This document shows positions 1 through 64,000 of a DNA stretch of 64,000 bases, piece after piece. The notes under the pieces are model-generated. The model worked only from the letters and a program-made list of their open reading frames with translations, was not told the origin of the DNA and made no database searches. Position numbers and translations under genes: made by a program. Source of the stretch: Neocallimastix lanati (nom. inval.) (Eukaryota > Neocallimastigomycota > Neocallimastigomycetes > Neocallimastigales > Neocallimastigaceae); contig JACVTC010000021.1 of NCBI GenBank assembly GCA_016946835.1, forward strand, positions 1,223,501 through 1,287,500, given 5' to 3'. How positions within the stretch are numbered: the stretch's first letter is position 1; every line of letters starts with the position of its first letter.

Positions 1-251
1 TATTATCGTTTAATATTTTTTCTATATTTATATAATTGCAAATAAAACTGTACAATTAAATAAAAAATATTATATCAGAATTAATAATTAAATATATAAA
101 TTATAATAAAATATATAATTAAAAATCATATATTACAAATGAAAAAAAGATGGTTAAGTTTTTTTAAAATATATAATATTAAAAATTTACACATTTTATT
201 AATTAGAGAGAGTTTTTGTTAAAAATAAAGTTTAATATTTAAATTAAGTCT
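1..251. other. A+T-rich flank, nothing recognised
   Basis: Almost pure A/T sequence to the left of the first LTR. No reading frame, RNA signal or repeat is supported here. Confidence 0.5.
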
Positions 252-864
252 TGTATAATTAAGATTTGTATATTTATTAAATTAAATATATTATTCATTA
301 TTTTTTATAATGCAAAATAATATGTGGCGTATCAACAGGATTAGTACATTATGTAATTACAATTACAATATAGTTAAATTTTATTAATGTATATACATTT
401 TAGGGGAGGGGTGTGCATTTCACAATGTGGCGTATAATATTTATGTAAAGCCATACATTTATAAGATACTCTATACAATAATAAATAAATATATAAATAA
501 ATATTATTTTAAAAGAAATATTTTTTCAATTAAATATTACTAAATACTATTTTAAAAGAAATAATAATATATTCTATTAAAAAAGAATTATAAAAAATTA
601 TTTTTATAATTGAATATTAATAAATTATATATATAAAAAAATTTATTATATATTTAATTATTAAAAAAAAGCCACATACATAATTACGCCACATTGTGAA
701 ATGTACGATTTCGAAATGCACTAGATTCTAAAGGATTATGATAATTAATCCAATAATCAAAAATTACTAAAAGTATAGTTATTAAAATAATAATAAAAAG
801 TAGCAATAAACAAATAAAGTGATCACATATTAAAACTAAAATAAAAATAACATAATATTTAACA
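252..864 (+). repeat. 5' LTR of the copia fossil (contains a nested insertion)
   Basis: This matches 3653-3919 over its whole length except for an extra block at about 403-728. Shared landmarks are the start cttgtataattaagatttg and the later block gattatgataattaatcc. The ends are approximate; a short shared stretch just outside makes the exact first base ambiguous. Confidence 0.75.
403..728. mobile_element. MITE-like inverted-repeat element, copy A
   Basis: A ~326 bp insertion in the 5' LTR, absent from the 3' LTR. The left arm gcatttcacaatgtggcgta (from 415) is mirrored on the right by tacgccacattgtgaaatg (from 685), and the interior is A/T-rich. A second copy is at 20247-20576, so it is a mobile non-autonomous element. 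The TA flanking both sides is the only duplication I can see at this copy. It carries no coding capacity. Confidence 0.7.
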
Positions 865-3652
865 GATTAAGAGTCTCAGTTATCTCCAGTATATGATAGC
901 TAGTTTATAAATCTCAAAACAAATTACATTCCAATAAAAATAAAAGTAAATTGAAATTTCGAAATCTCAAAAAATTTAATTTAGTTAAATCTTAATTTTC
1001 AAAATTCTAAAACAATGGAAGATAAAACGTTCAATATTTTAAGCAAAATAAAAAAACTTACCGTAGAGACCTATCCACTTTGGACTTCAGATATGGCTCT
1101 AATATTAACCGCTAATGAATTAGATCAATATATCTACGAAGATAACATGAAAGAAATTTGCCAACAACGCCGAAAACTTTTGAATCCTTAAAGGGTATGA
1201 AAATTAAAGAAACAGATACTTACTACCATAAATCAATCACAAAGAATATGATAGTTGATGACAGTGAAGCATAAAAAAAAATATATTAGTATGAATTTGG
1301 AAAATGAAATTAAAAAAAAGTATAGATTTCAAGAATAAGTTCCGCATACGATGTATAGGAGTTATTAAAGAAAACTTTTTACTAAAAGTAATGAAGAGAT
1401 GAAGGTGCAATTAAATGAATAGCTGGAAAATATGACTTACGATAAATCCACCGACATAGGAATTTTCATAGCTAACATGGAAATTACCTTCGACAAATTA
1501 AAAGAACTTGAAGAAAATGTGAATGATGAAAGAAAATTCAACTATTTATATAATGCTATTCCATCCGATATTGCTCACTTAACAAATTTATTGGGTTTTC
1601 ATAATGATAGGAATGAATGTTATAATATGCTTTAAAAACATCAATCCCAAGAATAAAATTTTTAAGTACTTTAAAAATTAAGCAAGAAAAAAAGCCAAAG
1701 TATTCAATGATGAAGTAAGAAACTAATGAAGGTAATAAAAGGAATAAACAAAATAGAAAAATAGCACATCAAAAACTGCCAATAATGTAAAAATAAATAA
1801 TCAAGAAGAAGAATCAGACATATTGACATGTACAGTAATGTATTAAATACCGATTATAATGATGATAGGGAAGAAGGTCAATCTAACTGTGTTACAACAG
1901 AAAACCCAGAAAACAAAAATAATATTAGAAATTTTCATTGAAACATGATATATTTAAGGAAAAAAAAACAATAAAAAACATAGAAAACGCTACAATAATG
2001 AATATATGATAAAAAATCATCTATCAAAGAAAGTAAAAATTATTTATTGAAATAAAAGATATTTTAGATGCAGTTGCGCCCTTAACAATAAATGGCAAAA
2101 AGTTTATTGAACCACGTAACTATAAAGAAATATTTTTAATGGATGATAAAAACATGTGGCTAAAAGCAGTGAATGAAGAGTTAGATAATATGAAGAGAAT
2201 GAAAGTATTCACAATTATTAACAAGGTACCAAAAGACACAAATATCATTTCAACAAGATGGGTTTTCACATGACAAAACTAATAAAAAAAAAATTCAGAA
2301 GGTAAGATAGTTTAATATAAAGCAAGATTAGTGGCTAATGGTTACAGTCAGATATATGATATTGACTACAAAAAACACCTTTTCACCTATCCTTACACAA
2401 GATACACTTAAAATCATAATTGTCATTGCAATTCAAAGAAGGTTTCACATACATCAAATGGATACTAAGGCAGCTTACATGAATGCCAAATTGGATGAAG
2501 ATATATATATGTTGCTACCAGAAGATATGAAACAAAGGGGATATTGCAAATTAAATAAAGCCTTGTATGGCTTAAAACAGTCTGGAAGAATGTGGAATGA
2601 AACTCTAAATAAGGTATTGTTAAAATTAAATTTTTAAAAGATTTTTAAACGAGGCATGTGTCTATTGTTAAAAGAGATAAAAATAACAAAATTGTATGTT
2701 TATTAGTAGTTTACATAGATGTGATATAATTATTACAGGAACAGATAATGAAATAATTAAAACAAAGTCTTTAATTAAAGGTAATTTCAATTTCAAAGCT
2801 ACAGATGTGAATGAGGTAGATTTTATTATAGGTATAAAATTTGAAAAATGTAAAGATGGTTACGTAATCCATCAAAAGAAATATTTAGATGAAATTTTAA
2901 ATAAATTTGAACATAAATAAATATAACCCGACATCAAATACTATACCAATTGAATCTACTGATTTAAGCAGCAGAAAATTTAACGTAACTAAATATAAAC
3001 AGGATATAGGATCTCTGTTATATTTAGCTATTAGCACAAGACCAGACATTCTATTTTCTATTAGTAAAGCTTCCAAAAAATCAGATAATTTTACATATGA
3101 AGACTGGTATAATGTGTTAAAAATATTCATATATTTAAAGGGCAAGCCCAATTATAGTATAAAATTCACATTTACTAATAATTTAAATTGCAATGTAAAC
3201 GAAGATTGATTTAGGTGGCGATAAAGAAAAGAGAAGGTCAATGACTAGATTCATAATGTTAATAAACTCTGCACCTACCAGTTGGTATTCTAAACTCCAA
3301 TATTGTGTTTCAGTTTCTACTGCTGAAAGTGAGTATTTCGGAATTCATGAATGTGCAAGATATTGTCTCTGGTACAGAAATGCATTTAAAGAACTTGAAT
3401 TTAAACAGGACACCATCACAATAAATACTTACAATAAAACTACGATTTACAATTGTGAGAATGACACCATCAATCCAAAATCCAAACATATTAACCTACA
3501 ATATCACAGTATAAGAGAATTAATTAAGAAAAATGATATTAATTTAAAATACATAAAATCTGAAAATAATTTATCCGATGGCTTCACCAAAAATTTAAAT
3601 TCCACTTTAATGACTAGGTTCAGAAATAAATATTTTCTATAATTTAAAGTCT

Positions 3653-3919
3653 TGTATAATTAAGATTTGTATATTTATTAAATTATATATATTATTCATT
3701 ATTTTGTATAATGTTAAATATCATGTAGCGTATTAATGATGTACATCATGCAATTACAATTGTAACTAATATAGTTAAAATTTTTATTAATGTATATACA
3801 AAAGATTATGATAATTAATCCAATAATCAAAAATTATTAAAAATATAGTTATTAAAATAATAATAAAAAATAACAATAAATTTAAAACTAAAACAAAACA
3901 AACATAATAATATTTATCA
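3653..3919 (+). repeat. 3' LTR of the copia fossil
   Basis: This aligns with the 5' LTR without the nested element and so represents the uninterrupted LTR of about 267 bp. It follows directly after the RNase H end of the pol remnant. Confidence 0.75.
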
Positions 3920-4445
3920 GTTTTTGAATAAGAATATAAAAATTTCTATATATATTAAAGTTATTATGAAAATATAAAGAAAAAATAAGAAATTCATGAT
4001 ATATAACATTTATAATTAATATTCTTATATAAATTTGCGTTAATTAGAATTGGAAGAATTAAATATATATAAATATATCTTTTATACAAAATTTATTGAA
4101 TATTATTTTCTTAATATTATTATATATTTTATAATCAATATATATATATTTTTTTTAATATATATATTGAAATAAATAAATATCATTATTTATTTATTTT
4201 ATTATAAAATAATATTTAATTTTAATATTAAGTTGAAAATTTATTAATTTTTATTATATTATTAGTCTTTTTCAATTGAAAATTCACTAATTTTTATTAT
4301 ATTATTAGTCTTTTAAATTAAAAATTCATTAACATTTATTTCTATATTTCAGTTAAACACTAATAATATAATAAAAATTTAATAGTCAAAATAATGTAAA
4401 TGTAAATAAAATTTATATATAATTAATGTAAAGATATTAAAGTTT

Positions 4446-4598
4446 ATTATATGTAAATTTGAGAATTAATAAATTATTAAATAAATGAATAAATAAATAA
4501 GTAAATATTTTTTAATAAATTATCACATTATTGTTTAATTTATTGGCTTATCGTACAATAAATAAGTAAATAACCAATTAATTAAATAAAGAATATAA

Positions 4599-4690
<92 letters not shown>

Positions 4691-4843
4691 ACTATTATAT
4701 GTAAATTTAAAAATTAATAAATTATTAAATAAATGAATAAATAAATAAGTAAATATTTTTTAATAAATTGTCACATTATTATTAAATTTTATTGGCTTAT
4801 CGTACAATAAATAAGTAAATAACCAATTAAATAAAGAATATAA

Positions 4844-4873
<30 letters not shown>
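4446..4873. repeat. Direct duplication of ~170 bp ending in (AAAT)n
   Basis: Two copies (about 4446-4615 and 4694-4873) share attatatgtaaattt, the motif ttggcttatcgtacaataaa and a closing AAAT microsatellite. In the first copy the microsatellite expands to about 100 bp (to 4688). They differ by small indels. Confidence 0.8.
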
Positions 4874-4875
<2 letters not shown>

Positions 4876-6289
4876 ACTATTATTAAAGAGTTCAATAATT
4901 ATAAATATATATTTATTCTATTTTTATTTATTTATTTATTCACTTATTTATTTATTTTATAGTTTTTCATATTTTTTAAGATCATAAAAAAAAAACTTTT
5001 CAGTTATGATTTTTGTATATTTTTCTAGTTTAAAACAATTTAATAAAAATAAGAAAAGTATAATATTATTTTACTTTTATTTTATAATTTTTTTTTTTTT
5101 TTGACATATAATATGATAATACATATTTTTGATTTTTGATTTTAAAAACAAAATGTTCAAATTATCATATATAATAAAATATTTACATTTGAATTAATCA
5201 AACTAATTTAAAAAAAAAACTTTTTTTTTATTTTTTTTTATTATTTTTTTTAATAATCATTTTATATTTAATTATTGCTTCAAGGGAAAAATTTTAATAT
5301 TTGCTTTTAATATATTTTTTTTTTTTTTAAAAAACAGAAAAAATCCAGATATTTCATGGTTAGTATTAAAAATTTTATTGGACAAAAAAAAAACATTTAC
5401 TCATTACAATTTTTAAAATTTTTATAAAAATTTTTATAAAATTTATGAGTAGCAGCTATCAATTCATTGGCTGAAATTAAATTAAATTTTTTTATTTTTA
5501 TTTTAAATATTTTTTAATAAATTTTTTATATTTTTTTATATTTTTTTATATTTTAATAAATTTTAAACATTTTAAATATTTTAATATTATATAAAGTTTC
5601 CCCCGTTTTTAAATTGTTTATTCTAATTAATTTTTTTTTTTGTGTGTGTTAATTATATTAAAAATAATAAATAATATATATATATAAAAAGTAAAAACGT
5701 CTCAAAGTTGAGGTATGTTGAAGAGATTTAGAATTATTGGATTTTATATAAAATTTTTAATAGTTTTATATTAAAATAAATCATAACTTTATTTAAAAAT
5801 TAATATATATTGAAATAATAATATAAATAAAAAAAAAAAAACTATTTACATAATATAATAATATAAATATTTATTTCTGATATATATATATTGTTCATTT
5901 TATTTATTATTATTTCTTTATTTAAAGATACTTTATAAATTGAATTTTTTTGTTAATTGATATAGATTTGAATTAATATACGAGATCTATAAAGCATTCC
6001 GTGTAATAGAGCGTATATATATATTTATATGAATTTAATAATTTACTTTTTAATGCTATTATATAATAGGAGTTAACATTTGATTTGAATACTTGATATT
6101 TGTAAACATCCTTTTTTTTTAAATTAAATAAAAATTTAATTTTTCAATTAATACAGATATTTGAATCTATAATTATATTATAATTTTTAATTAAAGCATT
6201 TTAAATTCCATGTGTTTTAATTAAGGATAGGTTATATCATATAAAGGTTATTTATAATTTAATATTAGATTCTTTTAAATTTATGAAAA

Positions 6290-6715
6290 AAATATTATTA
6301 ATTATTATTATTATTTATTTATTTATTTATTTATTATTTATTATTTATTATTTATTATTTATTATTTATTATTTATTATTTATTATTTATTAATAAATAC
6401 TCTTTTTATTATTTATTATTTATTATTTATTATTATTTATTATTTATTATTTATTATTTATTATTTATTATTTATTATTTATTAATAAATATTCTTTTTA
6501 TTATTATTATTTATTATTTATTAATAAATACTCTTTTTATTATTTATTATTATTTATTATTTATTATTTATTAATAAATACTCTTTTTATTATTTATTAT
6601 TATTTATTATTTATTATTTATTAATAAATACTCTTTTTATTATTTATTATTATTTATTATTTATTATTTATTAATAAATACTCTTTTTATTATTTATTAT
6701 TTATTATTATTATTA
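6290..6715. repeat. TTATTTA satellite with embedded taataaatactc units
   Basis: A simple TTA/TTTA tract holds at least six units built around ttaataaatactctttttatt, spaced at roughly 35-90 bp. The same core recurs at about 28205-28385, 31020-32000 and, inverted, near 30344. Confidence 0.8.
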
Positions 6716-6748
6716 AGAAGAAAACCTATAATATATATATATATATAT

Positions 6749-6780
<32 letters not shown>

Positions 6781-7400
6781 CATGCATACAAAGTTTAATC
6801 TAAGTAGTTAATATGTTTATTATATGAGTTGACTAAAAATTAATTTTATTCTACATCCTAATTTATTTTATTTTAGTATATATTTATCTATTTAATATAA
6901 TATATTTAAAACTTTAAATTATTATTATTTTTTTTATAATTGGATATATTATATATAATATATTATTAACACTAATGCCAATAAAATTCATAAATGAATA
7001 GGATCAGAATAAAATTAAATTAAATAAAATTAAAAATTAAAATTAAAAAAAAAAAAAAAAAAAATGAATATTATTATATTATTATTACAATTATTTATTA
7101 TTATTATTATTTTTGATTTGGATATATAAGACTGAACTTTTTCCTGTATATTTTTTTCATCACACACATATAAATAAATAAATAAATAAATAATTAAATA
7201 GATAAATAAAAATTATTAAATTTAAATAATAAAAATTAAGTTAAAAATATATATCTGTTTTTAATTTAATTTTAAAAATATATATAAGAATAGTAAAAAG
7301 TAATATATATATTTAAAATAAATTGATATAGTTTTTATTAATTTATTTTTTAAAAATAAAATAAAATAAATATAAATATAAATATAAAAAATTATAAAAA

Positions 7401-9407
7401 ATGAGTAAAAAAATAAATGAACAAGAAGCTGGTGATAAAATTACTGCTCTTGCCTCTTTAGATGAAGCCAAACTTTCTTGGTTTCATATAAAAGCTATTC
7501 TTATTTCTGGTTGTGGTTTCTTCACTGATGCCTATGATATCTTCATTATCAATTTAGTTATGCCAATGTAAGTTAATTATTATTATTTTAAAGAAAGGAA
7601 AAAATAAAAAAATTTTATTATAAAAAAAATAGGGATATATGAAAATAAATTCTTTCTTCTATAAAATAAAAGAAAAAAATAATAATAAAATGAAATTAAA
7701 GGAATACTTTAGTTTTTTTTTTTTTTATTATTGCTATGATCATTTTATTATGTTATTTTATTTTATTTATTTTACATTACTTTTACTTTATTTTGTTTTT
7801 TATTTATATTAAAATAACTAAATCTATAAATATGGTTTTTTTTTTTTATTTTTTTATAAAACATCATAAAATTAAAAAAAAAAAAAAAATATTAAAAAAA
7901 CAATAGGATTGGTTATGTATACTTCTCTGATGCTGCTCATAAAAATCATGTTCCAAATCTTACGGATGGTTTAACCAAGGGTGCTGCTTCATGGGGTACT
8001 CTTATCGGTCAATTACTTTTTGGTGTTCTTGGTGATAAAATGGGTAGAAAGAAGAATTATGCTATTGTAATGATTATCTTAATTGTATCTACTATTGCAT
8101 GTTCTTTAGCTGGTCCATCAAAGGTAGGATGGGGTATTTGTACTATGATTGCTATCTGGCGTTTCTTCCTTGGTATTGGTATTGGTGGTGATTATCCAAT
8201 GTCTGCTGTTATTACCTCTGAATTTGCTACCGTTAACCGTCGTGGTTTTATGATTGCATCTGTCTTTGCTATGCAAGGTGTTGGTATTCTTTTTTCCTCA
8301 GTTCTTACTGTTGTTTTATTAATTATCTTCAAGAGTCACATTGAAGATAATGTTGATAATTTAGATACAGTTTGGAGAATTTGTATTGCCATGGGTGCTG
8401 TTCCATCCATTTTTACTCTCTACTACCGTATTACTTTCCCAGAAACTCCACGTTATGCTATGGATGTTCAAGGTGATATTGATGCTGGTATTAAATCTGC
8501 TAAGGCTGCTATGGGTGGATCAAGAAACTCTAAAGAAGACAATGCTGAAATTGAAGAAGCTATTGCTGTTCGTGCTGTTGAAAAACCAGCTGCTGCTGGT
8601 CAAGTTGCCGGTAGTACTTGGAAGGGTTTCAAGGCTCATTTTGGTCAATGGAGATATGGTAAAGTTTTATTAGGTTGTGCTCTTTCCTGGTTCTTATTAG
8701 ATTTAGCCTTCTATGGTTTGAATTTGAATCAATCTATTGTTCTTGAAGCTATTGGTTATGGTGAAAAGGAAAATCAAACCCCTTACGATTCCATTTGGAA
8801 TAAGGCTCTTGGTAATTTAATTATTGCTGGTATCGGTACTGTTCCAGGTTATTGGGTTTCTGTTCTTTTAATTGAAAAAATTGGTCGTAAGCCAATTCAA
8901 TTAACTGGTTTTGCTGTCATTGGTATCTGTCTTACCGTTATTGCCATCTGGTTCCATAAGATTATTGACTACAGTAAGACGTTATTCTTTGTCATTTACA
9001 TTATCTGTCAATTCTTCTTCAACTTTGGTCCAAACATGACTACTTTCGTTATTCCAAGTGAAGTTTTCCCAACTCGTTTCCGTACCACAGCTCACGGTAT
9101 ATCTGCTGCTTCTGGTAAATTAGGTGCTATTATTGCTGCTCACACCTTCAGTATCATTAAAGATATTGGTGGTCCAGCCGGTTCTAACAACTTTATTCAA
9201 GAACTTTTTGGTATTCTTGCTGTCATGATGTTTTTAGGTTTTATTGTTAGTACCTTCCTTCCAGAAACCAAAGGAAAAACTTTAGAAGAATTAGCTGGTG
9301 AAGATGTCATTGAAACTGCTCCATCTATGGAACAATTATATCCAAATGGAAATAATGAGGATGCCATCGAAGAACAAAATTCATATGAAATTACAATAAG
9401 AAAATAA
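7401..9407 (+). CDS. PHO84: PHO84-like high-affinity phosphate:H+ symporter (two exons)
   Basis: This is a major-facilitator transporter for inorganic phosphate uptake at the plasma membrane. Exon 1 is 7401-7567 and exon 2 is 7907-9407, joined across a GT-AG intron (7568-7906) that splits a codon after its second base. The spliced protein is 555 aa, close to the 587 aa of yeast Pho84. Visible family marks: FFTDAYDIF in TM1 (about residues 40-48), GQLLFG-LGDKMGRKK ending near residue 105, FLGIGIGGDYPMS (about 143-155), ETPRY (235-239), and LDLAFYGLNLNQ, whose Asp321 matches the substrate-binding aspartate of the family. There are about twelve hydrophobic segments with a polar central loop (about 240-300). 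The ATG at 7401 is the first in frame and gives a typical short cytosolic N-terminus. Codon use is much richer in G+C than the flanks. A different phosphate:cation MFS member is possible but less likely. Confidence 0.93.
7568..7906 (+). other. Intron of the PHO84-like gene
   Basis: A 339-nt intron with donor GTAAGT and acceptor caatag. It is almost pure A/T with poly-T and poly-A runs. Splicing restores the conserved path MPMIGYVYFSD across the junction. Confidence 0.9.
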
Positions 9408-10610
9408 AAAGATAATTAGTAATAAAACAAAAATTAAAAAATAATAATAATAATAATAATAATAACAACAATAATAATAAGGAAATAAGAAAAAAGTAAA
9501 AAAAAAAAAAAAAAAAAGAGAAAGAAAAAATAAATCCAGTATAAAAACAAATATTATATCAAATTAATTATATTTTAATAAATATTTGTTCCTAATTAAA
9601 ATATAATCATAAATGTTTTAAAAAAAATTATTATTATTATTATTATTATTTATCATTAATTTAATCTATTAATATATAATTTGGTAATTTATTTTTAAAA
9701 ATAATATATATATATTACTAGAAAAAAAATTAAATATAATACAATAAAATATAATATTTATTATAATAAATTTAGAAAGTTTTCTTTTATTTTTTATATA
9801 TTTTTTTTTTCTAATAGAAAAAGAAAAAAGGATATGAAAAATGGAAATATTTAAATATTAAAATAGTAAATAATTAATTAAAAAGAAAATAATTACAAGA
9901 AGGGAAAAAATAAATAGAAACTAGTAAAAAAAAAAAAAAAAAAAAAGCAAAAGAACAAAACAAAAAACAGACATACTAATTAACCAATAATAAATAAGAG
10001 AAAAAATTCATTAAAATTACATATCGCTTTCTCACTCTATCTATCTTAAAAAAAAAAAAAAGAATATATATATATATTTATTAAATGATATATATTTATT
10101 TTTTATTTATTTTATTAAATTCTTCTATAAATATAAAAAAATTTTTTTAAAAAAAATATAATAATATATATATAAATAAAGATAAAAAAAAAAATAAAAA
10201 AAAAAATAAAAAAAAAAAAAAATAAATAATAAAATAGATAGTAAAAAAAATATTTAACTATATTTTATTTAAATTTAATTTTTAATAAAATAAAATAAAA
10301 AAAAAAAAAAAAGAAATAATAATAATATGACAATGTTTAGTGTACTGAAGACATTTTTTTTTTTTATTAATTATATATATAAATAGAATAATAAAAGTAT
10401 TTTACATTACATATATGTTATAATTATTATTAAGATTATTATAAAATAGTGTACTTTTATATTAGTTATTTATTGAAGCAAAAAAAAAAAAACAATTTTT
10501 TTTTTTTAATGGATACTTACAAAAGTAATAAGTCAATCTTAGGAAGCTTTTTGAAACTGCTATTAATAAATTCATAAACAAAGATCAATAATAACTATGA
10601 CTGTGACCTT
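9408..10610. other. A+T-rich spacer
   Basis: No gene is seen. It contains AAT repeats at about 9441-9480 and several A-runs. The presumed 3' UTR of the PHO84-like gene starts at 9408. A slightly less A/T-rich stretch near 10515-10610 may be the start of the oldest LINE fragment. Confidence 0.5.
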
Positions 10611-10614
10611 TTTT

Positions 10615-10664
10615 TTTTTTAAATGAATAAAAATCTGTCCTTTCAGTTATCTGTGCAATATCTC
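10615..10664 (+). mobile_element. LINE copy C, 5' piece (host of the nest)
   Basis: Translation of this short piece (VLSVICAISQ-type) aligns with the segment before CFKKW in the two other LINE copies. The same element resumes at 14556, after copies 1 and 2. The two 13-14 bp duplications join it to that continuation. The left boundary is uncertain. Confidence 0.5.
10652..10664 (+). repeat. Target-site duplication, left, of LINE copy 1
   Basis: The 13-mer tgtgcaatatctc is repeated exactly at 12285-12297, directly after the poly(A) tail of copy 1, as expected for target-primed reverse transcription. Confidence 0.85.
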
Positions 10665-12237
10665 TTCACTTAAAAACCTTTTGAATATTGCTCATGATTG
10701 GGGTATTAAAAATGAAATGACCTTTGGAATCAATAAATGCGCTACACTAGTTGTTAAACCAAAGAATTTTATACCTTCAAGACATTATGAAAATCCTACT
10801 TTTAGACTTGGTATGAACTATATACCAAGCACTAATCAATATACATATCTTGGTATACCTTTTAATGAATCGTTGGATTTAAAACCTATTATTGCTAAGA
10901 TGAATAGTAAAATTAATTATACAGTTAACTCTTTCTTTAGATTTTTAAACAATAGGAATGTTCCTTTCTACTTTAAAACTCGTATACTAGTTTCTTTTGT
11001 CCTTAGTTCAGTTCTTTATTATGCTCCCTTACTTGGTTCAAATAAAAAGAATACTGAAAAAGCTCAAACTGCTTTTAATCGAGGTTTGTATTGGAGTTTC
11101 GGGTTTAAAAATAAAACCTCCAATACTTCAATTTACAATATGTCTAAGGAACTTTCTATACCTCCTATAGCTAGTTTTTGTGCTAAGGCGATGATTCGAT
11201 GCTTTAAAAAGTGGAAAGATTCTTCTTGTATTATTTCTCATTTAGTCAAAAATATACCTACACTTTCTCACTATTCATGGACAAAAAAAGCACGGAGTTT
11301 AGCAGTACACAAGCACAATAATAAACTTCCTGGAGAAATAAGGAAGTTTACTGGGAAAATATTCATTATTCAAGCACTCCTGCGATCAGATCTACAAAAT
11401 ACAAGAAATTTAAATTTGGTTTTAAAAAAATTTATTCAACGTCTATCACTTAAATTTTCACAATTTTCTCTTGGATTTTTTTGGATTGGACGAATTAAAT
11501 GTGGATTCAAATTTTATGTAAAAACGTATGTTAAAAGTAATCTAGTATCAGAAAATTGCCCAACATACTGCCCTTGTTGTGGTGAGAGTAACAGCATACC
11601 TAGTTTTACACACTGGATACTTTTATGTCCTAAATTTGAAGAATTTAGGCAACATTTCATTCCCTTTGTTGATGAAATTTTTATTAATTTTTCTCTTATT
11701 GTTCATGAGAAATCATTGAACATTCCTGATGATGAAGAGGAAGATTTTGATGATAATATCAATTTTTACGTGCTGTGTCTCCTTCTTGGCGGAAATGCAG
11801 TAATTTGAAATCTTAAAGATCGGCTCGGGGGAAAGAAGGCGATATATTAATAATATTTTTCAATCACCTTCGAACGAGTCTTCTTTCCCGATTTCATATT
11901 TTGTGGGGCTTGCGGAATTCCTTACTAACGTTATGCCTATTGTGATTGGTGATTTTTACACCATGATCGATTTGTATAGTGTTAGACCTACCGTTGTCAA
12001 GAGCGTCGACGTCGTAACGATAAGGCAAAGAAAGAAATTCTGATACAGATTCGAATGATAATTTTCATCCATATGGAGTTATCTTCGATGAATGGGAAGA
12101 GTTAGAGGCCTTTTCGTTCTCGAATCTCATAACGTAGTTTTTTAATATTAATATAAAAAAAAAAAAAAATTTCATGTATTTAAACTTCATGTATTTTTTT
12201 AAAAAAAAAAATATTATTAAATAAAGTTTATTCCTAG

Positions 12238-12284
<47 letters not shown>
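10665..12284 (+). mobile_element. LINE (non-LTR retrotransposon) copy 1, 5'-truncated
   Basis: A 5'-truncated LINE. It runs from the end of the reverse transcriptase palm through the C-terminal cysteine motif, a 3' UTR and a 44-A tail (12241-12284). It is flanked by a perfect 13 bp duplication. The 3' UTR begins with a 10 bp hairpin (arms 11829-11838 and 11880-11889) and contains the block gagcgtcgacgtcg, which copy C shares. Confidence 0.9.
10681..11808 (+). pseudogene. C-terminal part of LINE ORF2 (RT thumb and zinc motif)
   Basis: An open stretch of 375 codons with no proper start, because the element is truncated at its 5' end. It opens with MTFGINKCATLVV, the region just after the RT catalytic box in LINEs. 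It continues with YLGIPF, an Arg/Lys-rich thumb, and ends with the typical LINE cysteine motif CPTYCPCCGES followed by H-x5-C (CPKFEEFR). Compared with the sister copies, it leaves the conserved frame after LLGG (about residue 372). The homologous end SYFVGLAEFLTNVMP continues in another frame downstream, which shows a frameshift near 11800. It cannot encode an active enzyme alone. Confidence 0.85.
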
Positions 12285-12286
<2 letters not shown>

Positions 12287-12309
12287 TGCAATATCTCAAT
12301 TATGATGCT
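12285..12309 (+). repeat. LINE copy C middle piece carrying two overlapping target-site duplications
   Basis: A 25-bp remnant of the host LINE between two insertions. Bases 12285-12297 repeat 10652-10664 (right duplication of copy 1). Bases 12296-12309 (tcaattatgatgct) repeat 14542-14555 (left duplication of copy 2). The two duplications overlap by two bases. Confidence 0.85.
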
Positions 12310-14541
12310 ACCTTAAAAAAGCGTATGACTCAGTGCCCATATATAATGTATTAATGAAGATTCATCACTTAGGTATTAGAGGTAAGTGCTATAATTTTAT
12401 TGAAAATTTATACTTATCTTCCAAGGCTTGTGTAAGAGTTGATGGACAATTATCAGAATCATTTAATATTAAGAAAGGAGTTCATCAAGGTTGTCCCCTC
12501 TCACCAATTTTATTTAACTTGTTCATTAATGATATTTTTAATAATTGTATTAAATATGGCATCTCTATTGGTGAAAAACATTGTTGTGGAGGTCTTTTTG
12601 CAGATGACATTGTATTCTGTGCTCCAACAAGATCCCAACTTAATAATGAAATGCAATTTGGTATCAATAAATGTGCCAGTTTAGTAGTACGAGGGGAAGT
12701 TTCAAAATTTCTTTATAATAGTAATCCTACCTTCTATCTTTCAACTCAAGAGTTACCTAAAACGAATTGCTATACTTACCTAGGTGTACCATTTTTCAAA
12801 TGATTTAGAATTGAAACCGATCATACAACGAATGAATATATAAAGTTAGAAATGCACTTTATTTCATAAAAGGATTTCTTAAGAACCCTCATATTCCTAT
12901 CTCTTATAAAAGAATGTTATTTTCAGCTATAGTAATTGGACAAGTTTCATATCATGCACCTCTACTTGGATATAACAAAGATAGAACGAGAAGTACACAG
13001 ACATTAGTTAATTCAGGATTATACTGGATTGAAGGATTTTCTAATGGGAATAGCTTTACTTCCCTTTATTGTGTTTCTAAAGAACTTAACGTTCTTCCTC
13101 TTTCGGCGAAATGCTCAATTGCTCAGGTAAGGTGTTTTAAAAAATGGAAAAACTCAAAATGTATTATCTCTGATTTACTTAGAGATATTTCTCGTTGTAG
13201 ACGTCATGCATGGGATAAAGAAAGTAAAATTTTAGCTGACAAATTAAATAAATTTCCATAAAAAAAAAAAAAAGCTATTTTAAACTTTTACTGGGATAGA
13301 GATATGGCAGGAAAATCAATCAAAGCTAAGGCTTATAAAAATAATAAATTTGAGGAAACTAGAGAGTATCTTAAGCTAAATTATAAATATCCTGAATTTA
13401 GCATTGGCTTCCGATGGGTACTTTGCGTCAGATGTGGATATAAATTCGATGCTCGTGTTGCCAAAGCCGCCAAAATGATTGAAGAAAACTGTCCTGAAAG
13501 GTGTCCTTGTTGTTATAAAAAAAAAATAGTAATCCTCGATTGGAACATTGGTTTTCTAAATGCTATCTTTTCCGTGAATTTCGAATGAAATATTTTAAGG
13601 ATTTTGAAATTCTTTATGAAATATTTTATATTATTTCTAAATATTGTCCAATATCTAATAGTAATGTAGACACTGTTATCACAGATATGAATAATATAGA
13701 ACAAAGTTCTGATTCTGATAGTAGTAACGAAGTGTATAATACTAATAATATTAACAATAGAAATAATATTGTTAATAATGGTAGAAATAGTGATCGTGAA
13801 AATAGAAATACTAATATTAGTGATAGTGAAAATTATAATATCTTTACTTCTAATTTAGTGAATAGTTCAATTGGTGAAAATTGTGGTAATTTAAGTAATT
13901 TTCTGAATAATGAGTGTGTAAATATATATGTGACGTGGTACCGATTGTATAACTTTCTTCTTGGTGGAAGGGATGCAGATATAATAGATTTCAATTATAA
14001 ATAGGAATAGGATGTTTTTGTTTAAGAACCAAATTATTTCTGGTGATTATTCAAAAAACGCCGTTCTTGGTGCGATCTGAGGCTCTCTTAACAGAAATTA
14101 TGCCTCGGGCTAGTACTCGACAAGGGTTTACTATTCCGAAAGTATAAGCGCAAACTAACCAGGAGCATCAACGCTGAAAATGGCAGTAAGACAGGCTAGT
14201 AGGGCCAAATGCCTCTGAAAGGAGAAGACCATAATTTCTTTCAGATAGTCAATTCAAACCCTAATCCATAAGGAGATGAGATTCGTTGCCTATGAACTTT
14301 TTTCTGAATTTATTTATACCCTTATTTTTGATTATTACTTTTTATTTTTCACGTTACTATTTCATTTATTATTACGTTCATATTGGACAAATAATATTTA
14401 TTTATTTTATTAATTCTGTGTTTTTTTTTTTTTTTTTTTTTATTTTTTATTAAAATTAAAAGTATTCATGTATTTTATATTAGAATAAATAAATTAAAGA
14501 TTAAAGTTCGCAATAATTGCGGCTATAAAAAAAAAAAAAAA
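12310..14541 (+). mobile_element. LINE copy 2, 5'-truncated, different subfamily
   Basis: A LINE copy of about 2.2 kb ending in poly(A) (14527-14541) and bounded by a perfect 14 bp duplication (12296-12309 and 14542-14555). It contains part of the RT, the C-terminal zinc motif, and a G+C-richer 3' UTR (about 14040-14300) unlike that of copy 1. This 3' UTR recurs at 24440-24975 on the minus strand, so it defines a separate subfamily. Confidence 0.9.
12333..14003 (+). pseudogene. Broken LINE ORF2: RT core and C-terminal domain
   Basis: The RT core is clear in the first piece (about 12333-12803): KKGVHQGCPLSPILFNLFI and the catalytic box FADDIVFCA, then INKCASLVV and YLGVPF. About 20-25 residues between FADD and INKCAS are missing compared with typical LINEs. 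The frame shifts near 12800 and resumes at about 12914-13261 (thumb, CFKKW). It stops at an A-run near 13260, then continues at 13304-13590 with GFRWVLCVRCGYKF and CPERCPCC. A last piece (13540-14003) is Asn/Ser-rich and ends LLGGRDADIIDF. At least three frame breaks make it non-functional. Confidence 0.85.
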
Positions 14542-14555
14542 TCAATTATGATGCT
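14542..14555 (+). repeat. Target-site duplication, right, of LINE copy 2
   Basis: tcaattatgatgct, identical to 12296-12309 and placed directly after the poly(A) tail of copy 2. Confidence 0.85.
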
Positions 14556-15590
14556 TTAGAAAATGGAAAAATTCATCATGTATTATTAATCATCTCACTA
14601 ATAATATTCCTACTATATCACATTACTCATGGACTAAAGAATCAAGGAACTTTGGATAAGAAATTAAATGGTAAAAAAAAACAAGTGAAAAAAAAAAAAA
14701 AAGTTTTATTGGGAAAGAGATGTCTTCAAACCTTCAAAAGCTAAAAAAGCAATTATTTACAAGGAGAATGATTTTGGATATATTTTAGAAATCAAAAACT
14801 TAACATTTCAATATCCTAAGTATCAGTTGGGATTCTTTTGGATTTCTCGAATTAGGTGTGGTTTTATATTTGACATTAGTATTTCTATTAAAAGAAAAAA
14901 ATAGTCTCAGAAGATTGCTCTAAATGTTGCCCTTGTTGTGGTGTTAGTGTACCTAGCTTTTCTCACTGCTGGATCTTTGCCTGTAAAGAATTGGAAAATT
15001 ACAGAAATAAATATTTATCTTTTCTAGATGATCTTTTTTTGAAGTTTGCAATGATAATCGAACAAAAATCCTTGGATGTTTCTTTTGATTAAGAATAGGA
15101 TTATGATATTAATACTTATTACTTTATATTGAGTGCTCTTCTTGGTGGACGTTCAATATATTCAAAAATTAAAGTTAATGATGGGGAACCAAGACAATTA
15201 GTTGACAATATTTTTAAACAAAGTTCAACTTCGTCAACTGTTCCGTATTTTGTGGGGATTGTGGAGTTTCTAACAAATGTAATACCATTAATTTGTCGAT
15301 CTTTTTAGATTGATAATGAAATGGTATTCCGTTGAATCTACCGTTGCCGAGAGCGTCGACGTCGAAATGATAAGGCATGGATTTTCACCTCCCAGTGAAA
15401 GAATTGATACAGATTCGTTAGATAACACTAATACTGAAATTATTACTCGCAATAATGGACGTAGTGTTATCATCAAGGAATGGGAAAAGTTAGAGGCTAT
15501 TGCTTCTAACGCACATTTATAATTTTATAATATATAATATTTTATTTCATGTATTTTATTTTTTTTTTTTTTTTCATTAAAATCATGTAA

Positions 15591-15627
<37 letters not shown>

Positions 15628-15668
15628 AATTTAATAAAATTTTCTCTAAGTATAAAAAAAAAAAAAAA
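14556..15668 (+). mobile_element. LINE copy C, 3' piece (oldest copy)
   Basis: This continues the LINE interrupted at 10664/12309. Its translation CFRKWKN, then HYSWTK, FYWERDVF, YQLGFFWISRIRCGF, CCPCCGVS and LLGGRSIYSKIK aligns with the C-terminal half of copy 1. The downstream end SSTVPYFVGIVEFLTNVIP and the 3' UTR block gagcgtcgacgtcg also match copy 1. It has several stops and frameshifts, including a TGA where copy 1 has an Arg codon just before CF. It ends in a poly(A) at 15654-15668 preceded by an ATT microsatellite. Confidence 0.85.
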
Positions 15669-15717
15669 GGAATAAATAATAATAAATAATAATAATAATG
15701 ATAATGATGATAAATAA

Positions 15718-15786
<69 letters not shown>

Positions 15787-16007
15787 GTAGTTAATCAAAT
15801 CATAATAAAAGTATTACTAATAAAAATATGTATATGTATAAATGTATATATGAAAGATAGATGAATTTTTATAGTATTAATATATATATATAAAACATTT
15901 AAAGTAAAAATTAATTGAATCATGATAAAAGTATTAATAGATATATATGTAAAGTGAAAATTAATTAAAGCATGATAAAAGTAATATTAAAAGGATAAAA
16001 AAAAATT

Positions 16008-16046
<39 letters not shown>

Positions 16047-16301
16047 TAATAAAAGGAATTTCATAGTAACTTTTTTATAAATATGATTTAATATATATTT
16101 TTATTTAAATTGATGATAAAGAATCAATGAAATTAAATAATAATTTTTTATATGAGATTAAATGTGAACAAATTCGTAAAATGTTGTATACCTTCATATG
16201 AAATGTATTATACTAATATATTTTACAAATTATATAAATATAAATAATGTATTAGTATTCCAAAAATATAATATAATCAATTACATAATTAAATTTGTAA
16301 C

Positions 16302-16370
<69 letters not shown>

Positions 16371-16371
16371 A

Positions 16372-16409
<38 letters not shown>

Positions 16410-16415
16410 TTATTA

Positions 16416-16447
<32 letters not shown>

Positions 16448-16468
16448 ATTTATTATTATTTATTATTA

Positions 16469-16499
<31 letters not shown>

Positions 16500-16900
16500 C
16501 TAATAATAATAATTACTTATAAATGATTATGTATATATAATTTAAATCTTTATATTTTTTTATTACTACTAATAATTACATTACTATAAACACTTTCCAT
16601 AATAATATAATTTATGGAGGTGGTAAAGTATATTCTTTTGAATTTATTTTAATCATTTTTACTTTCATTATTTAATCTGCATTTCTAATAAATTAATGTC
16701 AACTAATATTATGTAATCGTTTTTTATACTTTATTTTTTTTTTTTTTATTTTATTTTAAAATTTGAAACAAAAAAAAAAAAAAAATAATAATAATAAATA
16801 TATATGTATATACATATTACAAAAGAAATTTCTTTAAAACTTCAAGTTAAAAAAATCGGTTTATTTTTATATTAGTATATTACTTTATTTTATTTATTTT

Positions 16901-16957
<57 letters not shown>

Positions 16958-17054
16958 CACAAAAGATATTTCTTTAAAACTTTAAATTAAATAAATTCGT
17001 TTATATTTTTATTATATTAGTATATGTCTTTATTTTCATTTCAATAACATTATA

Positions 17055-17112
<58 letters not shown>

Positions 17113-17464
17113 GAGAGAAAGAAAGAAAAACAATAATTTTCATTAAAAACGTAAATTAATATACACAAAAAAATTTTTTTAAATATATATTTTATTTTAT
17201 TTATACAGCTTTTTTCTTTTTATTATTATTATTTTCCTTAATTTATAAAGGAAAAAAGAAAGACAGTATTTTTTTTTTTTTTTTTTGAAGATTTATCCTA
17301 TTAACAGATTTGTTTCATTTTATTATTTCTTAATTTTATATATAAATATATTTTATTTTCTATTTTCTTTATTTTTTTTATTTTTTATTTTTTTATTTTA
17401 TTTTTTTTTTGACTTTAGTTTTTATTCAACTTCTAAATCATAAAAAGTGAAGCTTTTAATATAT
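15669..17464. repeat. Microsatellite-rich spacer
   Basis: No gene is seen. Main contents are (AAT)n at 15719-15783, (ATT)n at 16303-16499, an A-run of ~47 at 17060-17106, TA repeats at 16023-16048 and 16925-16945, and poly-T tracts. A duplicated phrase (aaagatatttctttaaaactt type) occurs near 16820 and 16962. The 3' UTR of the glutaredoxin gene lies at the right end. Confidence 0.7.
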
Positions 17465-18167
17465 CTAATTACAGAAATCTTTAATAAGTGGAAGTAATTC
17501 ACCGTTTTTGTGTTTTGCTTGAATATTATCATTTCCACCAATATGTTGACCCTTAATGAAGGTATTTGGAACAGTTTTTTGATTAGAAATTTCAAAAAGG
17601 TAATCTTGAATTTCTTTACCATTATCTATTTTAATATTTTTTTAACGAAATTATGTTAACAGCAACAACAATAAGTAGAAGAAGAAGTAGAAATATAAAA
17701 TATGAAAAAAAAAAAAAAATAAATAAATCGTTATTATTAATTATTTTATTATAATAATAAAAATTTATGTTAAAATAATATTAATGATACTTTAATATTA
17801 ACATTTTAATTATATATATTTTCAATTATAAATAAATTTTAATAATAATTTTTACCTATTTTATCAAGTTCAATATACTTATATTGGCAATTTAAACTAT
17901 CTAATAATTCCTTCGTTGCTTTACAATGTCTATAAAAAAATAAATATATATATGTATTTACATAATTATTAGTAAATAAAAATTTTTATTATTATGTTGA
18001 AGATAAATATAATTATAATATAAATATATAATATATAAATATAACTATAGAAATTTATATATATATATATATATTTTTTTTTAGAATATTTACGGGCAGT
18101 AAGATTTAGTGAAAACAATAACGTTTTCATTCTTTATTAAATTATCAACGTATTCCTTAACAGACAT
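17465..18167 (-). CDS. Glutaredoxin, three exons
   Basis: A dithiol glutaredoxin, a small thiol-disulfide oxidoreductase reduced by glutathione and probably cytosolic since there is no targeting extension. Exons on the minus strand: 18167-18094 (74 nt), 17929-17856 (74 nt) and 17625-17465 (161 nt), together 102 aa plus stop. Both junctions split codons and reading stays in frame throughout. The active site is CPHC (Cys24-Pro25-His26-Cys27), preceded by VIVFTKSY. The GSH-binding cis-proline motif TVPNTFIKGQ has Pro69, and HIGGNDN (Gly79-Gly80) follows. Length and motif spacing match class I glutaredoxins. The first intron falls inside the active-site codon for Pro25. The usual Tyr between the cysteines is His here. 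Any start other than the ATG at 18167 would cut into the first strand. Confidence 0.92.
17626..17855 (-). other. Glutaredoxin intron 2
   Basis: A 230-nt A/T-rich intron with donor GTAAAA and acceptor aaatag on the minus strand. It splits the Asp50 codon. Confidence 0.85.
17930..18093 (-). other. Glutaredoxin intron 1
   Basis: A 164-nt A/T-rich intron with donor GTAAAT and acceptor ttatag. It splits the Pro codon of the CPHC active site after its second base. Confidence 0.85.
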
Positions 18168-19492
18168 TTTTTTAATTATTTTTATTATTTTTTTTTTTTT
18201 TTTGTTGGTTTATTTGTTTTGGTAGTTTTGTTTGGTTTTTTTAATTTTAAATAATATTATTTATATTTATAATATTTTTATTGAATTAAAATTTAAAAAT
18301 TAGAGGAAAAAAAATGAATATTTATAGGAAAAATTATATATATATTTATATAAATTTAAATTTATTTTATTTTATATAAAAGTATATATATATTATATTT
18401 AATTATATAATATAATGAAGTATATATAATTATATTTATATATATTTATTTTATATTTTTTTAATCTATAAACTTTCTAATCTAATAAAAGTAATTTTTC
18501 CTTTTTTTTTTTTTTTTTTTTTTAATTTATTTTATTTAAATAGTATTAGTTATTATTATTAAAAGATTATATTAAATAAAGACTTTTTTTTTTTCTTATA
18601 GATTTAAAATCTATTTTTAAAATTTTATTTTTATTTTTATTTACTTATTTAATTTTTAATATTTATAAAAGTTAAAAAAAAAAAAAAAAAAACATATTTA
18701 AATAATTGATAGAATAATTTAATTGATAATTAATAGGATTATATGACCGCTCTAATTTTTTTTTTAGTAATAAAAATAATTTCATCTATTTTAATATATT
18801 TAATATATTTATAATAATAACCATTAGTAATTCAAAAAAAAAAAAAAAAAACTTAGCCAAGTCGTATAAAATTTGTTACCAAGTATTATAGTAATTGAGA
18901 GTTTTTTTAACGATTTTGAGGCGCATATGTGGCGTATTAATATTTAAACTGTCATCCTTAATATTATTATAAATAATGAGAAATCAATTTAAAAAGAAGA
19001 TGGCTTTTTTTATTATATATTAATCATAAAAAATAATATTACATATATTATTATAAATAATGAGATGTTAATTTAAAAAGAAGTTGGCTTTTTTATTATT
19101 TATTATTCATAAAAAATAATATTCTATATAACTACATATATAATTATTATTATTATTAAAGGAGAAATAAATACTTATATACTTAACTAGAATGAACAAG
19201 CAATACTAGTAAATATAAAAGTTTACAGCAATAATAAAATTAATAAAAAATAAAACTTTTAAATAATTATAAAGTACAAGCTAAAATAAATAATAAATAA
19301 TTAATAATAAATAAAGAATTAATAATAATTATTTTAAGAAATTAATAATTATTAGTAATAAATAATTATTAATAATAAATAATACATAACAAATAAGAAA
19401 AAATAATAAAAAAAAATAATTAATATTACATAATTATTAATAAAAAAATAAATTATACAAATATTAAAAAAGGTATATAATAAACCTAATTT

Positions 19493-19523
<31 letters not shown>

Positions 19524-19944
19524 TATTTTATATAAAAATATTGATTTGTGGAAAATTATAATTTTTTATAGATTTTATATTTATAAATAATATAAATTAA
19601 CAAATTATAAAAAAATATTGTATTATATGATAAAATTATTAAAATTTAAATAAAAAATATTGTATTATATATGATAAAATTATTAAAATTTAAATAAAAA
19701 ATATTGTATTATATATGATAAAATTATTAAAATTTAAATAATTAAAGTAATTTTATTATTAGTTAATTGGAATTTATATGTTTAACTTTATTAAATGAAT
19801 ATATGATTAAGGCTTATTTTGAGTTTCTAATATTATTAAGTTAACTAAAGATTTAAACTAATACGAATTTACATATATTTTTATGCTTATATTGTGGATT
19901 TTATATTTAATTTATTACAATATGAATTAATATATTTGATATGT
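18168..19944. other. A+T-rich spacer with short direct repeats
   Basis: No gene is supported. A ~80 bp unit (taataatgaga...aaaaagaag-tggctttttta type) occurs twice, at about 18957-19035 and 19040-19115. A ~45 bp unit (tattgtattatat...) is repeated three times at 19611-19742. Near 18925 is the phrase atatgtggcgtattaat, also found in LTR sequence elsewhere in the window. Confidence 0.6.
19611..19742. repeat. Three tandem ~45 bp units
   Basis: Three near-identical head-to-tail units containing tattgtattatatatgat and aaaattattaaaatttaaata, differing by a 2-base indel in the first. Confidence 0.85.
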
Positions 19945-20044
19945 GTTAGGCTTCAATAAATTATTAAATAAATTAATAACTTATTGAAGTGTCATATATT
20001 TTTAATCTATGACACTTTTTTTCATATGTTTCCCATATCCTAAC
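19945..20044 (-). repeat. Probable short 3' LTR with inverted ends
   Basis: A ~100 bp segment whose ends are tgttagg and cctaaca. On the minus strand it directly follows a purine tract (aagggggaa), the usual place of the plus-strand primer next to a 3' LTR. It also holds an internal hairpin (aagtgtcata / tatgacactt). No second copy was found in the window, so the call rests on structure only. Confidence 0.5.
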
Positions 20045-20246
20045 ATTCCCCCTTAAACCTAATTGTTTGAATAAAATAATTTTTTTGGTTTGTCGGTGAA
20101 TATGTGTATTATTTCTTTAAATCAAGTTTTCCTAATTCCTAATTTCTCTAATTTCAATTATATTTAAATTGAATTTCATAAAACAATAAATAATTTCTTT
20201 TAAGTAAAATTATCAAATAATTTAATTAAATTTTGTGAATTGATAT

Positions 20247-20576
20247 GGGGATCATGCATTTCAAAATGTGGCGTATATATATTTTTTAAATAAAGCCATA
20301 CATTTTTAAGATATTCTATACAATCATAAATAAATATATAAATAAATGTTATTTTAAAAAGAAATAATAATATATTTTTTCAATTTAATATATTACTAAA
20401 TAACTATTTCAAAAGAAATAATAATATATTTTATTAAAAAAGAATTATAAAAAATTATTTTTATAATTGAATATTAATAAATTATATATATAAAAAAAAG
20501 AATATTTATTATTCATTTAATTTTTAAAAACAAGCCACATACAAAAATACGTCACATTGCGAAATGCACTAGATTC
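20247..20576. mobile_element. MITE-like inverted-repeat element, copy B, with 9-bp target duplication
   Basis: This 330 bp element matches copy A (403-728) across its length. The arms are gcatttcaaaatgtggcgta (left) and tacgtcacattgcgaaatgc (right). The 9-mer aattgatat occurs immediately on both sides (20238-20246 and 20577-20585). A 9-bp duplication is typical of Mutator-like transposons, so a Mutator-derived MITE is the best guess. It has no coding capacity. Confidence 0.75.
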
Positions 20577-22798
20577 AATTGATATTATTATTCCCCCTTC
20601 AGGTTAGTATTCTTAAATTATGATATTATGTTTTAAACTTAAGAAATTAGCTTGATAATTTGAATATTAATCAATAATTTAACGATCACAACATTTTATT
20701 AATGTGGTAATATAAGGTGTCTAATATTATCACCGCTTGTTTTGCAAAGTCAGTGTCATAACATTTAATAATATTGGTCTATTATATATGAGAATATATG
20801 ATTAATGTATATAGTTATATATCATATTAAATGACATCATCCTTCGAATATTCACTTTGTAATTAAGTAGTAAATTTATTAAATACTCTTCGAATAAAAT
20901 ATATTAAATATTTGTAGTGATCAAAGTTTGTAACATATTATAATATTTTATTTAAGTAAAGGATATTTCTAATTTCAGGAATCGTTTATGAATTTTTATT
21001 AAATAAGCGTATTTTCAGTAATATATTCAATATTAATTTATCAAAAACATATAGATTAATTAAAATGAAATGATTTCGTCTATTATCATATTGAGTATTT
21101 TTGTCATGTCATAAATATTTCAAATATTTGGTTATAAGTAGTATTAAAAATACTTATTTCGCTTCCCCCTAAAAATCCAAATATTTTTTTATCAATTGAA
21201 TTTTGGATTTTTTTTTTTGTTATAATATCTTTATGTAGTATCTTGTGTGTATATATATTACTTATCATGAATAACTCTAGGTTATATAATGCTCTTCACT
21301 CTAAGGCATCTTACCATCACACTTTGTAGTTTAACGAGTTATAACTCTTCCATATTATTGTTGTTATTGACTTATAGTTCTTATATGAATTTGTTAAAAT
21401 AGTTGTAGATACGCGTGTTATGTTGTTAAGTGTAATGTTTTTTTCCGTTTAGCAACGACTGGTGCTTTTTAGATTAGCAATAACTGGTGATTGTGAATGT
21501 TATGTAAACTACATATCATCTTATGGTAACATCAATAAGATTTTATGTTATAATAAGTAATTAGTTATTGATTAATTAATTAATTTTTGATTTATGATCA
21601 ATTTTTGACAAATTTTTATTACTAAAAATTTGATTTTTCTGAAAAAATATTTTTCATCATATATTTATAATTTTCACCAGTTTTTTCGCCTAGACTATTT
21701 TTTGTTCACATTTTTATCAGTTTCATTTCCTAGATTATCGCAATTAACATTTAAAATATTACTATATTGATTAATTATTTTCATATATTTTTGATAATTT
21801 TCATAATAAGTATTATTAAAACTCATAATTTGTAAATATTCTTTAATAATTTTCTGGATGCTATTGTTCTTTTTGTCGATTTCATTCAAACATTTCAATA
21901 ATTTGCTCAATTTACAATTTGTTTTGTTTATTTTATCTTGAAATGATTCAAATTATATATTTATCTATCATAACAGGATTTTCATTTTCATTATTTTGGT
22001 AATTATTCGAAATATTATTTTTATTCATACTTGATATTTCATTATTATATTTATTATTATTTATTATTGCTATTTCATAATTGCATATGTTACTATTCAT
22101 ACCTAAATTCTTATAGTTACTGTTATTATATTCATTGCTATCATAAATTCCATTAATAAAATAATTATTTAAATCATAATTAATATTATTTTCTTTTTGA
22201 AAAATATTTGTGTTTTCTGTTTTATCCGGTGTGTTATTATTTTTAAATTTGTTGTTTTCATCACTCTTATTACAATAATTTATGTCATAATTGAATTTTC
22301 TTGTATCATCTGTAGTTTTAAATTCTAAATATTGATTATCATTATTATTTTTTTCTTCTTCTTCTAAAGTGGTGCTTATTTCACATAAATTTATTTCTTT
22401 GATACTATTTCCAGATTCAGTTAAATTTGTTTCCATTATACTATTTTCAGTTTCAATTAAATTTATTTCCTTTATTTTAACTATACTACTACCGCTATCC
22501 GAATCACTGTCGTAACATAATTCAATGTCATTTATTTCATCAACTGAAATATTTAATTTTTGGAATTGTTCTGCTATGTGTTTAATATTGTTATGAGGAT
22601 TCTTAGGGTTAAAGGGGCAGTTGTAAACTAAATGGTTTTCACTATCACATAAATAACAACGCTTTTTCTTATTATTTATACTTCTTTTATTATTGAATTT
22701 CTCGCAGATATCGTCTTCATCACAACTTTCGTAATTATTGCCTTTGTCTTTATTTTTATTCTTATTGTAACGAATCCTAAAGTTAGTAAAATTGTTGT

Positions 22799-23284
22799 TG
22801 TAGTCTGGTGGTAATACACCATGACAATGAAGCCGAACTTCTTAGGTTCGACTCACACCCTTTCCCAATCTAAATTATTTTTAGTTAATTAATTAAATTA
22901 TTGTAGAAAGTTCTAGAGTTTCTTTGGTTAATATTATATAACTAAATGAAACTAGAAAGTTCTATTTTAATAATTATTTTATCATTTTTCTATAAGATTC
23001 ATTTTCTAGAAAGAAAACTTAATTTTTCGAACTTTCGTTAATCTTAACTTTTTCCGAAACTGTTTTTCCGAAAAAGTATAAATAAGCGTGAATTTCTCAA
23101 TAAAAAATAATTTTTCTTCGTGCTTTTATTAACTAGTTAAAAGTAATTCGAAATATTACAATAACTAATTAATAATAAAAAATAATAATAAATTTTATAT
23201 TTTAATAAAAAGTATTAATAAAACAAATTTTTTAAGAAAACGAATTACTTATTAGTGTAGACCTATTGGGTGTAAACCGTTACA
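22799..23284 (+). mobile_element. ~490 bp insertion in the gag fossil: SINE or solo LTR
   Basis: Gag-like sequence is recognisable on both sides, but not in this block. Its left end resembles a degraded tRNA gene: an A-box-like tagtctggtgg at 22801 and a B-box-like ggttcgactc at 22845, spaced as in tRNAs. This favours a tRNA-derived SINE. Against this, the ends are TGTA...TACA and the interior has a TATA-like agtataaataagc and AATAAA-type sequence, as in an LTR. No clear target duplication was found. Either reading is possible. Confidence 0.4.
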
Positions 23285-24060
23285 CTTATTTTTTCCTTTG
23301 GATATTTGTGATATTTCTTCTTCTTTTTCTTTATTTTTTCCTGGGATAAAGATTCTACGATTTCTAATTTGCTTCTTCATATCTTCTAATATTTCATCGA
23401 TGTCTTCTGAGATACTGTATCTTATTTCCAAGAAATTTAATTGTTTCTCTGGTAGTCCTTTAAACAAGTAGTTTAATTTTTCCCTATTGTTGAGTTTATT
23501 ATTTAATTTTCTTAAAAAGCTCAAAACTTTGAAGTTGTTCATTTTATGTTTCTTAATTTTGTTTTCACCTTCTTCAGATAAGGTATCATTTCCCTTCTTA
23601 TCTTTGGTTGTATATTTTTTCTCTACTTCTTTTACTATATCATCTATGATTTTTGTCTACGTACTCACTTAATCCAGCGCCTTGGAGTTCGAGGATAAAG
23701 CCATTCATCGTAGTTATCTTCAGTTAGGACATATTCCATCTTATTAAGAGCTATTCTAGTTGTTCCGGTCATTTTATAAATATATTAATATATTTCTAGT
23801 ATTATTTAATGAACTTGTTTATTAATTACAAATCGTTAATTACTATTTCTAAATACTAATTACTAAATTATATAAGAAACATTCAAATACTAATTTCCTA
23901 ATTCTAATGTGTTTCTTATTTACTTATGTGTATATTTAAGTGTCGTTAATCTTAAATATCCTAATTATACTAAGTTGCTAAATTGGTAAATTACTAAATT
24001 ACTAAATTACTAAAATTTCCTAATTAACTAAGTATTCTAAATTTCTACACAAACTTATCG

Positions 24061-24440
24061 AGTCAAATGAGACTTTTAATCTGTTAAAAATCTCAATATT
24101 TGTTTATTTATTAACTTTATTTATTTGAAGCAAAAGGCTTATTTTTTAAGAATACATAATTTAATGCTATTTATACATACCAAATACATTTGATGGATCA
24201 TTCATATTTTAATACATTAAATACATGTTTTAATATTATCTATATAAAAGAGGCTTATAAAAATAAAAATTTTTTAAAACTATATTCATAAACTATATAA
24301 ATTATATATTAATATAATATATCCTATTTATTTATAATAAACTATTTAATATTTAAAATTATAATAAAAGTTGTAATAAAATAAAAATATTAATTAAAGT
24401 GTAAATTAATTTTATAAACTAAAAATACTAATTTTCTAAC
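24061..24440. repeat. Dispersed repeat, copy 1
   Basis: This aligns with 57745-58460 by a series of shared phrases (caatacattaaata, ataaaagaggcttata / ataaaagaggtttata, tatatcctatttatttgtaat-type, atttaaaattataataaaagtt). It may be an LTR or another non-coding repeat; it sits just upstream of the minus-strand gag fossil. Confidence 0.55.
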
Positions 24441-24975
24441 AAGAAAAAAAAAAAGTTTCTATGCAACGAAACCTCACCTCCTTATGGATTAGGGTTTGAA
24501 TTTGTCTATCTGAAAGAAATTATGGTCTTCTCCTTTCAGAGGCATTTGGCCCTGCTTAGCCTGTCTTACTGCCATTTTTAGCATTGACGCTCCTGGTTTG
24601 TTTGCGCATATAACCGTCCATCGAAATTAGTAACCCTTATCGAGTACTAAGCCCGAGGCATAATTTCTGTAAAAGAGAGCCCGCAGATCGCACCAAGAAT
24701 GGCGTTTTAGAATCATCACCAGAAATGATTTGGTTCTTAAACAAAAACATCCTATTCCTTTTTATAATTGAAATGGATAATGTCTGCATCTCTTCCGCCA
24801 AGAGGGAAAGTTATATAATTAATACCACGTTACATATATATTTACACACTCATTATTCAAAAAGTTACTTAAATTAACACGATTTTTATCAACTGAACTA
24901 TTCACTACATTAGTAGTAACGATACTATTATTTTTACTATCACTAATTCTACTATTATTATTATAATATTTATAT
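24441..24975 (-). mobile_element. LINE 3'-end fragment, same subfamily as copy 2
   Basis: The minus strand matches the end of LINE copy 2 (about 13860-14310). It includes the last coding stretch (LLGG-like end near 24800) and the G+C-richer 3' UTR with ggcatttggccct and ttctttcagatag. Differences are scattered, so it is a separate and older insertion. It is 5'-truncated to about 0.5 kb. No poly(A) or target duplication is clear at its ends. Confidence 0.8.
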
Positions 24976-25156
24976 AGAATAGATTATTTCATTCATATTA
25001 TACCAAATATTTAATATATTGTAAATTATTCCATTCATATTACATTAAATATTTATAATAATATCATTTTATACAAAAATGAATTAATTTTTTTTATATT
25101 CAGAATTAAAAATATTTTTATTTATATATTATAATCCAGATTAATTATTATTAATT

Positions 25157-25206
<50 letters not shown>

Positions 25207-25499
25207 TTTTACTTTACAAAAATATCAATAAAAAAAAAGAGAAAAACAAAGATATTTAAATTTTATTTGATTAATAATCATTTTTGTAATAGTAATTTTT
25301 ATAAATAAATTTTTAATAAAGAAAATCTATATTAATTTAATAATAATAATAAAAAAAAAAAAAAAAATTAAAAAATAAAAACTAATTTCAAATTAAAAGA
25401 TATTATTCCTATCTCGAAATTCATATTATTCATTATGGGTAATAAAAAAAGAAAGTAATAACAAAATTAAAAAGAATAATTTAAGAGATATTAAAGATT
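24976..25499. other. A+T-rich spacer and TTL-gene 3' flank
   Basis: Nothing is recognised apart from a long T-run (about 25161-25200) and A-runs. The 3' UTR of the TTL-like gene should lie at about 25380-25499. Confidence 0.5.
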
Positions 25500-27233
25500 T
25501 TAATATTTAGAATTTTTAATTTCTTCCCAAAGAGCCTTATTTTTAGGGGATTTTACCTTGAAAAACTTTTTATAGTATTGAATGTTACTGTTTAATGGGA
25601 AAATTCTTTCGAATCCTCCCAAAGGTCTTGTAAATTCACAAATACTTTGTTGAACAGCTTCTTCTACAGGATCCTCAATTTCATATTCCCCTTCATAGGC
25701 TTTACCATTGACATGAGAATAAGGAACCATACCTAAAATATTAAATGTATCCACTAAAGTTTCACTTAACAATATCTTTCTCTCCATGCTAAGATTTTCT
25801 TCTCCTAAGTGTGGACTGATATTAATTTCTAATAACCATGGTTTGAAATGACTATCAACCATGATATCAATTCCATATAAATCAAAAATATTATTTGATT
25901 TTAAATTACGACCTTTTTGCTTTTCTAATTCTAAATGATTCATAGTGATAATGGCTTTAATGATAAGATCTTTAACCTCTTCTTCAAATTCAGAATAATT
26001 CATATTATATTTTTTCTTCAAATAATCTTTAACGTATGCAAAGGACAAAACGATATCCTTTGCAGTCATATTACTTTGTTTATTTTTTAAATTTAATCCC
26101 ATATTAGTAACATGTTTATATATATTATCTAAACTATCCAAATCTAAATCGTATTTTTCAGTGGATAACTTTGCCCATCCATTAGTATGTAAATAAATTT
26201 TTAATGGATCATGACCAGTTACCAATACATGGAAACGTAAATCAAACTTTCTATCATTAATTAATAATGGATCAGCAATGTATCTGGTAACAATATCATG
26301 TTCCCTCACATCTTCAATATTTTTTAAGAAACGAATACCACGACCCGTCATAGCATTTCTGGGTTTAATAAGCCATAAATTGTCTTTAGATACCTTATAA
26401 TCTTTAAATAAATTTTTAAATTCATCAAAATGATCATAAGTAAAAGTTTCAGGCATAAAATTATAATCATTTGGATATTTCTTTCTGTAAATATCATAGT
26501 TTTTATATAATAAATGTTTTCTGCAAATTTCATGGAACATTAACATATGATTAACTCTTTGATATTTATTAATATCACTTTGTACAACGGACTTACTACG
26601 ATGATTTCTCCAATATAAATTAGGATCATCCTTGTGGAATAAACGAATAATATTATTTATCTCTAATGCTCTCTTTATACTTTTAAAAGTACTAGTTGAG
26701 TTAACTCTAAGGCCAATTTGTTGAATTGCTCCAACAAAATATTCTTTATCAGTAATTTCAATCTCAGAAACACCTCCATTTATGTTACTTTCCATGAATG
26801 AAGGATATTGGAAGAATATTGTTCTTTGTGGAATTTTACATCTTGGAGAAGGATTCATCATCAATAATTTTTGAGATGTATAATTTTTGAATTCAGGAAA
26901 TATCTCTTCTAAACTTCTTTTCAATCTTTTATTTTCGTCTTTTTTATTTTCGTCTTTTTTATTTTCGTCATTATTCTTGGAATCTTCATTGTCAACTTGA
27001 GATTGAACATTCTTATCTAAATTATTATACGTATAATATACCATATTTTGTTGACCTTCACCATTAACTGGAACAAAATTTTTTAATAGTTTTTCTTCAT
27101 TTCTAATTTCTGATATTTTTTCAATATTAATTACAGGTTTATTACTATTTAAATTCTCATTTATTAATTCACATTTTGTAAATTTTAATATAAAATAAAA
27201 TATATAAATATAATGTAGCAACGGTTTAAACAT
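25500..27233 (-). CDS. Tubulin-tyrosine-ligase (TTL/TTLL) domain protein with N-terminal signal-type segment
   Basis: 577 aa, intronless. The C-terminal two thirds form a TTL-family ATP-grasp ligase, the group that adds Tyr, Glu or Gly to tubulin and other proteins. Visible motifs: WLIKPRNAMTGRGI (287-300, nucleotide binding), KFDLRFHVLVTG (329-340), LYGIDIMVD (452-460) and the Mg-binding LLEINISPHLG (467-477). The layout resembles TTLL4/5-type polyglutamylases more than TTL itself, but substrate choice cannot be read from sequence. The N-terminus (MFKPLLHYIYIFYFILKFTKC) is strongly hydrophobic, like a signal peptide or anchor, which is unexpected for a tubulin enzyme. A low-complexity acidic/Lys region follows, with a KKDEN repeat (92-101). 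The ATG at 27233 is preceded by A/T-rich non-coding DNA with no in-frame extension. Gut fungi make flagellated zoospores, so a tubulin-modifying role is plausible. Confidence 0.88.
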   Translation of the reverse strand: MFKPLLHYIYIFYFILKFTKCELINENLNSNKPVINIEKISEIRNEEKLLKNFVPVNGEGQQNMVYYTYNNLDKNVQSQVDNEDSKNNDENKKDENKKDENKRLKRSLEEIFPEFKNYTSQKLLMMNPSPRCKIPQRTIFFQYPSFMESNINGGVSEIEITDKEYFVGAIQQIGLRVNSTSTFKSIKRALEINNIIRLFHKDDPNLYWRNHRSKSVVQSDINKYQRVNHMLMFHEICRKHLLYKNYDIYRKKYPNDYNFMPETFTYDHFDEFKNLFKDYKVSKDNLWLIKPRNAMTGRGIRFLKNIEDVREHDIVTRYIADPLLINDRKFDLRFHVLVTGHDPLKIYLHTNGWAKLSTEKYDLDLDSLDNIYKHVTNMGLNLKNKQSNMTAKDIVLSFAYVKDYLKKKYNMNYSEFEEEVKDLIIKAIITMNHLELEKQKGRNLKSNNIFDLYGIDIMVDSHFKPWLLEINISPHLGEENLSMERKILLSETLVDTFNILGMVPYSHVNGKAYEGEYEIEDPVEEAVQQSICEFTRPLGGFERIFPLNSNIQYYKKFFKVKSPKNKALWEEIKNSKY

Positions 27234-28560
27234 TGTTATTTAAAATTTCAAATTACTTTATATGATTATTATTTATAATACTTGTTTATTTTTAAAATTA
27301 CTTTGGCGTCTCAATACTTTAAATCAACTTACACTCAAACTTTATATTAAACAAATAAAATTTTATTTATTTCATTAATAGAGATGCATAAAAACTTACA
27401 ATATATCAGTGATATGTGAAATTCTCTATTTTAAAGAAAAAATATTAAACTATTTATAAGAATTTATCATTTTAATTAAAAAAAAAAAATTACATAATAT
27501 AAATTAATTATTTACTTTTTTTTATTTTTTTTTTTTAATTAATTAATTATGCTTAATTTTTATTAATTATATAATTTTCGTAAATTCATAAAAACTTTGT
27601 TTTTTTTTTAGCCACTTTTATATATGAATTGAGAATTGGTAATTTAATTTAATATATTTTTATAATTAATCGGTTTATTTATTATTTTATTTAATATTTA
27701 AAATTTTAATATATTGGAATGTAATGTTTATATATAGACTTTAATTAATTCTATATGATAAAAAAAATAATTATGAAGAAACAATTTTGATTTTGTGTAT
27801 GCACTGTTTTTTTAAGTTAAGGTATTAAGATACTTGAAATATTTAGTATAAACCTTCATAACAAACTTGTTATATATAATATTTAGTCATTTATAAGCTT
27901 TCATAACAACTTGTTATATATAATATTTAGTTATTTATAAACCTTCATAACAAACTTGTTATATATAATATTTAGTCATTTATAAGCTTTCATAACAACT
28001 TGTTATATATAATATTTAGTTATTTATAAACCTTCATAACAACTTGTTATATATACTAATTATATATAATAATTAGTAATTATTGATATATATAGTATAT
28101 ATAACCATTTATGTTCTTAATTATATATTCTTAATTAGAATAAATATGTTTATATTTATATTTTATATTGATAGATAAATTAATAGATAGATTAATAAAT
28201 TAATACTCTTTTTTATTATGTATTATTTATTAATAAATACTCTTTTTATTATTTATTATTTATTATTTATTAATAAATACTCTTTTTATTATTTATTATT
28301 TATTATTTATTATTTAATTATTTATTATTTAATTATTTATTATTTAATTATTCAATTATTTATTATTTATTAATAAATACTCTTTTTATTATTAATTATT
28401 ATTTATTATTATTATTTATTATTCAATTATTTATTATTTATTATTTATTATTTATTATTTATTATTTATTTATTATTTATTATTTAATTATGTATTATTT
28501 ATTATTTATTATTCAATTATTTATTATTCAATTATTTATTATTTGACGAAGTAATATAAC
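27234..28560. repeat. Spacer with tandem repeats
   Basis: No gene is seen. At about 27848-28050 a ~43 bp unit (cttcataacaa-cttgttatatataatatttag) repeats about five times; two alternating variants give an ~86 bp higher-order period. At about 28195-28550 lies a TTATTTA-type satellite with the taataaatactctttttatt core and later ttcaattatttatt units. Confidence 0.8.
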
Positions 28561-28772
28561 CAATAAATAATGCTAATTCTTATAATAAAACAGTTAAAAA
28601 CAAATTATTAATAAGATAAATAGGATTTCCTTGCAATAGAATAGAGTTTAATTTAAAAATAAAATTTATTAATAAAATATATTATGATTATTATACTTTG
28701 CGAATAAATTAAAATTGCCTAATTAATCCATATCTTATTTGTATTTATTCACTTATTTTCAAAGAAATTAAT

Positions 28773-28803
<31 letters not shown>

Positions 28804-30700
28804 AATAAGATTATTATAATAGTTCTAATATAATATAATATATTTATAATGTATTTGGTTTGAATACTATAATTCTAATATAATAATATATTAACAATAC
28901 ATTTCTGTTAGAACGATAACTAATTCACATAGCTTTAATGACCTATTAAAAAAAGAAAAAATTTAACTGTAATGTACATAACAAAGAATTTAAAACATTA
29001 TTACATATTAATGTGAATTATAAATATTAATGTAGATGTATTTAAATAATACAAATTGTATTTTTTTTTTACAAAATAATATCGTTAAGTCCTTATCATA
29101 TTTATTTTAATTATCAATGATTATTTACAGGAGAAAATTATAAATTTTAAAAGCAATATTTTATTTGATAAAATAATTCACTAATCAACCAACAGGTTCC
29201 TTAACCTCATCTTGGCAAATGTACATGTACCCGTCTTGATATTGCTTTGACTTGTAAAAGAATGCAACTTGATATTGTGAATCATCTACTATCTCTGACA
29301 GGAATAAAATCATTAATATCTTAAAATGTTTTTAAATTACACCATTGATTTAAAATTTATTTATAAAGGCATTTATGATTTTACTGTTTATTCTGACATT
29401 TTAACTAAATATGTAAAAAGTGTCAAAAATGATAAAATTTACAAACTTGGTATTTGAAAAATAAATATTAAATTTTTAAAGAAAGTGAATGAATAAAGTT
29501 TATAATAAAAATAAATTACTTTTAAGAAATTTATTATTATAATTATTTATATTCAAATTGAATTTTTATTAATAAAATGACTAAAAAAAAATTAAAAAAA
29601 CTCAAATATAATAAAAATAATAATAATAATAATGATAATAATAATAATAATCCATATATATATACATTACTAATTTATTAATTACATTAAGCCACAAGTT
29701 TTAGTATAAAAGAAATTGAAAAATGTATTAATAAATCATTATAATTTAACTTTTTATTAAGTTAATTAACTAATAGAAATATAATAAATAAAATTTATTT
29801 TGAAAATCAACTCTTAAAACTACCAATAAATAAGTTTTTTTTTATACGTTGTTTGGCTTTTTATTATATAATTTTACATACAATTAAAAGTACATATATA
29901 AGTAGAGTAGGTGTTTCTTGTTAGAATAATTTTAAATGACTACGAATTAAAATAATTAATTCAATTGATGTAAAAATATTAAAATATATAAAATAGAACT
30001 TATGAATTATTGAAGAAGTGGCCTTGTCAGTTTTCCTATCAATAAACGTACCAAGAAAGAAAAAAGATTTAAACTTTTCTGTAAATGATAAGGCAATGAG
30101 GAAGGAACCAATGAATCACTTCAGAGATACCAACTTACAAAGAAAAAAAAAATTAAGAAATTTAAAAATTAGAAAAACTAATAATCAAAAATAAAAATGG
30201 AAAAATTAAAATAAATCTTAATTGATGGTAATTTACGACTAATTAGAAAAAAAAAAAAAAAAAAAAAATTAAAATAAATTAAATTAAAAAAATTTAATAA
30301 TAAATAATTGAATAATAATTAAATAATAATAAATAAAAAAAGAGTATTTATTAATAAATAATTGAATAATAAATAAGTGAATAATAATAAATTTTTTTTA
30401 TAATAAAATTTAATTAAAGTATTAATAAAAATATTATAAGATATTCATTATTTTCATATTTCCGAAAGTAGAAATCATTATGAACATAAATAGATTAATT
30501 AAATAATTTTATTAATTAAATAATTTTATTAATTAAATAATTTTATAATATAAATAATATAAATAACAATATAATATAAATAACAATATAATATAAATAA
30601 CAATATAATATAAATAATAATATAATATAAATAATAATATAATATATTATTAAAAATAAATATTTTAAATAGAAATTATATTTTATAATCTTTCAATTAA
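28561..30700. other. A+T-rich spacer with two small coding-like islands
   Basis: Mostly non-coding. An exon-like stretch on the minus strand (29187-29300) is listed separately. A second island at about 30013-30150 has normal base composition and an open plus-strand frame (EEVALSVFLSINVPRKKKD...), but no start, stop context or recognisable family. Short tandem repeats (ataatataaataacaat units) are at about 30545-30640. An inverted copy of the satellite core is near 30344. Confidence 0.5.
29187..29300 (-). pseudogene. Orphan terminal-exon-like fragment
   Basis: On the minus strand a good 3' splice site (ttattcctgtcag) is followed by an open stretch ending in TGA. It reads IVDDSQYQVAFFYKSKQYQ and then DGYMYICQDEVKEPVG. 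Base composition and codon pattern are those of a real gene. No upstream exon could be recognised and the family is unknown. It may be the last exon of a gene whose other exons are very short, or a leftover of a lost gene. Confidence 0.35.
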
Positions 30701-32035
30701 ATATATATTATTTATTATTTATTATTTATTATTTATTATTTATTATTTATTATTTATTATTTATTATTTATTATTTATTATTTATTATTTATTATTTATT
30801 ATTTATTATTTATTATTTATTATTTATTATTTATTATTTATTATTTATTATTTATTATTTATTATTTATTATTTATTATTTATTATTTATTATTTATTAT
30901 TTATTATTTATTATTTATTATTTAATTATTTATTATTTATTATTTATTATTTATTATTTATTATTTATTATTTAATTATTTATTACTCAATTATTCAATT
31001 ATTTATTATTCAATTATTTATTAATAAATACTCGATTTATTATTATTTATTATTTATAATTTATTATTCAATTATTTATTAATAAATACTTATTTTATTA
31101 TTATTTATTTATTTATTATTTATTATTCAATTATTTATTAATAAATACTCATTTTATTATTATTTATTCTTTATTATTTATTATTCAATTATTTATTAAT
31201 AAATACTCATTTTATTATTATTTATTCTTTATTCTTTATTCTTTTTTATTTATTATTCAATTATTTATTAATAAATACTCATTTTATTATTATTTATTAT
31301 TTATTCTTTATTCTTTATTTCTTTATTATTTATTATTCAATTATTTATTAATAAATACTCATTTTATTATTATTTATTATTTATTCTTTATTCTTTTTTA
31401 TTTATTATTCAATTATTTATTAATAAATACTCATTTTATTATTATTTATTATTTATTCTTTATTCTTTATTATTTATTATTCAATTATTTATTAATAAAT
31501 ACTCATTTTATTATTATTTATTCTTTATTCTTTATTCTTTTTTATTTATTATTCAATTATTTATTAATAAATACTCATTTTATTATTATTTATTATTTAT
31601 TCTTTATTCTTTTTTATTTATTATTCAATTATTTATTAATAAATACTCATTTTATTATTATTTATTATTTATTCTTTATTATTTATTATTCAATTATTTA
31701 TTAATAAATACTCATTTTATTATTATTTATTATTGATTATTTATTCTTTATTCTTTATTCTTTATTATTCAATTATTTATTAATAAATACTCATTTTATT
31801 ATTATTTATTTTTTATTCTTTATTATTTATTGTTCAATTATTTATTAATAAATACTCATTTTATTATTATTTATTATTTATTCTTTATTATTTATTATAC
31901 AATTATTTATTAATAAATACTCATTTTATTATTATTTATTATTGATTATTTATTCTTTTTTATTTATTATTCAATTATTTATTAATAAATACTCATTTTA
32001 TTATTATTTATTATTGATTATTGATTTTATATTCA
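30701..32035. repeat. Long satellite: TTATTTA tract, then ~15 units with the taataaatactc core
   Basis: About 30715-30960 is a near-pure TTATTTA-type tract. From about 31000 to 32035, roughly 15 units of about 57-80 bp repeat a core of the form ttcaattatttattaataaa followed by tactcattttattatt. The units are separated by variable ttattcttta stretches. No spacers of unique sequence occur, so this is a satellite and not a CRISPR array. Confidence 0.9.
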
Positions 32036-32110
32036 TTATTTATTTTTAAAAGTAAGTCCTGCTATTAAAGCTCAATTCGTACAACACTTAACACAGTAAT
32101 ACCTAATAAA

Positions 32111-32560
32111 TAAAAAAAAAAACATAGACTTGCACACATGGGTACCCATCTCCCATATGGCCATACAGTTATTAATTAACTGTAAGGTGATGAGTTATTG
32201 GCATACTGTAACAGCTTCGCCGCTCTCAATCGTCGTTACACACTTCCCGGAGATGCATTCCTAACGTTCCTACATATATCTCTATTGACCACGAGCATCA
32301 GAACGGAATCATTAACTCCTCCCTAGTGGGTGTAATCATTGGCGATTGGAAATTTTACAATCATCAAGGTCTATGCTTCAATTCAAAACGTAGAATCAGG
32401 GTTGGGTGAAATAATCATTTGAGGGAAAGCCTTATGAATATCACGTGTGGTCTCATGATATCCCAGGATAGAAACCTCATCCGATTATTTGGTGCCATGC
32501 CGAGGATTCGAACCCCGCCATCTACAGTAACCTGTATCGATACCCAATAAATAAATTTAA
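32111..32560 (-). ncRNA. Structured Pol III-type RNA gene or SINE in a GC island
   Basis: A ~430 bp island of normal base composition in DNA that is otherwise nearly all A/T, with no coding frame. On the minus strand: a perfect B box ggttcgaatcc (32514-32504) sits in a tRNA-like T arm (5 bp stem, 7 nt loop) followed by a CCA-like gcatggcacca. Strong hairpins follow, such as 32462-32454 with 32445-32437 (9 bp including two G-U) and 32183-32165 (7 bp, 5-nt loop), the latter enclosed by a second stem. The block ends in an 11-T run (32122-32112), a Pol III terminator. A convincing A box is missing. Candidates are SRP RNA, RNase P/MRP RNA or a tRNA-derived SINE. A possible diverged relic at 61455-61545 favours a SINE. 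I did not find the diagnostic SRP domain IV or RNase P core motifs. Confidence 0.6.
32112..32122 (-). terminator. Pol III-type oligo-T terminator
   Basis: Eleven consecutive T on the minus strand directly after the last hairpin-rich part of the RNA island. It is the first long T-run downstream of the B box in that orientation. Confidence 0.55.
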
Positions 32561-33943
32561 AAAAATTTTCTCGTTTTTATTAAACTTTATTTACCTATAT
32601 TAATGGCCAGCCTTTTAAAAAAATATTCTAATAGGACATTTATAATAAATTTAAAATAATTTACTACAAAAATTTTTATGATTCAAAACATTATAAAATA
32701 ATTAATTAAAGTAATTGTTTTATTTTGTTAAAAATCTAACATTTATAATACATTTAGTATTTTTTCTTGAATACTTAAACAATTAAATTTAAAAATTAGA
32801 ATTACTATCCAAATATATTTATTAGTAAAAAAAAAATAATTATGATTATTTTATTTAATTATTATTAATCGGTTATTATTTTTTTATTCATTATATATTA
32901 AATTTAATTTTTTTTTTTTTTTGTAATTTCCAATATATTAGTTATATAAACTATTTTAAAACATGGTAGATAAATTTTATATATAAGCTTTTTTAATAAT
33001 TTTTGAAATATTTACAAAAAAAAAAAAAAAAATTTTTTTTATTGTTATAATTTTTTAATGAAATTCAGATATTTTTAAATGGCTGTAAATATATATATAT
33101 TGTTTAATTATATTAATATATCATTGTATAATTATTTTTTTATATTTTATATTTATGTAATTTATTTAAAATTTTGGTTTTTCTGTAATTTATTATTCAA
33201 TTATTATTATAACTATTATAATTATTATTATTATTATTATTATTATATTTATTTTAATTATTATTATTATTATTATAAAAATATTTAAATATAAAAAAAT
33301 AGTTTTTATCATTAAAAATAATTATAACAGTTTGAAAAAAAAAAAAAAAGTGTTACTTTAAAATGTTAATAAAGTTAAGTTTTGCTTACACTTCCTATTT
33401 ATTGTTTATTTGTATTAAAATAATATAAAAATCACATTAAATAATTATTTATAATAAATCATAATAATAATCAATAATAATAATTTTAAAAATAATAATA
33501 AATATTTTTTTATATACTAAAATAATTTAAAGATATATAAAATTTTTACAATAAAAATAAAGTTAAAGGTTTAAGAGATAAAAGTACTTTTAAAAAGAAA
33601 ATTCTTTATTTTTTGAATAAGTATTTTTTTTTTTATTAAAAAAATTTTTTTAAAAAAAAATTATAAAATAAAAAAAAAAAAAAAAAAAGGAATTTCTTTT
33701 ATATATTAATAATTTTAAGTTTTGTTTTTATTTCTTATTTATTGTTTTGAGGTTTTGATATTTTATTAGGAGAGATATGTATATATCACATATTAAATTT
33801 TTTAGAATGAAGTATGTTAGATTATCTTATTGATACCATATTTTATATTTGAATTATTTGACTTATTTTACAGTATAAACTATTTAAAAAATTTTTCTTT
33901 AATAAATTCTTTTATTGTAACTTATAAAAATAAAATTATAAAG
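32561..33943. other. A+T-rich spacer, no gene seen
   Basis: It contains (ATT)n at 33214-33275 and several A- or T-runs. No feature with coding-like composition is present. Confidence 0.6.
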
Positions 33944-35140
33944 AAATTATTAATGAAATAATTGATAAAGTCAAATATCTCGTTGAAGTTATCAAAGATA
34001 TTAACTTCAAAGAATATTATCCTCAAAAGAATTGTAAAAAGCTTCTTCCTGAATTAAATATTAAGAAAGATGGTTATGCTGATATTAATGCTAAAAGATA
34101 TTTTAAATCTTCTTGAAATTAATTCCCAAAATAATAATAATAATATTATTAATAATAATAGTAATAATATTAATATTAATATCAATAACCATTTATCTCA
34201 TACTTAATTAATAAATAAAGTTTTTAATAATCCAAAATTCAATATCGAAAAAAATTATTAGAAATCTTCAACTCATTGAAAAGAACGATCAAGAATAATT
34301 ATATTTAGAGTTAAATAATATATTCATTGATTATTTCTATTTAAAAAACTTTAAGAAATGTACAAAGAAATATATTTTAAATCAATATAATAAAGAATTT
34401 TCTACATTTATTTGAAGTATTGAAAAAGAAAAACTTTAAGAAACTTTATCCAAATGATGATGTTAAAGAAATTTTCCCCGAATTAAATAATAATTAGAAA
34501 GGTTATCCAGAATTGAATATTAATGACTCGATCAATCAACTCGATATTTCCTTGGAATATTATAGTAAAAGTTCACTCATAAATGATTTCATTAAAATTT
34601 TCAATGATGTTGTTAATAATAAAAATTTTTCTTTATATAATATTAAAGAAAAAATATTTAAATTAAATGAATCTTTTATTCTCAAAGTAAGAACTAAATT
34701 AGTGGATCTCATTAAATTAAAAAATAATCTTACTAAAATTTTATTTCTCTTATTCCAAAGAAATTAAAGAGTATATGAAAATTATTTGTAATATCTATTT
34801 TAATGAGGCATATTCAGATATACCAAATTATCGAAGAAAAAAATCCTTAATTAAAAATTAATAAAGAAGAGCATACTCAAATTAATATAAAAAATATTTT
34901 AGGTATAAAAAAGAATGAAACATATCAAGAAATCCATCATAATTATGAAAAATATAATTTGAATGATATTAATAATACCCTTTTCAATTTATAAAATTCT
35001 AATAAAAGATCGTTCTATCTTGAATTGAGAGATTATTTTGTATGTTTGAATAAAGTGGATCTTAATCATCCAAAGCTATTTTATGAAAAATTTAAAAGTG
35101 TGATGGAATCTTTAATCAATAATATATATATATATTAGAT
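33944..35140 (+). pseudogene. Decayed coding region of unknown family
   Basis: The composition is coding-like, and short readable stretches appear in changing frames: DKVKYLVEVIKDINFKEYYP with KLLPELN (33965-34070), and LYPNDDVKEIFPELN, then 84 codons at 34513-34767 (INQLDISLEYYSKSSLIND...). The phrase -YP...K..-PELN recurs at about 34020 and 34450, suggesting the original protein had internal repeats. Many stops and frameshifts separate the pieces. I do not recognise the family. It lies just downstream of GH32 copy 1, which points the other way. Confidence 0.45.
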
Positions 35141-35617
35141 AATATTATATAAAAAAAAGATATAAAATTATAATATTATAATGACGTTTTAAAATAAAAT
35201 TATTAAATAGACATATCAGCATATAAAAGAAATAATGAATTCAAATAATAAAGAGTTTTATATTTTATTTATTTATTTATTTATTAATTTATTAATTTAT
35301 TTATTTATATTTTTTTAATTAATTTTTATATTTTATTTACATTTAATTTTTATAATAAAGTTCTATATGTATATAATTTTAGTAATATATATAAAAAAAA
35401 ATAAGAAAAATAAAAATATTTAAAAATTTATTTGTTCATAGATGTTTGGTAAAGTTATTAATGAAGAAATTATCATATATAGATTTAAATATTTTTCAAT
35501 ATTGAATCATTGATATTGATTTAATATAATATGATATTTTAAATTTTTTTTTTTTTTAATTTTTTTATTTCTTTAAACTTATGTATAAAATTCTTTTAAT
35601 TTTTTTTTTTCAAAAAC
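35141..35617. other. 3' flank of GH32 copy 1
   Basis: A/T-rich. Unlike copies 2-6, copy 1 lacks the shared 3' flank phrase gcttaaatatctaaaaa in this position, so a breakpoint of the gene-family duplication lies close to 35610. Confidence 0.5.
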
Positions 35618-37153
35618 TTAAGCATAAATACTTTTAATTGGTCTAACTTTAACAGTGTATTTGGCACCAGAGACTGAAAGTGAATCATAAATTGAAAATG
35701 GGAATACTAAATTAGTCATAGACATTCTTCCATCATCTGAAAGAATTTCTACTGAGGATTGATCAACATAAACATCAAGTTTCAAGGTGGAACTTTCTGT
35801 GTTAAGAGGAGCATCAATAGATTTAATGACATATTTATCAGAGAATTCAGATTGTCCAGTTTTATCATCACGATGAGTAGTTAATTTACGATTGGCAGCA
35901 TCAATTTCAATGATTAATTTTTCATCTTTAGAATTACTAAGAGTAATAATACTATCTTTATTGAGTTCAATATTAAGTTGAACTTGATAGGCTTTATCAG
36001 TTTTACCATTAATAATTCTGAATTTAGAATCATTAACACCTTCAAATTTATTCCATTTTTTAGCAATTCCTTCAATTTCTTTAACAACTGGACTAGATAA
36101 AATTAATTCTCCATTCAATTCTTTTAATTTTAATTCTCTTGGTAAAGTCATAGCAGAACGCCATGGAGAATTTGGTACTTTATCAGCATATTCCCAATTA
36201 TTCATCCATCCAAGGAATACACGACGATCTCCTGTATTTCCCCATGTAACTCCTGCATAATTATCCATACCATAATCAATCCAAAGAGGATAGTTACGTT
36301 CTTCAGCTGTAAATCTTTTACCATCAAAGTCTCCAATGAAATACATTGTTCCTGAACCGATGATATAACCTCCTGGATTAACACTTACAAGAAGAACCCA
36401 TTTCTTTTTACCATTATATTCAAATGAAATAAGATCAGGACATTCCCATTGAATTTTTGGACGATCAGGAAGATCATGTTTAAATTCACTTAATTTATTC
36501 CAATTTTTAAGATCGGTTGAACCCCAAATTTCAATTCCCATTTTCCATCCTTGAGCAAGACACATAATCCATTGTTTTGATTCTTCATGCCAGAATACTT
36601 TAGGATCACGTTGTAAATCATTATCATTCTTAATGATAGGATTATTCTCATAACGAGTGAAAGTTAATCCATCATCAATACTGTAAGCAATAGATTGTTG
36701 TTGGGCACTTCCAGCAGAAGTAAAAATAGCAATCATTGTATCATTACCGAAACCAGCGGTATTGTATTTATCAATAACAGCAGAACCAGAAAAGACATCA
36801 CCAAGTTCATCACGAGTAATGGCAACAGGATGTTCAGTCCAATGCATAAGATCAGTAGAAGTAGCATGACCCCAACTCATATTTCCCCAAACATTTGCTT
36901 CAGGATTATATTGGAAAAAGAGATGATAAGTTCCATCTACATAGACCATACCATTTGGATCGTTCATCCAATTCTTTGAAGGAGTGAAATGAATTTGAGG
37001 ACGAAATTGTTCATTGAAAAGTTCATTTGAAGGATGATCATCAATAGAAGGATTTTCATTCTTATTTTGATCATTTTTAACTATACAACGACGACCTAAA
37101 GAGGTAGACATTAAGGTAGCAACTATATAAAGTTTATTACACCAGCTCTTCAT
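35618..37153 (-). CDS. GH32 fructan/sucrose hydrolase, copy 1 (intact)
   Basis: 511 aa, intronless. GH32 enzymes cleave beta-fructofuranosyl bonds (sucrose, inulin, levan) with retention. The N-terminus (MKSWCNKLYIVATLMSTSLG) is a short signal peptide, so the enzyme is probably secreted. The five-bladed propeller carries the three catalytic signatures: WMNDPNG (Asp65 nucleophile), RDPK (Asp183) and WECPDL (Glu237 acid/base). A C-terminal beta-sandwich follows (DVYVDQSSVEI...). The order and the phrase VWGNMSWGHATSTDL resemble bacterial levanase/sucrase proteins such as SacC, suggesting acquisition by horizontal transfer (inference). Base composition contrasts sharply with the flanks. The copy-specific change is FPFSIYDS near the C-terminus. 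It shares its ~230 bp proximal upstream sequence with copies 2, 4 and 5. Confidence 0.93.
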   Translation of the reverse strand: MKSWCNKLYIVATLMSTSLGRRCIVKNDQNKNENPSIDDHPSNELFNEQFRPQIHFTPSKNWMNDPNGMVYVDGTYHLFFQYNPEANVWGNMSWGHATSTDLMHWTEHPVAITRDELGDVFSGSAVIDKYNTAGFGNDTMIAIFTSAGSAQQQSIAYSIDDGLTFTRYENNPIIKNDNDLQRDPKVFWHEESKQWIMCLAQGWKMGIEIWGSTDLKNWNKLSEFKHDLPDRPKIQWECPDLISFEYNGKKKWVLLVSVNPGGYIIGSGTMYFIGDFDGKRFTAEERNYPLWIDYGMDNYAGVTWGNTGDRRVFLGWMNNWEYADKVPNSPWRSAMTLPRELKLKELNGELILSSPVVKEIEGIAKKWNKFEGVNDSKFRIINGKTDKAYQVQLNIELNKDSIITLSNSKDEKLIIEIDAANRKLTTHRDDKTGQSEFSDKYVIKSIDAPLNTESSTLKLDVYVDQSSVEILSDDGRMSMTNLVFPFSIYDSLSVSGAKYTVKVRPIKSIYA

Positions 37154-38868
37154 TTTTTAAATTATTTTAATAAAGTAAAAAAAAATTTTTTTATTAAAAA
37201 TTTAATATAAAATAATTATATATTAATTATTAAAATTTTATGTTTTTATTTAATATTATTTAATTTAATTATTTATTTTAATTTTAAATTTATTTTAGGA
37301 AATTTTTTTTTACTTTTATATTTTTTTTTGAAGTATTCCACTATTTTTTTTATTTATTTTTATTATTTTTACCATAAAAAAGGAGAAATAAATCATGAAT
37401 ATTAAATTTTATAATTATTAATTTAAAAGTTTTAATATAAAAAATAAATAAATATAAATATAAATATTAAAATAATTTCAATAAAATAATATAAATTTAG
37501 ATTTTATTAATTTTAATTTTATTTTTTTAATAATTATTATTAATTTTTTAAATAATTTTTATCCATTTTTAATAAAATTTATTAATTTAGATTTTTATAA
37601 TTTAAAATTTATTATTATTTGTAACAATATAAATAAGAAGATCAAAATTTTATTCTTCTTTTTATTATATACATAACAATAAATTTGTTAAGGATGTTAA
37701 TGCTTATTCTTCTTATTTTTTTTATTATTGTAATATATTTTTAAATATAAAATTATTACAAAATAAATATTATTTCAATAATATTAAAGCTTATTTTTTT
37801 TTTTTTTATTTTAATATTTTAAATATAAAAATATTACGAAATAAATATTATTTAAAAAATGTTAATATTTATTAAAAATGGATAAAAATTATTTAAAAAT
37901 AAAATTAATAATAATTATTATTTCAAACAAATATTATAAATTGTAATAAAAATTTGAATACTTCTTAAAATATATTATGATATAAGTAATAATAATTTTA
38001 AATAATTACAATATAAAATAAAACTATTATTAAATAAGGCTTAAATATGAATAAAAAATTCCCATTAAAACGGTATAATTGTATAAAATTATCTTTTAAT
38101 TGTTCCTCAAAATTTTATATTAATTTAAAATTTTAATTAATTATTATTTATTATTCAACTTTATTGATTATTAAATTGCAAATTATTTACTATTCAACTT
38201 TATTTACTATTAAATTAATTTATATTTATTAAAACCAATTTGATGGCTTTTATTTAAATTTTTTTTTTTCAATATGAAGTATAATAAATCATTGCGATTT
38301 ATTATTTTATTGATTATAAATTTAAATTATTATAGTATGAGTATACACTTTTTTTATTATAATCATACGTTTTATTATTTCAATTTTATTTAAAAATTTG
38401 TTAAAAATAAAATAAAAAACCTTATAATAAATATATACTAATAAATTTCATTGGTGACTTCAATGGTTAAAATATTTAATACTAATTAAGGTATCTATCT
38501 TTTTTTGATTGATTATTTAATGGGTAATTATACAGATGTTATGTCCGTAAATAATGATGAACATTGTATCTTCCTAGGATGGATGAGTAATTGGAAATAT
38601 ACTGATAAAGTACTTTCTTCTCTATATACATATAAATATATATATTTATATATATATATATATTAAATAATGATTATAGTTTCAATAAAATAATACAAAT
38701 TTAGATTTAAATTAATATGTGTTTTTTAATTATTATTATTATTATTTTTATTTTTATATAATTTTTATCGTTTTTTAATAATTTTTATAATTTACTTTGT
38801 AATATTTTAAATTCATTATTATTTCCATATATATATAAAAATAATAATTTTTCTAAAATTATTTTTGT

Positions 38869-38902
<34 letters not shown>

Positions 38903-39786
38903 ATAATTATTAATTAATTTTATGTGATGTTATGATGTTTTTTTAAAATTTTAAACATGCATTTTTTTTTCTAAATTAAAATTTTATTAATTTCTAAAGT
39001 ACTTACTATAAATGAATATTAATTTAACTTTTAAATAAATTAAAATTAGTGATAAAAATATTTAAAAACCTTTGTAAAATTTTTTTTTTAAAAATTTTAT
39101 TTTAAAAATAAATCAATATGTAAATAAAAAAGAAAAAAATATATATTTTAAATATTTTTAATAATAAATCTATAAATAATATAAATAAAATCAAAAAAAT
39201 ATTCAATAATAATATAATATCAGTAAAATATATAAAAACCTATTTAATATTAATTTTAAAGAATTTTTATTATTATTATATATTTAAAAAAAAAAAATTT
39301 TCAATTTATTTTAATATTTAAATTTTTGTTTATTTTATAGTTTAATTTCTTTTATAAATAAATTTATTTTTTATGTTTTTTATTTATTTAATTTATTTAA
39401 ATAATGTTTTTATTTTTTTATGTTTCTTTATTTTATTTACATTTTGTATTAATTATTTATTTAATTATTTTTTTTTTTACATTTATATTATTATTATGTC
39501 ATATATATTAGTAATTTAAAATTATTATAATTTTAAAATACAAATAAATTTTTAACATTATAACTTTTTATTCTAAGAAATTAAGTTACTCTCTTTTTCA
39601 ACTTTATATATATATTTTAATAATTTTCTCTTTTTTAATTTTTCATATATATTTTAATAATTTTAATTAATAATATATATTTTAAAAATAATCAGTTTTA
39701 AAGATATTATTTATATATTAATATTTACTCTTTTTTAGATATTTAACAATATGTTTTTTTAATCTATTTGTTTTATTCTATTAAAT
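37154..39786. other. Spacer I1 between GH32 copies 1 and 2
   Basis: A/T-rich and nearly identical to spacer I2 (41323-43976). It includes the upstream region of copy 1 (37154-37400), a conserved non-coding block near 38040-38170, a GH32 relic (38445-38620) and the 3' flank of copy 2. Confidence 0.8.
38445..38620 (+). pseudogene. GH32 relic fragment in spacer I1
   Basis: The plus-strand translation starts FIGDFNG and ends CIFLGWMSNWKYTDKV with stops between. It matches FIGDFDG...VFLGWMNNWEYADKV of the intact genes (about residues 274-330). It is opposite in strand to copies 1-3 and much older than they are, because its protein sequence has diverged heavily. Confidence 0.8.
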
Positions 39787-41322
39787 TTAAGCATAAATAC
39801 TTTTAATTAGTCTAACTTTAACTGTATATTTGGCACCAGAGACTGAAAGTGAATCATAAATTGAAGATGGGAATACTAAATTAGTCATAGACATTCTTCC
39901 ATCATCTGAAAGAATTTCTACTGAGGATTGATCAATATAAACATCAAGTTTCAAGTTGGAACTTTCTGTGTTAAGAGGAGCATCAATAGATTTAATGACA
40001 TATTTATCAGAGAATTCAGATTGTCCAGTTTTATCATCACGATGAGTAGTTAATTTACGATTGGCAGCATCAATTTCAATGATTAATTTTTCATCTTTAG
40101 AATTACTAAGAGTAATAGTACTATCTTTATTGAGTTCAATATTAAGTTGAACTTGATAGGCTTTATCAGTTTTACCATTAATAATTCTGAATTTAGAATC
40201 ATTAACACCTTCAAATTTATTCCATTTTTTAGCAATTCCTTCAATTTCTTTAACAACTGGACTAGATAAAATTAATTCTCCATTCAATTCTTTTAATTTT
40301 AATTCTCTTGGTAAAGTCATAGCAGAACGCCATGGAGAATTTGGTACTTTATCAGCATATTCCCAATTATTCATCCATCCAAGGAAGACACGACGATCTC
40401 CGGTATTTCCCCATGTAACTCCTGCATAATTATCCATTCCATAATCAATCCAAAGAGGATAGTTACGTTCTTCAGCTGTAAATCTTTTACCATCAAAGTC
40501 TCCAATGAAATACATTGTTCCTGAACCGATGATATAACCTCCTGGATTAACACTTACAAGAAGAACCCATTTCTTTTTACCATTATATTCAAATGAAATA
40601 AGATCAGGACATTCCCATTGAATTTTTGGACGATCAGGAAGATCATGTTTAAATTCACTTAATTTATTCCAATTTTTAAGATCCGTTGAACCCCATATTT
40701 CAATTCCCATCTTCCATCCTTGAGCAAGACACATAATCCATTGTTTTGATTCTTCATGCCAGAATACTTTAGGATCACGTTGTAAATCATTATCATTCTT
40801 AATGATAGGATTATTCTCATAACGAGTGAAAGTTAATCCATCATCAATACTGTAAGCAATGGATTGTTGTTGGGCACTTCCAGCAGAAGTAAAAATAGCA
40901 ATCATTGTATCATTACCGAAACCAGCGGTATTGTATTTATCAATAACAGCAGAACCAGAGAAGACATCACCAAGTTCATCACGAGTAATGGCTACAGGAT
41001 GTTCAGTCCAATGCATAAGATCAGTAGAAGTAGCATGACCCCAACTCATATTTCCCCAAACATTTGCTTTAGGATTATATTGGAAAAAAAGATGATAAGT
41101 TCCATCTACATAGATCATACCATTTGGATCATTCATCCAATTCTTTGAAGGAGTGAAATGAATTTGAGGACGAAATTGTTCATTAAAAAGTTCATTTGAA
41201 TGATGATCATCAATAGAAGGATTTTCGTTCTTATTTTGATCATTTTTAACTATACAACGACGACCTAAAGAGGCAGACATTAAAGTAGCTACCATAAAAA
41301 GTTTAGAACACCAACTCTTCAT
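39787..41322 (-). CDS. GH32 fructan/sucrose hydrolase, copy 2 (intact)
   Basis: 511 aa with all three catalytic signatures and a signal peptide (MKSWCSKLFMVATLMSASLG). Distinct residues are HHSNEL, NPKANVW, SSNLKLDVYID and VRLIKS. The start sits 4169 bp from that of copy 1 in the same orientation, and the spacers on both sides are near-identical, so it is the middle member of a recent tandem array. Upstream sequence is as in copy 1. It is expected to be functional. Confidence 0.93.
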   Translation of the reverse strand: MKSWCSKLFMVATLMSASLGRRCIVKNDQNKNENPSIDDHHSNELFNEQFRPQIHFTPSKNWMNDPNGMIYVDGTYHLFFQYNPKANVWGNMSWGHATSTDLMHWTEHPVAITRDELGDVFSGSAVIDKYNTAGFGNDTMIAIFTSAGSAQQQSIAYSIDDGLTFTRYENNPIIKNDNDLQRDPKVFWHEESKQWIMCLAQGWKMGIEIWGSTDLKNWNKLSEFKHDLPDRPKIQWECPDLISFEYNGKKKWVLLVSVNPGGYIIGSGTMYFIGDFDGKRFTAEERNYPLWIDYGMDNYAGVTWGNTGDRRVFLGWMNNWEYADKVPNSPWRSAMTLPRELKLKELNGELILSSPVVKEIEGIAKKWNKFEGVNDSKFRIINGKTDKAYQVQLNIELNKDSTITLSNSKDEKLIIEIDAANRKLTTHRDDKTGQSEFSDKYVIKSIDAPLNTESSNLKLDVYIDQSSVEILSDDGRMSMTNLVFPSSIYDSLSVSGAKYTVKVRLIKSIYA

Positions 41323-43058
41323 TTTTTAAATTATTTTAATAAAGTAAAAAAAAATTATTTTATTAAAAATTTAATATAAAATAATTATATATTAATTATT
41401 AAAATTTTATGTTTTTATTTATATTATTTAATTTAATTATTTATTTTAATTTTAATTTTATTTTAGGAAATTTTTTTTTACTTTTATATTTTTTTTTGAA
41501 GTATTCCACTATTTTTTTTATTTATTTTTATTATTTTTACCATAAAAAAGGAGAAATAAATCATGATTATTAAATTTTATAATTATTAATTTAAAAGTTT
41601 TAATATAAAAAATAAATAAATATAAATATAAATATTAAAATAATTTCAATAAAATAATATAAATTTAGATTTTATTAATTTTAATTTTATTTTTTTAATA
41701 ATTATTATTAATTTTTTAAATAATTTTTATCCATTTTTAATAAAATTTATTAATTTAGATTTTTATAATTTAAAATTTATTATTATTTGTAACATTTATT
41801 ATTATTTGTAACAATATAAATAAGAAGATCAAAATTTTATTCTTCTTTTTATTATATACATAACAATAAATTTGTTAAGGATGTTAATGCTTATTCTTCT
41901 TATTTTTTTTATTATTGTAATATATTTTTAAATATAAAATTATTACAAAATAAATATTATTTCAATAATATTAAAGCTTATTTTTTTTTTTTTTATTTTA
42001 ATATTTTAAATATAAAAATATTACGAAATAAATATTATTTAAAAAATGTTAATATTTATTAAAAATGGATAAAAATTATTTAAAAATAAAATTAATAATA
42101 ATTATTATTTCAAACAAATATTATAAATTGTAATAAAAATTTGAATACTTCTTAAAATATATTATGATATAAGTAATAATAATTTTAAATAATTACAATA
42201 TAAAATAAAACTATTATTAAATAAGGCTTAAATATGAATAAAAAATTCCCATTAAAACGGTATAATTGTATAAAATTATCTTTTAATTGTTCCTCAAAAT
42301 TTTATATTAATTTAAAATTTTAATTAATTATTATTTATTATTCAACTTTATTGATTATTAAATTGCAAATTATTTACTATTCAACTTTATTTACTATTAA
42401 ATTAATTTATATTTATTAAAACCAATTTGATGGCTTTTATTTAAATTTTTTTTTTTTCAATATGAAGTATAATAAATCATTGCGATTTATTATTTTATTG
42501 ATTTATAAATTTAAATTATTATAATATGAGTATACACTTTTTTTATTATAATCATACGTTTTATTATTTCAATTTTATTTAAAAATTTGTTAAAAATAAA
42601 ATAAAAAACCTTATAATAAATATATACTAATAAATTTCATTGGTGACTTCAATGGTTAAAATATTTAATACTAATTAAGGTATCTATCTTTTTTTGATTG
42701 ATTATTTAATGGGTAATTATACAGATGTTATGTCCGTAAATAATGATGAACATTGTATCTTCCTAGGATGGATGAGTAATTGGAAATATACTGATAAAGT
42801 ACTTTCTTCTCTATATACATATAAATATATATATTTATATATATATATATATATTAAATAATGATTATAGTTTCAATAAAATAATACAAATTTAGATTTA
42901 AATTAATATGTGTTTTTTAATTATTATTATTATTATTTTTATTTTTATATAATTTTTATCGTTTTTTAATAATTTTTATAATTTACTTTGTAATATTTTA
43001 AATTCATTATTATTTCCATATATATATAAAAATAATAATTTTTCTAAAATTATTTTTG

Positions 43059-43089
<31 letters not shown>

Positions 43090-43976
43090 TGATAATTATT
43101 AATTAATTTTATGTGATGTTATGATGTTTTTTTAAAATTTTAAACATGCATTTTTTTTTCTAAATTAAAATTTTATTAATTTCTAAAGTACTTACTATAA
43201 ATGAATATTAATTTAACTTTTAAATAAATTAAAATTAGTGATAAAAATATTTAAAAACCTTTGTAAAATTTTTTTTTTAAAAATTTTATTTTAAAAATAA
43301 ATCAATATGTAAATAAAAAAGAAAAAAATATATATTTTAAATATTTTTAATAATAAATCTATAAATAATATAAATAAAATCAAAAAAATATTCAATAATA
43401 ATATAATATCAGTAAAATATATAAAAACCTATTTAATATTAATTTTAAAGAATTTTTATTATTATTATATATTTAAAAAAAATAATTTTCAATTTATTTT
43501 AATATTTAAATTTTTGTTTATTTTATAGTTTAATTTCTTTTATAAATAAATTTATTTTTTATGTTTTTTATTTATTTTATTTATTTAAATAATGTTTTTA
43601 TTTTTTTATGTTTCTTTATTTTATTTACATTTTGTATTAATTATTTATTTAATTATTTTTTTTTTTTTACATTTATATTATTATTATGTCATATATATTA
43701 GTAATTTAAAATTATTATAATTTTAAAATACAAATAAATTTTTAACATTATAACTTTTTATTCTAAGAAATTAAGTTACTCTCTTTTTCAACTTTATATA
43801 TATATTTTAATAATTTTCTCTTTTTTAATTTTTCATATATATTTTAATAATTTTAATTAATAATATATATTTTAAAAATAATCAGTTTTAAAGATATTAT
43901 TTATATATTAATATTTACTCTTTTTTAGATATTTAACAATATGTTTTTTTAATCTATTTGTTTTATTCTATTAAAT
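41323..43976. other. Spacer I2 between GH32 copies 2 and 3
   Basis: A near-copy of spacer I1 (37154-39786), with small differences such as an extra ~19 bp duplication of tttattattatttgtaaca near 41796. These differences argue against a simple assembly duplication. Confidence 0.85.
42625..42815 (+). pseudogene. GH32 relic fragment in spacer I2
   Basis: The same relic as at 38445-38620, duplicated together with the spacer. It reads FIGDFNG ... CIFLGWMSNWKYTDKV with in-frame stops between. Confidence 0.8.
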
Positions 43977-45512
43977 TTAAGCATAAATACTTTTAATTGG
44001 TCTAACTTTAACTGTATATTTGGCACCAGAGACTGAAAGTGAATCATAAATAGAAGATGGGAATACTAAATTAGTCATAGACATTCTTCCATCATCTGAA
44101 AGAATTTCTACTGAAGATTGATCAACATAAACATCAAGCTTTAAGGTGGAACTTTCTGTGTTAAGAGGAGCATCAATAGATTTAATGACATATTTATCTG
44201 AGAAATCAGATTGTCCAGTTTTTTCATCACGATGAGTAGTTAATTTACGATTGGCAGCATCAATTTCAATGATTAATTTTTCATCTTTAGAATTACTAAG
44301 AGTAATAATACTATCTTTATTGAGTTCAATATTAAGTTGAACTTGATAGGCTTTATCAGTTTTACCATTAATAATTCTGAATTTAGAATCATTAACACCT
44401 TCAAATTTATTCCATTTTTTAGCAATTCCTTCAATTTCTTTAACAACTGGACTAGATAAAATTAATTCTCCATTCAATTCTTTTAATTTTAATTCTCTTG
44501 GTAAAGTCATAGCAGAACGCCATGGAGAATTTGGTACTTTATCAGCATATTCCCAATTATTCATCCATCCAAGGAAGACACGACGATCTCCGGTATTTCC
44601 CCATGTAACTCCTGCATAATTATCCATTCCATAATCAATCCAAAGAGGATAGTTACGTTCTTCAGCTGTAAATCTTTTACCATCAAAGTCTCCAATGAAA
44701 TACATTGTTCCTGAACCGATGATATAACCTCCTGGATTAACACTTACAAGAAGAACCCATTTCTTTTTACCATTATATTCAAATGAAATAAGATCAGGAC
44801 ATTCCCATTGAATTTTTGGACGATCAGGAAGATCATGTTTAAATTCACTTAATTTATTCCAATTTTTAAGATCGGTTGAACCCCAAATTTCAATTCCCAT
44901 TTTCCATCCTTGAGCAAGACACATAATCCATTGTTTTGATTCTTCATGCCAGAATACTTTAGGATCACGTTGTAAATCATTATCATTCTTAATGATAGGA
45001 TTATTCTCATAACGAGTGAAAGTTAATCCATCATCAATACTGTAAGCAATAGATTGTTGTTGGGCACTTCCAGCAGAAGTAAAAATAGCAATCATTGTAT
45101 CATTACCGAAACCAGCGGTATTGTATTTATCAATAACAGCAGAACCAGAAAAGACGTCACCAAGTTCATCACGAGTAATGGCTACAGGATGTTCAGTCCA
45201 ATGCATAAGATCAGTAGAAGAAGCATGACCCCAACTCATATTTCCCCAAACATTTGCTTCAGGATTATATTGGAAAAAGAGATGATAAGTTCCATCTACA
45301 TAGACCATACCATTTGGATCGTTCATCCAATTCTTTGAAGGAGTGAAATGAATTTGAGGACGAAATTGTTCATTGAAAAGTTCATTTGAAGGATGATCAT
45401 CAATAGAAGGATTTTCATTCTTATTTTGATCATTTTTAACTATACAACGACGACCAAGAGAGGTAGACATTAAAGTAGCTACCATAAAAAGTTTAGAATA
45501 CCAGCTCTTCAT
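43977..45512 (-). CDS. GH32 fructan/sucrose hydrolase, copy 3 (intact, different upstream region)
   Basis: 511 aa, catalytic signatures intact, signal peptide MKSWYSKLFMVATLMSTSLG (Tyr replaces Cys5). Other changes are GHASSTDL and EKTGQSDF. Its 3' flank equals that of copy 2. The sequence directly upstream of the ATG (from 45513) does not match the ~230 bp shared by copies 1, 2, 4 and 5. Its promoter therefore seems to have been replaced and its expression may differ (inference). It lies head-to-head with copy 4. Confidence 0.93.
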   Translation of the reverse strand: MKSWYSKLFMVATLMSTSLGRRCIVKNDQNKNENPSIDDHPSNELFNEQFRPQIHFTPSKNWMNDPNGMVYVDGTYHLFFQYNPEANVWGNMSWGHASSTDLMHWTEHPVAITRDELGDVFSGSAVIDKYNTAGFGNDTMIAIFTSAGSAQQQSIAYSIDDGLTFTRYENNPIIKNDNDLQRDPKVFWHEESKQWIMCLAQGWKMGIEIWGSTDLKNWNKLSEFKHDLPDRPKIQWECPDLISFEYNGKKKWVLLVSVNPGGYIIGSGTMYFIGDFDGKRFTAEERNYPLWIDYGMDNYAGVTWGNTGDRRVFLGWMNNWEYADKVPNSPWRSAMTLPRELKLKELNGELILSSPVVKEIEGIAKKWNKFEGVNDSKFRIINGKTDKAYQVQLNIELNKDSIITLSNSKDEKLIIEIDAANRKLTTHRDEKTGQSDFSDKYVIKSIDAPLNTESSTLKLDVYVDQSSVEILSDDGRMSMTNLVFPSSIYDSLSVSGAKYTVKVRPIKSIYA

Positions 45513-46341
45513 TTTTTAATTAACTAATTAATTTATATTAACTATAATATTTTTATTATTAATTATATTATTACAATTAATTTTTTAAATTTTTACTTAT
45601 TTTATACAATTAATTTATTTTAATTTTTTTTTTTTTTTTATTTTTACTGTTATTATTATTTTTATTAAGGAAAAAAATTTTTTTTATATACCATTTTCAT
45701 TTTAAGTTTTTTCATGATAAAAAATTTACCACAAAAATGATATTAAATCTCATGACTAATTTTATTATATGATATCTCATAAAAAAAAGTATTGAGCTTC
45801 CGTAAATATCATTAATATATTAAATATCAATTAATTGACATATTGTTACAAAAAAAAATAATGATTATAAGAAACTAATAATAAAAAGTAATTTTTTTTT
45901 GTACATAATAAATTACAATATTTCATTAATTTATATTTGTTTTTAATTAAATAAAATTTATCAATTTTTAATAAATATTTTTAAATTATTTATTAAATAT
46001 TATATTTATTTTATCTGCTTTTAATTTATAAATTAAAAAATTTTTAATTTCCATTTTTCCTTTTTTACATATTAATTATAAATATATAAATAGTGCTATA
46101 GAGAAAAGCCATATATGATATTCAACTATTTAAATAATGCTTTTATAATATAAATATATTTATAATATAGATTATATTATAAAAAATAATTTTAAATTAA
46201 CCAAATAGAAACATAAATTATTTTTATTAATAAATTAATTAATCTTATTATTATAATTATTATTATAATTATTATTCTTATTTAATAACAAAAAAGATAG
46301 CTTTAATAAAAATTTTAGTAATAATAAGAATTTCTTTCTTT

Positions 46342-46399
<58 letters not shown>

Positions 46400-48228
46400 A
46401 ATAAATTTATATATGAATACTATATATTTTATATATATATATATATATATATTTACCAAATTTTGAACTTAATATTAGTATTTTTTTTTAACCAATTTTT
46501 AAATAAAAATGAAACAATAAAATATAATTTTATAATAAATAAAATAATTAAAGTTGATAATACTCCTACATACAATTATTAAAAAATCAAAAGAATAAAT
46601 CCCTCAATAAAGTTGAATAATAAATATTATTTAATTAAAATATTTAATTAATATAAAATTTTGAGGAACAATTATCTATTAATTGTTCCTCAAAAAAGAT
46701 GATTATATACAATTATATAACGTTTTAATGGGAATTTTTATTCCTATTTAAACCTTATTTAATAATAATTTTATTTTATATTGTTATTATTTAAAATTCA
46801 TAATTATTTATAAAACAATATATTTTAAGGAAAAAATAAAATATTTTACTTTAGTATTTTATTGTAATTACTATTTTATAAAAATATAAAATATATTAAT
46901 TAATTTAAATAATTTCAATAAAATAATATAAATTTAAATAATTATTATTAATTTTTTTTAAATGATTTTTATCCATTTTTAATAAAAAATTTTTTTTTAT
47001 TTAATTTTTTAATAATTAAAAATTAATAATTTTAAATAACAATATAAATTTTAGGAAATATGTTCTATTATTTTTATATTATATATTATAAGTAATAACA
47101 ATTTATTATTTAAATTATTAAAATATTATTTTTTATTCTTATTTTTTTTTTAATATGAATAATATGTTTAATTTTAAGGATTTAATTTCTTAAATATTAT
47201 AATTATTTGTTTAAATTTTTTAATTTTTTTTATTAATAGATAGATTAATTATTATTTATTTATTGATATATAGATAAAAGAATGTAATTTTTTTTACATA
47301 TTATATTATTAATTGTAATTGCTTATTATTCATAGATTTATCGTTTTAAACTATTAAAATATTTTTATTCATTTGTAATTTTTGTCTAATTTTCATTTAT
47401 TTTTATAATTATTTTTTAAAAAGTTAAGAATTGGTAAAGTTTTAAAATAACGATTTCATTATATTTAATTTATTTATAAAGGTTAATTAATTATTTTCAT
47501 TTATGGAAAGTATCTAAAAATTTATTAAAACTTTAATTTTAAATATAAAATTTTAATCTTAAAATTTTTTTTTAAAAAAAAATATATTAATATCATATAA
47601 AATTGAATTATCATTAAAAAAAAAAAATAAATAAATAAATATATTTTTATTTCTTCATAGAATTTATTTGTAAATGTTATTATATAATCGTAAATTTTAA
47701 ATTAGTACAATGCAAAATTAAAGAAATATTAAATATTAAATACTATGCAAAATTAAAGAAATATTAAATACGGATTAAATTGTTTAAAGATTAAAATAAA
47801 TTTAATAATTATTGAATAGAAATTATATTATTTGTTGAAATTATTTAAATAATTCTATAAATATATTAATATATTTATATTTATATATATATTTATATTT
47901 ATATATATATATATATTTTTTTTTAATTAAAGCGTTTAAATTAATAATTATAAAATTTAATAATCATGATCTATTATACTATTTTATTATAAAAATAATA
48001 AAAAAAAAGTGGAATATTTCTAAAAAAAAAAACGTAAAAATGAAAAAAAAATATATATATAAAAGTAAAATGAATTTCCTTTAAGAGATTTAAATTTAAA
48101 ATTAAAATAAATAAATAAATTAAATAATATATATATATACATAAAATTTTAATAATTAATATATAATTAATATATATTAAATTTTTAATAAAAAAATTTT
48201 TTTTTACTTTATTAAAATAATTTAAAAA
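45513..48228. other. Divergent intergenic region between GH32 copies 3 and 4
   Basis: About 2.7 kb, A/T-rich. It contains a 54-A run (46344-46397). A conserved non-coding block (about 46610-46770; ttttgaggaacaatta, ttaatgggaattt) is shared with spacers I1, I2 and the copy 4-5 spacer. Further along (about 47990-48228) is the ~230 bp proximal upstream sequence shared with copies 1, 2 and 5. No gene. Confidence 0.7.
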
Positions 48229-49763
48229 ATGAAGAGCTGGTGTACTAAACTTTTTATGGTAGCTACTTTAATGTCTGCACTTTAGGTCGTCGTTGTATAG
48301 TTAAAAATGATCAAAATAAGAATGAAAATCCTTCTATTGATGATCATCCTTCAAATGAACTTTTTAATGAACAATTTCGTCCTCAAATTCATTTCACTCC
48401 TTCAAAGAATTGAATGAACGATCCAAATGGTATGATCTATGTAGATGGAACTTATCATCTCTTTTTCCAATATAATCCTGAAGCAAATGTTTGGGGAAAT
48501 ATGAGTTGGGGTCATGCTACTTCTACTGATCTTATGCATTGGACTGAACATCCTGTAGCCATTACTCGTGATGAACTTGGTGACGTCTTTTCTGGTTCTG
48601 CTGTTATTGATAAATACAATACCGCTGGTTTCGGTAATGATACAATGATTGCTATTTTTACTTCTGCTGGTAGTGCCCAACAACAATCTATTGCTTACAG
48701 TATTGATGATGGATTAACCTTCACTCGTTATGAGAATAATCCTATCATCAAGAATGATAATGATTTACAACGTGATCCTAAAGTATTCTGGCATGAAGAA
48801 TCAAAACAATGGATTATGTGTCTTGCTCAAGGATGGAAAATGGGAATTGAAATATGGGGTTCATCCGATCTTAAAAATTGGAATAAATTAAGTGAATTTA
48901 AACATGATCTTCCTGATCGTCCAAAAATTCAATGGGAATGTCCTGATCTTATTTCATTTGAATATAATGGTAAAAAGAAATGGGTTCTTCTTGTAAGTGT
49001 TAATCCAGGAGGTTATATCATCGGTTCAGGAACAATGTATTTCATTGGAGACTTTGATGGTAAAAGATTTACAGCTGAAGAACGTAACTATCCTCTCTGG
49101 ATTGATTATGGAATGGATAATTATGCAGGAGTTACATGGGGAAATACCGGAGATCGTCGTGTCTTCCTTGGATGGATGAATAATTGGGAATATGCTGATA
49201 AAGTACCAAATTCTCCATGGCGTTCTGCTATGACTTTACCAAGAGAATTAAAATTAAAAGAATTGAATGGAGAATTAATTTTATCTAGTCCAGTTGTTAA
49301 AGAAATTGAAGGAATTGCTAAAAAATGGAATAAATTTGAAGGTGTTAATGATTCTAAATTCAGAATTATTAATGGTAAAACTGATAAAGCCTATCAAGTT
49401 CAACTTAATATTGAACTCAATAAAGATAGTATTATTACTCTTAGTAATTCTAAAGATGAAAAATTAATCATTGAAATTGATGCTGCCAATCGTAAATTAA
49501 CTACTCATCGTGATGATAAAACTGGACAATCTGAATTCTCTGATAAATATGTCGTTAAATCTATTGATGCTCCTCTTAATACAGAAAGTTCCACCTTAAA
49601 GCTTGATGTTTATGTTGATCAATCCTCAGTAGAAATTCTTTCAGATGATGGAAGAATGTCTATGACTAATTTAGTATTCCCATCTTCAATTTATGATTCA
49701 CTTTCAGTCTCTGGTGCCAAATATACAGTTAAAGTTAGACCAATTAAAAGTATTCATACTTAA
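48229..49763 (+). pseudogene. GH32 copy 4, broken near its 5' end
   Basis: This aligns with the intact copies from the ATG at 48229. A one-base deletion near 48280 (ctgcacttta, where intact copies have one base more) shifts the frame after about 16 codons to a TAG. Further on, the Trp codon of WMNDPNG has become TGA (48411-48413). From the ATG at 48414 the remaining 449 codons are open, with NDPNG, RDPK and WECPDL preserved. A product starting there would lack the signal peptide and the first propeller strand, so it is unlikely to be a secreted enzyme. The shared proximal promoter sequence is present. The small number of changes means it died recently. It has GSSDLKN in common with copy 6. 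Confidence 0.9.
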
Positions 49764-51452
49764 ATTTAAAAAAAAAAAAAAAAAGCAAATAAATTAAAAT
49801 ATATATGCTTAAATATCTAAAAAAGAATAAATATTTATATATAAATAATATCCTTAAAAATAATTATATTTATAAAAATATAAATTATTAATTAAAATTA
49901 TTAAAATATAGATATTTAGTTAAAAAATAACTGAATTACATAAAATAAAACCTTATTAAAGATACTAAAATAAATTTTTTTAACATAATAATAAGTATAA
50001 AAATTTTAAATTTATAATAATTTTAAAATACTATATTATTCAATATAACATAATAATAATAAATGTAAAAAAAATAGATAAATATATAATGAAAAAAAAA
50101 TGTAAATAAATAAAGAAATATAAAAAATATAAAAACGTTATTTAAATAAATAAAATAATTAAAACATAATAAAAAATAAATTTATTTATAAAAGAAATTA
50201 AACTATATAAAAAATATTTTAAATATTTTTTTTTCTTTTTTTTTAATTTCATATTTATTTATTTTTAAATATTTTTATCACTAATTTTAATTTATCTTAA
50301 AAATTAATGCTTTTCATTTATAGTAAGTACTTTAGAAATTAATAAAACTTTAATTTAAAAATTAAAAATGCATGTTTAAAATTTTTAAAAAAAGCATCGT
50401 AACATCACATAAAATTAATTAATAATTATCATTAAAAAAAAAAAAAGAGACAAAAATAATTTTAGAAAAATTATTAGTTTTATATATATATGGATATAAT
50501 AATGAATTTAAAAATATTACAAAGTAAATTATAAAAATTATTAAAAATCGATAAAAATTATATAAAAATAAAAATAATAGTAATAATTATTAAAAAAAAA
50601 AAAAAAAAAAAAAAATATTAATTTAAATCTAAATATTTATATTACTTTATTTAAATTATCATCAATATTTAATATATATATTTTTATATATAGATAACAA
50701 AGTATTTTATCATATATATTTCAAATTATTCATCCATACTTGGAAGATACAACGATCATCAGTATTTTCCGACATAGCACGACATAATAATCCATTCCAT
50801 AATCAATCGAAAAAAGATAGATACTTTTATTAGTATTAAATATTTTAACCATATGAAAAACATTAGTATATATTTATTATAAAGAATTTTTTCGTATTTT
50901 TAAACAATTTTTAAGTATAAAAAGAAATATTAAAATATATAAATATTATAAGAAAAAAGTTGATAATACTACAGTAATTAAATATTTAATAAATCAAAAA
51001 ATGAATAAATCTACAATAATTAATTGAAAAAAAAATTTAAATAAAAGCCATCAAATGGGTTTTAATAAATATAAATTAATTTAATATTAAATAAAGTTGA
51101 ATAGTAAATAATAATTAATTAAAATTTTAAATTAATATAAAATTTTGAGGAACAATTAAAAGATGATTATATACAAATTATATACAATTATAAACCGTTT
51201 TAATGGGAATTTTTTATTCATATTTAAGCCTTATTAAATAATAGTTTTATTTTATATTGTAATCATTTAAAATTCATAATTATTTATATAACAATATTTT
51301 ATTACACTTTTAATATTTGTTTCTTAATAATAATTATTATTTTTATTTTTAAATAATTTTTATCAATTTTTAATATTTTTTTTTTTTTTAAATTTTTATT
51401 TTAATGCTTTAAAATTCATTATTATATATAAAAATATAAATTTTTAAAAAGG

Positions 51453-51494
<42 letters not shown>

Positions 51495-51937
51495 ATTATT
51501 ATATTATTTTTTATTTTTATAGTGTATATTATTAATAGCAATATTTATTATTTAAAATTATTAAAATATTTTTTTATCTATATTTTTTTTTAATTTTTAT
51601 ATATTTTTATAATTATTTCTTAAAAAAAATTTAAAATTTGTAAAATCTTATATATTGATATCATTATTAATTCATTTAAAGAGGTTAATTAAAACTTTCA
51701 TTTATGGAAAGTATCTAAAAAATAAATAAAACTTTAATTTAGAATGTAATATTCACATTTAAAATTTTTTTAAAAAAAAATATCATAATATTATTTATTA
51801 TTAAAAAAAAAAAAATGAATAATAGATAAAATTAAAATTTACATCATTGAAATAATATTTATTTTTATTAATATATATTAAATATAAAAGTATTACAAAA
51901 TAAATATTACTTCAATAATGTTAATTTTAATTTTATC

Positions 51938-51968
<31 letters not shown>

Positions 51969-52607
51969 TTTTTTTTTGATAATTAATATTATGTGATGTA
52001 ATAATATTTTTAATATATATTTACAATAATAAAAAAAATAAGAATAATAAGTTTTAACTTCTCTAAAAATTTATTGTTATGTATATAATAAAAAGAAGAA
52101 TAAAATTTTAGATCTTCTTGAAATTTATATTGTTACAAATAATAATAAATTTTAAAATTATAAAAATGTAAATTAAAAAATTTTATTAAAAATGGATAAA
52201 AATTATTTAAAAATTTAATTAATAATAATTATTAAAAAAAATAATATTAAAATTAAAATCCATATTTATATTATTTTATTGAAATTATTTTAATATTTGT
52301 ATTTATATTTATTTATTTTTTATATTAAAACTTTTAAATTAATAATTATAAAATTTAATAACCATGATCTATTTCTACTTTTTTATGGTAAAAATAATAA
52401 AAATAAATAAAAATATAGTGGAATATTTCAAAAAAAAAATATAAAAGTAAAAAAAAATTTCCTAAAAGAAAATTAAAATTAAAATAAATAATTAAATTAA
52501 ATAATATAAATAAAAACATAAAATTTTAATAATTAATATATAATTATTATATATTAAATTTTTAATAAAAAAATTTTTTTTTTTACTTAATTAAAATAAT
52601 TTAAAAA
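49764..52607. other. Spacer between GH32 copies 4 and 5
   Basis: This begins with the 3' flank shared by copies 4, 5 and 6 (gcaaataaattaaaat, gcttaaatatctaaaaa). It is a diverged, inverted version of spacer I1/I2: a GH32 relic on the minus strand (50700-50880), the conserved block (about 51115-51255) and the upstream region of copy 5. It also has (ATT)n at 51453-51490 and 51943-51965. Confidence 0.75.
50700..50880 (-). pseudogene. GH32 relic fragment between copies 4 and 5
   Basis: The minus strand reads pieces equivalent to IDYGMDYYV and DDRCIFQVWMNNLKY with stops and shifts, from the same part of GH32 as the relics at 38445 and 42625. Its position relative to the conserved block is the same as in spacers I1 and I2, in inverted orientation. 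Confidence 0.7.
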
Positions 52608-54143
52608 ATGAAAAATTGGTGTACTAAACTTTTCATGGTAGCTACTTTAATGTCTACCTCTTTAGGTCGTCGTTGTATAGTTAAAAATGATCAAAATAAT
52701 AAGGAAAATCCTTCCATTGATGATCATCCTTCAAATGAACTTTTCAATGAACAATTTCGTCCTCAAATTCATTTCACTCCTTCAAAGAATTGGATGAATG
52801 ATCCAAATGGTATGGTCTATGTAGATGGAACTTATCATCTCTTTTTCCAATATAATCCTGAAGCAAATGTTTGGGGAAATATGAGTTGGGGTCATGCTAC
52901 TTCTACTGATCTTATGCATTGGACTGAACATCCTGTAGCCATTACTCGTGATGAACTTGGTGACGTCTTCTCTGGTTCTGCAGTTATTGATAAATACAAT
53001 ACCGCTGGTTACGGAAACGATACAATGATTGCTATTTTTACTTCTGCTGGAAGTGCCCAACAACAATCTATTGCTTATAGTATTGATGATGGATTAACCT
53101 TCACTCGTTATGAGAATAATCCTATCATCAAGAATGATAATGATTTACAACGTGATCCTAAAGTATTCTGGCATGAAGAATCAAAACAATGGATTATGTG
53201 TCTTGCTCAAGGATGGAAGATGGGAATTGAAATTTGGGGTTCAACCGATCTTAAAAATTGGAATAAATTAAGTGAATTTAAACATGATCTTCCTGATCGT
53301 CCAAAAATTCAATGGGAATGTCCTGATCTTATTTCATTTGAATATAATGGTAAAAAGAAATGGGTTCTTCTTGTAAGTGTTAATCCAGGAGGTTATATCA
53401 TTGGTTCAGGAACAATGTATTTCATTGGAGACTTTGATGGTAAAAGATTTACAGCTGATGAACGTAATTATCCTCTCTGGATTGATTATGGTATGGATAA
53501 TTATGCAGGAGTTACATGGGGAAATACAGGAGATCGTCGTGTCTTCCTTGGATGGATGAATAATTGGGAATATGCTGATAAAGTACCAAATTCTCCATGG
53601 CGTTCTGCTATGACTTTACCAAGAGAATTAAAATTAAAAGAATTGAATGGAGAATTAATTTTATCTAGTCCAGTTGTTAAAGAAATTGAAGGAATTGCTA
53701 AAAAATGGAATAAATTTGAAGGTGTTAATGATTCTAAATTCAGAATTATTAATGGTAAAACTGATAAAGCCTATCAAGTTCAACTTAATATTGAACTCAA
53801 TAAAGATAGTACTATTACTCTTAGTAATTCTAAAGATGAAAAATTAATCATTGAAATTGATGCTGCCAATCGTAAATTAACTACTCATCGTGATGATAAA
53901 ACTGGACAATCTGATTTCTCAGATAAATATGTCATTAAATCTATTGATGCTCCTCTTAATACAGAAAGTTCCACTTTAAAGCTTGATATATATGTTGATC
54001 AATCCTCAGTAGAAATTCTTTCAGATGATGGAAGAATGTCTATGACTAATTTAGTATTCCCATCTTCAATTTATGATTCACTTTCAGTCTCTGGTGCCAA
54101 ATATACAATTAAAATTAGACCAATCAAAAGTATTCATGCTTAA
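52608..54143 (+). CDS. GH32 fructan/sucrose hydrolase, copy 5 (intact)
   Basis: 511 aa with signal peptide MKNWCTKLFMVATLMSTSLG and residues Asp65, Asp183 and Glu237 in place. Distinct residues are NNKEN, AGYGND, TADERN, LDIYVD and YTIKIRPIKSIHA. NNKEN and AGYGND are shared with copy 6, so these two form the more diverged pair. It has the same proximal upstream region as copies 1, 2 and 4, and the shared 3' flank. Confidence 0.93.
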   Translation: MKNWCTKLFMVATLMSTSLGRRCIVKNDQNNKENPSIDDHPSNELFNEQFRPQIHFTPSKNWMNDPNGMVYVDGTYHLFFQYNPEANVWGNMSWGHATSTDLMHWTEHPVAITRDELGDVFSGSAVIDKYNTAGYGNDTMIAIFTSAGSAQQQSIAYSIDDGLTFTRYENNPIIKNDNDLQRDPKVFWHEESKQWIMCLAQGWKMGIEIWGSTDLKNWNKLSEFKHDLPDRPKIQWECPDLISFEYNGKKKWVLLVSVNPGGYIIGSGTMYFIGDFDGKRFTADERNYPLWIDYGMDNYAGVTWGNTGDRRVFLGWMNNWEYADKVPNSPWRSAMTLPRELKLKELNGELILSSPVVKEIEGIAKKWNKFEGVNDSKFRIINGKTDKAYQVQLNIELNKDSTITLSNSKDEKLIIEIDAANRKLTTHRDDKTGQSDFSDKYVIKSIDAPLNTESSTLKLDIYVDQSSVEILSDDGRMSMTNLVFPSSIYDSLSVSGAKYTIKIRPIKSIHA

Positions 54144-55073
54144 ATTTAAAAAAAAAAAAAAGCAAATAAATTAAAATAATATATGCTTAAATATCTAAAA
54201 ATATAAAATAAATATAAAGTATTTAAATAAAATCCTTAGTAATAATTATATTATATATATTTAAATTACTACTCACTTATAAACTCGTTTCAAAATAGTA
54301 TATATATTACTTATAATTCAAATTTAAAAATTACATTAAAAATAAACCATTCGATATATATAAAATAAAAGAAATTTTATTATTAATTAATGATGAATAA
54401 AATAAAGAAACATAACATTTATAAAAGTATTTTTTAAATAAATTACATAATTAAAAATATAATAAAAATTAAATTAATATAAAAAATAATTATATTATAA
54501 ACTACATTTGAATAAAAAAAAATGTAAATAAATCAATTAAATAATAAAAATTATTTATATAAATAATATTCTACTTTAAAAATATATATTAAATTTAAAA
54601 AATTTTTAAAGAAAATTTAAGATTTTAAAAAAATTGTAATAAAATATTTTATTAATACTTTAAATAGTAAAATAAAACAAAAATTTATTAATACATTATA
54701 ATAGATTGTGGTTTTAATTTTTTCAAAATGTTATTAATAATAAAAAATTCATAAAAATTAATAAATAGATTAATTTCTATATTTTATAGATATTATGATA
54801 TTTCTAAAAAACTTTTATATGTTATTTATAAAATTATTATTTAAATGTTTAAAATTTGCTTTTATTCGTATTTTTTTTTTAACAATCTTTAGAAATAATT
54901 TTTTAATAAGTTTTTAAATATTTTTATTTTTAATTTTAATTTATTTAAAAGATTAAATAATACTTTCATTTATGGAAAGTATCTAAAAAATTAATAAAAC
55001 TAATTTTGAAAATAAAACACATGCTTAAATTTTAAAAAAAAAAAAAATCATAACATCACATAAAATTAATTTT

Positions 55074-55110
<37 letters not shown>

Positions 55111-55321
55111 AATAAATAAATAAAAAAAATAGAAAATAATTTAAAAATAAAAATATATATATATGGTAAAAATTAAAAAATTTATTAAAAATGGATAAAA
55201 ATTATATAAAAATAAAATTATTAATAATAATTATTAATAAACTGAATATTAATTTAAATCTAAATTTATACTATTTTATCTATTTTATTGAATTTATGTT
55301 TATTATTTCATAAATATTTAT

Positions 55322-55515
55322 ATATTTGAAGAACATGGTACTTTGTCAACATATTCCCAATTATTCATCCATTTTAGGAAGGTACGATGATCATCAGTAT
55401 TTCTCATATAATACTTGCATAATTATCCATTAAATAATCAATCCAATTAGGATAACTATCTTCATCAACAATAAATGTTTTACCCATCAAAGTTAGAAAT
55501 GAAATGCCTTTATAT
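55322..55515 (-). pseudogene. GH32 relic fragment
   Basis: The minus strand holds FLKWMNNWEYVDKVPCS-like and WVKHLLLMK-like stretches and an LIDYLMDNYASI-like stretch, with frame breaks. These are equivalent to the FIGDFDG...VFLGWMNNWEYADKVPNS region of the intact genes. Confidence 0.75.
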
Positions 55516-55884
55516 ATATATATTATAAATTTTTTTTTTTAATTTTTTACCATTTTTAAACAAAAATGAGATAATAAAATATAAGAGTTTAAAAAAAAAT
55601 AAAAATAAAGTTGAAACTCTTGCATACAATAATTAATAAATTTTCAATGATCAATTAGACTCAATTGAAAAATATTAAAAAAAATAATATTAAATTTATT
55701 CAATAATAAATGTAATTGAATAATAATAATAATAAATAATATTCAATTAAACTTTAAATTTATAAATTTTGAGAAACAATGAAAGGATAATTTCGTATAA
55801 TTTATACCATATCATTGAAAATTTTTATTCAAGTTTAAACTTTATTAATAATGAAATTTTTTTTTGATGATTCATATGTTTAAA

Positions 55885-56035
55885 TTACAAAAATTTGATT
55901 TTCTATAGTTCTACCTTGAAATTTAACCTTTATGTTGATCAATCTTCTGTAAAAATTTTCTAGTGATAGAAATGTTTAGTATTCGCTGGAGTGAAATGCA
56001 CAATTAAAGTATGATTAATTAAAATTATTTACTTC
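55885..56035 (+). pseudogene. GH32 C-terminal relic fragment
   Basis: The plus strand reads SSTLKFNLYVDQSSVKIF and later SGVKCTIKV with stops between. This matches SSTLKLDVYVDQSSVEIL...SGAKYTVKV at the end of the intact proteins. It is opposite in orientation to the nearby relic at 55322-55515. Confidence 0.75.
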
Positions 56036-56519
56036 ATAGTTTAAAAAAAAAAAAAAAAAAAATTAATTTAAAAATTTCATGTTTAAATTACATTGATAAA
56101 TATATATATTTCAATAATATATTTAAATAATAAAAATTTTAAATAAATAATATTAAAAATAATTTAAGATTTTAAATAAATTACGTTAATAAAAATTATT
56201 AATACTAAAAACTAATTATAATAAATCATAAATTTATTTTCACGATTTAATAAATTAAAGTTTTAATTTTTTTAAATTTATTAATAATAAGGAATATCAA
56301 AAGTTAAGATTAAATAGATTTATTTTTATATTTTACAATTTCGTTTTTGAAAGTTATATATATATATTATAATTATACTTAATATTTTATTATACAATAA
56401 TAAAAAAAAAAAAAAAAAAATATATATATTTTTATTTCACATAAATATAAAATTCCAAAATATATAAAATTATATAGTTTAATTTAATATTTCCATGAAT
56501 TTTTAATGAAATATTTATT

Positions 56520-57420
56520 TGAGCTAGACGATTATTCCAAAAAGAAATGACATGTAAGACTATGTCATTTTTACAGTAATAACTAAAAAAAAATATCTTG
56601 AAGAACATAATATTAAGAAAAGTAATTGTATTGATTGTGAATCTTCAAAATTAAACAAGGCATCCTTCAATAAATCTACCTCTTGTACGTCAAAACTCTT
56701 TGAATTAATTCACTGCGACTTTTTATGATCCCTTAAATTATCAAGAAATAATTATAAATATGTAATTATCTTTCTAGATGATTACAATAGGAAAAACTGA
56801 ATTTATTTGATGAAGAAAAGAACTGAGTTCACTGACATTTTCGCTTATTTTGTTTGAATAGTTTCCAATGAACAGAATTTAACCATCGTTAAGATTCAAT
56901 CTAATAATGGAAAAGAGAATATATCTAATAAATTTTATCATTTTGTTCAGAAATTGGTATTCAGAAGACTTTTTGTTCCAAGAAACCTCCAGAATAATGG
57001 CAGAGCTGAAAGACTTAATGGTACCTTAGAGAACGTATTGAAAATAATGTTAAGCCAAATAAAACTCTGTAAAAATTTTTGGGAAGATGAAATTAAAACA
57101 GCTAATTATATTTATAATATCACCCCAAAAAGTTCTATTGACTTTAAAATCCCTGATGAGCTTTATTACAAAAAACCTATGAATATCGATAAATTACGAG
57201 TCTTTGGTTATAAAGCTTTCTATTATATATTATATAGATCCATACTTAAAAGAAAACAATTTTTATTCAAATAAAAAGCCATATATATTCTTAGTATACG
57301 ACACAAATGCTAATAGATATATTATTATGGATTATGAAACGTTAAAAACAAACGTAACACAATGTCATTTGTAAAATAGACACATCATTGTTTATCTCCA
57401 ATCAAGATTCCATATTTTTC
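56520..57420 (+). mobile_element. Copia integrase-region fragment, broken fossil
   Basis: The most readable part (about 56954-57274) has the copia integrase signature NNGRAERLNGTLENVL, followed by KNFWEDEIKTANYIYN and PDELYYKKP and a weakly readable GYKAFY. Upstream sequence resembles the earlier part of the integrase core. No LTR, gag or RT was recognised next to it, so it is a fragment. It is broken, with at least several breaks. Confidence 0.8.
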
Positions 57421-57744
57421 ATACTGATTAAAAATGATATAATGAACAAGTTAATCTAAATTGGTAAGAGGGGATAACTTTGACGAACACCTCTCTTAAT
57501 ACTAAATAATTTCGATAATTCTTATTAATAAGTATTTTATGTTTACTATGATTAATGTATTTATGAAATGATATAATGTTGCTAAACATGGGTTACTAAT
57601 ATATAATACATGTAATTCGAATTATATATAAACACCTGTACTACGTATGAAAGTCTTATCTTATAAATATATTAAATTATTAATAAATTTAAGTAAATAA
57701 GTTACTATTAAAAATAAAAAAATAAAAAAAAAAAAAAAAAATTT
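57421..57744. other. Spacer, nothing recognised
   Basis: Moderately A/T-rich sequence after the integrase fragment. No reading frame or repeat is supported. Confidence 0.4.
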
Positions 57745-58460
57745 TATCAAATTACTAAATCATGTTAAAAACCTCAATGTTTTATTTATTTACAAATTTT
57801 ATATGAAGAAAAAGACTTATTTTTTTAATATGTTTGTATATTAACACATACATATTTCAATACATTAAATATATGTATTTCAAATTAGTTTCATAAAAGA
57901 GGTTTATAGAAAATAAAAAATTTTTTGAAATTAAATCATTTGTATTAAAAACTGTTTAAACTATATATTATTATTATATATCCTAATTATTTGTAATATA
58001 CTATTCTAGTTATTAAATAACACATGCATTATATGCATAAGTATGTATATGTAAATGTACATGTATATGTATACATGAGTTGTATATGCATCAACTAGCA
58101 ATAACAACAGATATCTTGTAATTAAATTATGGATGATAACATGCATATTTAATACTGCATATAATAGATGATGCGGCGTATTAATATAGTATATGATTAA
58201 TATTTAATTATTATGTAACTTTGTATAATCACAATCATGCTTATATACAACACATGTATATGCTTGTTTATGTTATATATGCAGTCATACCCATGTACAC
58301 GTACAACGCATACAAATAATTTGTGTTCTAACTGTATCGTTTATATATAGCTATATCATATTGCATGTATTTAAAATTATAATAAAAGTTATGAAATAAT
58401 AATATTTTAACACTTATATAAGAAGATATAGAATTATAAAATTAACTTTCGTTATATACA
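57745..58460. repeat. Dispersed repeat, copy 2, with an extra ~350 bp segment
   Basis: The two flanks match 24061-24440. Between them, about 58020-58370, lies an extra segment of less A/T-rich sequence (acatgtatatg, catacccatgtacacgta, gcggcgtattaata) that the first copy lacks. The extra segment may be an inserted element. No target duplication was found. Confidence 0.5.
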
Positions 58461-58714
58461 TATATATATATATATTTTAATTTTATAAATGTTATTTCAC
58501 GATTTTAAATGAATTTCGTTGATTTGAAAAGTTTTTTTTATTATTACTATATTTAATTATTTTTTTGTTGTGTAAGTAAAATTTAATCATAAACTCTTTT
58601 AATTATTCTAATTTTAATTATTGTTAAGGATTTTAGTTATATATATTCTTTTTATTTTATTTTTAGGTATTTAAGCATATATTATTTTAATTTATTTGCT
58701 TTTTTTATTTAAAC

Positions 58715-60250
58715 TTAAGCGTAAATACTTTTAATTGGTCTAACTTTAACTGTATATTTGGCACCAGAGACTGAAAGTGAATCATAAATAGAAGATGGGA
58801 ATACTAAATTAGTCATAGACATTCTTCCATCATCAGAGAGAGTTTCTACTGAAGATTGATCAACATAAACATCAAGCTTTAAAGTGGAACTTTCTGTATT
58901 AAGAGGAGCATCAATAGATCTAATAACATATTTATCAGAGAAATCAGATTGTCCAGTTTTTTCATCACGATGAGTAGTTAATTTACGATTGCTGGCATCA
59001 ATTTCAATGATTAATTTTTCATCTTTAGAATTACTAAGAGTAATAATACTATCTTTATTGAGTTCAATATTAAGTTGAACTTGATAGGCTTTATCAGTTT
59101 TACCATTAATAATTCTGAATTTAGAATCATTAACACCTTCAAATTTATTCCATTTTTTAGCAATTCCTTCAATTTCTTTAACAACTGGACTACATAAAAT
59201 TAATTCTCCATTTAATTCTTTTAATTTTAATTCTCTTGGTAAAGTCATAGCAGAACGCCATGGAGAATTTGGTACTTTATCAGCATATTCCCAATTATTC
59301 ATCCATCCAAGGAAGACACGACGATCTCCGGTATTTCCCCATGTAACACCTGCATAATTATCCATTCCATAATCAATCCAAAGAGGATAGTTACGTTCTT
59401 CAGCTATAAATCTTTTACCATCAAAGTCTCCAATGAAATACATTGTTCCTGAACCAATGATATAACCTCCTGGATTAACACTTACAAGAAGAACCCATTT
59501 CTTTTTACCATTATATTCAAATGAAATAAGATCAGGACATTCCCATTGAATTTTTGGACGATCAGGAAGATCATGTTTAAATTCACTTAATTTATTCCAA
59601 TTTTTAAGATCGGATGAACCCCAAATTTCAATTCCCATTTTCCATCCTTGAGCAAGACACATAATCCATTGTTTTGATTCTTCATGCCAAAATACTTTAG
59701 GATCACGTTGTAAATCATTATCATTCTTGATGATAGGATTATTCTCATAACGAGTGAAGGTTAATCCATTATTAATGCTATATGCAATAGATTGTTGTTG
59801 GGCACTTCCAGCAGAAGTAAAAATAGCAATCATTGTATCATTTCCGTAACCAGCGGTATTATATTTATCAATAACAGCAGAACCAGAAAAGACGTCACCA
59901 AGTTCATCACGAGTAATGGCTACAGGATGTTCAGTCCAATGCATAAGATCAGTAGAAGTAGCATGACCCCAACTCATATTTCCCCAAACATTTGCTTCAG
60001 GATTATATTGGAAAAAGAGATGATAAGTTCCATCTACATAGACCATACCATTTGGATCATTCATCCAATTTTTTGAAGGAGTGAAATGAATTTGAGGACG
60101 AAATTGTTCATTAAAAAGTTCATTTGAAGGATGATCATCAATAGAAGGATTTTCCTTATTATTTTGATCATTAATAACTATACAACGACGACCTAAAGAG
60201 GTAGACATTAAGGTAGCAACTATATAAAGTTTTGTATACTAATACTTCAT
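58715..60250 (-). CDS. GH32 copy 6: open frame, but signal peptide interrupted by a stop at codon 4
   Basis: The family ATG lies at 60250-60248, but codon 4 is TAG (60241-60239) where the others have Trp. The next in-frame ATG (60208, Met15 of the family) opens 497 codons with NDPNG, RDPK and WECPDL intact. A protein starting there would begin MSTSLGRRC without the hydrophobic segment, so it may stay in the cytosol or not be made. It carries several private substitutions (INNGLTF, FIAEERN, LILCSP, DASNRK, VETLSDD), as expected under relaxed constraint. Its upstream region differs from that of copies 1, 2, 4 and 5. The 3' flank is the shared one. It is either a young pseudogene or an intracellular variant. 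Confidence 0.85.
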
Positions 60251-60933
60251 TTTAAATTATTTTTTTTTATTTAAAGTTAAGTAATAATAACAAATATATT
60301 TTTTTTAAATAATATTAGATGTTAATTTTTATTTTTTATTTGTATTTTATACTTTTATTTGATTAAGTAGTAAATTTTATTAATTTTTTTAAAAAATATA
60401 ATATTATATTTGTGTATATATGTATTCTTATTATAAATATTTTATTCACGTTGCATTTTATTATCTCATATATTAATTTTTTATATATAGCATTAATTAA
60501 TTATACTATTTTAATAATTTAAAAATGGATCATATTATTAATAATATAATAGATATTAAAGTTATATTGTGGTGAACTGATATTACTATTTACGATATGT
60601 TTTTTTTACTTTTTTTATTTTTATTAATTTTATTTTGTCTAATTTGTAATATTTATTTTTTATTTCTTAATAAATAAATTTCTATATATCAATAATTTTT
60701 TTTTTCTTTTTTGTTTTACTTTTTGTTATAGTATAAAATATTTACTTTACCTTAATTATTAATATTTCAAGAAAAATGTTATATTTAATAATTTTTAAAA
60801 ATTTTAAAATTTATATTTATTGTTTAAAGTACAATATATCTTCCAATTAAACAATTATAAAGAAAATTTTATTTTTAATAATATAAATTTTATTTTATAA
60901 TAAATTAATAAATAAATAAATAAATAATTAATT

Positions 60934-60964
<31 letters not shown>

Positions 60965-61444
60965 AATTAATTAAATAAGCAAATATATTATATAAATTTA
61001 TAAGAAAACACTTATTACTTTTTAAAAATATTTAATACATGATAAATGAAAAATATGTATTATATAAATATATTTAAATATTAAAAAAAAAAAATGTATA
61101 AAAAAGTATAAAAATATATAAAAATGTATAAAAATGTATAAAAATGTATAAATAATGTATAAAAATGTATAAATAATGTATATGTATTTTGATCTTTCAT
61201 CATCTTTTAATATTTATTTAATTAATTTTTAATAATTCTATGTTATGGAAAACGCATGTAGTAACATGTGACTTAATTTCTTTTTTAAAACTGTTAATGT
61301 AGATCATATACATATTTTCATTATAGATCTAAATTTAATAAATTTAATAATTATAGTAATAATAATAATAATAGTAAATAAATAAATAAATTATAAATAA
61401 ATAAATTATAAATAATAAATAAATAAATAAATAAATAAATATGA
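60251..61444. repeat. A+T-rich spacer with microsatellites
   Basis: No gene. (AAAT)-type repeats lie at about 60902-60960. At about 61095-61180 a 9-12 bp unit (aaaatgtata) repeats about eight times. Further AAAT repeats are at about 61376-61440. Confidence 0.7.
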
Positions 61445-61454
61445 CATATTAGTA

Positions 61455-61545
61455 CATTCGACGTCGTTACATGTCTGCTCTGAGCTGAATTCCCTATTCA
61501 TTCATGTATATATTTTCATTGAATACTTCCCCAATGGGTGTATAT
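61455..61545 (-). repeat. Possible diverged relic of the 32.1-32.5 kb RNA element
   Basis: A small island of higher G+C shares cgtcgttaca and, in the same order, attcc...cat-tatat and cattaactcctccc-type / gggtgta phrases with 32231-32335, with a deletion of about 38 bases. The B-box end is not present. The similarity is short, so the call is tentative. Confidence 0.35.
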
Positions 61546-62012
61546 AATTATATTTTTCTATAATAATAATATTTTGGAAATAATTGAATAAATGAATAAT
61601 TATGAGTTTATTTATATAAAAATGTATGCTTTATATTATTCAGAATTTATAGCTGTTATTTATATATATATATATAATATGATATAAAACAAATATGTGT
61701 AGTAACATATTTGTATATTTAATAATAATTATTAAATATTAAATTTATATCTTTTTGATAATAATTATTTTATTTTATTTTATTTCAATATATATTATTA
61801 TAATTATAATAATTATAATATTTAATTCATATAAAATTTATATAGTTCTATATATTAGAATATGTATTTAATATATTACCTATTTCTTATAAATTAAATT
61901 ATTTATATTAGAAATAGAGAACTCTCTTGTAAATTTTTAGGAATTAGAATTATTATTTTAATTGTACGAATATTATAATATTATTAATAAAATATACTAA
62001 ACTACCATTATT
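61546..62012. other. A+T-rich spacer
   Basis: Nothing is recognised apart from A/T palindromes. If the primer-binding-site reading at 62066 is right, part of this stretch would be an LTR. Confidence 0.35.
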
Positions 62013-62124
62013 TAAAACCCACTGCTTATAAATTATTGCACATAAAAGTCCCGTATATCAAAAATTGGTGGAGATATCGGGGATGTGCTGTGTAAAAAGT
62101 AATTTATAAGTAGTGGTGTTTAGT
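62013..62124. repeat. Large imperfect hairpin with a primer-binding-site-like centre
   Basis: The arms at 62013-62045 and 62089-62124 are inverted copies around cttataaatta (aaacccactgcttataaatt against its counterpart). A second inner pairing involves cccgtatatc and gatatcggg. At 62066 lies tggtggagatatcgggga, which has the form of an LTR-element primer-binding site: complementary to a tRNA 3' end with CCA. Both readings are inferences from structure. Confidence 0.4.
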
Positions 62125-62693
62125 AATTTTGTTAATTAATTATATATCCGTATATATTTACATAAATTCTCTTCAGTTAGGATTAATTAAAATATACTGT
62201 TTAGGATATAAATTTTTAATTTTTTTTATTGGTTATTTATAGTTATATTATCTTTGGTGAAGAGAAAGTTATACAATATATGTTATTTCATTCATTTTAG
62301 TACAATTTAATTAAATTGTTTTAAAATAAATAAATATTGGAAAATCTAATAAATATATATATATATTAATAATTTATTAATATAGTGATAGTGTTAAAAG
62401 TAAGATAGTTTAAGTAGGATAATAATATTAATTAGAGATAGTGAAATAGTAAAAATATCGTTATTTTAATTAGCATTTAAGTGAATAATTTAAATAAAAT
62501 CTATAATAGGAATATTATTTTAATTAAAATAAGAGTAGGAAGATATAAATAGTGTAGTTTAAAAGTGTTAACATTTTGGAATAAAATTACAATAGATATA
62601 AGTATAATAAGATAAAAATATTATTTATTTTAATAGTAGTATATTTAATAATATTAAATAGTAGTACATTTTAAAAATAGATATAGAAATAAA

Positions 62694-64000
62694 ATGGATA
62701 TTAATCAAGATAACCTAACAGAAAAATTACAATTGTTAAAATTGCTAATTCAAAAAGGGAGATTTGGAACTGGAGTTAGTGATGGCGTGGATGAATTAGA
62801 TGAGTTTGTAGATGGTGAATCAATGGGAATATTAGCTCTTGTTGATAATAAGGAAGCTAGGTGTATTTTAAAAGGATACGGTGAAAATAATTTGGTAAAT
62901 CGTAGTTTTCTGGAAAAATATATTCTTAATCATTGTATTGATGACTCAAGTATTACTGGAATAACTAAACTTACAATTTTAAATTTAACTATTGGTGGTG
63001 TTCAAAAAAATGTAATATTCAGAGTAGTTGAGAAAGAAAATCCATTTTATGATATTAGTTTGAATTTTAAAACACAAAGAGAATTAGGAATTATTATTGA
63101 CCCAAGCGACAATTTAATTCTTTTGAAACAAGGAACTTCTGAATTTAGAGTGGTAGCTGAACTTGAAAAATTATCTGTTTTAAATAAAAGAATCAATAAA
63201 AATGAAGAAAATAATAATAATAATAATAATAATAACATTTATAATAATAATAACATTTATAATAATAATAACAATAATAGTAATAAAATTAATAATACTA
63301 AAAATGACGAGGTTGATGACATAATAAACACGAAACTAAATAAATTAAACGCGTTAAAATTGGATAATTTCAGAGAAAATAATAAATTAGTAAATAATAG
63401 TAATAGCAAATGTAAAACAAACAACAATATTATAATTACTAAAGAAAAAAATAAAAATAATATTAAAGGTAGTGCCAATATTAAGAAAAATCAAAATAAT
63501 AGTATTGAGATTAATAGTATTGTAATAATAAATAATAAGGAAAATATTAATTCAAATAGTAAAAATAAAAATATTATTAATAATTCTGAAAATATAAGAA
63601 ACAAAATAAATAGTCATATAATTGTAAAAGAAGAAATAAATATCAATGAATCTGTTAAAGTTGATAGCATTTTCAATAGAATTAATAAATCTATAACTCC
63701 TGGTTTGTTTAAGGAAATAAATATTATTAATAGTAACAATTCAAAAGTAGATAATATTCAAATTACTTCAAATGCTAATAAAAATGAACAATTTATAAAA
63801 AAAAATTATTCAGTTAATAATATTACTAATATAAAAGAAAGAAAAATTAATAATAATAATTCACCGGTTGATTTTAGTAATATTATAAATATAGATAGTG
63901 ATAAGAAAATAAAAATTAATAAAATTAAAAAAATAATTAAAATTCCATATATTTATATTCAAAATAATGATAAAAATAAAATATATATTTATAAAATTAT
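62694..64000 (+). CDS. Open frame running off the right edge; possibly LTR-element pol/protease-related
   Basis: The ATG at 62694 opens a frame with no stop to the window end (more than 435 codons). Residues 1 to about 165 are well mixed and look folded. ILALVDNKEARCIL (about 52-65), LTILNLTIGGVQKNVIFRVV and IIIDPSDNLI in that order give a faint resemblance to the retropepsin-like domains of LTR elements. From about residue 175 the protein is rich in Asn, Lys and Ile, with an NNNNNNN run and NIYNNN repeats. Codon use in the first part is gene-like. A primer-binding-site-like sequence ~630 bp upstream supports an LTR-type element that looks whole as far as visible. A host low-complexity protein is the alternative. 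The family is not firmly recognised. Confidence 0.5.
   Translation, partial: MDINQDNLTEKLQLLKLLIQKGRFGTGVSDGVDELDEFVDGESMGILALVDNKEARCILKGYGENNLVNRSFLEKYILNHCIDDSSITGITKLTILNLTIGGVQKNVIFRVVEKENPFYDISLNFKTQRELGIIIDPSDNLILLKQGTSEFRVVAELEKLSVLNKRINKNEENNNNNNNNNIYNNNNIYNNNNNNSNKINNTKNDEVDDIINTKLNKLNALKLDNFRENNKLVNNSNSKCKTNNNIIITKEKNKNNIKGSANIKKNQNNSIEINSIVIINNKENINSNSKNKNIINNSENIRNKINSHIIVKEEININESVKVDSIFNRINKSITPGLFKEINIINSNNSKVDNIQITSNANKNEQFIKKNYSVNNITNIKERKINNNNSPVDFSNIINIDSDKKIKINKIKKIIKIPYIYIQNNDKNKIYIYKI

Follow-up and report, generated by a model that had tools for sequence, protein, structure and literature searches.

The plant SINEs p-SINE1, Au and TS end in T-rich or TTG tails. Mg-SINE of Magnaporthe is presented in PMC3747384 as a fungal tRNA-SINE that is paired with the LINE MgL/MGR583, and AfuSINE2 of Aspergillus fumigatus is characterised, in the part of PMC5063351 devoted to it, as a low-copy element with degenerate boxes and without cloverleaf folding of its heads. 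For the anaerobic gut fungi (Neocallimastigomycota), no paper about a SINE appeared among the open-licence papers listed, which is weak evidence of its absence from print. The published Neocallimastix assemblies have 187-201 Mb and 18.2-18.3% GC, according to the figures quoted in PMC12341934.

The window, that is, the whole 64,000-nucleotide stretch of Neocallimastix lanati DNA that was analysed, has a GC content of 18.8%. An earlier note, made from the letters of the window, had described a GC island of normal composition in A/T-rich DNA, and this was borne out, as the minus strand between 32123 and 32539 has 43% GC, compared with 7.6% in the 500-bp bin at 31501-32000 and 15.6% in that at 32501-33000, into which the island itself extends by 39 bp. 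In agreement with the claimed lack of a coding frame, the longest open reading frame in 31900-32700 reaches 44 aa (ORF list, with ATG, GTG or TTG starts), and the perfect B box within a T-arm fold and the oligo-T end were found on the minus strand as described, the boundaries proposed for the island being right within around 20 bp (Table 1). We conclude that this island is almost certainly one copy, truncated at its 5' end, of a tRNA-derived SINE that is dispersed in the genome, and not a stand-alone ncRNA gene. The missing A box, the duplicated target at the flanks and the hundreds of sister copies were absent from the earlier note.

Table 1. The SINE copy of the window, its parts and its flanks (positions in the window).
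Feature	Positions	Strand
SINE copy lacking its 5' end, 417 bp (consensus 26-442) with 12 substitutions	32123..32539	-
What is left of the tRNA-derived head at its 3' side: anticodon and T arms, 3' strand of the acceptor, CCA	32490..32539	-
B box GGTTCGAATCC, perfect, inside the T arm	32504..32514	-
Encoded CCA, directly after the discriminator base	32490..32492	-
Hairpin domain, consensus 76-156	32409..32489	-
3' domain, consensus 185-442; predicted closing pair GCATAGACCTTG and terminal CAAGTCTATG	32123..32380	-
Hairpin ACAGTTAATTAATAACTGT	32165..32183	-
Hairpin CATATGGGAGATGGGTACCCATGTG, not above shuffles	32135..32159	-
T-tail, 11 T, the last few of which may be part of the target duplication	32112..32122	-
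5' target-site duplication ATTTATTGGGTAT	32540..32552	-
3' target-site duplication ATTTATTAGGTAT, one mismatch	32099..32111	-
Flank on one side: a different, pre-existing interspersed repeat entered by the SINE	32047..32098	
Flank on the other side of that pre-existing repeat, one copy of the target duplication included	32540..32669	

The window copy begins at consensus position 26 and consequently has no A box, and ARAGORN finds no tRNA in the window, where the head is truncated. A 25-mer extending from the B box to the CCA has a single occurrence in the window and was absent from all of 100 shuffles. One internal TTTT, absent from the consensus, is present in this copy, and its divergence of 2.9% (12/417) is the third highest among the 46 copies compared. 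It has the minority base at all five variable positions of the consensus (36, 126, 128, 146 and 256, where a second base is found in at least four copies), in such a way that only around seven changes are private to it. Without A box, with an internal TTTT and diverged to that extent, the copy is probably dead, and it is most likely a silent passenger and not an ncRNA gene. The reading of a Pol III gene at this locus is unsupported, because the A box is lost and the T-run is the tail of the insertion.

In the host genome (199 Mb in 762 contigs), a similarity search with the element was carried out; of its 630 candidates, the 40 that were scored, with the window itself among them, all matched over most of the query. 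A tail pattern of 21 bases, allowing up to two mismatches, gave 186+171 = 357 matches over many contigs, and a head pattern of 34 bases, with up to three mismatches, gave 130+112 = 242; as controls, the same patterns written backward produced 0 matches each in this genome. The exact SINE patterns produced 0 matches in viral contigs (three scans) and in prokaryote genome contigs (one scan). The copies analysed were the eight loci from the similarity search and the first 40 of the 357 tail matches (L009-L048, all with 0 mismatches), and two of them were left out of all the counts on 46 copies, L022 (which coincides with L002) and L048 (where the match breaks off ahead of the tail).

The full-length element is non-coding and 442 bp long, with stop-free stretches of at most 71 codons, and consists, in its own orientation, of a tRNA-like head with A and B boxes and encoded CCA (1-75), a 367-bp body with a hairpin domain (76-156), a linker (157-184) and a 3' domain (185-442), and a T-tail. 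The median of substitutions with respect to the 442-bp consensus was 0.45% over the 46 copies, seven of them having zero, and these estimates of age and intactness lean young because most copies were chosen by their exact tail and the remainder as best matches to the window copy. Judging from the sequences, the hundreds of near-identical copies indicate that the family seems to have been recently active in this genome.

The head of the full-length copies is a tRNA-like cloverleaf. ARAGORN detected a 75-nt tRNA ending in CCA, with a two-letter anticodon (shortened loop), in five of the first eight loci, which are exactly the five full-length ones, and in none of the three truncated loci. An exact A box was present in 28 of the 30 full-length copies (29 starting at position 1 and one at position 3). 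Of the 37 copies extending as far as the T arm, an exact B box was seen in 36, and the acceptor end with its CCA, GGCATGGCACCA, was exact in 33; in L028, L037 and L039 the acceptor bases are changed and the CCA is still present (by eye), and in L015 the acceptor end/CCA part is deleted. No TTTT exists on the element strand of the consensus, a weak sign of a Pol III unit since the same was found in 32% of shuffles.

A D-arm pattern search for a candidate parent gave 39 matches, 38 of them to one tRNA-Gln type and the other to a tRNA-Glu(CTC) gene (L119) whose D arm is almost that of the SINE. The local score of this gene against the SINE head was 63.5, and those of the other four genes were 40.5 at most. 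The comparison covered five tRNA genes (Glu, Gln and three Arg, i.e., three isoacceptors) sought by D-arm similarity, and because it is small and steered by the D arm, a Glu parent would be a lead from sequence likeness, not a proof. Both the D arm and the T arm of this host gene are nearly the same as in the SINE head, whereas its anticodon loop is normal and it has no encoded CCA, the SINE head having instead an anticodon arm that is shortened, one additional base in the D loop and different acceptor bases. A host tRNA with the exact D arm of the SINE was also considered and rejected, as the single match (C39) is separated from a match of the SINE tail by exactly the distance expected within one element.

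Some observations on the tRNA genes themselves were made along the way. The tRNA-Gln(TTG) gene, of which one copy was typed, appears at regular steps on contigs C188 (~11.1 kb) and C252 (~12.7 kb), and also on C251 and others, as if it were inside a long tandem unit such as an rDNA repeat. On contig C555, the stretch at ~170-399 kb accounts for 34 of the 63 listed matches to tRNA genes, nearly all of equal score; a gene on C67 with the same score as this cluster is Arg(TCT), as are the lower-scoring genes on C57 and C610.

The marks of insertion were studied in the same copies. Own-flank duplications with a score of at least 12 were detected in 37 of the 46 copies, versus 57 of 2070 swapped-flank pairs, and the score was not reached in nine copies. 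Duplication length varies from copy to copy; that of the window copy (Table 1), 16 bp with one mismatch under maximal matching, has a score of 12, just at the threshold. The first base of the duplication is T in 35 of the 36 clean cases, compared with 75% in a maximal-matching null of artificial insertions (P ~5e-4), which is a real but modest excess. The base just before it is A or G in 29 of the 36, and this provides no evidence of site preference because the null alone gives 84%. A preference for a nick between A and T was accordingly rejected, as maximal matching explains the A/G in front of the site and the T that follows exceeds the null only modestly. The tails are T-runs of ~0 to 40 T, some with G. 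Truncation at the 5' side (start after position 3) affects 16 of the 46 copies, with many start points and a common 3' end, and one remnant (L110) is reduced to 15-17 bp from the 3' end, followed by a T-tail and with a duplication read by eye.

Empty sites were searched for in the same genome with the joined flanks of nine loci (eight whole and one in part), and matches spanning the junction were obtained for three of them: L004, L020 and the copy in the window. The latter could be aligned with three empty places (C46, C112 and C69; 85-91% alike), all uninterrupted and with a single target copy, and therefore the SINE entered another interspersed repeat. The one empty place aligned with L004 was likewise uninterrupted and showed small differences at the site. 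A match for L009 (C554, 83%) was not counted, as it crosses both the junction and the join with the neighbouring query piece. An AT-rich minisatellite at 30702-32048, with 19 copies of a ~72 bp period and a plus strand almost free of G (GC skew of -0.78 to -0.94 in three bins), adjoins the SINE and the repeat that it entered.

The predicted folding of the RNA was compared with that of shuffled sequences. The claim of at least three strong hairpins held in part, since those at consensus 76-156 and 380-402 beat the shuffles (1 and 0 of 300 as good, respectively) and that at 403-432 does not (15%), the three of them having been picked after the fact. The whole strand of the window copy does not stand out either from dinucleotide shuffles (z -1.28; 10 of 100 as good), and similar values were obtained for the consensus (z -1.12; 13 of 100 as good); the 3' domain (185-442), taken as a whole, is not clearly more stable than shuffles (8%). 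Whole-molecule structure was thus rejected as evidence for an ncRNA, as shuffles fold as well. In a separate observation, the 38 usable copies of L009-L048 include 13 truncated ones, and five of these (L011, L016, L017, L029 and L046) start at consensus 119/120, at the junction between the loop (112-119) and the 3' arm of a predicted hairpin. Such a common start may reflect cleavage of the RNA within the loop or a stop of the reverse transcriptase.

The GC island in AT-rich DNA, the B box and the local hairpins above shuffles would also suit a structured ncRNA gene specific to the lineage, or a copy of the SINE co-opted as one at a later stage, expressed from the locus. Such a gene is very improbable, however, with the A box missing, an internal TTTT that arose in the window copy, a sequence that is the third most diverged of 46, a global fold equal to that of shuffles and sister copies in the hundreds. 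The covariance models of Rfam 15 gave 0 matches in the window at the gathering threshold (SRP, RNase P, MRP, snoRNA and others), and at E up to 10 only sub-threshold matches (E 4.4 and 7.5) appeared in 32000-32700, nothing usable. The earlier note had left the choice between an ncRNA and a SINE family, with a count of copies in the host genome as a check; this count gave hundreds of dispersed copies with target duplications, and together with the tRNA heads and the empty sites it upholds the SINE and not the ncRNA gene. A MITE or another cut-and-paste DNA element is scarcely conceivable: it would share with the island the short non-coding sequence, the high copy number and the flanking duplications, but not the variable length of these duplications, the tail of ~0 to 40 T, the 5' ends truncated at many places with a shared 3' end or the tRNA head, and the ends of the element, as read from the sequence, are not inverted repeats of each other.

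For the SINE, the copies analysed show copy-and-paste starting at the 3' end, with target duplications and often stopping early. Copying with these three traits is the signature of target-primed reverse transcription in LINEs and SINEs, and many SINEs, although not all, have the 3' end in common with their partner LINE. By the most likely route, Pol III would transcribe the SINE RNA, the U-tail of which would pair with an oligo-A 3' end at the nick and prime reverse transcription, with LINE enzymes supplied for the target-primed reaction.

The genome contains LINE frames of ~1405 aa with endonuclease and RVT_1 domains. Eleven LINE 3' ends were read, and nine of them have a long A-run, which is lacking in the near-identical L101 and L102. 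AGTCTA precedes the tail in 11/11 ends and AAGTCTA in 7/11, in the place where the SINE has AAGTCTATG, and these ends showed no other likeness to the SINE. As a side observation, L101 and L102, without a long A-tail, have the same flanks (99.5% over 1.5 kb); this locus was apparently duplicated once the LINE had inserted. In a second endonuclease group (L111-L114, four ends) no readable LINE 3' end was found. A LINE sharing only the last ~15-20 bases was sought through a tail pattern that excludes the upstream bases of the SINE, a search that a longer shared stretch would escape, and its one match was the SINE remnant L110; all 40 fetched matches of the 21-base tail pattern were SINE copies. 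Many RVT_1 frames of ~1335 aa are also present in this genome, and the one scanned (L055) was discarded as an LTR-type polyprotein with integrase.

Mobilisation of the SINE by the LINE of its host that has a poly(A) tail, an endonuclease and a reverse transcriptase, through recognition of the common terminal AAGTCTA and not of the tail, is possible, if rather unlikely. The ~1405-aa frames and the motif in the same place of LINE and SINE argue for it, but the motif is seven bases picked after the fact, the LINE ends mostly carry A tails versus T in the SINE, and the sole candidate LINE duplication (L098/L100), a 14-base match with an uncertain LINE boundary, starts with A or C and not with T. 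The partner may thus be either this A-tailed LINE, acting via the short motif, or another LINE with a T-tail. An encoded CCA is a block to RNase Z. We would tentatively put forward, while considering it unlikely, a poly(A)-independent SINE cycle in which a nearly complete tRNA with its encoded CCA would stand at the front of the RNA and, as an RNase Z antideterminant, would prevent the tRNA machinery from removing the body, and in which the U-tail from Pol III termination would prime insertion at oligo-A ends, the LINE needing no A-tail.

Within a little-studied lineage, the SINE is a well-supported element of an ordinary type, its notable details being the encoded CCA and the T-tail. Its copy in the window accounts for a GC island that could be mistaken for an ncRNA gene. 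A family with so many near-identical copies would give presence/absence markers for strains and a Pol III promoter where genetic tools are scarce, and it would be a natural test of the way in which a SINE maintains its tRNA head and puts its T-tail to use. According to the abstract of PMC5796279, of 2018, protocols for inserting or deleting genes were lacking for anaerobic gut fungi.

Likened by description only, Mg-SINE is fungal and tRNA-derived like the present SINE, with a head that is said in PMC5063351 to fold as a cloverleaf. Its partner LINE is known, whereas none was found for the present SINE among the 11 LINE 3' ends read. To our knowledge, Mg-SINE has no encoded CCA or T-tail. The plant SINEs p-SINE1, Au and TS, compared also by description only and from an unrelated host, are tRNA-derived and have a T-type 3' end like the element studied here. 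AfuSINE2 resembles it in being tRNA-related, in its Pol III boxes and target duplications and in size (140-493 bp), as far as its account in PMC5063351 goes. In contrast with AfuSINE2, the present SINE has hundreds of near-identical copies with mostly exact boxes, an ARAGORN-positive cloverleaf, an encoded CCA and a T-tail.
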